Origin: Dromaius novaehollandiae
Taxonomy: Eukaryota > Chordata > Aves > Casuariiformes > Dromaiidae
Assembly (NCBI RefSeq): GCF_036370855.1
Contig: NC_088110.1
Coordinates: 25,482,001-25,546,000 of the forward strand
DNA length: 64,000 nt
Reading direction: 5' to 3'
The notes under the pieces are model-generated. The model worked only from the letters and a program-made list of their open reading frames with translations, made no database searches and was not told the DNA's origin. Below, piece after piece: positions 1 through 64,000 of this stretch (positions within the stretch are counted from its first letter, which is position 1; each line of letters starts with the position of its first letter). The position numbers and the translations under genes were made by a program.

Positions 1-2409
1 CTTTTGTGATAAAGGTCCAAATACAGAATTTATATCCTGTGAGGGGGAGGGCAGTGTTTAATACTAAGCAAGACTTGCATTTCTACCCTCTTTTTTTTTC
101 CCCTAAAGGAATCTGATTGATTAGTGATTTATTTATTTATTTATTCTTTCTTTCTGTAGCACAGAAACCTGTGCTAGATAACATTAGATACCAAGGAAGG
201 TGTAAAGCTGACTGACCAGAAGGAATTTGTAGATAGACTTTCTGGTATGTGCTTTTGTTAATGCTTAATTAACTGAAACACCACAAACTACAATATAAAC
301 CTTTGACAAATTAACATGAAGGTGAAAGTTTAGAGCATCTTTGCGTGCCCATTTTTGGGTTCTTAAATAACTTAATAGCAAAATAGAAAGCTTTTTTAAA
401 TGCTTCTGGGTAATCAGATTGCATGTTTTGGAAAATTGAATCAGTCAATTGTGAGGACAAATATAGAAAAGGATTTAAATCACTAGAGAAAATAAGTGGG
501 GCTTTCAAAACAACCCGTGTTTTAAAAACAGCTGTTCTGCTTGCCTGACTTTGGGGGGAAGAGAAGGGCTTAAAGCTGACAGATGGAGGTGCCTATGGTA
601 TCTTTAAAAGACTTTTTAAACTTTGAATGATTTTCTTTATGATGAACCTTTCTGTATTTAACTACCCTGCTACTGTTGCTGAATATATCCTCTCAGCGTT
701 CTTGTGAGCAAGACAGAATTGTTCAGATACTTTTACTGTTTGTTTGTTTGTTTGTTTGTTTTAACTAATACCAAGTTTGTTGATTTGGTGAAACCCTTGT
801 GATCCTCTGTGGTTGTTTGATCAGTGCTGGGACCAGTTTTGGCTCAACCTCTGCTATAGCTGTAGCCTCATGGGGGTGCAGTCTTCCACAGATAACACTG
901 TGCAGATATTAAAATATTCTCTCTGCAAAATGACACAGTGCTGCTAGGACTCTGTTACAGCTTACCCTTGGGACAATGTAGCTTTTTATCAGTATAACAC
1001 TTTAAATGAAGGGAAAAGGCTGGTGGGCAGTTCAGATGGGATAAGAGAAGTTAAATCGTGGAGGATCTTTTTACATTTCTTCAAGAAGTGAACAGATTTG
1101 TCTTTTTAATCAAAAATGTTGAATTAGGATGTGCTACTGTGAGCTGTAAGAGGAAGTGCATCCTTCCAGATTCCCATACTCCTGCTCAATTCCTATAGAA
1201 ACCTTGCAGGGAAAGGAAAAGCTGTAAAATTTTCCTACCAGTGTAAAGGCAGAAACATAATTTTGTGCTAGCCTGCCACGTTTCTGAAGGTTTCATGGTT
1301 GATGGGTGCTTTAAAGGAAACTGTGTGAATGACTACCTGTTCCTTAGCTTGACCTTCCCTTTCTTCTCACTCTGTTTCTTTTTCCCTATTATCTAAATAT
1401 ATAAAATTGTCACTAAGAAGCATATTCTCCAGTTTCTCTGAGGGCATAATTTCAGAAGAGTTTGAAACAGTCTAAGACAGGGCTGCCTTCCTTCCTCTCT
1501 CCCCATTTTACTTGCACTGACCTTGCCTGCCTGAGAACTGAACCAGCCAAAAATAATCATTTCCACCACCACCACCACCCCCCTTGCTTTCTGTAGGGTT
1601 AGAGGGGGGCTTTTTTGCTTCTAGCAGAGGATCACCACAGTGTTAGATGAGTACCAGATTGTGGACAAATCCCGTTTTTGTGCCAAAGTCCACAACAAAC
1701 AGTTTTCTGACTGCAGTCAGCAGCTGCAGCGCTGCACGTGCCCTGGACGGAGCACCAGTGCACCCTCCCTGCTGGTGGTCTGGACCACGGTGAGGAAAGC
1801 AAACCTCTGAAGAAGACGTACTGCCCAGTACAAGGGAAGTGTGGACGGGTGCTGAGAAACAAGAGGGAAGAACTGTGAAAGTGTTTGTTTCAGCAGATTG
1901 AAACTGAAGCACAGTTTCAGAAACCTGCAAAACAGTTTGCAGCTATTGTATTTTATTTGGGAATTGTTATTCTAAATACTTATAAATATTTTGTTTCAAA
2001 ACATGGAAGGATAGTAATCACTCTTTAGAATGTACCAGGACCTTGTTATTAGAATTTGATATTTCTCACTGGTTTATTAGCATGCTTTGTACTTTTCAGA
2101 TGCTTTCCTCTTTTCCAAGACATGAGTGGACACACAGACTTTACTGCTGAAATCATATGACACGCAAAAAACAAAAAAAACTTTTATGCACACTCTGTTC
2201 AGTTGTTCTTGAAAGCAGTTCTAGGTGTACGTGGCTCTGGGATTTGGTTAGTCATTTTTAAGAACTTCCCAGACCAAACTTTGTAAGAGAGGACAAGATC
2301 AAATGATCAATCATTGCTCTAGGCCTGAGGTGACAGATCTACTTCAGAAATATTGCTTTATTTACTCCGAGGAGTCTGATTCGAGTTTCTAATTTCTTTT
2401 TTCCATCAG
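1..2409. other. ADAT1 intron or upstream sequence, no confirmed exon
   Basis: AT-rich sequence upstream of the first recognisable ADAT1 exon, most likely intron because that exon starts in mid-gene with a good splice acceptor. The conserved deaminase-core exons of ADAT1 were looked for by eye and not found, so they should lie left of the window. The only GC-raised island is near 1626-1860: it has an acceptor-like stretch ending at 1625 and a donor-like GTGAGG at about 1790, but its translation matches ADAT1 only weakly. Short tandem TTTA and GTTT runs occur near 130 and 740. Confidence 0.5.
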
Positions 2410-5400
2410 ATCCAAGATCTGTAAAGTAGAACTCTTCCATACATTCCAAAAGCTGGTGAGAAGTATTTCTCAAGAGAATCTACCAGACACTCTCAGGTAA
2501 AGTTGTTGTCTCTATAGCTAGAAAAGTGAACTTATCTTCATGGATCCCAAATGTGCTGTGATGATACCAGAATCTTCTCATGAGTCTCACTTTTGATAAA
2601 CTCACTGTTAAAATTTGACACTTGAAGAATATGGCGTGTGCTTGATGGGTTAGGAAGAATCTTTTGGGGGTCTTTTTATTCACCTCCTTGGAGAAGTAGC
2701 TATGGCATCTCATGTATTGAGAGAGAGAGAGAAGGAGAGAAGAAATCGCAGGTGGTTTCTTAATTTGGAGTTAAGGTGAGAGTTTGGGGCAGCTGATCTA
2801 ATTTAAAGACTCACTTCTTTAGAAAAGGGTAAATTCTGCTCTTGGTCATGCAGCCTTGCCCCTCCCTTGCACTGCTTCTGGTGCACAGTAGGGCAGAGCA
2901 TAGTTTCATATGTACAGAAATAAATCTCTGACTTTGGCTTAGAGATTCCAAGTGATGTAGAAGGTGCCAAATCCATTGTTTTGGAAGTTGTTTTTTGTTT
3001 TAGTCGTATTTTCAGCTATAACTTTGCCAATTCTGGGATGTGATTAGACCAGATGTCAAGCTCATTTAATTGGTTGCAGTTGCTGATAGGTCCATACGGT
3101 CCCATCACTCCTCCTTTATATCAATAGTGCTTCTCCAACACCATGTTGCCAGTTCAACTAGCTAATATGGCAGAAAACAATTTCCTTGTCTTCTGTGATT
3201 TCTGCTGGATTAATGAGGTGAATTTGTTCACGGAAACTAAAACAAGTACTAGATAGAACCCATGCAAAAAGAAGTAGGAGCTGTATGTGTCCAGAAGCAG
3301 GGAAGAAAGGCCATCTCTGCCTTTCAGAGGCACCAAGCCATTAGATGAGATGAACTCAGCCATGTGCGCCTTGAGTCTTTAATCGTTAGATTTTGCTTTC
3401 TTCTGTGTTTTGTGGATTAAGGATTCCAGTTATTTTCTTCATGTGCGAAATGCCTCATAACTTCAAATGCAATGATGTCAACATAAGCCACGTTATTGTT
3501 GAAATAACTTCAACTGATGCTATATGCAGAAGTATACTTTCTCCTTAATTCTGTTTTAAATATAAAATTATTAGTCTCTTTAGGGTGGGAGTTGCTCCTC
3601 ACTTATTTAGCTACCATAATTTCCGCAAAGCATGAACTGGTGCATTGTTGGGTAGGTGACTCATTGTGCTAATCATGTGCTGCTTACATAAAGTCACTTT
3701 ACCTCAGGCCTTTTTCTAGATTCCAGCAGCTTTGTAATTTCCTTTGACTTTTTTGTCCTTTACCATTTTTTCTCTCTGTTTCTCCTGACAAAGTCCAGCT
3801 GATTCACAGATGTGGCATCGTTTTTAGGCTGTGCAAACTGTTTATACGGTAGAGGTGCTAGCTCACCAGTCAGCCTGTCCAGCTGCTTCCCTTTTGAAGC
3901 CTTCCTTCTTCCTACTCCTCAAATAAAAAGCAAAACAGCAAGTCTCTTTGTTTTGCTGTTTCCTTCTTCCCTTTCCCTTTCTACACAGTATTCTGATAAC
4001 ATGTTTTCTTCCTTTCATGTAGTCTGACTTTGAGTGGACTTCAGATAAGAGCTTCCACACTCTCATGTTGTTTCTTCTAAACTCTTATCCGTTTTTTTTC
4101 GTTTCTTTTCATACAAAGGTATCTTGATATCTCCTCCTACAAATGGTTGGCTTCAGTGCTCTGCTGTCAGCCCGTTTCCTCTTCCCTCTTTACCTCTAAG
4201 CCCCTACCCTGCCTTTTCTGGTCCACTTTTTGGTCTGTTGTTTCCAGTCCTTTCTGCTCCATCAAGGTAATCTTATTCCATAGTCCATTTCAGTTTGCTA
4301 TATATGAAAGGCAAGGATCACTCTTTACTTAGCCTTTCCCTCATCTACCCTTGAGCACTGTCAGACATAAAGCTCTAACTGGCCCCACTAGCCTGTGTGG
4401 AACTAGTATAGCGATTATGATGTTCTTCTGTTTTCTTCTTTCTTTTGTGTCATCTTGCTTCTCCTGCTTTCTGTGCCTTCCTTTCCTCTTTCACCTCTTT
4501 CTGGGGGATCAGTGCAGACGCTGTTAAATTGGAACAGGTTGAGAGTCCATTGGGGCAGAACTTTGATGCTGGCTTTCCGAAGAGGCAAATTTGGGAATTC
4601 GTGATGGTGTAGCTTATCTAAGGGGCTAAGCGTAACATTTAATGGTTGCATTTTTCAGGGCTTGGTTTATTAGCTCTCAACTAAGGCAGGAAGAAGGAGG
4701 AGATTTTTGGTTGGCTTAATTTACTACTTCACCAAGAACTAGATAGCATTCTGTTGTGCTGTCCCACTTTCTTTCTTCTATTCTGATAATCTTTAAGATA
4801 TCCATCCATCTCTTGTGCCTTACTTAAATCCTGGATTGTCTCCCTAGCTAGATTATCTGAAATGTTGCCAGTTATTCTATTATTTATATATTATTCTATT
4901 ATTTTTATATATATATAATTTTTTAATATATATATAATATAAAATACACACGTATGTACATACATACGTAACTTCTTACCTACTCCTTCTCTTATGTTGT
5001 TTAGTGTTAGTATTTTGAAATTATTGGTACATAAATCCATCCTTTTCTGCTACTGCAGCCAGTTTGCCACCTTATTCAGATCTGTTTACTGTCTGCCTCT
5101 CATTTTCTGCATCAGTTTCATGTTTTCTGTGCTCACTGTCAAAGGAATGATGGCAAACTTTTGACCTGTGTCAAGGGCTAGTGTTATGCCATTGCTAGTC
5201 TGAATTGTTACATAAAACCCCCTGTAGTATTAATGTTCTTTGCAGAATGCTTAGTGGAAATAACGGCAAAGAAGTTTTTTTGCTGCTTTGGGTATTTTAC
5301 CTGCTGGTAGAGCCATGCCTTGTCCATTACATGAGGAAATAAAAGCCTTCTTTTGTCATATAGTGGCATCTACTCGATAGAGTCAGCTGGCATTGCTTTT

Positions 5401-8400
5401 TATGCGAGGTTTGGCTGGCTGCCCATCCCTCTGTGTGAGTATAAATGAGACTTTGTAATGTAAACCTGGCCTGAGTTTCTTGCCAGGCTTGTTACATGGA
5501 TGGCTGATCCTCTTCTCTTTTCTCTTAAATTGTAGTCAGGAGCCATTGCAATGAAGATTGTGCTTTCCTCCTTCCCATTCAGTCTGCTTTATCGGTGATT
5601 CCAGTTCCAGCAACACCTAATGGAAGGGGATCGGCTGTTGTACAGAGGGGCATGTGGCCCTGTGTTGCCAAGAGATAGGCAATTAAGAGCACAAGGGCTT
5701 TTAAATTACTTTAAGGTTTAAATATCTAGACTAAAGCATAGAGCCTTCTCTTGGTTTTCTTGTTTAAGAATTTGCCTGGGTTCATTTGTAAAAACAAAAG
5801 GTTTTCTCCAGGTGACAGCTAGATATTTCCTGCTGGAGCAATTGCGGATGATTGTGCGGAAATGGCTGCCTGGTGAGAGTACCTCTGTGGGATGGTCAAA
5901 TTGAGGACCATCATGGGAAGCTTTTACTGCTAGAGAAAGAACTGCTTCAGAGAAATAAAAACATTTGTTTGTGGCCTCACTTATTAGTGTTTTGGAAATG
6001 TTGCAGGTAACCGGGCTGATGTAGTTTAGCTGGATGTGTTTATAAACTATCAGTGAAACAGCTTTATCTGCCCCATAAGCATCATCCAGTAATTCTTGCA
6101 CAGCATCTATTACTCCCACTTGAGTTAGAGTGTATCTCTTAGATGTTGAACCTTGATGCAAGGGCTTCAACTGATAGAAGATATACCATGACCTTATGTA
6201 AATTCTTGCAATAATCAATCCTCCATATTCTTAAAAATATGCCCCTTCTTTCCAATCTGAATGTTTTAGCTTCATCTTCTGGCCTCTTGTTATGAACTTG
6301 CCTAGCCTTTTCTGCTAGATTAGAGAGTCTGTAGCTTACATGAAGTGATTTGTTGAGAACATGTATAGAATTATGGTGGTTTAACTTAAACAGGATTTCT
6401 CTTTTCTCTTTCACTGGACAAAAGCGTCTGACTTCTGGCTTATAAATTCTCCCTAAAATAAGGTGCTTTTGTACTTTAAGGGTGCTGTGTGCTGTACAGA
6501 TCGTGCAATAAACTGTCTTGAAAGGGCTGCAACTTCATTTTTACTACTGTGATGAACAAAAAAAATTGGCAATTAACAATTTTTTTATAAATCTTACTGT
6601 AATTTTCTAATCCCTTTTAAATTTTTGTTCTTTTTTGAAGTTTGTACACTAAACAATTTCTGAGATTTTACTACTGCAGAGATTTTTAAGGCCTGAGGGA
6701 CAACTGGATCCTCTGATCTAACTAAGAAAGTCTTTTCTTTTCTGCAAGTCTTAGATCCTTGTTAGGCCTTTGCCAAATTGAAGAGTCTTTTATTAAGTAG
6801 TATTTTCTGCTCCATGAAGATAATAGTACGTCATAATCATTTCAAGACTTGATCCTTTTTAATGACTCTGAGCTTCTACATCATCTCCTCTGTGACTCAT
6901 TTTTCCACATCTCAGATGGCATTTTCCTGAAACCCCAAAGCTTGTTTCCCAATTTTTCAGTAACATTTTGAAAGCTTGGACTCCAAAGCTAGACACAACA
7001 ATGCAGTAGTAGTCTCCCAAATGTGGTGTAAAGAGGTGCTTTCAGTTCTTCGCTTTCTATACCCACTCTTCCCTTGAATGGCATGACAGGGTTGTAGTAA
7101 CCATTCAAGAACAGTAAATTAGCTGCTCACGCTCAACGGTACTGCCATGACTTCAGGTTTTGTTCCATTGCGCATAACCTTACGTTACTGTTAAAATGCA
7201 GGCGCTGCAGACAAAGTTTGCAAGTGACACCGGTTGTTAAGAAGATAAAGAACAAGTTACGATCTGAGTTAACTCAATGAGTGAGTTCCACTCAAATAGG
7301 ATGAGTTTTATTTGAAGCATTGATGAAGATACTAGTAGAATCAGCCCGAGTATGGTTTCCTGGCCTCTATCATTAGGGATTTGCTGCTGATTTTTATATA
7401 TCGATGATCTGTGAGCTTTTGTCCTCTTACATGTGATTCATTAATTTTTGTATAAGACTAATTTTTGCTCAAATGCCTTGTGATTCCGTCAACATTTTTT
7501 TGTGTGCAGTATGTCTGTAATCTCAAATGTGCGTAACGGGTTGAACATAAATGAATATGGGATTAAAAGTATGGTCTGTCTGTTGCGCGGAAGAAAGTGT
7601 GGAATCAGCATGCAGCAGTGCATTGCTTTTCTGCACAGGCTGCCGTGTTTGTGGAAAGAATCATTTCTTTTCTATCCTGCACGTGGCTGAACACATGAAT
7701 CTTCAAGTGTAATGGTGATTTGTATAATGCTTTTATCCATGAATGGTGATACCTTTAAGAACGGAATTTTTCATCTCTGCATCGCCTCTTGTGGCTCTGG
7801 CACACAACTATCAGAACCACCCCTCTCACACAGTAGGGTAAGGGCAAGGCAGAAATAGTGAAGGGAGACGTAAAAGGAATGTAGACAGGCAGACCTAGAT
7901 AGGCTGGAGACCTTAGGATTGCACTGGACTTTGCCTGGAGCAGCAGACAAGTGTTCGCTTCTGGCAAAAAAAAAAAAAAAAAAAAAAAAATCATTGCAGA
8001 TGCTGAGAGACTTAATAGCGCAACCAAAGCTGAGATGTAGTCGAGTCACGTGAGGTTTTTAGGCAGATGTAATGTACTTTGAATTCGAAAGCATTTTTCT
8101 TATGTTTGTATTGAAAACTTCTCTGAAGCCTAAGGCAGACGTTGATCATGAATTAAATAAATCTGTTTGATTTTTTGGCAGTTCTGCAAAGAAGTTTTTT
8201 AAAAGGCTGCAGTCACATGTGCTCTTGTAGCTGCTGCTGAGTTGTCCATCCTGGTTTCCTGCTAGAAATGTGTTCCTCCACTGTTTGCTGTAGCAGTTCC
8301 CTAACTGAGGTCTGTCAGAATAAACTAGGTTAGAGAGATCCCGTATGTTTTTTAGTTAAATTGGGTCAGACTGCCGGATATGAATTGAAGAGCTATTGCT

Positions 8401-10645
8401 TTGCCAACAGATTCAGGAAAAAGAGCAACGTTTAGCAAGGATGAAATGAAGAGCAGTTAGAGATCAGAGTCTTTCTGTTGGTTCAGTGGCAGAGAGAACA
8501 TATGTATATGCCTGTGTCCACAGCAGATCCAAAGAAGAATATTCCGGTAGCAAAACAGCTGCTTCACCTTTAACAAGATTGAGCCAGTCTAAAATTTTGA
8601 GCTTTGACTGTCTCCCATGTGACCTAATAAATAAAATTAGCTATTTTTTTGAAGATGTTAGCAGCATCTGATATTAGCTATTCTATGATAAAGAACAAAT
8701 ATGAATCATTAGATGCACTTACAGCGAAGAAGGGCGGAGTCAAAGTCTTGAATAAATTTGTCGGAAGTGCCTCAAGTGCAAGAAGGGTGCTAGCACAAGA
8801 GAGTTTCTTCCCAAAGGATAAATGCATCATTGTCCATGACTGTAATCGTGCTTCTTGTTCCACGGGGAACACTCTTGAGGTGGGGAGAAGGAGTTGATGG
8901 TTTGTACTGTGTCTTGGAGGTACATCTAGGAATACCTGGGAGAGGAAGAGCTTGCCTGTGTTACAGAGATTTGAGGGAGCTGGTTGGGTCCATAACCCTT
9001 CTTGGAACTGTGCTGTTTCCTGAATGTTGCATAGGCAGACATTTGTTGGTCTTCTGCCTCTTCAGGGATGCTTCTAAACCATGATCCACCATTGATAATG
9101 TGATTATGTGTGGAGGAGAGCTGCAGTGGGCCCTTCCATGGAACTTTTCTGAGCAGTGGTTAGTTTCAGAGTTCAATTAATGTGAAAGAATGATAAAGAA
9201 AGCAAAATGGATTAGCTGTGACAACAGGACTGGCAGGTTTGTAAGAAGAGTATATACATCTCCATGTACTGCAATGGCATGGTTCTTTCCTCCTGCACTT
9301 TCTGAGGCTAAGGTCTGCAGGACAGATAACATCGCACGGCTTGCTATGCAAGTCACAGTGTTCTAGGAATACATTTATAATGCAATGTGAAATGTATGAA
9401 ATACAGCTTGTGATGGTCCGCTATGTCTAAGCATTGGCCTTCTCAGCATCTGGACTTTGCATTTTCTTTCTGAAATTCTTGTGGTGGTTTTGCTTGTTTG
9501 GGGGGTGGGGGAGCTGGGGGGCAAGCTGGGGGGCAGGGCTGCCTTTAGGCATGAAAGTCTGCTGTGTAACTGTGCAGTGGCTCTCAGACTCTTTAGATTA
9601 GGGCCCCCCACATAGTTGGGCTCTTCCTCTTTCTTGTTTTTGACTCATGTTCATCTGTTCCTATTGGGTCAAACATATAAATGCTACATGTCTCATGGCT
9701 GATAGAGACTGACTGGAAGAGGGAGGAGAAGGAGGCTGGGAAAGGACAGCAAGGAAAGGAACTGAAGTCTTGATAATTCTTTTGGTGTTCCTTGAGCTAT
9801 CTCTCTCTCGTGTTTCAGTGATAATTTTGACTTGAATTTCCCTATTTTGAAAAAGTGGTATAATGCACTCAGCAGATTGGCCAACAGTTCCGCTGAGATT
9901 GTGGGGAGCAGGTGCTGCATAAAGGAGGAGAGCAGAGCACGAGAACTGCTGTCTCTCCCTCATGCTTTAGGGAGAAGATGAAAATATTTTATCCTTGCCC
10001 CCTGTTTCTTTCTGTCGCATTTCCCATTTATTTTGTGTTGGAAAAGAAAAACTGTCCTCTTCCTCGCTGGCCCCTCCCTTTCTGTCTAACAGTCAAATCC
10101 ATTCTAGCAAAATACTTCCACCCAGTTCAAAGCACCCCTATCTAGCCACCTCTTCTGCTTTGCTTCTACGTTTTTTGCTATGGTCGAAGTGTTCTGTAAC
10201 CTGTTGTCACAAAGTTGCACGCTGTCGCTTCTATTGCTGAGAAGTGTGTACGAAGCATGGCAGAAGAGTTGTGTTTTATTTCCCTCTTTCATAGAGACTG
10301 TTGACAATGTTAAGAAACACTAGTTCCTTCAGGGTCTGGACCTCTCCAGTTTCCTTAGTGCAGGAGGGTTTTACTCAGTAGCACGGAAGACCTTGTGGAA
10401 CATCATGCATGCATCAGCATTATTAAATGTGTTTGGCTTTTTTTTTCATTTTGTGACGTTTACATCCAGTAGGATAATAGAAATTTGTTCATTGTTGTGT
10501 ATTTTGTGTCAGGATGAAGACTCTAGAAACCTATTGCGACTACAAGGAAGCTGCATTAAATTATCAAGAAGCCTGGGAAGTGCTGCGTAGCCAAGCCTTG
10601 CAGGGTTGGGTCAAGAATGCCAAGGAATACCTGCACTTCACGTGA
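2410..10645 (+). CDS. ADAT1: ADAT1, tRNA-specific adenosine deaminase 1 (3' part, last two coding exons)
   Basis: Coding exons join(2410..2496,10513..10645); the gene runs in from the left. ADAT1 deaminates adenosine 37 of eukaryotic tRNA-Ala to inosine. The first exon follows TTTTTTCCATCAG and encodes KVELFHTFQKLV and PDTLR; the second follows TGTGTCAG and encodes LETYCDYKEAALNYQEAWEV, then QGWVKNAKEYLHFT and a TGA stop at 10643-10645. Both match the known ADAT1 C terminus (human KVELFRSFQKLL, YKEAASSYQEAW). The AG/G junction makes one arginine codon, so phase agrees across the 8.0-kb intron. The catalytic residues (HAE and the zinc cysteines) are upstream of the window and cannot be checked. 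It is tail-to-tail with GABARAPL2, as in human. Confidence 0.9.
6690..7200 (-). repeat. Old CR1-like LINE fragment (3' region)
   Basis: The plus strand reads like degraded antisense CR1 text: a stretch near 6998-7045 (ACACAACAATGCAGTAGTAGTC, then CCCAAATGTGGTGTAAAGAGG) parallels the CR1 phrase with 'gtggtctc..cagtgctgagtagagg', followed by TTCTTCGC and CACTCTTCCCTTGAATG. Similarity is by memory of the consensus and the copy is very diverged. The family assignment is tentative. Confidence 0.35.
7966..7990 (+). repeat. Poly(A) run, 25 A
   Basis: Uninterrupted A25 in the ADAT1 intron. No retroposed body is evident to its left, so it is called a simple repeat. Confidence 0.9.
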
Positions 10646-13600
10646 AAATATATGTGGCTGGATAAATCCAGCAGTAAGCCCTGGTGTGCAGCAGATACCT
10701 CTGCAGTTCAAGAGCCAGGAAAAGATGTGCTCTAGTTTCTCTGCCTTACGGAGATAGGAGTGAAAAGGAGAGCAGTTTAAAACAGCCCTTATTTTGGTTG
10801 AGTTGAAGCCCCGTTTTTTGTGAGATCTAAGAAAGAATCATTGCAGACTTAAAATTCTGAACTGCACAAAGCAATGTGTCACCAGTAGAAAGGAAGGAGT
10901 GGTGTGCTGTCCTCTCTTATCTGAGAATATGGTCTGTCACCTATAGTTCACTGGAATGGGAGTAATGTCAGCTGAAATTGCTGTGGAAGAAAGTCTGTCA
11001 CCGCAAAACTCTAGTGCTGTTTTTTCTCCCCCTCTTCATAACTTTATGGTTGGTTTTGTGTTGCTCGGACAACCCTAATGTATAGTAAGTTGTACTTCTA
11101 TAACTCTTGGCTCTCTGGTGCCTGGAAAAATGTTCTGTTCCTCCTAGTCCCATTGCCCCAACTGGAAATATTGGTTCTGTTCAGAGATATTTTTTCTTTT
11201 TCATGTAAATGTTTATTTCTAAAAGTAGCCAACGAGAAGCAAGATAGTGATGGGAAGAAGACTGTGTCAAACAATACAGCTTATAGCACGCGCGGCATCT
11301 TTCTTCTTTTCAGGACTTTGCCAGATACCCCTTTAACTGCTGTTGCTTCTGTGGATGTGAAAGAAACCTCCTGAATTATTTGGTTCAGTCCTATAAAATT
11401 GCAGGCAAATGTTTACCTACTTTTCAGTGTTTCAAGTATGAGTTTTTCCCAGTGATAAATGGTTAATGAAAAGCAGAGATGTCTTAGCCATTTACCTCAC
11501 TGTTTCCTGGCAAGTGTTCATTAATAGCCTGGCAAAGGTGGAGATGCTTTGGGGGGACTGGAAATAGTCTTTGGCGATCTTTGCCTTTATGCTTTATTGC
11601 AAAATAACATCTGCATGGCAAAACAGTCCAGAACTGCTAGCTGTTGGGAAGCAGCGTGTGATCCTCCTTACGCTTCCCATGCCAATTACTGCCTTCCGAG
11701 AGCAATTTCAGGACCATATAGTTGCTAGTGAGTACGTTCCCTTTTTGTACTTGTGCTACTGTAACGCAGTATTCACAAAATACTTGGGCAAAGCAATGGG
11801 AGGATGAAAGAAGTGATAACTTGGAATTTAAGAATTCTTTAGTAATCTGAGTTTTCTGTTCTTTGCTATTTTACTGCTGTTTTGGTTTTGAAAACTGGGC
11901 ATGGCAGTTCTCATAACAACCTTTACAGTGCATATACTGAGCTGCGTATGGGACTGGACAGGTGGTAGGAGATATCAGATTGCAGTCTGAGAATTGGTTA
12001 CCACAAATCCTTTTGCTTCACACTTGGGTTGACTTTTCAAATAAGAGGAGATAAGGTTGAAGGAATAACAAAGAACTTCAATTCTCTGTGTGTAAGCCTA
12101 TCCACTCAAATCCAGCATTGACATCCAGAAAGGCGAGTTAACTTGGGGAAGGAACAGACATTCCATGTCTGTGTATGTGGAAGGCAGGGGAATATGGAGA
12201 ATGGTGACTTGCCTGAGTCATCATAAGCTGGAAGTCAAGCCAGATGCCATTGCAGATGGGTTACTAGGTGAACTGCAGAAAAGCAACTGACAGAAATGGT
12301 AGCAGTTTTCAGAACTGAAGAAATAGTTCTCCAAGGGCAGAGTCTTGTTGTAGCATAGTTATAGAGCTAACCAGTAAATTTCCAGGCTCCTGAAATCTTG
12401 CAGAAACCATACCTGTTAGTTTCCCTCTGTTAATCATCAACAAGGTCTGTAGTGAACTTGCAGACCAGACTGAATTGTTCCCATTTCCTATCCAGCTGCA
12501 ATATTAAAATGGGTTACTACATAAGGCTAGTTGTTCTGTAGTCTTGGCATCAGACTAGTTTTCAGATGAGCGGTTAGATGATGTTAATTCTTTTAACTCT
12601 TTCCTAACATTTGAACCTGGCTATTAAGAGGAATCGTTCTTGGTAAGATTTTCCAGTGCATTTGTAAAATACTTGTTAACTGTAGACTGCTGCTTTCTGC
12701 TACTTGTCAGATTTAAAAGCAGCTTTAGAGGTGCTAAATGCTAATACTAAGCTCACTCGTCGGGTGGAGTTGAGGGCATGTTTGAGCCTAGAGTCAGTCA
12801 CTAAATACACAAAGAGAGGGAAGGAGTTAAAGCAGCATTTGAAAGACTCATTCACTAAGCTTGCAGGATCTTACTTGATGGCATTTCCGAGATTGAAAAT
12901 AGCAGTGTTTAAATGCTACATCTGATTAATTCCAAAGTGTCAGGAAATGCTGTAGCCAGTACTGAGAAACAGCTCTGAAAATCAGAACAGAAAAATTCAG
13001 AGGTAACCTCTGCTTTTAGAAGAGGTAGCAAACTAAACTTCTGTCGTTGTCTGTAGATCTTAGGAAGAATTGCTCCTGGAAGGCAGCACTTGATGTGTTC
13101 CAAGCTCGTATGGCTTTGCTTTTCCATCCTGCAATAACTCACGTACTGAAAAGCAGAGATGGATAAGGTGTGGGGAGGACATTAGAATGCAGAGACCCTG
13201 CCACAGGAGAGCAGGTTGGGGAGTGCAGTGCCCACAGTTTATGGTTCATGGGGACAACCAAATAGCTGTCACTGGGAACAGCAAAACAGATGAGGACACA
13301 AGGATTCCCCAGGCATGTGTGAATTGCTCTATAGAGTGTATTTGTGTTACCCAGCTAGGTCTTTGACTTTCCCAAACTAGTATGGGCACCAATGGTCCCT
13401 ATTTGCCAGAACAAAGAAAACTAATCCTTTATTTGAATGGGATGCCTTGAACAGCCTCACTGCCAGAGAAACCGTTCCATTCTCAATCATAGTAAGAAGG
13501 CAGGGCAGACAGACTTCTTGTCTTTAAGGAAGTCAGAACCGGAGCATAGGAAAAAACAGTTTTGTCCAGGTCCAGAAGCAAATGATCAACGGTTTGAGTT

Positions 13601-16249
13601 TGAGAGTGCAGTTTCATGAGACAACGTGCTGGCACCCCACTGCCTCTGAAGAAGCAAGGTTCTGATCTTAGCATCGTGCTTCTACTCCCCATCTCATGCT
13701 GGCTGGAGTGTTTATTGATCTCAAGAGATTCAAAGTAATTTGAAGATAATTCAGATGACTGCTCCTTGCAGAAAACCAAACTATTGCCCCAAAACAAGAT
13801 AGCTTTTCACTAGGAGTTAAATCGGCAATCAGCCCAGTAAGCACTAGAGCAACAGAGGCGCCAGGACTGCATTGCCGAGAGCAGAAAGGGGAGGAGTCAG
13901 GCTTCCTTTTTGCAGTGACAAACTATCAGAGAGTTATGAAACTACACCTGGAGGAAATGCTTGAGGTATAAGCATGAAAATGAAGAGCCAGTTACTTCTG
14001 GGAAGCTGCTGTTGGCATGGAAGAAAGAAAGGTGTTACAGTAACACTGGGAACCACATGCAGTTGAAATGCCTAACAGTTCTTCCCCTCAAAGTGTAACC
14101 ATCCTGAGCATCTGAATATAAGGGGGTTGTGGCAGCAGTGCTACAGGCAGAATCAAGACGGTTTTTGAGGAAAGACAGTCTAAATTCAGTTAGTACTTGC
14201 TTATTTATGCAGGAGATGGTATTTCAGGTTAGCTTCAAAGTAGGGGATGTAGAAGCATTAGTGTAGGAATGGTTTTGTATTTACTCCCTATCTTTGTTCA
14301 GCGTTTAAACTGAAATGCCTTCCCAGTCTCAAAGAGTTAACAGAAAATAAAGATGTGATCATATGGATGCCAGATGAGCTAGACAGGTTGCTTCTAATCA
14401 TTTTATAAGACTGACTGTGCAGAAGGGGGCTGTTCAAATGAAAATCTCTTGATCTGTTTTGTTTGTAGTTGTAGATGCAAAATAAAGTTACTGCTGTAGA
14501 ATCTTTACAGCTGCATTCTCTGGAATTACTTGTGAACCTGGGCTGCTAAATCTAAACTAGTGAAACAGTTTAGCAGTAATTACTGGTTTTTCAGAGGATG
14601 ATGAAGGCAATTCCAAGTCATTTCAGGCATACCATTGGGAATAAAACTTCATCTTGCCTGCTTTTGGTTAGATGTATCTGTGTGCTAGTATATAATTAGC
14701 TTTATCTTGTAGTTACAAGGGTTAAAGTTACATTTTTTACTAGCTAGCAAAAAGTATTACTTGCTCCTGTAAACAAACTGCAAAGTTTCAGCTAAAGGAA
14801 ACAACATTTTTCAGTAATGAAAGATATTAAAAATCACATCTGCAACCATTTTCTTTTCTTCCTTCTGAATCAGAAATTCTGTTCAGAGTAAGCATTAATA
14901 CTAAATCCATGGAAAGGGGGGAATGGAAGCAATCCACAATGGAAATGGTGACAGTGTTTACTAAAGTACTGCTATACATTGCAGTGCTATTCAGAATCAT
15001 GAAAAGCTTACTGAAATCAACAGCACATTCTCAGATGCAGTAAGCACGTGCAGTACGCTTCTTGCAACCAGGCTCAGTAATCAAGTAGTATCAACATTTC
15101 ACAAGCTCCTATCTTCTCAGTAAAAGATGTATTGCGGACTCCTTCTGAAAGTGCCTGTGAGTAAGACCTGTAAAGCCAAATATAATTTTAGGCATAAAGT
15201 GACTTAATGGGAGTTTCAGTTAGTATGAATCTGATTTAAGCTCAGAAAGTAATAAATTTCCACCCTGACTGGAAGCATTTTAAAAAAATACAACTCTTCT
15301 GCACCATGTAGAGTGAAAATGACTTTTTTTTTTCTTTTTTTAGGAACCTGAAGTATTAATAGTGATTCCTTGCTGGCTTACCATGTTCAAAGAGATGCTA
15401 CTTTTCCAACCCTGTCTTGTCCTTCCCATAAGAGCATGAACTACTGTACTGTGTAATTAAATACTTTTTTCCACTTCCAGTCTCATAGTTCAGAGCCACG
15501 AGTTTGCCTTGTTGCCTCTAAGTAGAGGTAGCCATGTAGTACAGCAAGCCCATTTGGAAAGAAGCTGAGAGCCTCATGAGTAACTATGCCTCTGGGTTTT
15601 TGCAAAGCCTCTTTACTTTTGCTGTGTTGTGCACATGCTTTGGCAATAATGCTCGTAAACTAGAAGGAATGATCTTTCTTTTAAAGACAAAAGCTTGGCT
15701 TTGTCTTTTCATCTGGCATGCATCATTTCTAATTCTATTTGTTTCTCAACCATCTGAGTAAATCTGTTATTTGGTTATGTAATGTCCTTACACTGCTTAC
15801 AGAGTTTTTACTTGGAAGGAACATGTATATTTTTATAACTACCTGTAACACAACTACTGTTTTCTTTTTTGAAAGAGCTGCTCATGCAATTATCTTAATC
15901 TGAATGCCTTACCAATTATTTCTTTCTGCCATAACTCATCTACAGATCATTTCTTCCAATTCTCCAGCTCTCTGGTCCCCTATTTGTACTATTCCCTCTC
16001 CTCAGTACCCTCTTCCTTTTATGCTATTCCTCTTGTCATCTAGGTCCTGCTTTCTAAACTCCATGATGTTACTCCTCCTCTTGAAAGCCCAAGAGCTCTT
16101 CTTTTGATGAGACCTAGTAGCTCTGAAGCTGTCAGTCTTGGTATGTAGAGACAGGTCCTTGTTTCTTTCTTGCATAGGCATCAGCATGGTAAACGCTAAC
16201 AGGATATACAACACACTGACCAAAATGAAGGTAAAGAAAGGACAGCATT
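10646..16249. other. ADAT1 3' UTR and intergenic space between convergent genes
   Basis: AT-rich DNA between the ADAT1 stop and the GABARAPL2 poly(A) region. AATAAA motifs occur near 14345 and at 14481-14486, so a long ADAT1 3' UTR is possible, but its true end is not determined. I see no further gene, RNA gene or clear transposon. Confidence 0.5.
14481..14486 (+). terminator. Candidate distal poly(A) signal, possibly ADAT1
   Basis: AATAAA preceded by a T-rich stretch. It is the last canonical hexamer noticed before the convergent GABARAPL2 3' end, and nearly 3.8 kb beyond the ADAT1 stop, so assignment is weak. Confidence 0.2.
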
Positions 16250-16269
16250 GCCTGTTTGTGGGAGGAATT

Positions 16270-16275
16270 TTTATT
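16270..16275 (-). terminator. GABARAPL2 poly(A) signal
   Basis: TTTATT on the plus strand, read as AATAAA on the minus strand, about 470 nt beyond the GABARAPL2 stop. That gives a 3' UTR of about 0.5 kb, typical for this gene. A second copy at 16477-16482 could serve as an earlier site. Confidence 0.5.
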
Positions 16276-16743
16276 GTACGTGTTTGTTAATTGAGAGGAA
16301 AATATTAGCTCAATTCAACATGATCAGCATCTTTCTACTACTCAGAATAATCTAGCAAAGCCAGTGTTCCCATTACTAATTTAACATTTTCATTTTTGCT
16401 AAACTAACACTTCAGAACAAAATCAGAATAAATGCATATTCCTCCTTTTCATCTTTTAGTAGCCCAACCACTTTGCTTTATTATTTAATCAATGTCGTTA
16501 AACGTATCTCCCAAAGGAGTGAGGCTCTTGGGATTCACAGCCATGAGAAAAAAAAATGCACAACAAAAAAAAACTTTTTTGATAATTTACCAGTCTAATA
16601 AAACAAGACCTATCAGTATATTAGGAAATAAATCCAGTTACAAATGCATGTAGGTAAAGGAACATCTGTGGATGTCATAACAGAAAATGATCAGCTATTT
16701 ACAAGATACACAGCAGGATGATGTAGTAGCCAAGACCCAGGCT

Positions 16744-19700
16744 TCAGAAACCAAATGTGTTCTCTCCACTGTAGGCAACATACAAGAATCCATCCTCATC
16801 CTTCTCCTTCTCATAAAGTTGTCCCATAGTTAAGCTTGAAGAGAAGAAAAAATGAGAAACAGCTTGCTTAGATCATGACTGCTGCAAGTGGTAACAGTTA
16901 GAACTTGACATAGAGAAGGATTAATAAGAGCTAAAACTTAGAAATTTGTGTGTAAATTGAAATACATAAATGAGAATACATGAAAAGCAGCTGATGCCTG
17001 ACTTCACAAAATGTTTGAGACTTCTGCAGAGTGCCTAGATTTTTACCGTTATATTTGTACTTCTACACAAATGTTTCATTTTATTGGAAATTAGCTAATT
17101 AATATATTTCAGGTGCTGAATGATACATCCCTGATGTCATAACTAATACCAAGATCAGGAGCCTGAGAGCACTTTCTCTGAATCCTTCTGTCTGTTCTAG
17201 TCAGAATTGTTCAGCTGGTCTCAAGTGTGCCAAACCACTATGCTTTTTAGACTGATTCTTCAAAGTCTGGGTTGTTCTGGGGAGTAAAAGCTTTGGCTTT
17301 TGTCTTGTTAAGTGTTGGGTTAAAACAGTGCTAATGCCAAAGCACGTGGCCAGAAAAGTGCAAGTTAGCCAGAAACTAGTGATTTTTCAGTGGATAGGGT
17401 TTTGAATATTTTGTGAAAGGCAAACATTTTCAAACAGAACAGATGGCCATTCATAAAATCTATGTTGTTGCAGTCTTTAAGGGGATGTCTGATTCTGGGA
17501 GGGGGGCACCCTGTCCCCCAAGCAATTACTTGGTAAATACAAATGGTCCAACCATCTACCTATGATGAAATAGGCAGCTGACATCAGTCAGTGGCACAAA
17601 TAATGAATCCTCCTCAGCTCACTTTTTTTCTTGACTTTCCAAAAGTGTTTGAGAAAAAGCTAGTGAACTGAAAGATACAGAGTGAGTGAGCGATCAGGAA
17701 GGTAAGCATAGCTTTATACCCGAGAGGAGCTGAGGAGAGTTGCAGGCAGTACATGAAATGGAAAGGAATTAGTGAGTAGTAGACAGAACCTCTGGATGAG
17801 GAGAGGAGGATGGGAAGAGTTAGTGGCCGATCTATGCAACATACTTGGCCTACAACAGGAGCAGAGCCATTGACCTCTCCATTATATTCTTGTTTTTCTA
17901 TTAGCCACAAGTTACCATTTTCACATTAATATTGAAGGTTCAAGGCCATATTTCTCTAGCATGTGAGAACTCATCATTAACATGGCAGATGAGACTGTGC
18001 CCTTTCTTTTTTTCCTGCTTGCAACTAGCAGTTCTACAGTGCTATTAGAAAGACCACACTTAGGCATTACTCTTAATGCAAACAAAGCAGAAAAAAGACA
18101 ATCCTTACAACTCCCTATTGTGTATCACAAAATGAACAAAAATATTCCTAGCAGGGTCCTGCAGGTTACCTGAAGGGCCTGATACTGTTACACAGGAAAG
18201 GGTTAATAAGGATAATACTGTATCTAAGCTGCGTAACATCATTACATACTGTTTTCAAATATTTTTAAAGCAGCTTTTGCATAGTAAGCTGTTGTAGTAG
18301 CTGCTTCTGCTATACATTTTCCTGTATGTAGCAAGCAACCAGCGAAAGTTATTCCTATATAAAAGCAACATGAAAGCTGCTTTCTATGCTCATTTTGCAT
18401 TTGGTGTTTATAGAAAAATTAAAAAAAAAAAAGTCTACAACATAATTTCTTTGTGAGGTGACAGAGGTTAGGTGTTCTTCAGAATAATTTATCATGTTTG
18501 CTTTAGAGCATTTAACTGTGCAACTTTCTCGTTACATTGAGAATGTTTATTTGTTGGCATTGATGATATAAGTGATGTACTCGTTCTCAACCTAAGGTAT
18601 CATAACGCCAGAGCTCACCCTCCTGCCATGCAAGTAAGTCATAATATATTTTGCAATCATCTTTCCTTTCAGCTTAGCTTGAGACTAAGATGTTTATCAA
18701 GCTCTTGAGAAAAGCTACCAGAGTGAAATTAAGATGTAACCAAACACCTTCTCAAATCACCAAGTAAGCCTGAGAGGGGGGTTACTGTCCCTCAGGAATG
18801 CACAGGCTTGGTGAAATGGTTCTGAATACCAAGTGAACAGCCTCTCACCTGGATTGTGGGACAGTCTTGTCTACAAAGAGGAATATTGCTTTCTCAGATG
18901 GCAGTTGAATCCTCTTCCTGATGATCCACATGAACTGGGCCACAGTGATGTCAGATGGAACTAAATACTTCCTCTTGTCAATATCAACAATCTGAGATCC
19001 TGAGACCTTCTCCACTATGACCTATAAAGCACAGGCGTGAAGGTGAGGCTTTTCAGGATTGGTATAAACAGCCAATTTTGGTAAATCACTTACTGGTACA
19101 GTAATTGATACAGGCTTAAAACACTGAGGGGAGGGAAGAGACAAAAAGGTGTCTAGACCAGAATTAAACAAGACTTAAGACTTGCTCAACACTGTACAAC
19201 CTGACTTTACAGTTGCACTAAAACCTATATTCATATGTACAATCACTCAGAACTTCCTATGCCTGAGGTTGATGGTCATGAGATATAAAGATGCAATATG
19301 CCTAAGATAAACCTGTGACAGAAAGTGTACACATCTTTAACTTTTTGTACACTCATGATTTAAAATTACTGCATTTATTCATGCCAGGACAGTAATATCC
19401 TGTTGTGTTTAAATATGGTTATTTTCTAACACAGAACTGCTAACTTCCAGAATATTCTAAAGTTTCCACGTAGAGTATCTTAAAATATAAGCCTCAGCAA
19501 CAAACACTGAAGTTAAGCTTTTGAAAAAAAGAGAGCAATCGGCATCCACTGAAATGTTCAGAAGCACAGGCATCTTTAAAGCTTCAAGTTTAGGAGTGGC
19601 TTGTCTGAGCTATTTCCCTTAAAGAGATTGCTGAATGAAGGGAGTCCAGGACTTCTGTCTTCTCACTAACTCCTGTTGATAATGACAAACTGAGGAGTCC

Positions 19701-22700
19701 ATTTAATCATATTCCTTCCTTGCCCCATTCAGCTCTAGTGGAGTCATGGGAAATTCAACAAGACTGCAGTACTGATAACTGAGCAATGGCAGGTGAGCTG
19801 AGGAAATGCATTCTTTGTACAGGTGCTGCTTATTGTCTTTGTCACTATCTCAACATAGAAAACCACGCAAGTCATTGCTTGAAATCTTTCGTTACACAGA
19901 GTTCTAACCTGCAATTAGCATGCCGTATCGTCTTGCAAAATGTCATATGACTATATAAAATCCCACAATACCAAGAAAAATAGTCTTAATACAAACACCA
20001 TCTTTACCCTCCAAACTGGACTCTTCTTTGAACAATGTCCCAAGATGCCCCTAACAGATGACTGAAAGAACTGCCTTCATATGGAGTATAGCAAAAAAAA
20101 AAACAAACAAACAAACAAAAAAAGACAAATTTCATCAACACTAAAGCTAAAATCAGTATTTAGGTAGACCAGAGGGAGTACCACCAGCTTAGTCTACCAT
20201 ATGATCTGCCACTTCACCTACTGTGCACAAACCAGAGATGCCAAAAGGTCTCTCAGGTGCCTCCATCTGCAGCATTTGAGTATTTACTATATTTTTTTAT
20301 TTATTTTTATTTATTTATTTTAAGTCTTTTGCATTCATCCTTGCAGCACAGCATACCATCACACAAAGTATACCAGTATATGAGAAACTGTCATGTTAGG
20401 TAGGGGCACATACATATCCTAGATAACTCAGTGCAGTACTGAAGAAGCCGTGATATATCTGAATATAGGCAAAACTCTGATAGAGTTGTAGTGTGAATTG
20501 TGGTAGCATAATGCAAGGTTCTAGTTTGCCATAAACTGTGTGGTCGTTTGTTCACAGTGCTGCCCTTGATTTGACCCATTCTGCTTGGATTTGTATAGTT
20601 CATCCTGCAAACATTATTGACCTCCCACAGCCAGTCAACATGCATTTCTGCCAGGCTCTATAATGCAATACGGCAGAGAAAGGGAGCATGGCTGCAGTGC
20701 AGTCTGGAATACCACCTGGCCTGCCACTCATGTCAGCTGAACACTCTAGCTCATTAACAGAAATGCGCTGTGATGTGATCTTGTCCACATGCCTCTGCCA
20801 GAACAAGCTTATACTGCCAGACAGTCCAGCAATGTATGTATCTGGTATTATCAATGACACGATTACAGACTCAGTTGTTTGGATGAAGTTACGTGATGAC
20901 AGTGAAGCCATACTAATAAGGTGTAGGTTTTAGCTATGCATGAATGAGAGCCGGATAGGACTCCAACATACCCCCTTGGCCCTAGAAGGCCGTAAGGAAA
21001 AAAAAAAAAATTGCCACCCATCCTTATGCTGCCAGACTACAGGAACTTGGCTCTCCTTTGCCTGCACCAGGAGAGTTTGGGAAAAGAAAACAAGTATGAA
21101 CCCAAGCAGAGATGCCTAGTGAAGATGATGCTTACAGCATCATGAGGCTTTTGTCTGCCATTTTGGAAAAAAAAGAAAAAGACTGCCTATGTCACTATTT
21201 TAGGATGTCTGCAGACTCAGTTTTGCAGTAACGCATTGATTCTGTTTTCAGTGGAGACCAGAACATTTTTTTAACATGAATAGTGCCAGATATTCATAAT
21301 TACACTCTAAGGCACATGATTTGTTCTTACATGTTATTGCTGTCATGCTGTGATTCACTGGAGGATATTCTCTGTTTTGTGTTATGCTGCACTGACATTA
21401 GAGTCTCTTACTTTATACGTTACAAAATTAAGTAATTGACTAAAGGAAGGAAACATGGCAAGACAGCCACAAACAAAACCACACAAAAAAAGCAACAGGT
21501 ATGGGAAGAAAGAGAATTAAATATTGCTTGTAAAAAGGACCTGATGCTCATCACCCCACAGAGGCTAGGCCTTGAAGGAAAAATGCAGCATGTGTGGGGA
21601 AGTAGGGCTGACAAGAGGTTTTAGTGGCTCCATTGCTTAGCTCTGCAGTCCTCACTGTTGCAGAATATAGGTACTGCTCAAATAAATAGACAAAATATGC
21701 TATCTTATGATCCGGAGAGGGTTCTCCTTATCTTTCCTTCAGCTTCCAGCAGCTCTGCCTACAGAAATGGAGAAAGAGAGCATACTAGCTGGCCCTTGTA
21801 ATTTAATATGGGGGCATTTACTAAAGAACACCAAGAGCATCCTGAAAGGAGTATTCAAGCCTTAACAACTTAAAAAAATAATAATAATCCACCAGGCATT
21901 TTAGCTTCATGATGCAGAAACTGTCATAATTGGAAGTCTCAAGGCTGCTGGTGAACAGCTTCTAGTAAAACTTATAGATAGATACCTTTAACCCTTGGGC
22001 CACTTGATCTCCAGGCAAATTTTAAATAGCAGTGCTTAGGGGGCATGGATTTCTTCCAACTCCCATTTTATTCATCTAAAGGGTCCAGGCCAGAACAAAA
22101 GCAGGCTGTTCATAGGCTATCTCAATGCACCTCGAGATGTTTGAGCCACAGAAACATCTCGAAATCCAGGTAGCCAGATACAGCTAAGTACTATTGAAAA
22201 CAAAGTCCCTTTGACCTATGTCACCCTGGATGGAGACTATAATCTGGAAAGCAGAAAACGGGCATTAAATCTGAAAACACTTGATTATTCAATGTCAAAA
22301 TATATTTGATACCAATTATTTTGTAAAAGATAGGAGGCTCAATTTGAAACATCAAGCAGAAAATGTGCATCTGCCCAGACAGAGCATCACACTGCAATTG
22401 GGGATTTAATTCTTCTACCCATTCACATGTTTTGTCCATTCCTGATATGTTACCATGTTATTCTGACTCACACTATCCCATGTCTCTCTCCTTCCTTTCA
22501 AGTTATGAAAAATATCCTGGAACTGGACAAATGGATACCTGTGAAGATCTATGGTTATTAGCATGCTACAGTCTGCACGTGAGGAGGCAGTTAGCCAAGT
22601 AGAGAAAGGGAAGGATGGGATCAACTTGCCAGACTGCAATTGGAGATGCTGCTGCTGCTGCTGTCACAGAGTTAGGTGCGACTCAACAGCAGAGAAAGGC

Positions 22701-23890
22701 AAATAACAAGGTAAGGTTAAAGGTTCTTCTCTGGACTGTTCTGTCTATTGGATTAGTTATTTACCAAGAGATCAGACAGGAGTGGCACTAACTGGCATGT
22801 GGTCAGATGGGATGTGGGAAATTTTACTCACAAGCAGGTAAGTTGAGAATGTGGATATGTTGCTGCTAGTTGTTACACAAAGTTGTAAAGTGTGGTCATT
22901 TCTCTGACTGAAACATGATAAAAGGGGTTGTGGGGTGAAGAAGAGAAGTCATTCACTAATTAGAAGGTAGGTAGGTATGCAGTGTAGAAAAGAGGGTCAC
23001 CACTTGCATGGCTCTCCAAGCAACAGGGCTTGCATGAGGGGAGTTCACCAAGGTAAGACTGTTTAAAGGCATGGAACACATGAAGGAAAATCATCTCCGT
23101 CATGTAGCCATGACAGAGGATTGTAAAGGCACAAAGAGTCTGTGATCTTGCTTGGGCTCAGATACAGAAGAGAGTCTTCAGGAAGCTCAAGGCACAGGAT
23201 CCTTGCTGGGACATAGTTGCTGTTAGAAGAAACCAGGACATTGATAAACTATAAATATGCCTAGAAAGAGTTTAGAAAGTCAGATACTCTTGTTTCCTTG
23301 CCAGTACTGATTGGGGCAGGGGGAATGCTGGGTTACTTAGATATGTTTGGGGACTCTTTAAACAGCTAAGGACACAGGAGGGTGGATAAATTTACTCGGT
23401 GGGATCTGGTCAAAGAAAGAGCAGGATGGAAACAGCTCATGCAGTCTTGTGTCTAAGTCCGGGGACGAGGCTGGCATGGTTACTCACCGGGACGCGGTCA
23501 GGGTATTTGGCTCGGATTTTTGCTGACTCGACGCATCTGTGCTCTGTGAACAGAACTCGCAGTTAGTCACTGCATGGTAACAGCAGGGCCCGCGTCCGAG
23601 GCCGAGTGGGCAGCGCCCGCCGGGGTGGGAGCCGGCAGGGGGCCGGGGCCGTCTTGCCCCTAGAGAGCTCCCTGGCTGCTCGGAGAGACCATCCCCGGGC
23701 ACCGCGCCGCCTTTCGCGGGGGCCGCCCGGGGCTGCCCGCCCGGATCACGACGAGCGGGCTCGGGGAGCCGCTGGGGCCTAGAGCGCCGGGCGGCCCCGG
23801 GTAGATGGCGACGCAGGGCCGCCGGCGGGCAGCGGCTAGCCCGGGCCCGCCCTTACCCAGCGCGTGGTCCTCCTTGAACATCCACTTCAT
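16744..23890 (-). CDS. GABARAPL2: GABARAPL2 (GATE-16), ATG8-family ubiquitin-like protein
   Basis: Coding exons complement(join(16744..16834,18849..19021,23488..23543,23857..23890)): 34+56+173+91 nt, 117 codons plus stop, the exact family length. The protein starts [20 protein letters not shown] and ends GENTFGF. ATG8 proteins are cleaved by ATG4 after the penultimate glycine (here G116) and joined to phosphatidylethanolamine on autophagosome membranes; GATE-16 also acts in intra-Golgi traffic. Visible features are the N-terminal helices (residues 1-25), the ubiquitin-like fold with [10 protein letters not shown] near 48-57 that forms part of the LIR-binding surface, and [11 protein letters not shown] at the end. 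All introns are GT-AG with matching phases (G/AG, CCG/GTC, AG/C). Residue 11 is alanine where mammals have serine. It is head-to-head with TMEM231. Confidence 0.97.
16835..18848 (-). other. GABARAPL2 intron 3
   Basis: AT-rich intron between exons 3 and 4, with a GTGAGA donor next to 18849 and an acceptor ending CTTCAAG next to 16834. No other gene recognised. Confidence 0.85.
19022..23487 (-). other. GABARAPL2 intron 2
   Basis: AT-rich 4.5-kb intron. It contains an AAAC run near 20100, a TTTA run near 20300, an A-run near 21000 and a short GC-raised island at about 20585-20935 that is open on both strands. No recognised repeat family or gene. Confidence 0.8.
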
Positions 23891-23984
23891 GGCGGGGCCG
23901 GGCAGGCAGTGGGGCCGGCGGCGGCGGCGGGGCCCGTGGGCGGGCGGGCGGGCGGGGGCTCCTGCCGGGCGGCCGGGCCTGTCG

Positions 23985-24019
23985 CAACAACAACAACAGC
24001 AGCAGCAGCAACAGCAGCC
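23985..24019 (+). repeat. CAA/CAG triplet repeat in the divergent promoter
   Basis: Four CAA triplets, then mixed CAG and CAA triplets, about 11 in all. On the GABARAPL2 strand it reads as (CTG)/(TTG), probably in or near its 5' UTR. It is not in a real coding frame. Confidence 0.85.
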
Positions 24020-24050
24020 ACGGCTCGGCGGGCGGGACTTCCGGCTCGCC

Positions 24051-24064
24051 GGCTCCCTAGCAAC
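24051..24064 (+). promoter_or_regulatory. RFX X-box-like site
   Basis: GGCTCCCTAGCAAC matches 12 of 14 positions of the X-box consensus GTHNYYATRRNAAC, with a perfect RRNAAC half. RFX factors drive ciliary genes, and TMEM231 is a transition-zone gene, so the site fits its context. Confidence 0.5.
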
Positions 24065-24375
24065 CACCCGAAAAGCAGTGCTTCCGGCCCGGGGACCGAG
24101 CGGCGGGGCGGGGCCGCCGCATCCGGGCACGCGGTCACGGGGGCGGGGCGGGACTGCCCGTGGGCCCCGCCCAGGGCGGTCTCGTGACCCTCGAAGTGAC
24201 GTCCCGGGCTCCGGCGCAAGCGGTGGTTCCCACCGCCCCCTCCCCGCTCCGGTCCCGGGCGCTGCCCCGGCTCGCCGCCATGTAGCGATGCCGCTCATTG
24301 GCCGGTGCGCTCGTCCCGCCCACGGCGCTCTGCACTCCGATAGGCGCGCCGTCCCGTCAGTCCGGCGCCGCGGCC

Positions 24376-24389
24376 GTTGCCAGGGTGAG
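24376..24389 (+). promoter_or_regulatory. Second, weaker X-box-like site near the TMEM231 start
   Basis: GTTGCCAGGGTGAG has a perfect left half (GTTGCC) and a poor right half, 11 of 14 by my count, ending 24 bp before the TMEM231 ATG. Confidence 0.3.
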
Positions 24390-24413
24390 GGCGCCGGCTG
24401 GCGCGGGTCCGCC

Positions 24414-27400
24414 ATGGCCGGCGTGGAGCTGTTCTCGCACCCGGCGTTCCGCACGCGCTACCGGGCCGGGCTCTGCTCGGGCGCGGCGCTGGCGCTGCTG
24501 CTCATCGGGGCGCTCACCTACGTGCCGCCGCTGCTGCTGGCCTACCGGAGCCACGGTGAGCGCTGCTCGGCCCCGCGCCCGCGCGGCGCGGCGCGGCGCT
24601 GAGGCCCTCGCGCTGTCTCTTCCCGCAGGTTTCTGGCTGAGGCAGAGCGCGTACCTGGAGCAGCCCACCGTGCGGTTCCGCTACGAGGTGCTCTTCGTAG
24701 CCACCACCGGGCCCGGGCCGGGCAGCTTCGTGGCGTGGAGCACCTTCCCGGCGTTCAACCGGCTCCAGGAGGAGCGGCTGCGCGTCCCGCTCCTGTCGGT
24801 AGGCCTGGCCTGGCCTGGCCGGGGCGGGCGCGGGAGCGGGAGCGGCGGCGGGGAGCGGCGGGCCGGGGCGGGCGGCAGGAGGCGGCTGCTGCTCTGCGCA
24901 GAGCTTCGTGCCTCGCGGCACCTGGACTCGGGCAGGTGACTTCTGTTCAGCACAGTGGCCCTGGTGTTCTGGGGGCTGGCACGAACACGTCCGGTTATTT
25001 TCCCTGAATGTGTCTGTTCTAATACCTATATGGCATGCCGTGCTCTGGCTGTTGCAAGTTCGGCTATTAGCCTGTGGTTTTGAAAGACCATATGTGGCTA
25101 GATTCTACCTTACAACTCCTCATCCTTCTGGGATTCAACACGGGCAGCTTATCTGTCTGTGATGCCTCTGTTACATGTGCAGAAGGCTGACGTTCTGGGC
25201 CTTCTGTTGCTGAGTGGCACAGAAGTGTAGCAAGCCTTCACTCATAAGCAGGAATTGCACAAAGCAACAGCCACACAGATGCCATCGAAAGGCAGCTGGT
25301 AATGGTGCTGTGTTGTGCGGCCTAAAGGCAAGGGACGGAATCATGACCCTCAGTCACATGTTGCTAGAGGATGTGGCACAACATTCAGCACTGAGGCATA
25401 CTTTGTGGCATGCAAAGGACGTGGTCAGAATGGCACAGGGCAGAAGAGTCTTTGAAGAATCTGACAAGTTTTCCCTCTCTGGGGAGCGCATCAAACATTG
25501 CATAACCAACTTAATAATGCAGATCTCTTGCTTGTCTCAAGTGCCTTGTCTTTAAAGTCAAGCAAGCAGCTTTTCATTGGTTTCCTAACTATGCAGCTTA
25601 TTTGTTTTAAGGTTCTTTAGTATATGCGTGTCGCAGTTGTGGAAATCTATGTTTAAAAATGCAATACTCAGTTTTGTTTTTCTTTTTAAAGGTAAGAGCT
25701 TCTGTTAAAACTCCTATTGCTTCTTTTAGACTAGAGAAGAAGACAAAAATCAAGATGGTAAAATGGATCATTTATATTTTAAATTGGAGCTTCCGCTACA
25801 ATCTACAGAACATGTAGTTGGTGTTCAGCTGATTCTGGTCTTTTCCTATCAGCTTCATGTGAGCATTTTTTGTTTTATTTGTTGTGACACGTGAGCCCAG
25901 TGTAATATTCCAGTAGCAGTTGTGCAAAGGATAAAAGAACTCTTACACATTTGAAATTGGTATCCAAAAGATTTAGTTTACCAGCAAATACTTATTTTCT
26001 TCTATATTGTCCAATAATAAAGCAGTTTAGGTCATTCCTAGTTTAGTTCTGTTTTATGTTTTGATATGCTCCATTAGATTTTTGTTTTGTTTTTTAAGCT
26101 GTGTGCTCTCCTGGGCTGTAGTGCAGCATAGATGTACAGCTAGACAGAGATGTACAACAGTATCTGGGTGGGATGGCATCAGAACATATCCAAGAATACT
26201 GCAGCAGGCAGAAGGGTGTGCATTTTTTTGAATACCGCTGTATACTTGCCATAAACAGCCAATTTTCTGAAGTGGAGGGACAAGCTACCACAGCAGGTTA
26301 GAACGCTAAGTTGTGTTCATTTAACAATTCTTGAGCTAATGGTAATCATCTACCGGGATCTTCCGTATCTCATAGATGTGAGGGGGAAGAAGGTGTTGTA
26401 GGGAGGCTGGAAGATATAGTTCTTGTCCAGCAGGGAGGCTGGAGGATGCAATGGCAGCAGAAGAATTGTATCTCTCTCGAGTGGCAATGAGAGTGTTGAA
26501 AACTTGGTTCTGTTAATGCCTAAAGCAGTGAGTGAAACACTAGTGCACAGAAACCCCATGGATGCATCTGAAAGGAACAACACAGACGAGGAGAAGTTTT
26601 GCTAGAGAGTTCAGGTTTAATTTAGCCAAGGTGCTCTAGCTGATTGTGGATGGACAAGCTTAGCAAGCATAGCTCTGAGGCTCAGAGAAAAGGCCTGACA
26701 GTCCTGACTTTATGTATGGAAGTTTTTGGTCAGTGATTAATATCATATGGAAAGTTCCAATATTCACAATGCCTTTGTTTTACAATATATATTAAAATTC
26801 TCCTTCACATTGAGGGGCCAATGAGGGCTGAGGAACTTCCTCGTTTGGCCCTTATTGCAGGGCAGGAATCTTTAGCTGGCTTTGACTGCTGAGAGTGTTT
26901 TTTTAAGTGCGTCACTCCACTAAATGTCTCTAATCATCTTGTTGGTTTTCACATGTTATGGCAAGTCCAATCTTTTGTCATTAGCCACAGATTGTTGAAC
27001 TTCGGTGAATGACCTGTGGAATTTTGTTTATAAAGTTGATTGATTAACAACTAACCTCACCTGTTTAAAATATATATATATATATTTGATGCTCCCTTCT
27101 CTAGAAAAATGTGATGATCTGAAACTTGGGAATCTATAAAATCAAATCCATGCAGAAAATCTATAGATACAAAGGGACAGAAAAGTTTCAGTTTTCCTAA
27201 ATTCCCTTCTCTCATGTTCACTGTTTCAGAGAATGTCAACATTTGTGATGCAGAGCATGGCTTTCCTTCAGTTTTTTTCTCCTCTGCCAGGGTCTCACCT
27301 CTATGTGAATGGAGACCTGAAACTGAAACAGAGGCAATTGCTTAACCATTGTGGACTGGATACCAGATACAATGTGAGAAAACCTTTTTTTTTCTTCCCT

Positions 27401-29036
27401 GTCTAATTCCCCCTCTCTCTTTTTGTAGCACCATAGATGACACCCTAATTACTTATACCCAGAGCACAGAGCGGACTTTAGAACTTCTGAAATGGTGCCT
27501 CATTAGAAGAGATTCTTCTGTTGAGATGTTCAGTCTGATGTTTACATGTATGTCTTTAAAAGCATGATTACTCTGTGTAACAAGCTCAGTAGCATTGCTT
27601 TTTTGACAAGCAGACAAATAATGCAGGTATCTCCCTGTGGTAACAGGTGTCTGTGATCAATGGCACAAGTCCTTTTGCAAGTGACTATGATCTAACAAAC
27701 ATCATTGCAGCATATCAAGATAGAAACGGTAAGCCTGAATGTGTAGCTGCTAATTGCAGGACAGCAGTAGTCAGCATATTAGCAGCTGTGTTGTGAGGAT
27801 TTGAGTTCTGTATTAAGACTGAAAAGCCTCTTAACCTGGAAATTTTCTTTATTCATTTTAGTAACAACAGTCTTGTCAGATCCCAACCCTGTTTGGATGA
27901 TTGGAAGAGCAGCAGATACACCATTTATCATAAATGCCACTATCCACTACCCAGTGGAAATTATTTTATATCCTTTGTAAACTGTGACATAACTGGATAG
28001 CATTATGCAGTCTTTAAAATACATGCCAAATGACAACACTACCCTTTCTTCTAAACTTGTTACTAAACTCTTCCTTTATTAGCTAAGCACACACTATAGT
28101 TTCAGAGTTGTCCGAGTACCTGTTTGTCCCTCTGTGTTGCGCACACTTGCATGTCTGTCCCTCTGTGTGCACCCTCTGGATGGTTCTGCTTGAACAGCCA
28201 CTTATTGCCTCTCTCTAGTGGGAGCATGTGTTGCTTTTCAGCCTTGCTAAACTGGCCTTTAAGTCAATTTATTAGTAATTCAGAGTAAAATCCTCAGTAA
28301 GTCTTGCTTTGGTTTAGCACCTGCATGTGCACCTGTCATGGATGCCACTGACAAAGCACAATATTACATCTTCTGACCTAAAACAAGTTATTCAAAATTT
28401 GTATGTGAGGTAAGCTTACCAGATATTACTCCCTGCAGTGGCCCTGGCAGATCTGTTACCTGTGCAGAAAGCTGAGATTTTTACTCCAACATAATTCCTT
28501 GTTCATTACATTCTTTACTCAGTTTCTCAAACAAGAACAAGCCCACATTTAGAAGAAACTGTATAGAGCACATCTCTCATCAGGTTTACTTACCTGTTGT
28601 CTTTCTGGTGAGCCAGGGACAAAAATAGACATTTTCCACAGAATTGGTTCAAGTGTCTTCTTGAACAGACATTTTGCTGCAGCTTCTGTGGCGTGGCTCT
28701 TTAAGGTTTCCATGCCTCAAAGTCTTTTTCAGTTGTCACACAAACTGATGTCTAACCAATTTTGTGCCGTTTTGCCTCAGAGTTCTTTTGCTTAGTTAGT
28801 GTGTAGTAGTATCAGAAGCTTCTCAGTGCTCCTTGACTTTCTTTAAATATCAGCCAGGATTTTGGGAAATGATTAAATTTGCCTGGATCCAGTATGTCAG
28901 CATCCTACTTATCTTTCTTTGGGTGTTTGGTAGGATTAAAATATTTGTGTTCCAGAATCAGGTGTTGACTACAACTCCGATATCACCAGTTCTGCCAGTG
29001 TCTCCAGTACTGACCTACAAACAGCACCAGTCCTGA
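24414..29036 (+). CDS. TMEM231: TMEM231, ciliary transition-zone membrane protein
   Basis: Coding exons join(24414..24555,24629..24798,25730..25858,27230..27373,27647..27728,27862..27967,28847..29036): 963 nt, 320 residues (human about 316). It is a component of the MKS/B9 complex that gates membrane proteins at the ciliary transition zone; human mutations cause Joubert and Meckel syndromes. The start [12 protein letters not shown] fits the family, although the frame is open further upstream through the GC-rich promoter. A first membrane segment lies at about 19-43 ([18 protein letters not shown]) and a second near the C terminus ([12 protein letters not shown]), with a long lumenal domain between them containing [30 protein letters not shown] and a glycosylation sequon NGTSPF. 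Introns 1-5 are GT-AG in matching phase; intron 6 is U12-type. The C-terminal tail is proline-rich and diverges from human. Confidence 0.96.
24799..27229 (+). other. TMEM231 introns 2 and 3
   Basis: Two introns separated by the short exon 25730-25858. A moderately open stretch at 25214-25555 (113 codons) has no recognisable domain. A (TA)n run lies near 27070-27085. Otherwise AT-rich and unremarkable. Confidence 0.8.
27968..28846 (+). other. U12-type (minor spliceosome) intron 6 of TMEM231
   Basis: The intron opens with ATATCCTTT (27968-27976), the U12 AT-class donor, and has TCCTTGAC (28830-28837), close to the U12 branch consensus TTCCTTRAC. No GT-AG pair near the homologous position keeps the frame. 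Splicing from 27967 to 28847 gives codon TT/A and the protein [11 protein letters not shown], aligning with human [11 protein letters not shown]. The implied intron end is AA, 10 nt after the branch adenosine. An AC end at 28837 would also keep the frame, adding three residues, but would leave no good branch point. Confidence 0.75.
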
Positions 29037-29428
29037 GGAAATGCTTGAAAAAAATTTAAAGAAATGCAGTACAAAAATACATACATGCTTTTATTCTCTG
29101 TACACTTCTTACTACTTAAGATAAGAACATTGTAAGTATGTTCTGCGTATGTTTGGTTCTTGCTTTGACAGTAATTCTACCCCCCCCCCTTTTTTTCCTT
29201 ATACGTATTCATTCATATATAGCTATGGGAACACTGCTTTGGGACTGACATTTTTAATATTTCAGACAGTTGAAGAACAACTGGTTACTTTTTGTAATAG
29301 GATTGTGTTTCAAAAACTTGTAGAAATCAATCAGACCTTGCTTTTGAATGATCTTATTCTAGCTAAACCACGAAGACTGAAAATGATATGGTAACAGTAG
29401 GAATATAAAGTATTTTTGCTGTCTTGTA

Positions 29429-29434
29429 AATAAA
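29429..29434 (+). terminator. TMEM231 poly(A) signal
   Basis: AATAAA about 390 nt after the stop codon, followed about 25 nt later by a GT-rich stretch (TTCTGTTGCCTGTTTGTATG), a standard arrangement. Confidence 0.65.
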
Positions 29435-29449
29435 TTAACTGCTGAGTTT

Positions 29450-31849
29450 AGAAAATAGAGTTCTGTTGCCTGTTTGTATGTGCATTCATTTGCACTGTGA
29501 AAGGAAAGAAGCCAGTGAGACAAGGTGTGTGTGTGTGTGGGGGGGGGGAATTTAAGGATGAGATGGGGTTAGAGCTACACTTCCCTAAGTAGTGGCTGTA
29601 CATGCTTACCAATTTAGTTATTAAATTGGATAATGGATAAGGTCAAGGTTGATGTGACAAACTTGGTTGTGGGTGATAGTATCTGATAAATTTGTGCAGT
29701 CACTTGATATTGTTATTGTAGCACTAGACCATAATTGTGGATCCAGAATAATAAAACAGAGAAGCTTAGTGTTTGACTAAAGAAAACTAACAAAAAAACT
29801 ACTAGTGAAACTGTAGCATTTCAAAGCAAATGAAAAATTACTTTCGTAACTTACATGACTCACAGTTCAGATTGAGCAGATCAAAATTAAATCAATTATA
29901 ATCACCTAGTGAGCAATGAAAGACCACAGCCTTCATTCCTGAGGAAAAACCAATTAGTTAATCTTATTTTCTCTTTCGGGGCTTATCCTTCACACTTAAA
30001 AGAAAGAGCAACAAAATTTAAGTAAGTTTTCAGTTTTGTATTTAAGAGTTAATCCTAGCAAAGAGTGTCAGGGAGGGAGGAAGTCTAAAGCAGTTCTAGG
30101 TGACAGTTAATAAAAATGTTTAGTGTCTCTGGCTTTCTTGAACTCTTAAGACATGGCTCAGCTATTAAATGTGGAAGAGCAACTTGAACAGCAGAACTCC
30201 ATCTTCTGGACTTGGCCCTGTGGAATTGAACATCCTAGTGGTTTGAAGACCTGGCTGCTCTCTTCCTCCCCCCTTCTCAAAACAAGCAGCTTGCTTTGAA
30301 CTTCTGTTTCAACTTATTTCAAACTTTGCAATCTTGCAGCTTGCATTTCTTCTAGCCACTATGTGCTGGATGGACTCTAACCTATTCTTCAGTGTAAATG
30401 AAAGAATAACGTGGGGAGTGATGTGTTGGCTATTCAACATGCTTCTGTGCTTGTGAAACTTACGTACTTGCATGTGAGTTGTGAATTATTTTAAGGAGCA
30501 TTCACAAAATATAGTTTCTTCGTGCAAAGCCTCCAGTTTGCGTGGCTTTTTTTTTTTTTTTGAAGTCTGTCCCTGACAGCTTAGAGCTACTGATAACAGA
30601 CTTTGTATCAGACTGCACAGCGTCTAAGCAACTGTCTCCTGCTTTTTAGTGTTTCTAGGCACTACTTTGGGTAAATGAAGGAGCCTGTGAGCTTGGTTCT
30701 GCAATATCTTAAGCTGATGTACACTAGGTCTGCTATAGCCCCAGCTCTCTTCTCCCTTGCAGTGCTGTTAGTGCTTGTGTGACTGCGTGGGTTAATTCAG
30801 GGAGCTTGCTTATTATGATGAAGATTTACTCTACCAAATATAGTCACTTTTAAGTTTTTAAGCATGACCTAAAGCAATCTCTCAGTTTACTTCTTTTGAA
30901 AGAAGAGCATTTCACTACTGGGACTAATAAGTGAATGTGGTATAAAAGGAGCAGTAAAGGAACGTGTGACAATAGGAAGGGAAAAAATGGAATACCTTTG
31001 CTAACTTTCTGGATCACTTTTATACTGAACATCATTCTCATGACATGTCAATTAAATGGTATTTGAATCGGTAAAATTTATAGGCTGTGGAAATCTTCTC
31101 AAGGATTTATGAATAGGTAAATGATATGAAATAATAGGAAGGGTCAGTTTTCACAATAGAAGGAGGAGACTGAGATGTCTGGATTGGATCTGTAACTGTA
31201 CTAATCCAAATTATCTGAAACGGGTGGTGTGAATAATGAGGTGATAATGCTCAGACAGAAGAATATGAAAGTGACTGCACATGCTTGGAGAGGCATTTTA
31301 CTACTTTAAGTAGCCAGGTAATAAAAATGGCAGATGAAGTGTAATGTCTGTAGCGGGAAGTTGAAGTACAAGAAAAATATACCTGGCTGTGAATTTACTA
31401 CAGCTAGCATTGAAGTACCTTTAAGAAGCAGGAGTTGTCTTGGAAGGCTCTTTGTGATACACCTAAGTTCCTTTAGCTTGCTAAACAACAGTAAATGAAA
31501 AGATCCATAAAAATGCAATTGCAATTCAACGCTGTGTTACTAGTAGATCTGCTGTGTGCTGGTATCCCAGAGAGTAAGCTAGCTGCTGTTGACTGAGGAA
31601 GGACACAGAGGAATGTCAAGAATAATAAAACTTCTGGAATTGTTTCCATAAGAGAAAAAGTAAGTAGTGGCTTAAGTCAAAAGTCCCCTACCTGAATAAA
31701 ACGGGGAGCAAAAATGCTTGGAATGCTAAGAGTCTGCCTCAGAAATTGTTCAAGTGCTGGTATCAAAAGTCGGGGGGCTGCTAGTTTGAAAAGAGAAACT
31801 TCATGCTGCCTCTGTTTCTTAAGTAGCCAAACAACGTGTTTGTGGCCCT
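29450..31849. other. Intergenic region TMEM231 - CpG island
   Basis: AT-rich sequence with a short GT/G run near 29527-29550 and a T run near 30549. I see no exon, RNA gene or clear transposon. Confidence 0.6.
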
Positions 31850-32570
31850 GTGGCCCCTTCATCGTCCTGACCGGTTTGTGTTAGGCCTCGTGGGCGGCCG
31901 GGACGGTGCCGCCCCTGGTCCCCGTGGGATCTGCGGGGGCCTGGGGCAATACTGCGGGCGGGGGGGGCGTGGAGCGGCCCGGGCTGCGGGAACGGAGCGG
32001 GCTGGGACGGCGCCCCGGCCGCTGCGGCGGGCCAGCTCCGGGGAGGCTCCCGGGACCTGCCCCGGCGCCGCCGGGCTCGCAGGGGCTGTGCGGGCTGCTG
32101 GCGGGCACCGCCGGCCGGCGCGGGGCGGGGCGGGGCGGGGCGGGGCGGGGCGGGCGGCCCCCGGCGGGCGGCTCCTCTGCCCGGGGATGCTCCGGGGGCG
32201 CGGGGCGGATCGCATCGGCGCTTTCCTGGGCTCCTCCCGCTGCCCCGGCGCCTCGGCCACGTCTGAAAGCGGCTCATTGTCTCCGCGGCAACTCGGAGCC
32301 GCGGCAGCGCCGGGAGCGCGGCGGCGCGGCAGGAAGGTACGGCCGGGGCGGGCCGGGGCGGGCCGTGCAAAGAGGGACCTTTATCTCGCTGTTTAGATCC
32401 GGCGCTCGTTATCGCTCGCACCGCCCTGCAGGGCATGCCTCTAATCCCTCCGCGTGCCGGTCAGCTGGCGGTACCGGCCGGCACGGTGGGCCCGGGTTCC
32501 AGCTGGTCCCGCTCCCGAGCCGGCCTTTCCTTGAGCTGCGGTCAGTTGTTGGTAAAGGTAAATCTGTTGA
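31850..32570 (+). promoter_or_regulatory. Orphan CpG island, probable CHST5/6 promoter and first exon
   Basis: A sharp GC/CpG-rich block with no coding exon. On the plus strand CAGGAAG/GTACGG at 32336/32337 could be the donor of an untranslated first exon; a second donor-like GTAAAG lies near 32550. The next coding sequence on this strand is CHST5/6, 7.2 kb away, which needs a 5' UTR exon because its ATG sits just after a splice acceptor. An unrelated noncoding RNA is the alternative. The long open frames on both strands here are a GC-composition effect. Confidence 0.55.
32120..32155 (+). repeat. (GGGGC)n repeat in CpG island
   Basis: About seven GGGGC pentamers in tandem, with G-quadruplex potential on the plus strand. 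Confidence 0.85.
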
Positions 32571-35067
32571 AAAATGAGCTTTTTTTTTTCTTTCTTCCCC
32601 CCCCTCCCCCCTCTAGAGAATATGGCTGAATCGGGTAAAGGTGCTTTGGTTTGCTGGAATTAAACTGCAAAGTCAGGTACTGTAGAGAGAGTATTTCCTG
32701 GTATTCCGGGAAATGCCTTCCCGGGGAGAATGAGCTCCACTGTGCCCATTATTTTTTTCTAGGTGAACGTGACATATACGAATTTATCATCAATTCTTAG
32801 CTGTAACGTTTGCTTCAGTGGGGGCACTGTGCAGCACTCCTCAGCACGTACATGCTCAGCCTGTTTGAATTTTAAGAAACTATCACACCAGTGCAGGCAG
32901 TTTCTGAAAGAAATCAATAACATTCAGTCACTGTGAGTGTCTCTGTCATCTCATTTTCACCATCCTTAAAAATAGTTGAAATTCTCTATAGAAATTGCAA
33001 CTGAGCATACCTCATCTGTTGTACATCAGTATTTCTAGTAGCTGAAAACATTTTGTGATCCTTTCAGCTGCACTGCATGGAGAAATCGGTATTGTAGAGC
33101 TATGCCTTGATGTTGCCTTTTGCTGAAGTTGGACAAATTTGACTCTTGTAATTCTGAACTGTTTTGGCTAAAAATATACAAAGAAAAAACTCAAAGCCCT
33201 AAATCTTTTGTGTATAACTTTTGTGATCATATCATGAAATCTATAGTACCTTTCATTGTATCATAAAATAATTAAGCTTGAGTGCAGGCACTTCAACTGG
33301 AAGTGACTCCTCTAATCTCATTTTCCACTAAATTGTAAAAAGGAGGATGTTTTCAAAAGCCAAATCGACACCATCAGCTGAAATGATGATATAATGTAAG
33401 AATTCAAAATACTGGATTGTAGTACCGTTTACAGCACTTTTATTACTTCCATTGCCATTTCCCTCTCGGATTAAAAATAATTAGGTGGGCAATTCTTTCA
33501 ACTATGTAGCAGTGAACGACTATTGGAAATACCTTTAACTCTCTTTGAAGCATCAATAGTTGCAGCATGTACCTTCTAAACTAGTTGTGGATGAACTCTG
33601 GAAAACAACATTTTGTCAGCCAGGTGATTTCTAGTAAGAATTATTGGTAATATTATTGTGCATTGTTTCTTGGACCTGCTGTGTCACTACTGCATTTTCA
33701 CATAGAAGCCATTCCAGCGGTGTTTTTATTTTACTTTTTTTTTTTTTAAATAAGTTCCATTGGTGAGATGTCTTATGTCTGGTCTGTCATGAGCAAACTT
33801 CTCTGTAAGGTACGTCAGACCTTCTGATGATCCTTGCTCTTTTTATCAAGACATGTACAAACATTTTCCTATTAATTCTAGACAATACATGATGCCATCA
33901 ACTTTTTCACAGTCAGTATTGAGGTGCACCTTGGCCAGTTATAAGTACATAAATAATGCTTACATTCAACTCTAATGCTTGCTCTGATAGCATTTAGCAT
34001 GTGACAAGCATATGGGAGAAAATCATTTCCAGCTATCGAAAGGCTGAGCATATAATACTAGGTATTCACTTTTCAGTAGAATAGACACATCCTGAAACAT
34101 TTTCAAATTTGTATTTTTGCATGTTGCGGCAGTTGAAGTAATTTCTGCATAAGCTATAAAGAGATTTGGGATTTTTGGCTTTAAAGGTGCTGCATAAATA
34201 TAAAAAACTGTTTTAAATAAAAGTATGCTGGAATTTTTCTCAGATGCAAAATGGCTAGAGAAACTTTGTCGAAGACATTTAAGATTCAGTTGCTCAGAAG
34301 TTCTTCGGGGGGGGGGAGCAGGTACCTGTAATTCTTCTCTCAGTTTTCAGCTCTTTGCTTCATTCCAGCCAGATTTTTCAGTCTTCGAGCAACAGACCCA
34401 AACCTGTTTGTTCTGAGGGAGTCTTTCATCTCCATCTTTGTCCTGACCTCGAAGAGAGTCCATGTTTCTTTCCAGCTCTAATGTGAGGCACTCCCTTTCT
34501 GCAGTCTTTTTAGTATCCTGGAAAAAATGAGCAGCATACAAGCAGGATCCCTTTCTCTTTCTTTCTCCCCCCCCCCCTTTTTTTCCCTCAAACTTTACAG
34601 TTAATTTTTGTTAATTGACTAGATCTCTTCAAGTTGAATTCTGTACTGAAAAGGTTACTACGCTGCTCAGTGCTGAACTGCAAAGATACAATTGCTTGAT
34701 TCCATCATTCCTTGTCTTATGCAACAAATACATAGAAGTCCCTAAAATTAAGAGCTAAATGCTCATCCTGTGCACAAGTTATTTCCTCTCTCCTCCATTT
34801 TTTTCTGCCATCCTGGATCTGAAAACTGTTCTCTTTAGATAGCGAGTTTTCTGGGATTGGTACTGCTGCTCACTGTGTATCGGTACAGTGCTTAGTATCT
34901 TACTGGTTAAAAGTATGTACCTTGCTGTACTGTGTCCAGTCTTTCGGGAAGCAGTAGCAGCTATTAGTGTCCCTGCAGCTCAGCTTGCCATCAGAGCAGG
35001 TTTAAATGATGAAGAAAATCATCACTTTGCCGTTTACTTTGTATAATTAGTTTTGTTTGCACAATAC

Positions 35068-35140
35068 GTAAGAATAGTCATTCTGGGGCAGACTCAGGGT
35101 TCATCTAGTCCAGGATCTTGTTTCCAGTATTAGCCCTAAG
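35068..35140 (+). repeat. Ancient amniote interspersed repeat fragment (LINE 3' end type)
   Basis: GTAAGAATAGTCATTCTGGG, then GGTTCATCTAGTCCAGGATC and TTGTTTCC, matches a repeat phrase common in reptile and bird genomes ('..gccatactgggtcagac..catctagcccagtatcctg..'). I recognise the phrase but am not certain of the family name. Confidence 0.5.
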
Positions 35141-35460
35141 CAGACAAACTCGGTGACAGAGCTTGACTCAGGATTGTCACCTAAAACATACACGCAGAGG
35201 CTTTTCAGAATGCATTCTCAACATTTGCATCAGGTTCTGAAGAAATCATTCTGCCCCAAGAATTAATTAAAGACTTAAACATTCTGCTGTTTGCCAGAGC
35301 TCTACCAAAGAAATGCCATCACAAAAAAAGTAGTAACACTGCTTCAGCTATTCAACTCATTTATACTTAGGAATATCATTTTGTATGTATTGTCAATATT
35401 GTATGTATGTCAATATGTATTGTGATCCCACCAAGTGTGATGATACTTTAAACTTCTCAG

Positions 35461-35911
35461 TTGAGAGAAGTGCAAGGTTTTGAAGTGCTTCGCGAGACAA
35501 CTGGACATCCCTCTCGGTCTGTCTTTCTGCCTCTTCTAGCGCCCTCACCACTTCTCTGGCCCCGTGGGTCAGCGAGGAGCTGTTTCCTAGAGCCATCGGT
35601 CACTGAGATGGCAGCTGAAGTGGCTGTAATGCTTGAACGTCCGGTGCTTCTCCCCCTGCCCCGCAGATCTGCGTGCCACATGCCTGCTGTAGTCCCTCGG
35701 GTCGTGCAGCCGCAGGGAAGCGCTGCTGGCAAGCAAGGCAGGGAGAAAGGCAATCAGGAGGCAGGAGCAGCCCCCTTCACCCTGCTGAGGGGGGCTGACG
35801 GGCAGGGAGCGCAGCTGAGCTCTGGGCAGGGTGCAGAGCGCCGGCAGAATGAGAGGCGAAGCAATGCAGAGCAAGTTGCAGGCTACTGTTTCATCTAGTA
35901 ACTTTAATAAA
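35461..35911 (+). other. GC-raised open segment followed at once by AATAAA; possible noncoding or alternative 3' exon
   Basis: A 145-codon frame that ends TAG just before TAACTTTAATAAAG; the AATAAA is at 35906-35911. No protein domain is recognised. The local GC rise plus the poly(A) signal could mark an alternative terminal exon or a retrocopy, but no homology is seen. Confidence 0.2.
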
Positions 35912-38900
35912 GTTTTGGCATGTTACCTTTCCGTGCTAAGAGAGCAGCGAGTTTGCCTAACAGCACCCTCTGGTGAGTCCTGCAATGGAATAAACTGAGG
36001 ATCAGAAGGAGCAGCCTGCATCACAAGGTGCTGTCCCTCACGACTGAGGCAATAACGTCATGTAATCTATTCAGTAAATTTATAAAAAAATATATATTTA
36101 ACATCTTTATGATCAGGTGATTCTTCAGGGTATTCAGGAGCTCTCTGCTTCAGCTAACATTTGTTAAAAATCACGAAAGAGCTTGGTAAGCTACAATGTT
36201 ACACACTAAAGGGGTGCAGGCTTACCTCAGTTTGAAAGTACCTTAACTAAAGAATGCAACTGCAGATGTGTAAAGGATATTTACATGAAAATAAAATTAC
36301 ACATACCCAATAAGAGACCTGTGGAAACAAAGGCACTGCTTATACAGAAAATCCAGTGAACTGGATGTGTAGTTGGCCTCATGCACTGAAATACTCCAGG
36401 ATAATACTCTTATAGATGGTGCATTTTGTTTTGCAATTTTTATAACTCTTATCTTTTTCTGTGATGCCTGCATGTGTGCTCATTCCTTAAAAACAACCTA
36501 AATTTCCCAAAAGGCTGAAAGATGAAGCTTGTGTGCTGAAAATGTAATCTAGTCAGTGCTTTATTTCTATATCATGCTTTTTCTTGTAGTTTATATTGCA
36601 CTGAAGAGATTCCTAGCTACAATCATTTTACATACTATTTGCAGTGCTTATATTGGGCAGGCCAGTTCAGACACAAAGTATGGGTTAATACTGCTGTTAG
36701 TTAGTTTTTCTTTGGCACAGTATTATCTGCAACAGTAGAACAGTAGTTAGGTGGGAGTTGAGGCAGGGAGAAGTCAAAAAAGCAGACAAGGCAGATGTGA
36801 AATTAAAAAAAAAAAAAAAGACTCTTGATTTGCCATCTACACGTTTATAGGTTTCCGCTGAGTTCTCCACCCCCCCGCCCCAGCCCAATAAGGTGTAAAG
36901 AACAGGTAGGGTTTGCATTTCAGCAGAGCAATCCTGATTACAGTGAAGCAGCAATTCTGTGCAGCTAAAATAGAAACATATTAATTCTTTAAAAAGCATT
37001 ATTGGATCTCTAAAAGAGGTCCACAGCGCACTCAATCCACATCTACTCCGGCCAAAAATTGACAGAATCTGTGCGTGCTGCCCGATACCATTGCCAGAGC
37101 AGAAAGGGAAGACTGGACTACTTTACCCATGCTTGTCTGCCTGCATGTATTAGTAGCTATTTGAGTGAATGTATTGAACTCTGTGTCTTTTAAAAAGATA
37201 TGCTCTTTTTGTAGCTTTGAATGTACTTATGAGCTTATGTACTTATATGCCTAGAAAAATAAGATTGTTTATGAGCACTGTTGTACTTGTTATTTTGTAG
37301 TTATCGCCTCAGACACAAATATGAAAATATGGCTATGTACTTTTCCCCACATTTTGCTATTGGAGGAAAGTAGCATCTGGAAGTGAAACCAATATAGATT
37401 ACTAAGCAGGGTCATTCAGTATTTTGACTTGACAAAAGAATTTTAACAGCTTGGTGAAAAAGATGTGTTTTTTTTGTTTGTTTGTTTGTTTGCTTATTTT
37501 ACAGAAGTTGTGTCGGTTCATCCCTTTAGCTGTGTTCATTTGCACTTTGTAAGCTTGGCAGTTAGTTGCATACTTCTGTAATGTGAGTAGTGACCCAGCA
37601 GGCTAGAGGGACCTGTCATAGGGGAAACTTAACTCTGCAGGAAATGTCTGTGTAAATGAATTGCATGACATGATTGTGCAGAAGGTGGTCAAAAGGTCTA
37701 ATGCGGATAATTTAAAGACCTATGTGTGTGGCTCAGGCTGTATTCTGTTGGCAGCCATGGTCAGGGGCTCCTCCTCTCTCTTTCCCATCTCTTCTTTGTA
37801 CCAGCTCCAGCACTGGTCTATGCTGTGCTGAGTTGTCTCAAGGCTAAAAAGCTAGCTTAATATAAAGTGAGTAATTTTCTTCCGGGCTGACAGACTGAAA
37901 CAGCTTAGCAGAGTACCCGATAAGCATCAGGACTATGCAGGGGAGGAGGAGTGGGATGGGTGGCATGGAAGCCGCACAGACTTGGGGGAAGGGCACAGGT
38001 CTCATCCTGAGGGATGCTTTTGCAGTCATGTGTCATGGATATTTGCGCAGAGTTGCTGAGAATGTGGAACCACTGCGGAAAAGGCCCTGCCTCAACAGGC
38101 GGCGCAACCACAAAACCTTGGCAATGACCATAGCCTTACAGATAAATGAATGCTATGGTTAAGCTACAGAAATGGAGCGTTATAATGTGAAGTAGAGCAC
38201 ATAATAAAATTTATTAAAAAGCCATTTTTTCAGATGAGTAAGTCTAAACTAGAGTGGATAAAAAGAGTATAGCAAACAAACAACAGACGGTACTTTGGGA
38301 GAAAAAAGCCCTTCTCATTTGCTTGACTCTCCCTACTCTATGACACTGAAGTTTAGTGGCTTATATGGACTCCTTTTTGCTATTCAGCTCATATTTCTGT
38401 TTTTCTTGGCTTAGAAACAAAAGGTTAGTAACAGAGTTGTATCATGTTCATTTAAGATCCTGAGGCTATGTTTCTCTCTGTCTTGATGTGATATTCAGGT
38501 AGCAGAAAGAGCTGAAACTGCCCATTTCTACCATCTCTTTTATTTGAGCACTTCTTTCAGCTTTCGGTACTTGTGAATACTGTTTTTCATGTTCATAAGG
38601 CCAGTGCTAAGAACTTAATGCATTTATTGTGTCAAATGGGTTTGTATCTATATCCACTAGTCTGCACGTTTAACTTTCAATGGAATCCAGTGTGTGTTAA
38701 TATATTTATCTTTCACTGTAACAAGAAAACTGTCTAAATGCAGTCAGATGGCAAATGCTTATATATAAAACTCTCAAGCTGATCTTCATACATAAGAAAT
38801 CCTATTTCCATTGTACCATGCCTATTAAAGCACAGACTGTCTGCAAGTGCAATCTGCAAAAGTCAGAGGACCTACTTAAGAGGCAGGTGCCAAAACTGCT

Positions 38901-39769
38901 AGTAAAATGTTGTGAGGCATGCATGTGGCTTGAACTTTGGCTTCAAATTACAATACAGCTCCTGTTGGGATTGGCATGCCTAAAATTCTGCATGCAGGCT
39001 AATTCTAGCTTACAAGCAGGTAATTCCTTATACGCAAACTCAGAGCAGTCGGTTGTGGGGTAGATGTGCTCCAGCCCAAAGACGTGCTCCAGCCCAAAGA
39101 CAGGCTCCAGCAGCTTGTCCAGTAGAACATCTGTGTACAGATGCTGCTTCAAGTTGCAAGTTTTTGCCCACCTTTCACAATATTGAAAATGGCGGTTGTG
39201 CACAGCCAGCAGTTAGTGTAGTACCCTACTGTCACTGCAGGAAACAGTTCTCACATTTGATGGGAGGATGATTTTTTTTTTTATTTCAGCAGCCACAGTT
39301 AATAAGGTTCCTGTCCATCTCTTTTAAGGGATAGACATCCTTGTATTTTTAGGTTGAAACTGAAATCCAGTGGAAAGAGTCAGAAAAAAATTCTCCTTGG
39401 CAGCATCACCCAGAATTGAAGTTGAGGCTATTGTGAATTTTTTAGATTTTTTTTCAACAGTTGAGCAGCATCAACACGAGACTTCCTTCAGCATCAAACA
39501 TTTGCTCCAAGCTTATTTCTACTGTGATCTTGCTGCCATGAAGCTCATTCTTTGTTTCCAACACCTCCCATCTGCAGATGTTCTCTTTCCAGTGCTACTA
39601 ATTAAGGAACCAAGTAATGCCAAATGCATACACAAATATTTAAACAGAGGGCTTACTAATGCATGAATTCATATTGTATAGGCTTTACCATTGTTATGCC
39701 ATAGCAACAACTATTCACCAACAATTTCATTTTCTTTTTCAGCTTTTTTATTGTTTTTCCTCAGTGACA

Positions 39770-40951
39770 ATGGCAAGGATTCGGATTACTAGCGCAATCG
39801 TTATACTTTTTGTTATGGTTCAGACTGGATTCTTACTCTTCATGTATGCCCGGTACAGTAGCTTCATGCCTCAATCTGAGGAAAAACCATCTCAAGTCCA
39901 CATCCTCATTCTCTCCTCCTGGCGGTCAGGATCTTCTTTTGTTGGTCAACTTTTCAGCCAGCACCCCAGCGTCTTCTACCTGATGGAGCCTGCGTGGCAC
40001 GTGTGGGTCACGATGTACCAGAACAGTGCCAAAGTCTTGCACATGGCAGTGCGGGACTTAGTCAGGTCTGTCTTTCTGTGTGACATGTCTGTGTTTGATG
40101 CCTACATGCCTTGGAAAAGAAACTTATCCGATCTCTTTCAGTGGGCAGTGAGTCGGGCTCTATGTTCAGCTCCTGCTTGTGACTCTTTTCAACGTACTGA
40201 CATAACCAGTGAAATGGCGTGCAAGACTCTCTGTGGTCGGTACCCGTTCAGCAAAGTGGAGGAAGCTTGTAAAACCTACAGCCACATTGTCATCAAGGAG
40301 GTCCGGTTCTTTGACTTGAAGGTTCTCTACCCGCTTCTTACTGATCCTTCCCTGAACCTCAAAATTATTCACTTGGTTCGTGACCCCAGGGCAGTTGTCA
40401 AGTCACGGGAACAATCAGTCAAAGCATTAGCCCGTGACAATGGGATTGTTTTGAGTACCAATGGCACTAAAGTTGAAGACAGCAAATATAAAGTAATGCA
40501 AGAAATTTGTAGAAGTCACGTTCAGATTTATGAAACAGCTACTCTAAAACCCCCTAGTTTCCTTAAAGATCGCTATCTAATGATCCGTTTTGAAGATCTG
40601 GTAAGAGATCCTTTATCAGAAATCTCAGAAATGTATAAATTTGCAGACCTTAGTTTGACCCCCACACTTAAAAGCTGGATCTATAATATCACACATGGAC
40701 AGGGACCAGGAAAAAAAAAAGAAGCCTTCAAAATCACATCCCGAGATGCAGTTAATGTTTCCCAGGCCTGGAGGAATGTTCTTTCCTTCCAGAAAATTAA
40801 GAAAGTACAGGAGGTTTGCAAAGGTGCTATAAACATGCTTGGTTATCAGCTAGTGGATTCAGAAAAAGAACAGAGAGATCTGTCACTGGATTTAGTGTTG
40901 CCAAGACGACAAAACCAATTCAGTTGGTCATCATTTAATCCAAAGAACTAA
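39770..40951 (+). CDS. CHST6: CHST5/CHST6-type N-acetylglucosamine 6-O-sulfotransferase
   Basis: One exon, 393 residues, ATG six bases after an acceptor (TTTTTCCTCAG/TGACAATG); human CHST5 and CHST6 also have single coding exons. The enzyme is a Golgi type II membrane protein that moves sulfate from PAPS to C6 of GlcNAc; CHST6 makes corneal keratan sulfate. Visible are a short cytosolic N terminus, a membrane anchor at about 8-27, the 5'-phosphosulfate loop [14 protein letters not shown] (49-62), the 3'-phosphate loop [14 protein letters not shown] (203-216), and family blocks [26 protein letters not shown] and LKPPSFL. Sequons NLS, NGT, NIT and NVS fit a glycosylated lumenal domain. Mammals have two tandem genes (CHST5, CHST6); only one is present here, so it may be co-orthologous to both and the symbol is a choice. 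An in-frame ATG at 39659 lies upstream of the acceptors and is not used. Confidence 0.93.
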
Positions 40952-41859
40952 GACATTACTCCAAGAGACTGGGGGTGGGGGGGACTATTTATAGTGCAGT
41001 GTATAGGTAATTTGAAAATCCTTGTGCGCTGAATTTAATTATCTTCCTGTCACCTGTTTTTCCAAACTATGTTTTTTTCTGAGTTTCTTACACTACAAAA
41101 CAAAACAAAAAAAGAAGTGCAACAAGAGATTTGTCAGATTACAGATTTACAGCCCAGCTGTGCTGTTCTCAGCATTGTTTTAAGAATATAATTTAAATAC
41201 TTTCTATTAAAAGATGAATTATCAGAGATGTCTTTTTTTTTCCTTCATTGATAATAGTTCAATTCTGTTTTCATACTTTAAATATTTAAGAACCTCAGTT
41301 CCTAATTTGTATTAGAGGGACAAAGTAGAAACTTGTTTCCGCCAGTTCCAGAATCATGTGCCTTCTTTTGTTTTAAAGCTGTCTTCCAGTTGTGTATTTT
41401 TTTAGACCTCTCTTGACATTTTTAATTTCAATGTAAAAGTTCTCCAAGAGCTGGAATAACTGCAGTAGTCAAATTGTAAAAGGCTTAAACAGTAACTTCA
41501 TTTATTGGTAGATTTCTTAGTACTTTGGAATGGCAGATTTCTCAGTCAGACATTTGAATGTGACACTGGCATAGAGTTCTATCTTGGAGTGCAAAAAGTA
41601 AAGGAGAGGAAGAAACTTTGAGCGGAGTCACTGTGGAAGTAGCCTGTTAATGTTGCCTTAGTGGTGTGTTCTAACGCTGTGACACAGAGTAGGCACATGC
41701 TTCTCCCTGCAGTGCAACTCCCATCATTAACCCCTCTCTCTTCAGCACTACAGGTGGTTGCTAATGAAGATCACTGAGAAATATAAAGTGCTTTGGGAAT
41801 CTGCGTGTTGATTGTACTGCTGTATGAAAGTGATCAATGCAAACAATTTTGATAGCAGA

Positions 41860-41865
41860 AATAAA
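41860..41865 (+). terminator. CHST5/6 poly(A) signal
   Basis: AATAAA about 0.9 kb after the stop, the last clear hexamer before the sequence changes character. A run of T follows shortly after (GATTTTATAC). Confidence 0.5.
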
Positions 41866-41889
41866 GATTGATTTTATACAATATGTCTC

Positions 41890-43600
41890 AGGATGGACAG
41901 TACATGTTGAAGCAATACCAGATACCCTGTTAGGACTAACTGAAGAATGTTGTGTGCTAGGTTAGGATGAGCACAACAGCTTATCATTGTCATGACTATG
42001 ATCCATAGGAGATGGATGGTCCTGTCACTCTAGATGCTGGGCCCATTGATTCCATGTATCCTCGTGGAGGTCTCCAGGACCCACACCCACCGTTTCTGGG
42101 ACTTTTCCCAAGGGCCCCAGAGCTACCATGGGGCCTGTGGAGCCCTATTTTTTTTTTTTTTTTTTTGTCTGTTGGGCTTTTCCAGGGACTCTGGGCATGT
42201 GCTGGCATCTCTGGTAAATTCCCCAGTTCTCTGGGGACCAACTGAACACTCAGGTTACATGTGGCTGCTTCTTCATCTCGGGGAATGTGGACCTCGTGGC
42301 TGTGAAGGGTATTTGAGCTGTTGCCATTAGCACAGGAAGTCTTCTGGAGTCGCTATTGTTGCACCCGGGGACATACTTATTTTTCTCTCCTCCCCAGACA
42401 AACTACCTGGTCATTGCAGGAGGCAATCACTGGACTCCCTGGGCACGTCACTGAGAGTTTTTTGTGCATATGCACATGTGTAACACATTTTTAAACTAGC
42501 ATTTTGGATTTGCCAGTGCTGGTGGCTGCTGGTCCAGTCTGTGCTTGTTCCTGTCACATTTGCAAGGACTTATACCAAAATGGGGTATGTCTGTTCCCTT
42601 CCTTAGACTCAAAGCTATGGTGGCACTTAATAAGTAGCAGGGTTTGGAATTTGTGTCTTTGCATAAGAAATTGTTACTTTGGCCTTTACAGTAATGATGC
42701 ACATGCATTTCAAATCCAGAATTACAGCAGTGCTTAGAGTTTATTTTACATCACATTTAGAAATAAGCTGGTAAAGTAAGATATGCCATCAAGCATTGCA
42801 TTCTTATGTGCTGAAATATTTGTAGGTTAAAGATAGTCACCTTTTGCCTTGTGCTACTCCAGAGTTGGACGATGCTCGAGCGCAAAAACATGGCTGTGCA
42901 TGGGGAACAGAGTCAAGTGATGCCCAGTAGCGAGACTGCCACCATTGTTGAAATGGATATTTGTGTCCCCAGGGAAGCTGGTCCACTCCCAGTCATGAAG
43001 CAGGGGTGAAACAGCGGGAGCAGAGTCAGGCGCACTGCAGGGCTGTGTGCCAGCGACGAGTTTCTCGTTGCCCCTGGCAGGGAGGGGCCAAGACCATCTT
43101 TTGCTGAGGGCTTGGCGGTACCAGGGAGGTGAGGGCATCCCTGGGGTGGCTGTGGGTGTTTGGGTTTCTCCTGCCCAACTCAAGGCATGGATGTGGGGGG
43201 AAAAAGGGTGGGGAGTTTCAGGGGCCTGGCAGTACTCTGCACTGCGAGTGTACAGGGTAGGGTCTGCCTGGAAAGCATATTTGACTTTTCCTGTTATTAT
43301 TATTATTTTTTTTAATCTTGCCCTCAGGGCTGAGATTCCTCCCCAAAGAAGGCTTCTGTGTGCACCCTTACTCATGTAGATGCAAACGGCCTGGAAGTGT
43401 GGGGAGGCAGGCTAGCCCTCGAGCAGGATTTTTGTGTTGTGTCCCAGGGTGGATAGCTCCTGCGTACCTCATGTGCCCAAGGGTGTTGGTAAGTGACAAG
43501 ATGATAACAAGTGGCTGTCAGTTACAGAGCTGTTTCTTTGCCGTTCTCCTTACTAAAGAAAAAACAACTTACAGATTCGCTCACATATGTAGAGACAAAT
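41890..43600. other. Intergenic region downstream of CHST5/6
   Basis: Moderate GC with a T22 tract near 42149-42170. Open frames of 70-173 codons on both strands show no recognised domain. No gene called. Confidence 0.5.
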
Positions 43601-43904
43601 AATATACCTTTCTTCCATTTGGATAGGGGTTTCACAGTGTACCTGCAGTAACACATGGTCATTGCCAGAGAAGCGTTGGGCCAGTTGCCTGCAAGAATAT
43701 AGAAAAGGTATTATCATACATGGACTGTGCTGTTGTGGACAGAGCTACAGGAGAAGAGTTGTGAGAGCGAAGTATCTGAGCCTTAAAAATGACAGGATGG
43801 GACAGGATTTAAGGTCAGGTTGTGTACAGTGCACCCAAGATCATTATACAGGTACTGTAACTGGGGAAACAGCAAGCTGACAGAAGAAAGGCTAAAACTT
43901 TAAA

Positions 43905-44100
43905 GCTTTGTGTGAAATAAAGCATCCTTCTCATCAGTCCTGAGTAAGAGGGTTGCATTTTTTTTTATAGCAGCATATCCATGACTTTTCTGGTAGCAGC
44001 AGACCGCAACAGGAGTTACTGGAAAGGAGTCGAGAGCAGAGCTGGAAAAAGGGACTTGATGCTTCTTTCCCCAGCCAGATGGAAGTGGCTGTAAGCACGC
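43905..44100 (+). repeat. Short, old fragment of the duplicated unit (unit 0)
   Basis: Aligns by eye with 47480-47645: both share an AAAGC(C)TTGTG start, a CTTCTC(A/G)TC phrase, AACGGAGCTGGAACAAGG against GCAGAGCTGGAAAAAGG, and end GAAGTGGCTGTAA. It is the leftmost trace of the array and is clearly diverged. Confidence 0.5.
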
Positions 44101-44399
44101 TTGCCATAAAAAAGATGAAGACCAGGCAAGCCCCGCCAAGGCTGGGGCCCCTCCCCTGGGCACTGCCTGCAGGCAGCGGTCAGCCCCATCGCCCCCATGG
44201 CCTGCTCCGCTTCCTCACCGGGGCGCTCCAGTCTCCCCCAACCCCGGGGCGCTGGGCCCAGGCACTGCCGACCCCCCTTGCTGCTGCTGTGCCCAGTGCC
44301 GCCACCGGCCCTGGGACATGGGGTGCGCGTGAGGTCCCCACCATCGTCTCCTTCTGCAGGACAGAGGAGCCCAGCGGGGAGGCACCAGAGCGTCCCTGG

Positions 44400-45116
44400 G
44401 CACAGACGGATGGATGCGGGGGCGGGAGCCCCCGCCGCCACAGCACGACGCAGCGGGGTCGCGCATGCGCACTGAGCGCGAACCGCTCTCAGCGGCCCTC
44501 CGGTGAGTACCACCAATTGCAGCAACGGACGGCCCCACGCATGCGCAGTGAGGCCAATCGGGTCATCGCTGCCCTCGTGTGACAACACACCAGTACTGCA
44601 GCCAGTCAGCGCTCCAATTCGCAGCACCACCGCTCTGCTCACTGCTGCCCAAGTGACTACAGACCAGTACTGCAGACAGGCGCTTGACGCATGCGCGGTG
44701 CCACATCAGTGCTCCGTGCTGCCCTCGGGTGATGACAGCCCGATACTGCACCCAACGAGGTACTGCACCCAGCGAGGGCGCGCATGCGCACGGGGCTCAC
44801 CGTGACCACTGCTGTCGTCGCGTGTCCCCAAAGCAGTAGAACACCTGCACCAGGCTAATGCGCACGGCGTGCGAGTCCCGGGGTGGCGCGGCGGGCTGCG
44901 GTTCGCCCGCGGGAGCCGGCCGCCTGCAGCGCCGCGCTGTGAGCGCGTGAGGGCGCCATTGCGGGTCTGGCCTCGCTCCTGCTCCCCCCGCCCGTTCTGC
45001 GGCCGGCGCATGCGCGGCGGGCGGGAACAAGATGGCGGCGGGCAGGGAGGACGTTTTCGCTCGGCGGCGGCGAGTGAGGGCCGAAGCCGCCTGGAGTGGA
45101 GCATGGGGGGGGTCCG
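44400..45116 (+). promoter_or_regulatory. Unit 1 NRF1/YY1 promoter and presumed first exon
   Basis: A CpG island with five perfect NRF1 octamers GCATGCGC (44463, 44539, 44689, 44782, 45008), then AAGATGGCGGC (45029-45039), the YY1 motif usually found at or just after a start site. A donor-like CCG/GTGAGG ends a presumed first exon at 45116. The block from about 44880 lines up with 55680-56897 in unit 2. Confidence 0.65.
44440..44840 (+). repeat. Degenerate NRF1-bearing repeat of about 75-120 bp, first cluster
   Basis: Recurring modules of the form GCATGCGC, then GCTGCCCTCG(C/G)GTG, then AGTACTGCA-CCAG. The same modules recur at 52490-53110 and, without the NRF1 core, at 55230-55340 and 62970-63075 (GCTGCCCTCGCGTGTC followed by GGCACTGCA or GCAGCACTGCAG). 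Confidence 0.55.
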
Positions 45117-47300
45117 GTGAGGCGAGCGCGTGCCTTCGGGTGGCCGTGGGCGTGGGGCTGTGTCCTGGCCGGTGCGGCCGTTGCTGCGTGGAGGGGGCGG
45201 TGCGGGGCGACGGCGGGGGGGGGGGGGGGCAGGCGGGCCCTGGGGCGGAATTGGGGCACGGCGTCCGCGGGGGGACGGCTCCTGTTGCGGCAGGCGTGCT
45301 CGGGAGTGCTGGTAAGTAACGAGGAAGTTTAAAACCTCTGGAGCAAACAGGGTTAAGGTCAACTTGAGTTGAGTATGATTAGTGCAGCCCCAAGTTATTT
45401 ACTTGAGAACTGCAGCTAGGTGAGCAAGAAGATGGATAGAAGGCAGACACTCCCAGGCAGTGTGAGGCCTGCCCCACTCCCGGGCACAGACTGCGGGCAC
45501 CAGCCGACCCAGGCACCAACTGATTGAACCCCCTGCTGAGCCCTGCTCCCTCCTGTACAGCTGCCCCAAAGCCACGGGCTTCCCCGGTGCAGCATGTGTC
45601 GATGGGTCCTCCGTTGCCTCTGACGTCTCCCCAGGTGCTCGTACGCTGCGCAGGGGCCTGGATGTCCCAGCAGCGGCACAGCAGCCGGATGCCTCCTCTC
45701 ATCTGGGACGCGGGGTCCTTTGCCGCTCTTCTGGGATACGGGGCCCTTGGTGAGTTCCCTGCCGCCTCTTCTGGCGTTCCCTGCGAGCTCGTAGATCCCT
45801 CCTCCTCCTGCTCTCCTCTGGTGGGGTGGGAGACCAGTGGCTCCTCGTGCAAAGCTGACAGCCACGTGCGGCACCTCTATGCACTTACTGTGCATCTGGG
45901 ATGGCACCCCCTGCCCTGAGGGCCCTGCAGAGTCACACCCTTCCTGCAGCTGCCCCCCCCCAAGCCATTAAGCCACTCACAAATCCTGCCCCAACACCCC
46001 CACAGACCCCAAAATGCCTCCAAGCCCTGCTGCAACATTGTCACTGACTCTAGACCTTCCCCTAGACTCTGTTCCAAAGCCCCAAACAGTCCTAAAACCA
46101 CTCCCAGACACAGTCCCCACAGCAGTGAGGAGTTCTAATAAAGATGGGGTGCGATCTGTGTCTCCCCCTTGACTCAGTCCCACTTCAGAGAAAAGGGCGT
46201 TTACAGCACTTCCTGGTGGAGAGTGTTGACGGGTGGATGCACAGATGACAGACAGATTTTTTTCTCTTGTCTTCCGAGCCACCTCTCGGAAGCCTCTGTA
46301 CGTGCACGATGTGGCTGATCTGGGATAATAGTGCTGTGCACTATGCTGAAGGAGAACGTTACTGTAAAATGGCAGGCTAAGGACTCTCCTAAAAAAATAA
46401 AAGGCTCAGGAAAAGCCTAAGAGAACACCAATGGGCTCTGGGAAGCCCCAGTGATGCTAGAGAAAACAGCATGGCTTTTAGGCACCTCCTCGGAGCAGGA
46501 AAAATGTCTTACTCCAGCCTGCAGGACAACGGGTACTATTAATTTACCACCTTTAATTACCACAAGCGTTGTGAAAGCAGAAGGGACAGGAGAGAAGATG
46601 CGTGGAGAAGCGTGTCGTGGGCTGTACGTAAAGTTTAAACAAGCAACCGTCCCCTCTTAAAATAGAAACAGTTTAGTCCTAAGTAACAGATGAAGGTAGC
46701 TTTGAGTAACGTGGAGAGAAGCGGTTACGTCAGTCACACTGAAAGCCTCGGAGCAGCGGTCCAAAACTCTGATGCCCTCGCGACCTCGTCAGTCTTTTTG
46801 GTTTGTTTGGCAGGGCAGTTAGTTATTTTGGCCTCCCAGAAGCAGCACCGAGGACTGAGTAACCCGTTCCTACCCCGTGGCTATCGTTAACTGTATCTGC
46901 CTTAGCGTTGCTTTGGTTGTTGCTATTTTGTTTTGTTATCGTACGTGCATATATGGAAAGGGAAAGATATAATGCTTACTTTTTTAGATTGATTGCTGTG
47001 GCTGAAGCTGAAGAGACTAAAAAGTGTGAGCAAGCTGAAGTAATAAAATTGAATGGAACCGGGTGAAAACTGTCTCCCTCTGCCAGCAAAAGGGAAAGCC
47101 CGTTCCTCCTGGCGAGGAAGGATCGCTGTTAATAGTGATCCGAATGATAGATCACCAACATATAAGGGAAGGTCTGTACACGTTACAAAAAGTATGCTGC
47201 GTACATTCATTTCTGTGCGTGTGACTTTACGTGTCTGTGAAGCATCGTACTTTAAGAGCTACGAGACAGCGAATTATCATCTTGGAGGAATGGTGGTCAG
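45117..47300 (+). repeat. Unit 1 body, paralogous to 56898-59110 of unit 2
   Basis: Long matched stretches with unit 2: CTGGATGTC(C/T)C with GCAGCGGCAC, GATGCCTCCTCTC-TCTGGGACGC, GAGTTCCCTGC, the CCCACAAATCCTGCCCCAAC block, and GTCTTTTTGGTTTGTTTGGC. Similarity looks like 80-90 percent by eye. Frames shift between copies, so it behaves as untranslated or intronic sequence. At 46820 unit 1 lacks about 0.7 kb that is present at 58343-59065. Confidence 0.7.
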
Positions 47301-47479
47301 GCAACCAGAGTTACTGAGGAGAAAGTGAGAGTGAGAGAGCGAGAGAGAGAAATGTCTGAAGTGTCAAATTAAGAGATCAATTTCAGGATGGCTCAATTAG
47401 CGCAACTGCCGGTGTAGTTACCTGGCAATGGTATTTGGGGAAACAAGAAGATGGTGGATAGAAGAAAAGTTAAAGCCTT

Positions 47480-48638
47480 GTGGAATTAAGGCTCCTTCTC
47501 GTCGGTTCCAACTTGGAGCAATTTTAGGAGGATTTAATTTCCTCCGGGAGCGTTAACGTGGCTTTGCCGGTATCAGTCGGGAACGGAGCTGGAACAAGGA
47601 ACGCGACGCTGCTTTCACTAAACTGGGAGAAGTGGCTGTAATGCCTCCTGCCCTCAAATTCCCAGGACAAGGTAAGCCTTTTTCGGTAATGCTTTCCACA
47701 TCTGCTGACTGCGTGGGAGCAGCACCGCTGGAAAACGGCGGTAAAGGAAAGCGGGTGCCAGTCGCCTCACCTTTATGTCCCCTTTGGGGCTGGAACAAAA
47801 ATTCTCTGGCTGTGAGAAAGACTGTTTAGCAGCGATCTGGGCTGTAACCGTCTTTGAGACTTTTACCTTTGATCGCACAGGGGCCATCCAGTCTGTTCAG
47901 TTCCCTCTAAAGTAATCACGTCAGGGAAATGAAGAGACAGCGGAGTATCATCTATCCGAGTGGCGCAGTGGGTGCTGATCTTAACGAGAGGGGGCAGGGG
48001 GGTGGTTGCTGTGCAAGTGTTACAAGCAGTGGCTCTTCTTGTGCGTGTCTGAATTGATGGAGGGGCAGAGCACGGTTGTGCCAAAAATGCGGACGCAGAA
48101 GGTTTCTGAAAGATTACTCTCTAGCAGCTACTTAGTCTGACTTCCCTTTCGCGGCAAGCCCCACTGTTGTCGTCGCTCCCAAAGCAGGGGTTGGGGGAAG
48201 CGGTACTTGTGGCTTGCGTATTCTCATTTCCTTGCTTGTGTGCGTATTAGATACGCTTTTGTGCTTATAAACCACTTTGGATTCTTATGGTTTTCTGCAG
48301 AGCTTTGATTTTTTTTCTCTCTTTTCCTTGTTTTCTTTCTTTCTTTGCTCTATACTTTTGTAGGGGGGTGGATTTTACTATGCCTCCATCAACGAGCGCT
48401 GGCTGGCAAAGTTGCTGTGTCCCAACGGAGACTCTTAGGCGAGACGGAGGAGTTGAGATCCGCAGCCAGCCAGAAGAACGTCACCCGGGAGGGGTTGCTA
48501 GCCTCGAGCTATAGGTGCTGGTGCGTGTGGCTCGTTCTGTCAGACGCGAAGAGGTTTTCTTTGGTTGCAGAAATTTTAGCTTGGCTTTACACCCTATAGC
48601 GGTAGTACTTTTGTATTTATAAATTGTGTTAATCCTAG
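47480..48638 (+). other. Unit 1 interior, no gene recognised
   Basis: Contains the counterpart of the unit 0 fragment (47480-47645). GGACAAG/GTAAGC at about 47670 is donor-like, and acceptor-like stretches end at about 48299 and 48361. None joins into a convincing open reading frame. Confidence 0.35.
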
Positions 48639-48710
48639 GCATTCAGAACCTCGGGGAACGACTGTATGCTGCCACGAAGAACTACAGGCTACCCCTGCCC
48701 TCAGACCTTT
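48639..48710 (+). other. Candidate exon A of an unknown unit 1 gene
   Basis: Acceptor GTTAATCCTAG and donor CTTT/GTAAGT flank 72 nt. The phase 1-1 frame reads IQNLGERLYAATKNYRLPLP and then SDL, which looks protein-like; the other two frames are also open. No family recognised, and no counterpart was seen in units 2 and 3. Confidence 0.3.
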
Positions 48711-49193
48711 GTAAGTTGTCATGTGCCAAGAGCGGCCAGGAGAATCCAAACGCCAGCGGAAAGGTTCTCTGCCTGGTCTTGACGAGGAGCCTTCGGCTGT
48801 AGGAAGGTTGGCCGCGTCCTTATCGGACTTGTGAGTAATAAGCCGCAATTCATGGAATGGCAAAGGAGGGGGGAATAGCGACTGGTCTGCGTGAAGCCTC
48901 ACCTGCCTGTTTGGAGCTCTATTTTGGCCTGTCTACCTGGAATGACCAGTGAGGCCTAAAATAGGAATTTTCGTGGCTAGATGGGTAAGCCATGAGCCCA
49001 CCTGTCTTTGCCTTGCCTTGCTTTGCTGCTTAATGTCATAACAGCAGCTTAGGACCCCAGAATAAAAACCGCTACAGCGCTTAAGGGAGGCTCTGTATTT
49101 GCCCAGGTTAGGGAACCATCGTTAAAGCTTTGGGGGAAGAAAGCTCTAAAACAAGAATCTCCCAGTGACCTTGGTGGTTTGATTCATTTGCAG
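48711..49193 (+). other. Candidate intron, unit 1
   Basis: Sequence between candidate exons A and B, with no other feature seen. Confidence 0.25.
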
Positions 49194-49277
49194 GTTACTG
49201 TCCTGAGGGCCGGCAACTCGAAGAGGAGCAGCTCAGCCTGTTTTGTTGATTCTGGTGATACTGTTTTGAGGAAGCGC
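49194..49277 (+). other. Candidate exon B of an unknown unit 1 gene
   Basis: Strong acceptor GATTCATTTGCAG and strong donor AAGCGC/GTAAGT around 84 nt (28 codons), fully open in phase 0. It includes VTVLRAGNSKR and SACFVDSGDTVL, faintly reminiscent of the FVDYGN strand of Tudor domains; this resemblance is short and may be chance. Confidence 0.3.
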
Positions 49278-49504
49278 GTAAGTACAGAAGGGGTCTGGGA
49301 GGGTTTTCAAACAAGACGGGAAAGAGCAAGGAAGATTTGAGAGCGTGGCAAAACTAGGTGCCGCAGGTACTGAAGTTGTTAAGGGCATTTGTCCATAATC
49401 TGCCGCACAACGTCTCCAGGTCCTGCTGTTTCTGAAACAGGTTTTTTGTGTGTGTGTAAACTAAAGGTGTTGTTAATTGCTGCTCTTGGTTCCGTCTGTT
49501 GCAG

Positions 49505-49716
49505 AGCGCGCTCTGCCAGGGGGCATGTGGTGGTGGACACCTGTATTCCTCTGGACTCTTCTTAACACGGTTATCGTGAGCAATGAATGCGTGATTTCAG
49601 TAACTGGCAAAATGCAGCCTTGCCCTCACAGCCCAAGGGACAGAATTAAGATGCAGATAAACCATATTAAGATGCTGTTGTTGAAAGCTTTAAGGATTCC
49701 TCCCCCACCCCCCGAA
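49505..49716 (+). other. Candidate exon C with signal-peptide-like start and U12-like donor
   Basis: Acceptor CCGTCTGTTGCAG, then 212 nt ending GAA/GTATCCTTTTT, a match to the U12 GT-class donor. An ATG at 49525 opens a 64-codon frame beginning MWWWTPVFLWTLLN, a hydrophobic signal-like start, with RDRIKMQINHIKMLLLKAL further on. It could be the first coding exon of a small secreted protein. I do not recognise the family. Possible next exons in phase are uncertain (for example after CTTATTCCAG at about 50609). Confidence 0.3.
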
Positions 49717-51115
49717 GTATCCTTTTTTTCCTTTTTGGTTTATCATAGTATGTACATGCTGTGAATCACTTTGAGACTGTTAAACATCTGTTTTATCATT
49801 TCATTCCTGTTTAACAAGCACCATCTACTATTAGGCTTTCAGGAATGCAGTGAGCACAGAACTACGTGTATTTTGAGATGTGCCTTTCCAGAGGTGGTTT
49901 GGCTGGGTGGGGCAGGATCGGTCCAACCCTTTGAGGCTACCTCTACTCTGTTTAATTTCATTTTGAATCTCTTCCTTCCTTTGCTTTCTCATAGGGCCTG
50001 TCTGTCAGCTAACAAATAAAGACGACGGAATGGCCCATCCACATAGGAGAGAGCTGACATAGGAGAACTGATATATGGTAAATGTAAACGCCCTAGACCT
50101 CTTGTACGTCACAGGCTTTTCTTTAGATCTGTGCGTTCAAATCTATAGTTCCGCATTCGGAACATGGCATTTGCCCAAGTATCTAATTCCTTTCTGTCGT
50201 GTGGAAGCCACTGCACGGCTGCCAGTTTCTACAACAGGTTATCGGAGAGAATGGGAATGCTGCATTTCAACTCATGACTGCAAAAGAGGCTCCTTTTTGT
50301 CCAGTTTCAGAATTATGACCTACTTCATCGTTCTGCTTTGACAGAACGTTGTTTCCCAGCAGGAATGGTAGTGCTTTAACCGTGCAACGGTTGAAACCGG
50401 TAATGTGTAGGCCAGTGCAGTTATGCTGTACCTTTCTTTGATATGCATGTCATCCTTGTATCAGGCTTCTGGGAAAATAAACGGTAAACAGAGTTCCGGA
50501 AGGTGCGTCTTTAAATAGGTGGTAGATCTAGAGGCGTGTCTGAATTCCAAGTGGCTTGTAACTTCGTATCTGTCTTCAGCATATACTTTTCTGTCGCCCT
50601 TATTCCAGGCTTACCTCGGACAATCTGTATCACTGCGGTGTATTGCGTTTCACAGGCAGCGATATATTCAGCGAGAACATGAGAACTCCTGCTCTGCAGC
50701 GGGCTCTGTAATCGATGACCACGGGATCCATGCTCCGGGCCGGTCACTTTAGGCCTTTGTGCAGAGTATTCTTTCTAGTCTCACGCCTCATGTGATCCTC
50801 TCCTTCCGCTGTTTTCCCAAGGGATTGGAAATGCTTCTGGTAAGTCCTGTAGTTTCCTAAATTTTCCACTGTGTCCTCGCTGGTATTGGATACCATTATA
50901 GCAGAGAGAGGCAGCCTACGTATGCACAAGGAAAGTTGAGGCACAAAGAAGTCGCCTCTTTGGCCCACCTAATCTACTTCAGAGAGTTTTATTTTTGACG
51001 TAGAGCTTGGGTCTTTGAGCACCATGCACAGCATGTGTTGGTTTCCCCGTTCTTTTAACAAGGTTATCGATGCCCTTCAGTTGCTTCTTCGGGGGGGGGG
51101 GGGGGGTTGCTGCAG
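49717..51115 (+). other. Unit 1 interior between candidate exons
   Basis: Mixed-GC sequence. AATAAA lies at about 50015 and AAAATAAAC near 50475, and a G17 tract near 51091-51106. Open frames up to 88 codons show no recognised domain. Confidence 0.35.
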
Positions 51116-51202
51116 GAATTGCTGGGGAGGCCCTGACCGCGGCATGTGGAAAAGACACCTTTGACTACATCCAGCTGAAGAAATGTAAGCCGAAGGATCG
51201 GA
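51116..51202 (+). other. Candidate exon D, conserved in units 2 and 3
   Basis: Acceptor TTGCTGCAG and donor GGA/GTAAGT around 87 nt in a phase 1-1 frame that includes TFDYIQLKKCKPKDR. Units 2 and 3 repeat it at about 54522-54572 and 62260-62310 as TFDYIRQKKCKPKDQGK then a stop, with the donor lost. The reading frame is kept between copies that have several substitutions, a weak sign of coding history. Family unknown. Confidence 0.35.
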
Positions 51203-51800
51203 GTAAGTGACTGCTTGTCTAGGTCTGTTACCTAGCAACACATTGTCAGAGTCTTTTTATGAGCAATCATACTCGATCAAGTGCATGTTCATTCCGTGAA
51301 TATTACTGCAAGAGTGCGTATGTTACTGATCCTTTAAAGTGAGTCCGTGGCACTGGTGGGTAGCGTGTGTTCTGAAGATTAAATCCAAGAGCAACTCATT
51401 TTGATGCTGTTCTCTTATATGAAAGCACTTGGAGCAGATGAAAACATTTATCATCCTATTTTGTTTATTGAATGGACCGTGAGACTCGGAAAAACCTGCA
51501 GCGAAGGAGACACGGTAGTCAGCTTCCTTGGAGAAGGTGCCTTGTCCTGTACTTTAGGCCTTCCTGTACATTTTTGACAGACAGTAGTGAATGACCGGTC
51601 TCCTTCGAACCCCTGGGCAGCAGAAGGTTCTGACTGGGAGGCAAAATGTTTCTTGTGGCGGGTTGGAAGAAGCTGGCTACTGATCCAAAGCAGTGACAAT
51701 TCTGGGGAGTCACGGGAAGTTTTTAAAAGACAGTCATCTCCTTTTATGGAAGGCGATGCACTTTCGTTACTGATCCCTGTAGTAATCGAGCCAGGTAAGT
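51203..51800 (+). repeat. Unit 1 tail, paralogous to 54573-55160 and 62311-62898
   Basis: Matching text such as CTGCTTGTCTAGGT-TGTTAC, ACTCGATC(A/G)AGTGC, GAAAGCACTTGGAGCAGAT, CCTATTTTGTTTATTGA and GGTTGGAAGAAGCTGGCT. A partly open segment ends at a GTAAGT donor near 51796, but frames are interrupted in all three copies. Confidence 0.65.
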
Positions 51801-52400
51801 GATACATAGGAGGTCAAGCCCATTAGTCTTTTTCATATAGTAATAGCCTTTAGGCTGTGATCGTTCTTATTAAGAAAAAGCCCAGATATTTTAGAAACTG
51901 AACAAGCCTTTTTAGCTTGTTTCCTGTAGTACCGCAAAAGGTGATCAGAATACTAATGTTTTCATGCTTTAATGTGGTAGACATATGCTGTGCAAACATC
52001 TCTGTTTAATAATAAAAACTGAGCAGTCGGTCAAGACACTAATGCAGCTTGCTTTTGGCTGTTTATTTTGTTTAACAATCGATGAAGGCGAGAGGTCGAA
52101 AGTTCTAAAGATGACCATTGCTTGTTTAATGGTTGCAAACTGTCCCGTTAAGTAGTGTGTTTGTGTGTGTGTGCTTTGTGTGTGTGTTCTTTTTTTTTAA
52201 CAGCAGCTTCTGAATACTTTTCATCTGTAGCGTATTTTGCAATGTTAGAATGAAAGCTTTGTTAATAAAGCCTCTAGTATAATACTAACTGGCTTGAGTA
52301 TGAAGTACAGAGAGTCTGTGCCTAGCAGCAGGCACTGTAAATACCTGTAGATCAGACTGGGCAGGGGCAGTGAAATGTCTCCAAAGGCCAGTGCTGGAGT
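51801..52400. other. AT-rich spacer, nothing recognised
   Basis: Includes a GT-rich microsatellite near 52157-52190 and an AATAAAG-type hexamer near 52265. No gene. Confidence 0.5.
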
Positions 52401-52439
52401 CGCGTGCTGGCCCAGGGTGACAGGACGGGAAGTCGCGGG

Positions 52440-53110
52440 GGCAGCGGCTGTGGCGGTGCTGCGCGGGGGAGCCAGCCCAGGAGGCAGGTAGCGCCGCTCG
52501 CTGCCGCCCTCGCCCGCTTACAGAGCGGTACTGCAGCCGGCCGAAGAGCGCATGCGCGGTGCCCCCCCCACCCCGGCCACGCGCCTAGCTGCCCAGGGAG
52601 GGTGAGGAGCCAGCACTGCAAAAAAGGGACCGCACGCATGCGCAGTAGTTTACGGCCGCCCTAAGGCGCACGGGGGCTCGCGCATGCGCACTGGCTTAGC
52701 GGCGCTCTCTGCCGCCCGCGGGCACGGAAAGAGCACAACGGCACCCAGTGGCAGCGCGCACGCGCACCGGGTCCCTCCGCAACACCGCCCGCGCTCACTG
52801 CTGCCCTCGCGTGTCGCGATAGGGGTACTGCTCCAATGAGGCGCTCACGCGTGGTGGGGCCACAGTGCTCGCTGCTTCCCCGGGCTGTCGAAAAAGCGGT
52901 CCTGCACGCAGCGAGGGCGCACATGAGCACGGGGTTCACCGTGGTAACTGCGGCCCGGGCGTGTCACCGAAGCAGTGCAGCAGCGATCGAGCGCGCAGAA
53001 CCGCAACTGCCGCCCCCACCGACCCTCGCGTGTCGGGAAAACAACAGTGCCCCAGTAAGGGGGACGCGCATGCGCATTGCGTCCAGCGCCGCTATCTCTT
53101 GCTCTCGCGT
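52440..53110 (+). promoter_or_regulatory. Second NRF1 cluster (degenerate repeat array)
   Basis: CpG-rich block with four perfect GCATGCGC octamers (52550, 52636, 52682, 53068) and related GCGCACGCGC and GCGCACATG forms, spaced by CCCTCGCGTGTCG and AGCAGTACTGCA-like modules as in 44.4-44.8 kb. It abuts the ZNF143-like minisatellite, so this is probably a strong promoter or promoter remnant. Confidence 0.6.
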
Positions 53111-53126
53111 GTCGAAAACACTTCTG

Positions 53127-53382
53127 TCTTCCGACACTGGGCTTCCGGGAGGACGTGTTGCTTTGCGCGGCATGCCGGGAGAGGTAGTCCTCCGGCACTG
53201 GGCTTCCGGGAGACCAGGTTGCTTGGCATGGCATGCCGGGAGCAGTAGTCTTCCGGCACTGGGCTTCCGGTGGGGCCTGTTTGTTCTGAGCGCGGCATGC
53301 TGGGAGCGGTAGTCTTCCGGCACTGGGCTTCCGGGCCGCCCTTTTCGCGTGCACGGTATGCTGGGAGGTGTAGTCTTCTCAG
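53127..53382 (+). repeat. 60-bp minisatellite with ZNF143/THAP11-like and ETS motifs (unit 2)
   Basis: About four copies of GCATGC(C/T)GGGAGnnGTAGTC joined to TTCCGGCACTGGGCTTCCGG. The first part resembles the ZNF143/THAP11 element GCATGCTGGGA-nnn-GTAGT; CTTCCGG is an ETS core. Spacer segments vary (TTGCTTGGCATG, TTTGTTCTGAGC, CTTTTCGCGTGC). Confidence 0.7.
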
Positions 53383-53804
53383 GCGGGGCTACTGGATGAC
53401 CATGCTGCGCCTCTCGAGGTGGCCCCGCGGGGGGGGCGGCGGCGGCAGGTCCCTGCCAGCGGGGTTCCCAGCAGGCGGCCGCGTGGCAGGCCAGGAGCTG
53501 TAGTGCCCGCTGGGTCTGTTCCTTACTGGACATGTGTCACTCACGCCTGAGTCCCCACAGGTCACGGGGGACAGTGGAATGCCCCTGTTTTTCCCCGGTA
53601 CAGGGCAGGAAGTGTTTTCCATCTCCGATGGTGTTGCAAGACAACCTTGGAAGCTCAAAAAGAGTGTTCCTGCTGTTTAAACTAGGCAGATGAGGAGAAC
53701 ACCCCCCCCCCCCATTTCCTGGGAGGAAATAATTCTTTAATCAAGGCCATGCTAGAAGTGCTAAAGCCTTAAAGAAATAGTAAATCAAAATGTTTTGTTT
53801 TCTA
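53383..53804. other. Unit 2 segment between the minisatellite and the LTR-like element
   Basis: GC-rich at first (GGGGGGGCGGCGGCGG near 53429), then ordinary sequence and a C12 tract near 53701. Repeated at 61125-61545. No gene seen. Confidence 0.5.
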
Positions 53805-54175
53805 TGTAGACATTGCCAATTTAGCAAAGGAATTCGAGGTATCCCCGAACTGAACTGTCCTCATTATAATACAAGAAAATCACGCCCATAGGTCAGAAAG
53901 ACCTGTGCCCGGGTGAAGACCCCTCCCCTGAGCATGCGTAGTTTTAAAATGGCGTGTAAGCAATATTAGAATTGTATGTAAATCACTAACCAACCGGTGT
54001 AAGAGGGAAAGTTGCAAACCTTGCAATTTGTATAAATGCTACTTGGAAAGCCGGGGCGGGGGGGGGGGGGAGTTGCGCTTGATTTGTGGGGAAACCACCG
54101 AGCAGCCAGGCTTGCACAACTCTGAAATAAATAAGCAAATGTCTCTCCTGAGCGTGTCATTATTGGCTTAGTGCA
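53805..54175 (+). repeat. Solo LTR-like fossil (unit 2 copy)
   Basis: Starts TGTAGACATTGCC and ends GGCTTAGTGCA, so it has TG...CA ends; it contains a TATAAA-like box (TTGTATAAATGC) and, further on, GAAATAAATAAG as a poly(A) signal followed by a GT-rich end, the order expected of an LTR with U3, R and U5. No internal retroviral region is attached. The family is not identified; ends are approximate. It predates the 7.74-kb duplication because both copies carry it. Confidence 0.45.
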
Positions 54176-54521
54176 CAGCGGGCAACGAATCCGCTTTTCG
54201 GACAGCAGCGTGACCAGGCAGGGTTGTCCCCGGGGGCTGGGGCTGTCCCTCTTGGAAATGGGGAGGGCGGGAAGAGTAGGAGGGGTGCTGCGGGCTCCTG
54301 GGGGTCGTAGCTTTGCTCAGGATTGGGGCCGGTTAGGCAGCTGCTGGGAGGAGTGGCGGTGCTGGGAGGGCACGGTGCGGAGCTGTCCTGCTGTGCAGCG
54401 CAAGGGAAAGTCGACCAGCACCGTTGCTGTCCGAGGACCCTGGAACAGCCCGAGAGACCCTGGAACAGCCACCCCACGGACACCGTGTCACTGCCTCGCA
54501 AGGCCACTGCATGCAGGTACG

Positions 54522-55160
54522 TTTGACTACATCCGGCAGAAGAAATGTAAGCCGAAGGATCAGGGCAAATAGCTGCTTGTCTAGGTTTGTTACCTAGCGA
54601 CGCGCTGGCAAAGCTTTTTATGAACACCCGTACTCGATCGAGTGCGTATTCATTCTGTGAATATTAATTACTGCCAGACCGCGTACGTCACTGATGCTTT
54701 AAAGCAAGTCCGTGGCGCTGGGGTAGCACGTGTAGTGGAGGCTAAATGCAATAATACCTCGTTTTGATGTTGTTCTCTTATATGAAAGCACTTGGAGCAG
54801 ATTAAGACATTTCTCGTCCTATTTTGTTTATTGAGTGGGCCCTGATACTGGGGAGAAGCTGCCGTGAAGCAGACCTAGTAGTCAGCTTCCTTAGAGAAGG
54901 CGTCTTGTCCTGTATTTGAGGGCTTCCGGTACGTTTTGACAGACAGTAGTGAGTGACGGGTTTCCTTTGGACCCCCCGGGGAGCAGAAAGTTCTGCCGGG
55001 AAGGCAAAATGTTTCTTGCGGCTGGGTTGGAAGAAGCTGGCTGCTGATGCAAGGCAGTGACAATTCTGGGGAGTCGCGGGAAGTTTTGAAAAGACGGTCG
55101 TTCCCTTTTCTAGAAGGCTATGCACTTCGGTTCCTAATAGCTGTAGTAATGAAGCCAGGT
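54522..55160 (+). repeat. Unit 2 copy of exon-D-like segment and tail
   Basis: Counterpart of 51116-51800 in unit 1. The segment after CACTGCATGCAG keeps TFDY, KKCKPKD and then ends in a stop where unit 1 has a splice donor. The rest matches the unit 1 tail with interrupted frames. Confidence 0.6.
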
Positions 55161-55199
55161 AAGCGTTCGGGAGGAGCCCAAGCCACTTTTGTCTAGCGA

Positions 55200-55775
55200 G
55201 TATTTTGCAAGGGGGGCAGGAAAGCGCTGCGCCCTGCTCCTTGCTGCCCTCGCGTGTCTGAAAGGCGGCACTGCACGCGGGAGGGGGGCGCGCTCACGGC
55301 TGCCCTCGCGTGTCGACAAGGCAGCACTGCAGCCGCCGGCGGCCACCGCTGCGTACGGAGACCGTTGCGGGCAGCCGGCGCACACGTGCGCGCTGCCGGT
55401 CGCCGCGTTGGCCGCTACTCTGCGCTCTCTCGGGGACGGGTAAGCGCAGGGGCCGCGCTCGTGCCCCCTGCCCGGTGCTCACGGACCGGGAGCGCTTTTC
55501 CCGAGAGGGCTTTTCCTTCTCGGTGCTTCCTGGGGGCGCGGGGACGGGCAGTGCCGTCTCGGAGCTGCTCCGCGGCGCTCTCTCCCCGGGGCAGCCCCAG
55601 CGCCTGCTCGCTGAAGCCCGCCGCTGTCTCGGGCGCGGGCAGAGCAGCCTCGGGGCGCTCGCTGCTCGGCCTGAGCGCCGGGGTGGCGCGGCGGGCTGCG
55701 GTTGGCGCGCGGGAGCCGGCCGGCTGCAGCGCGGCGCTGCGACCACGCGAGGGTGGGGCCATTGCGGGTCTGGGC
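55200..55775 (+). promoter_or_regulatory. CpG-rich promoter-proximal block, unit 2
   Basis: Carries CCCTCGCGTGTC modules at 55248 and 55304, then a GC-rich block to GCCATTGCGGGTCTGG, which matches 44880-44970 in unit 1. No coding potential is claimed. Confidence 0.5.
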
Positions 55776-56381
55776 TGCCTCGCGCTGCGCTCCCCCCGCC
55801 CCTGGCGCTGCGCTCCCCCCGCCCCTCGCGCTGCGCTCCCCCCGCCCCTGGCGCTGCGCTCCCCCCGCCCCTGGCGCTGCGCTCCCCCCGCCCCTGGCGC
55901 TGCGCTCCCCCCGCCCCTGGCGCTGCGCTCCCCCCGCCCCTCGCGCTGCGCTCCCCCCGCCCCTCGCGCTGCGCTCCCCCCGCCCCTGGCGCTCCGCTCC
56001 CCCCGCCCCTCGCGCTCCGCTCCCCCCGCCCCTGGCGCTCCGCTCCCCCCGCCCCTCGCGCTGCGCTCCCCCGCCCCTCGCGCTGCGCTCCCCCCGCCCC
56101 TCGCGCTGCGCTCCCCCCGCCCCTCGCGCTCCCCCCGCCCCTCGCGCTGCGCTCCCCCCGCCCCTCGCGCTGCGCTCCCCCCGCCCCTCGCGCTCCCCCC
56201 GCCCCTGGCGCTCCGCTCCCCCCGCCCCTCGCGCTCCGCTCCCCCCGCCCCTCGCGCTCCCCCCGCCCCTCGCGCTCCCCCCGCCCCTCGCGCTCCGCTC
56301 CCCCCGCCCCTCGCGCTCCGCTCCCCCCGCCCCTCGCGCTCCGCTCCCCCCGCCCCTCGCGCTCCCCCCGCCCCTCTCGCG
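55776..56381 (+). repeat. 23-bp C-rich minisatellite, about 27 copies (unit 2)
   Basis: Unit CT(G/C)GCGCTGCGCTCCCCCCGC plus CC, 23 bp, with shorter 18-bp variants lacking GCGCT. I counted 27 occurrences. In unit 1 the same position holds a single copy (GCTCCCCCCGCCCG near 44985). It yields long arginine/proline/alanine frames in all phases that are artefacts. Confidence 0.9.
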
Positions 56382-56389
56382 CGGTCCTG

Positions 56390-56809
56390 GGCCGGCGCAC
56401 GCGCGGTGCGGCGGCGCGAGCCCTGGGCGGCCGGCGCACGCGCGGTGCGGCGGCGCGAGCCCTGGGCGGCCGGCGCACGCGCGGTGCGGCGGCGCGAGCC
56501 CTGGGCGGCCGGCGCACGCGCGGTGCGGCGGCGCGAGCCCTGGGCGGCCGGCGCACGCGCGGTGCGGCGGCGCGAGCCCTGGGCGGCCGGCGCACGCGCG
56601 GTGCGGCGGCGCGAGCCCTGGGCGGCCGGCGCACGCGCGGTGCGGCGGCGCGAGCCCTGGGCGGCCGGCGCACGCGCGGTGCGGCGGCGCGAGCCCTGGG
56701 CGGCCGGCGCACGCGCGGTGCGGCGGCGCGAGCCCTGGGCGGCCGGCGCACGCGCGGTGCGGCGGCGCGAGCCCTGGGCGGCCGGCGCACGCGCGGTGCG
56801 GCGGCGGGC
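56390..56809 (+). repeat. 39-bp NRF1-like minisatellite, 11 copies (unit 2)
   Basis: Eleven near-identical 39-bp units starting GGCCGGCGCACGCGCGGTG and continuing CGGCGGCGCGAGCCCTGGGC. Each contains GCGCACGCGC, one change from the NRF1 palindrome GCGCATGCGC at the same place in unit 1 (45006-45015), where it is single. The last unit runs straight into AAGATGGCGGC. Confidence 0.95.
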
Positions 56810-56897
56810 AAGATGGCGGCGAGCAGGGCGGGTGTTTTGGCTGGACGGCGGCGGGCGAGGGCAGAGGCGGGCTGGAGTCGAGCATGTGGGGGCCGCG
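56810..56897 (+). promoter_or_regulatory. Unit 2 YY1 site and presumed first exon
   Basis: AAGATGGCGGC (56810-56820) and the following sequence to CGCG/GTGAGG (exon end 56897) align with 45029-45116 of unit 1. The conserved donor suggests a transcript going right. Confidence 0.55.
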
Positions 56898-58342
56898 GTG
56901 AGGCGAGGTGAGGCGAGCGTGTGCCTTCGGGTGGCCGCGGGTGTCGGGCTGTGTCCTGCCAGCCGGGGCCGTCGCTGCGTGGAGGCGGCGGGGCGGGGGG
57001 GGGGAGTCGGGCCGGGGGCCGCGCCGCGCCGGGTCTGCGCGGCGCCGGGTCTGCCGGAGCGCGGCTCTGACTCTCCCTTTTGCGTGTGTCGCCTGTAGGG
57101 CCCCGGTTCCTCCCCAGCGCGGGCCGGGGCGTGCGCTCGCCCCTGCGGACGCAGCCTGGAGGAGTGTGTGTGGGGTGCCTGCGCGGGGGTCTGGATGTCT
57201 CTAGCAGCGGCACGGCAGCCTGATGCCTCCTCTCGTCTGGGACGCGGGGTCCTTGGGGAGTTCCCTGCTGCCTCCTCTGGCGTTCTCTGCGAGCTCATAG
57301 ATCCCTCCACCTCCTCTCCCCCCCCCCCCCCCGCCCCGCTCCCCTGTCTGGTGGGGTGGGAGACCGGTGGCTGCTCCCGCCGAGCTGAGAGCCACGTAGG
57401 GCACCCCATGTGCTCACTACGCATCTGGGATGGCACCCCTGCCCTGAGGGCCCCGCAGAGTCCCACCCTTCCTGCAACCAGCCCCCCCAGAGCCATTAAA
57501 CCACCCACAAATCCTGCCCCAACACCCCCACAGGCCCCAAAACGCCTCCGAGCCCTGCCGCAATGTTGTCACTGACTCCAGACCTTCCCCTGCACTCTGT
57601 GCAAGGCCCCAAACATTCCTCAAACTGCTGCCAGACCCAGTGCCCGCAGCAGTGAGGCGTTCTAACAAAGATGGGGTGCGATGTGCGTCTCCGCCTCGAC
57701 TCAGTCCCGCTTTAGAGAAACAGGAAGTTACAGCACTTCCTGGTGAAGAGTGTTGACGGGTGAATGTGCGGATGACAAAGAGACTTTTCTCTCTTTTCTT
57801 CTGAGCCGCCTCTCAGAAGCCTCTGTGTGTGCACGATGTGGCTGATCTGGGATAATCGTGCTGTGCGCAGTGCTTAAGGAGAACATTGCCCTAAAATGGA
57901 GGGCTAAGGAATAGCCTAAAAAACCTAAAAGGCTCGGGAAGAGCAAAAGAGAACACCGATGGGCTCTGGGAAGCCCCAGTGATGCTAGCGAAAACAGCGT
58001 GGCTTTTAGGCACCTCCTCAGAGCAGCAGCAATGTCTCGCTCCAGCCTATGGGACAATGGGGACTCTTAATTACCGCCTTGAATTACCACAAGTGTTGCA
58101 AAAGCAGAAGGGACTAGGGAGCATGCAGAGCAGGTTATGGACTATATGTCAAGTTTAAACAAGCAACAAGCCCCTCTGCAAACAGAAACAGGTTTAGCCC
58201 TAAGTAATAGAGGAAGGTAGCTGTGAGTAACGTGAAGCGAAGCGGTGACGTCAGTCACCCCGAAAGCCTCGGAGAAGCGGTCTGAAAATCTGGTACCCTC
58301 GCGACCTCGGCAGTCTTTTTGGTTTGTTTGGCAGGGTAGCCC
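56898..58342 (+). repeat. Unit 2 body, paralogous to 45117-46820
   Basis: Counterpart of the unit 1 body with a G8 tract near 56996 and a C14 tract near 57319. The unit 1 donor-like GGTGAGTTCC (45748) is GGGGAGTTCC here, so any exon there is not shared. No protein recognised. Confidence 0.65.
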
Positions 58343-59065
58343 ACCGAAGGGGGACATCTCGAAGAGAAGCAGCAAGACCTGGGGATCCGGTGGTTCATTT
58401 TGGTCGTCGCCTGTGAGGCCAGCATGCAAGAGTAAGAGGAAGCTAGGAGCAGTCTCAAAAAGGTAATAGGTCTGAAAGGGAGACAGGCAAATCGAGGGCT
58501 GTCGTTCCTCCACGTAGTTAAAGACCGAGAGAGTTGTCGGTTAAGCGCATGCATACGAGGGTTTGCGAACAGTAACAATAACACTGAAGCGGAATAAAAT
58601 AAGGTTTCGTGGAAGATGGCGTTAGGAAGGTATTAGGCGACGTGCCCGCCTGCCTAATAACCTAGCCCTAATTGCTGTGTGTAACGTTTCCAGACCGTTT
58701 ACCCTGCAACGTATGGTGCAAAGTGCCATATTAAGACCTTTCCCTTAAGGAAAAGAAGAAGGAAAAAAAGAAAAAAAAGGGGGAAAAAGAAAACAGGGTA
58801 AAGAGAAAAAGATCATGCATAAACCTAAGCGTTTCACTGGAAGTAAAACGCGAGTTTATCGCTTCCTTACAGAGATGGAACCGAGGACAGCAAATGCTGA
58901 CGAGGAGAAGAGACGGACGAGCGTTTGCTTGCGGTTAATACCGAAGGGACGGGATGAAACAAGGAAGCCAGAATGCAGCGGCCCCTCGATATCACCAGGA
59001 ACTGCTACAGGAGGAGGCGTTCTGGCACGGGTAACTAGGGTAAGTATCGCTAATGACCGTTAGCA
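58343..59065 (+). other. Segment present in unit 2 but missing from unit 1
   Basis: Both units share GTCTTTTTGGTTTGTTTGGCAGGG(T/C)AG; unit 1 then goes straight to TTAGTTATTTTGGCCTCCC, while unit 2 reaches CAGTTATTTCGGCCTCCCC 0.7 kb later. The extra piece is purine-rich (AAGAAGGAAAAAAAG near 58755) and holds a candidate exon at 58873-59039. It may be an insertion in unit 2 or a loss from unit 1. Confidence 0.6.
58873..59039 (+). other. Candidate exon in unit 2, 55-codon frame
   Basis: Acceptor CGCTTCCTTACAG and donor ACTAGG/GTAAGT. An ATG at 58875 opens 55 codons, phase 0 at the donor, starting MEPRTANADEEKRRTSVCLR, a basic polar sequence. No family recognised. A second donor-like GTAACT lies at 59031. 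Confidence 0.3.
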
Positions 59066-59269
59066 GTTATTTCGGCCTCCCCGAGGCAGCGCTGAGGACT
59101 AAGTAACCTGAGGGGCTCTGGCCTGGGTTAGGGCAGAAGTGCAGGCAGGCGGGATCAGGCATTTTCCTCTCAGCTCTCCAAGCTGAATCCTAGCCCTGAA
59201 GGAAAAAGCACTGGGGGGAGGCTACTCGGACACCTGCCACGTCGAGGGCAGGGGCAGGAGCTGACCCTT

Positions 59270-59295
59270 CCCCGACGGACGGACGGACGGACAGA
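59270..59295 (+). repeat. (GACG)n tetranucleotide run
   Basis: About five GACG units followed by GACA and GACG. Confidence 0.75.
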
Positions 59296-59699
59296 CGCTG
59301 GTGCGGCGGTGACTCTTTGGATATCGTAGGTAAGGGGAGGCACGCTGGTGCCGAGCTCCAGGGCGGTTTGCCTGAACACGATGCCCGGGGCAGGAGGTTA
59401 CGCATTGTGTCCGGGGCTGGGAGCTGGTCCCCGAGTCCCATGTACTTGGGAGTGCCTGCGCTTGCCAGGGAGCCCGGTGCTGTTCCCAGAGCTGCGGGGA
59501 ATTTCCCTTGCGTTGCCTGGACCCTCGGGGCTCTTGGGGGTGTTTCCCCTCATCGCAAGGGCAGCCAGAGCCCCTCCAGGGCTGCGTGAGGTCCCCGAAC
59601 CGCTCCCGGATTTGCTTTTGGCACTCCGCAGTGTCGCTCGTGTGCCTGGGGCAGCCTGCAGGCGCCATCCTGTCAGCCGCGTTGAGCCCTGCGGCGTGC

Positions 59700-59990
59700 C
59701 TGGTGACCCCTCTGGTGTGCGCCAAGGCCCTTCCTCTGTATTTTGGTCTGCCCCAGAGCCCTGCACTTGCCCTCTGATGCCCTCAGGACCCCTCAGTTCA
59801 CATTCTGGGTTGCCCCCGAGCCCTCTGCGTGCCTTTCGGTGCGCCCCGTGGCCCCGTGTGTGTTTTGCGGCACGCCGCAGAGGTCTCTGTTTAGCTTTTT
59901 CTCCTGTCCTGGAGTTTTCTGGGTGCTTCTGGGTGTGCCCCAGGGCCCTCCTTTTGGTGCCCCCAGAGTCACTCTGTTTGCTCTATCGTT

Positions 59991-60028
<38 letters not shown>

Positions 60029-60100
60029 CTTGACTTGTGTTGCACCCAGAGCTCTCGATTTGTTCTCTTGTGCTCCGCATACTCCCCTTTCCGCACTCTA
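59700..60100 (+). repeat. Degenerate tandem repeat of about 45-60 bp interrupted by a long T tract
   Basis: Recurring GTGC-CCCAGAGCCCTC then TTTG-CTCT phrases (59745, 59812, 59875, 59935, 60045). A run of about 34 T lies at 59995-60028 inside one unit; repeat text continues on both sides, so it looks like in-place expansion and not a retroposed tail. Confidence 0.55.
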
Positions 60101-60259
60101 CACCCCAGGCAGGGCTCTCCCTTCAGCTCTCAGCAAGCTGCTGTCAGGAGAGTGGGGGTGCCTCTGCTGCCCTGGCAGCCCCAGCTGTCCCTGAAGGGGC
60201 TGATGGCCAGGCCCCCTGCCCAGTTCCTGCAGGCCCACAGCTGCGGGCCCTGGGGCTGG

Positions 60260-60905
60260 GATGAATGCCAGGGGGAGCTGGGTGGCAGGACAGGCCCCAG
60301 GTGGGGCTGATGGCAAGGGCAGGCCCACATTTGGGGGCTGGGGCCGCAGTTGGGGGGAGCTGGCGCTGGGGCAGGAGCTGGGCAGCGGAGCTGCCACGGA
60401 GCACGGCCCTTCGGGACCAGCCCGGCGGCCGCCCCGCGGAGGAGGTGAGCGGGGCCGGGGGAGGCGCACTGCAGGCTGCGGGTCCCGCATGTGCCGGGGG
60501 TCCCGGCGGCTGGGAGCGTCCCGGGGCCACGGAGGCGGGGGGAGGAAGGGGGTGCGCCGGGGCTGTGGTGCGGTTTACTGCGCGGTCGGAGGAGCGCGGG
60601 GGGGGGGTCTCCTGTGTCAGCTCGGGAGCGTGTCGGGGAGCGGGGGGAGGAGGGTCGTGGAGGGGCGGGGGCAGTGTCGGAGCTGAGGCGGGGCCGGTCG
60701 CGGGGGTGTCGGGGGAGCCCCGGGCCGGTGGTGGGGCTGGCGGGGCCGCGCTCGGGGCTCTGCGGCCGTTTCCGGGGGGGACAGGGGGGAAGGGGAAGGG
60801 GGGCGGGACGGAAAGGAACGGAATGTGCCGAGGGTCAAAGGTGCCCCAGCGCTGCGGGTGGGGGGCGGGCGTTGGGGTGCGGGAATGCGGGGAGCCGTAG
60901 CTTTC
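60260..60905 (+). promoter_or_regulatory. CpG-rich block at the end of unit 2
   Basis: Strongly GC-rich with G-runs (60600-60607, 60775, 60800) and a GAGGTGAGCG donor-like site near 60441. It lies just before the next ZNF143-like minisatellite. It is promoter-like, but no start site motif is clear. Confidence 0.4.
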
Positions 60906-60911
60906 GGCGCG

Positions 60912-61125
60912 GCATGCCGGGAGCAGTAGTCTTCCGGCACTGGGCTTCCGGTGGGGCCTGTTTGTTCTGAGCGCGGCATGCTGGGAGCGGTAGTCTTCCG
61001 GCACTGGGCTTCCGGGCGGCCATGTTGCTTGGCATGGCATGCCGGGAGCAGTAGTCTTCCGGCACTGGGCTTCCGGGCCGCCCTTTTCGCGTGCACGGTA
61101 TGCTGGGAGGTGTAGTCTTCTCAGG
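60912..61125 (+). repeat. 60-bp ZNF143/THAP11-like plus ETS minisatellite (unit 3)
   Basis: Four GCATGC-type motif copies at about 60912, 60975, 61038 and 61099. The spacer order is TTTGTTCTGAGC, ATGTTGCTTGGC, CTTTTCGCGTGC, which differs from unit 2. Confidence 0.7.
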
Positions 61126-61545
61126 CGGGGCTACTGGGTGACCATGCTGCGCCTCTCGAGGTGGCCCCGCGGGGGGGGCGGCGGCGGCAGGTCCCTGCCA
61201 GCGGGGTTCCCAGCAGGCGGCCGCGTGGCAGGCCAGGAGCTGTAGTGCCCGCTGGGTCTGTTCCTTACTGGACATGTGTCACTCACGCCTGAGTCCCCAC
61301 AGGTCACGGGGGACAGTGGAATGCCCCTGTTTTTCCCCGGTACAGGGCAGGAAGTGTTTTCCATCTCCGATGGTGTTGCAAGACAACCTTGGAAGCTCAG
61401 AAAGAGTGTTCCTGCTGTTTAAACTAGGCAGATGAGGAGAACCCCCCCCCCCCCATTTCCTGGGAGGAAATAATTCTTTAATCAAGGCCATGCTAGAAGT
61501 GCTAAAGCCTTAAAGAAATAGTAAATCAAAATGTTTTGTTTTCTA

Positions 61546-61913
61546 TGTAGACGTTGCCAATTTAGCAAAGGAATTCGAGGTATCCCCGAACTGAACTGTC
61601 CTCATTATAATACAAGAAAATCACGCCCATAGGTCAGAAAGACCTGTGCCCGGGTGAAGACCCCTCCCCTGAGCATGCGTAGTTTTAAAATGGCGTGTAA
61701 GCAATATTAGAATTGTATGTAAATCACTAACCAACCGGTGTAAGAGGGAAAGTTGCAAACCTTGCAACTTGTATAAATGCTACTTGGAAAGCCGGGGCGG
61801 GGGGGGGGAGTTGCGCTTGATTTGTGGGGAAACCACCGAGCAGCCAGGCTTGCACAACTCTGAAATAAATAAGCAAATGTCTCTCCTGAGCGTGTCATTA
61901 TTGGCTTAGTGCA
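61546..61913 (+). repeat. Solo LTR-like fossil (unit 3 copy)
   Basis: Duplicate of 53805-54175, with the same ends, TATA-like box and poly(A) signal. Its presence here results from segmental duplication and not a second insertion. Confidence 0.45.
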
Positions 61914-62259
61914 CAGCGGGCAACGAATCCGCTTTTCGGACAGCAGCGTGACCAGGCAGGGTTGTCCCCGGGGGCTGGGGCTGTCCCTCTTGGAAATGGG
62001 GAGGGCGGGAAGAGTAGGAGGGGTGCTGCGGGCTCCTGGGGGTCGTAGCTTTGCTCAGGATTGGGGCCGGTTAGGCAGCTGCTGGGAGGAGTGGCGGTGC
62101 TGGGAGGGCACGGTGCGGAGCTGTCCTGCTGTGCAGCGCAAGGGAAAGTCGACCAGCACCGTTGCTGTCCGAGGACCCTGGAACAGCCCGAGAGACCCTG
62201 GAACAGCCACCCCACGGACACCGTGTCACTGCCTCGCAAGGCCACTGCATGCAGGTACG

Positions 62260-62898
62260 TTTGACTACATCCGGCAGAAGAAATGTAAGCCGAAGGATCA
62301 GGGCAAATAGCTGCTTGTCTAGGTTTGTTACCTAGCGACGCGCTGGCAAAGCTTTTTATGAACACCCGTACTCGATCGAGTGCGTATTCATTCTGTGAAT
62401 ATTAATTACTGCCAGACCGCGTACGTCACTGATGCTTTAAAGCAAGTCCGTGGCGCTGGGGTAGCACGTGTAGTGGAGGCTAAATGCAATAATACCTCGT
62501 TTTGATGTTGTTCTCTTATACGAAAGCACTTGGAGCAGATTAAGACATTTCTCGTCCTATTTTGTTTATTGAGTGGGCCCTGATACTGGGGAGAAGCTGC
62601 CGTGAAGCAGACCTAGTAGTCAGCTTCCTTAGAGAAGGCGTCTTGTCCTGTATTTGAGGGCTTCCGGTACGTTTTGACAGACAGTAGTGAGTGACGGGTT
62701 TCCTTTGGACCCCCCGGGGAGCAGAAAGTTCTGCCGGGAAGGCAAAATGTTTCTTGCGGCTGGGTTGGAAGAAGCTGGCTGCTGATGCAAGGCAGTGACA
62801 ATTCTGGGGAGTCGCGGGAAGTTTTGAAAAGACGGTCGTTCCCTTTTCTAGAAGGCTATGCACTTCGGTTCCTAATAGCTGTAGTAATGAAGCCAGGT
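62260..62898 (+). repeat. Unit 3 copy of exon-D-like segment and tail
   Basis: Almost identical to 54522-55160, including the stop that replaces the unit 1 donor. Confidence 0.6.
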
Positions 62899-63515
62899 AA
62901 GCGTTCGGGAGGAGCCCAAGCCACTTTTGTCTAGCGAGTATTTTGCAAGGGGGGCAGGAAAGCGCTGCGCCCTGCTCCTTGCTGCCCTCGCGTGTCTGAA
63001 AGGCGGCACTGCACGCGGGAGGGGGGCGCGCTCATGGCTGCCCTCGCGTGTCGACAAGGCAGCACTGCAGCCGCCGGCGGCCACCGCTGCGTACGGAGAC
63101 CGTTGCGGGCAGCCGGCGCACACGTGCGCGCTGCCGGTCGCCGCGTTGGCCGCTACTCTGCGCTCTCTCGGGGACGGGTAAGCGCAGGGGCCGCGCTCGT
63201 GCCCCCTGCCCGGTGCTCACGGACCGGGAGCGCTTTTCCCGAGAGGGCTTTTCCTTCTCGGTGCTTCCTGGGGGCGCGGGGACGGGCAGTGCCCTCTCGG
63301 AGCTGCTCCGCGGCGCTCTCTCCCCGGGGCAGCCCCAGCGCCTGCTCGCTGAAGCCCGCCGCTCTCTCGGGCGCGGGCAGAGCAGCCTCGGGGCGCTCGC
63401 TGCTCGGCCTGAGCGCCGGGGTGGCGCGGCGGGCTGCGGTTGGCGCGCGGGAGCCGGCCGGCTGCAGCGCGGCGCTGCGACCACGCGAGGGTGGGGCCAT
63501 TGCGGGTCTGGGCTG

Positions 63516-63791
63516 CCTCGCGCTGCGCTCCCCCCGCCCCTGGCGCTGCGCTCCCCCCGCCCCTGGCGCTGCGCTCCCCCCGCCCCTGGCGCTGCGCTCC
63601 CCCCGCCCCTGGCGCTGCGCTCCCCCCGCCCCTGGCGCTGCGCTCCCCCCGCCCCTGGCGCTCCGCTCCCCCCGCCCCTGGCGCTCCGCTCCCCCCGCCC
63701 CTCGCGCTCCGCTCCCCCCGCCCCTCGCGCTCCGCTCCCCCCGCCCCTCGCGCTCCGCTCCCCCCGCCCCTCGCGCTCCCCCCGCCCCTCT
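63516..63791 (+). repeat. 23-bp C-rich minisatellite, about 12 copies (unit 3)
   Basis: Same unit as at 55776-56381 but only 12 copies against 27, showing rapid length change after the duplication. Confidence 0.9.
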
Positions 63792-63802
63792 CGCGCGGTC
63801 CT

Positions 63803-64000
63803 GGGCCGGCGCACGCGCGGTGCGGCGGCGCGAGCCCTGGGCGGCCGGCGCACGCGCGGTGCGGCGGCGCGAGCCCTGGGCGGCCGGCGCACGCGCGGTG
63901 CGGCGGCGCGAGCCCTGGGCGGCCGGCGCACGCGCGGTGCGGCGGCGCGAGCCCTGGGCGGCCGGCGCACGCGCGGTGCGGCGGCGCGAGCCCTGGGCGG
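63803..64000 (+). repeat. 39-bp NRF1-like minisatellite, at least 5 copies (unit 3, open at window end)
   Basis: Same 39-bp unit as at 56390-56809. Five copies are visible before the window stops. Confidence 0.95.

Follow-up and report, generated by a model that had tools for sequence, protein, structure and literature searches.

The window analysed here, a stretch of 64,000 nucleotides of emu DNA, lies on a contig of 25.9 Mb (C13); between its end and the telomeric end of the contig there remain 368 kb. TMEM231 and sulfotransferase domains were found in the genes next to a tandem array; a sequence-only reading had placed conserved housekeeping genes here, and we describe them simply as ordinary genes. 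The tandem repeat that it reported at an offset of about 7.7 kb is real. Shared 14-mers have a modal offset of 7738 bp (1795 14-mers), with 7742 bp (361) and 7741 bp (325) elsewhere, the several offsets being due to small indels; BLAST matched 53157-56069 to 60897-63801 at 98.1% identity, and alignment of the whole units 1 and 2 gave 99.26% across 7433 aligned bases. As had been expected, the window stops within unit 2 and the array goes on. The extended contig contains five multi-kilobase tandem units, as in a macrosatellite (A units, 98.9-99.8% identical), starting at about 53157, 60897, 69283, 79805, and 87953 and spanning 53157 to about 95290 in window numbering, which runs past the window end. 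From the first to the fifth they measure 7741, 8386, 10448, 8148, and 7338 bp, and in units 2, 3, and 4 the segment from 58344 onward is re-duplicated at intervals of some 934 bp. The features are collected in the table.

Features of the window, in order of position
Feature	Position	Strand	Basis and remarks
First part of unit 0, an older, diverged copy covering the promoter and downstream segments	44862..46818	+	Lacks the 23-bp and 39-bp arrays
NRF1-like (45006) and YY1-like (45029) motifs of unit 0, one each	45006..45039	+	Motif scan
Unit 0, second part	51157..51829	+	81.5% to 54519-55194
Segment directly before array, four GCGCAYGCGC (NRF1-like) sites	52548..53075	+	52548, 52680, 52756, 53066
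Unit 1 head, made of 61-bp repeats that hold a ZNF143/THAP11-like element and CTTCCGG (ETS-like)	53126..53378	+	Period 61, 4.1 copies, 78% matches
A unit 1	53229..60969	+	7741 bp; limits set for alignment purposes
Solo-LTR-like insert, unit 1	53635..54207	+	TG...CA, TATAAA, AATAAA; GTGT / GCGT flanks; ends set by eye
CpG island, unit 1	55226..57025	+	GC 0.73-0.90, CpG o/e 0.91-1.31, 300-bp windows
23-bp C-rich tandem repeat, unit 1	55778..56363	+	26.4 copies
39-bp tandem repeat, unit 1	56390..56806	+	10.7 copies, 100% matches; GCGCACGCGC once per copy (11 sites)
YY1-like element AAGATGGCGGC	56810..56820	+	Predicted; 2 in window vs 0.02 expected
Part of unit 1 with CpG o/e near 1	58226..59125	+	CpG o/e 0.85-1.05 at GC 0.43-0.54
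Head of unit 2: 61-bp repeats	60906..61120	+	3.5 copies; tandem-repeat detection, motif scan
A unit 2	60970..64000	+	Truncated by window end
Solo-LTR-like insert, unit 2	61377..61945	+	Match 61393-61943 to queried insert part; ends extrapolated from unit 1
23-bp repeat, unit 2	63516..63777	+	11.4 copies
39-bp NRF1-like repeat, unit 2	63804..64000	+	Runs beyond window; 12 sites in total

The promoter-like CpG block that had been ascribed to each unit is present in every one. All five A units share the ZNF143/ETS-like 61-bp repeats and the solo-LTR-like insert, and in each of them 11-14 tandem NRF1-like sites stand beside a YY1-like site within the CpG island. NRF1-like sites numbered 29 against 0.12 expected, and the ZNF143/THAP11-like element, found at 53170, 53231, and 53295, occurred in 0 of 100 shuffles. 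The region of the YY1-like element is presumably the start site. The factor names attached to these motifs and the NRF1 consensus are those we take to apply. Repeat-borne motif matches need not be bound, since ZNF143 motifs in mouse SINE/B2 are reported as unbound in the part of PMC11687419 consulted. No known RNA gene was matched at the Rfam gathering level in the window and two further sequences.

The insert at 53635-54207 has the features of an LTR: TG...CA ends, a target-site duplication with one mismatch (GTGT/GCGT), and an empty site in related units farther out (B units, described below), from which it is missing. This empty site may have come from deletion of the insert. An exact 41-bp tag of the insert occurs 337 times in the genome; among the 100 of these that were listed, 99 lie within arrays at contig ends and 1 is interstitial. 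In a scored search with the insert, copies from the arrays took up all 40 listed matches. The interstitial match was considered as an independent LTR copy and rejected, as unit sequence lies on either side of the insert.

Before the array lies a diverged older copy, unit 0, which is absent from the earlier description. Permissive BLAST matched its first part to 57179-58339 at 81.3% and to 56643-57067 at 70.8%, and global alignment gave 86.4% across 1132 bases. Its single NRF1/YY1 core is presumably the single-copy form of the 39-bp array.

To place the array in the genome we counted exact tags in one assembly, on which all counts and layouts are based. A 40-bp tag from the presumed start site of the A unit has 336 copies, an 81-bp NRF1-NRF1-YY1 tag 300, and a B-head tag 102. 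Among 200 listed A and B tags, 180 fall on contigs longer than 5 Mb, and all 180 (start-site and B-head tags) lie within 508 kb of a contig end and face that end; the same orientation was found in 33/33 and 34/34 places on such contigs in two further listings of unit and insert matches. By hand tally the family occupies at least 26 ends of contigs longer than 5 Mb. A location common to non-homologous chromosome ends, as in macrosatellites, is present with one exception: a single A copy is interstitial and oriented away from the nearer end. On C13 the telomere is at the plus side, and the outward order after the A array is related, CpG-depleted B units with a 162-bp satellite, followed by TTAGGG (telomere seen on C13). 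The A units are on the gene side of the B units at 11 of the 12 ends at which both types were seen (hand tally). The repeat is thus the start of a large chromosome-end family and not a private two-copy duplication.

The claim of a very recent local duplication is not supported, because the units form a subtelomeric family on many chromosomes that is nearly identical between contigs. In a 2.3-kb comparison, copies on different contigs were 99.0-99.6% identical (mean 99.27%, 53 pairs) and copies within a contig 99.35-100% (mean 99.67%, 13 pairs); the seven outside copies were drawn from best matches, which biases these values toward high identity. High identity here reflects exchange as well as youth. 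Identity between A and B units is highest at the head element (93%), and other parts are equally high.

Taken together, we think it probable that this is a subtelomeric macrosatellite family, homogenised between chromosome ends, whose units carry telomere-facing noncoding promoters; transcription from the units is what we infer. Unequal exchange would have built the array from a unit-0-like ancestor, the lone NRF1/YY1 core of which presumably multiplied to give the 39-bp array. The units may then be spread and homogenised, with their polarity preserved, by ectopic recombination among chromosome ends. The CpG block would act as a CpG-island promoter of the ubiquitous type with low methylation in the germ line, and would start a noncoding RNA directed toward the telomere.

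The strongest alternative, which we nevertheless regard as unlikely, is that the units are an inert satellite, passengers of end-to-end recombination whose motifs are relics of a CpG-island promoter and an LTR kept by homogenisation only, and whose polarity is fixed since inverted exchange between ends yields unstable products. Homogenisation across contigs agrees with this, as does the view of B units as CpG-decayed relatives, and the equal tag counts of the promoter and LTR-like parts (336 and 337) give no sign of stronger constraint on the promoter. Against it stand the CpGs themselves. Sites where A has kept the CpG and B has lost it number 43, against 11 of the opposite kind (p = 1.4e-5), the corresponding counts relative to unit 0 are 42:16, and the island keeps a high observed-to-expected ratio (see table). 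Such retention suggests a lasting lack of germline methylation in A, although biased gene conversion could also cause it. Between A units and unit 0, CpG transitions occur at 5.6-6.0 times the non-CpG rate, indicating that at least one of the two lineages was methylated; among present copies, A and B have similar ratios of CpG to non-CpG transitions (3.0-4.6 and 4.6, respectively).

The CpG-rich A units could instead form a boundary or insulator array that keeps the heterochromatin of the telomeric satellite apart from the domain of genes, with any transcription incidental, which we consider improbable. Their place between unique DNA and B units or satellite, at the same 11 of 12 ends by hand tally, fits this, as does the abrupt fall in CpG observed-to-expected ratio beyond the A units, from 0.81 there to 0.31 in B units and 0.20 in the satellite, but a promoter array fits equally, and ZNF143 is argued in the available part of PMC11687419 to act in transcription and not in looping. 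Far less probable is a protein-coding array in which the ATG of the YY1-like element begins an initial exon some 28 codons long. The frame is open in A and in unit 0 (MAA..R..V.A..R.R.EA.WS.A), mismatches in 56770-57067 favour its third position (22, 10, 10; p = 0.03, uncorrected), and pN/pS is 0.58 over 26 codons, a value that comes from few changes (6 synonymous and 9 nonsynonymous). Phase bias elsewhere is nil or weak (51, 48, 55, p = 0.79; 36, 29, 50, p = 0.05), gaps in multiples of three are rare (1/16, 0/7, 4/14), and a Pfam search at E up to 0.1 matched 0 of 7 unit ORFs; a coding signal in the units is absent or too weak for a call. Assembly duplication, with one copy shown several times, would suit the very high identity of the units but is scarcely credible, because length, internal duplications, and numbers of NRF1-like sites and repeats vary from unit to unit, the tag has 336 copies, and 178 kb of contig sequence is free of N.

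A family of putative telomere-facing noncoding promoters invites comparison with known systems. The human 61-29-37 TERRA promoters are likewise CpG islands of short tandem repeats, oriented telomere-ward at many ends, with two putative NRF1 sites per 29-bp unit, as described in the parts consulted of PMC6600276 and PMC12242772; the emu array has one predicted site per 39-bp unit. The repeat lengths in the emu, 61-23-39, differ from the human ones, and the likeness drawn here is one of architecture. Unlike the human promoters, the emu array may hold about ten or more units and lies hundreds of kilobases from the telomere (about 368 kb from the C13 end), with satellite between, so the module was not filed as a TERRA promoter. 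The sequence inside the telomere tracts of two other contigs, about 8.4 kb (C7) and about 5.2 kb (C9), contains no NRF1, ZNF143, or YY1 core.

D4Z4 of human 4q and 10q carries the DUX4 retrogene, and among the seven unit ORFs compared with Pfam (E up to 0.1) no DUX4-type homeobox was found. Otherwise D4Z4 resembles the emu family as a subtelomeric, GC- and CpG-rich tandem macrosatellite, in part as described in the consulted portions of PMC8350899 and PMC5849414. We also take D4Z4 to have a promoter in each unit, as predicted for the emu units, and exchange between non-homologous ends. In contrast to its two ends, the emu family was seen at 26 or more large-contig ends. Among birds, PO41 of chicken and quail is a 41-bp subtelomeric tandem repeat transcribed by RNA polymerase II from both strands in somatic cells, and thus a precedent for transcription of such repeats, whereas the abstract of PMC4301066 describes no multi-kilobase promoter-bearing unit. 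Chicken CenTe_5k, like the emu family, is a conserved multi-kilobase sequence common to many chromosome ends (5 kb, on the short arms of 19 acrocentric micro- and dot chromosomes, adjoining telomere and CNM clusters); the part of PMC9974502 consulted does not describe it as a promoter-bearing tandem array. Among the papers listed in searches on bird subtelomeres, with preprints and most subscription journals outside their reach, no title or abstract opening describes a promoter-bearing subtelomeric macrosatellite in birds.

A bolder form of our reading, which we offer as speculative, is that hundreds of near-identical, germline-unmethylated, telomere-facing promoters with tandem NRF1 and ZNF143/ETS motifs jointly make a long subtelomeric noncoding RNA that possibly reaches the telomere. 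This would be an independent bird counterpart of the mammalian TERRA promoters, with the same logic, a CpG island of short tandem repeats bearing NRF1 sites, in an array of many units on the gene side of the satellite. What seemed a local duplication is part of a polarised layout found at many ends, in which genes are followed by promoter-bearing arrays, then by decayed units together with satellite, and last by the telomere. Were the family inert, it would still be a record of efficient exchange of sequence among many non-homologous ends. Active islands would give a sequence-defined place for testing how bird chromosome ends are transcribed, and would bear on whether subtelomeric transcription driven by NRF1 has evolved repeatedly.

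Contig C13 (25,914,127 bases) of the emu assembly (G000; 1.468 Gb, 271 contigs) terminates in + strand (TTAGGG)n, so the + strand of the window (G000:C13:25482001-25546000) points toward the telomere, stopping 368 kb short of the contig end. The tandem repeat noticed in the sequence-only reading is confirmed, with a modal offset of 7738 and further offsets of 7741 and 7742, and that reading's suggestion that the array continues was borne out once 114 kb of adjoining sequence was added. There are five units in all of the subtelomeric type that we call A, measuring 7741, 8386, 10448, 8148, and 7338 bp from unit 1 to unit 5, with identities of 98.87-99.78%. Some of the length variation comes from a segment of ~934 bp that is duplicated in tandem inside the units: units 1 and 5 have a single copy of it, units 2 and 4 have two, and unit 3 has four.

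Exact searches of the genome returned 336 copies of a start-site 40-mer, 300 of an 81-mer (two NRF1-like repeats plus a YY1-like element), 337 of an LTR-like 41-mer, and 102 of a 41-mer from the head of the related, CpG-depleted B unit. Among the matches listed (about the first 100 per tag, in contig order), 100/100 start-site and 94/100 B-head tags face the nearest contig end, the other six B-head tags lying on small contigs (20-498 kb). For contigs >5 Mb, all 180 listed start-site and B-head tags face the end and lie ≤508 kb from it; two best-match lists (40 places each) show the same polarity at 33/33 and 34/34 places on such contigs, the farthest at 537 kb, with the other 7/40 and 6/40 places on unplaced contigs. 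By hand tally of all lists, at least 26 ends of contigs >5 Mb carry A or B units, plus the C10 start, counted apart. At 11 of the 12 ends (L, left; R, right) where both types were seen among the matches listed, again by hand tally, the A units stand closer to the genes than the B units (C1R, C2R, C3L, C5L, C7L, C8R, C9L, C12R, C13R, C16R, and C17L), and at C20R the two are mixed.

One of the 100 LTR-like matches listed is interstitial, at 2.12 Mb on C6, and is oriented toward the more distant end. In the 2 kb retrieved at this place (L059, G000:C6:2118401-2120400), 2.1 Mb into the contig, 1526 bases match the A unit at 94.5%, and unit sequence flanks the insert on both sides (94.5% and 93.6%). 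This may be what is left of a chromosome end that was moved or inverted. The unplaced contig G000:C231 (210,547 bases) contains 17/40 best matches to an A-unit segment, at 53-205 kb, and probably belongs to a chromosome end from which it is missing in the assembly.

Farther out on C13, the 162-bp satellite was found in 6/6 4-kb samples (25.66, 25.70, 25.75, 25.80, 25.85, and 25.89 Mb), together with a B unit at 25.66 Mb; the sample adjoining the telomere on its inner side consists mostly of N. C7 and C9 start with telomere repeats, and the stretches beside them (8.4 and 5.2 kb) have a CpG o/e of up to 0.66, lack NRF1, ZNF143, and YY1 cores on both strands, and match none of A, B, the satellite, or the gene-side flank; two ETS cores occur in that of C7. 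Within their initial 9.4 kb (L062 and L063), C7 and C9 share CTGCCCCCTGGTGGTCAG, a good match to the CTCF consensus, which stands a few hundred bases away from those repeats. Assembled sequence stops within A, B, or satellite repeats on C1, C2, C3, C14, and C20, and the C17 start is N. Many separate short (TTAGGG)n blocks, on one strand among the matches listed, are spread over ~100 kb deep inside C1 (G000:C1:30378703-30483382); they may be a telomere-like satellite marking a centromere or a point of fusion.

Units start with 61-bp repeats carrying GCATGCYGGGAGNNGTAGTC and CTTCCGG; GCATGCYGGGAGNNGTAGTC occurs 3 times each in units 1 and 2 and 0 times in 100 shuffles. Read on the opposite strand, this element is ACTACNNCTCCCRGCATGC and resembles a ZNF143/THAP11 site, a match that is only partial since SBS2 is AAACTACAATTCCCATTATGCACCGCG, with ACTACA a submotif joint to ZNF143/THAP11, in PMC7154149. 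The CpG island contains 23-bp repeats (26.4 copies) and 39-bp repeats (10.7 copies, 100% matches), with one GCGCACGCGC per 39-bp copy and 25 bp, start to start, between AAGATGGCGGC and the last GCGCACGCGC. GCGCAYGCGC has 29 matches in the window versus 0.12 expected (both strands counted for palindromes), and 11, 12, 14, 11, and 14 in units 1 to 5. The GCGCAYGCGC-type, AAGATGGCGGC, and CTTCCGG motifs are NRF1-like, YY1-like, and ETS-like, respectively. At the position of the solo-LTR-like insert, the B unit has the empty site. Because unit 0, a diverged older A-like copy just before the array, has a single NRF1-like core and YY1-like element, the 39-bp array looks like an amplified form of one such core.

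Features of the C13 array and its surroundings (positions from window start)
Feature	Position	Details
A-unit array	53157 to about 95290	five units
Solo-LTR-like insert, 573 bp	53635-54207	TG...CA ends, TATAAA, AATAAA, flanks GTGT / GCGT
CpG island	55226-57025	CpG o/e 0.91-1.31 (300-bp windows)
Candidate second regulatory island within the unit	58226-59125	CpG o/e 0.85-1.05 at GC 0.43-0.54; CRE-like TGACGTCA near 58246
Unit 0, one NRF1-like core and one YY1-like element	45006 and 45029	23 bp apart

Unit 1 has a CpG o/e of 0.81, against 0.70 for unit 0. The corresponding values are 0.31 for the B core, 0.20 for the satellite, and 0.19 for gene-side sequence. For CpG-transition differences in hand-chosen segments, the CpG was kept by A in 43 cases and by B in 11 (p = 1.4e-5), by A in 42 and unit 0 in 16 (p = 9e-4), and by the post-array stretch in 44 and unit 0 in 30 (p = 0.13). 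Two observations point the other way: CpG transitions ran at 4.3-12 times the non-CpG rate in the diverged comparisons, indicating that one partner or both had been methylated, and copies existing today give a ratio of 3.0-4.6 for A and 4.6 for B (small counts). The kept CpGs suggest that A may be less methylated in the germ line.

Between A and unit 0, 57179-58339 is 86.4% identical, with 1/16 gaps divisible by three and no phase bias (mismatches 51, 48, 55; p = 0.79), and 54519-55194 has 0/7 such gaps (36, 29, 50; p = 0.05). In 56770-57067 (4/14 gaps; 22, 10, 10; p = 0.03 uncorrected), the excess falls at the third position of the frame starting at the YY1-like ATG, whose first 26 codons carry 6 changes that are synonymous and 9 that are not (pN/pS 0.58). 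The signal for a putative first exon at this ATG is too small to call and too large to exclude. When ten ORFs were scanned against Pfam, 0/7 unit ORFs matched at E up to 0.1, and 2/3 gene-side ORFs exceeded the cut-off (sulfotransferase and TMEM231), which the third did not; an Rfam scan of the window matched no family.

Over 2.3 kb in 12 copies from five contigs, identity averaged 99.67% within contigs (99.35-100; n = 13) and 99.27% between contigs (99.00-99.57; n = 53), the latter biased upward because the seven non-C13 copies were the top genome-search matches. In the tree, C13 unit 4 joins the C16 copies (support 0.84), not its array neighbours. These values and the placement of unit 4 fit exchange between non-homologous ends. 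Identity cannot serve as the age of a local duplication, and the earlier description of it as a very recent local event is not supported. Over 941 bases, two A copies at G000:C10:1528-11336 rank with the copies most similar to the C13 units (100% as given), ahead of the C16 or C17 copies among the matches listed, which hints at a recent C10-C13 exchange.

D4Z4 is the nearest structural analogue, although it carries an ORF. PO41 demonstrates that transcription of a bird subtelomeric repeat can occur (PMC4301066). The nearest working analogue is the human 61-29-37 TERRA promoters, which PMC6600276 and PMC12242772 describe as short-repeat CpG islands with NRF1 sites at many ends; A units are not near the telomere tract and are thus not classed as TERRA promoters.

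What the sequence itself establishes is the array, its polarity at the ends listed, the layering, the likeness of copies across contigs, and the presence of motifs of promoter type. The main rival explanation is an inert satellite in which relic promoters are preserved through homogenisation. The equal exact-tag counts of the promoter part (336) and the LTR-like part (337) fit such a satellite, and we therefore lean only moderately toward the promoter reading as a whole. Under the promoter reading, the A-unit islands would have promoter activity, NRF1, YY1, ZNF143, and ETS may play a role at them, as their motifs suggest, and telomere-ward noncoding RNA would be produced from these chromosome ends.
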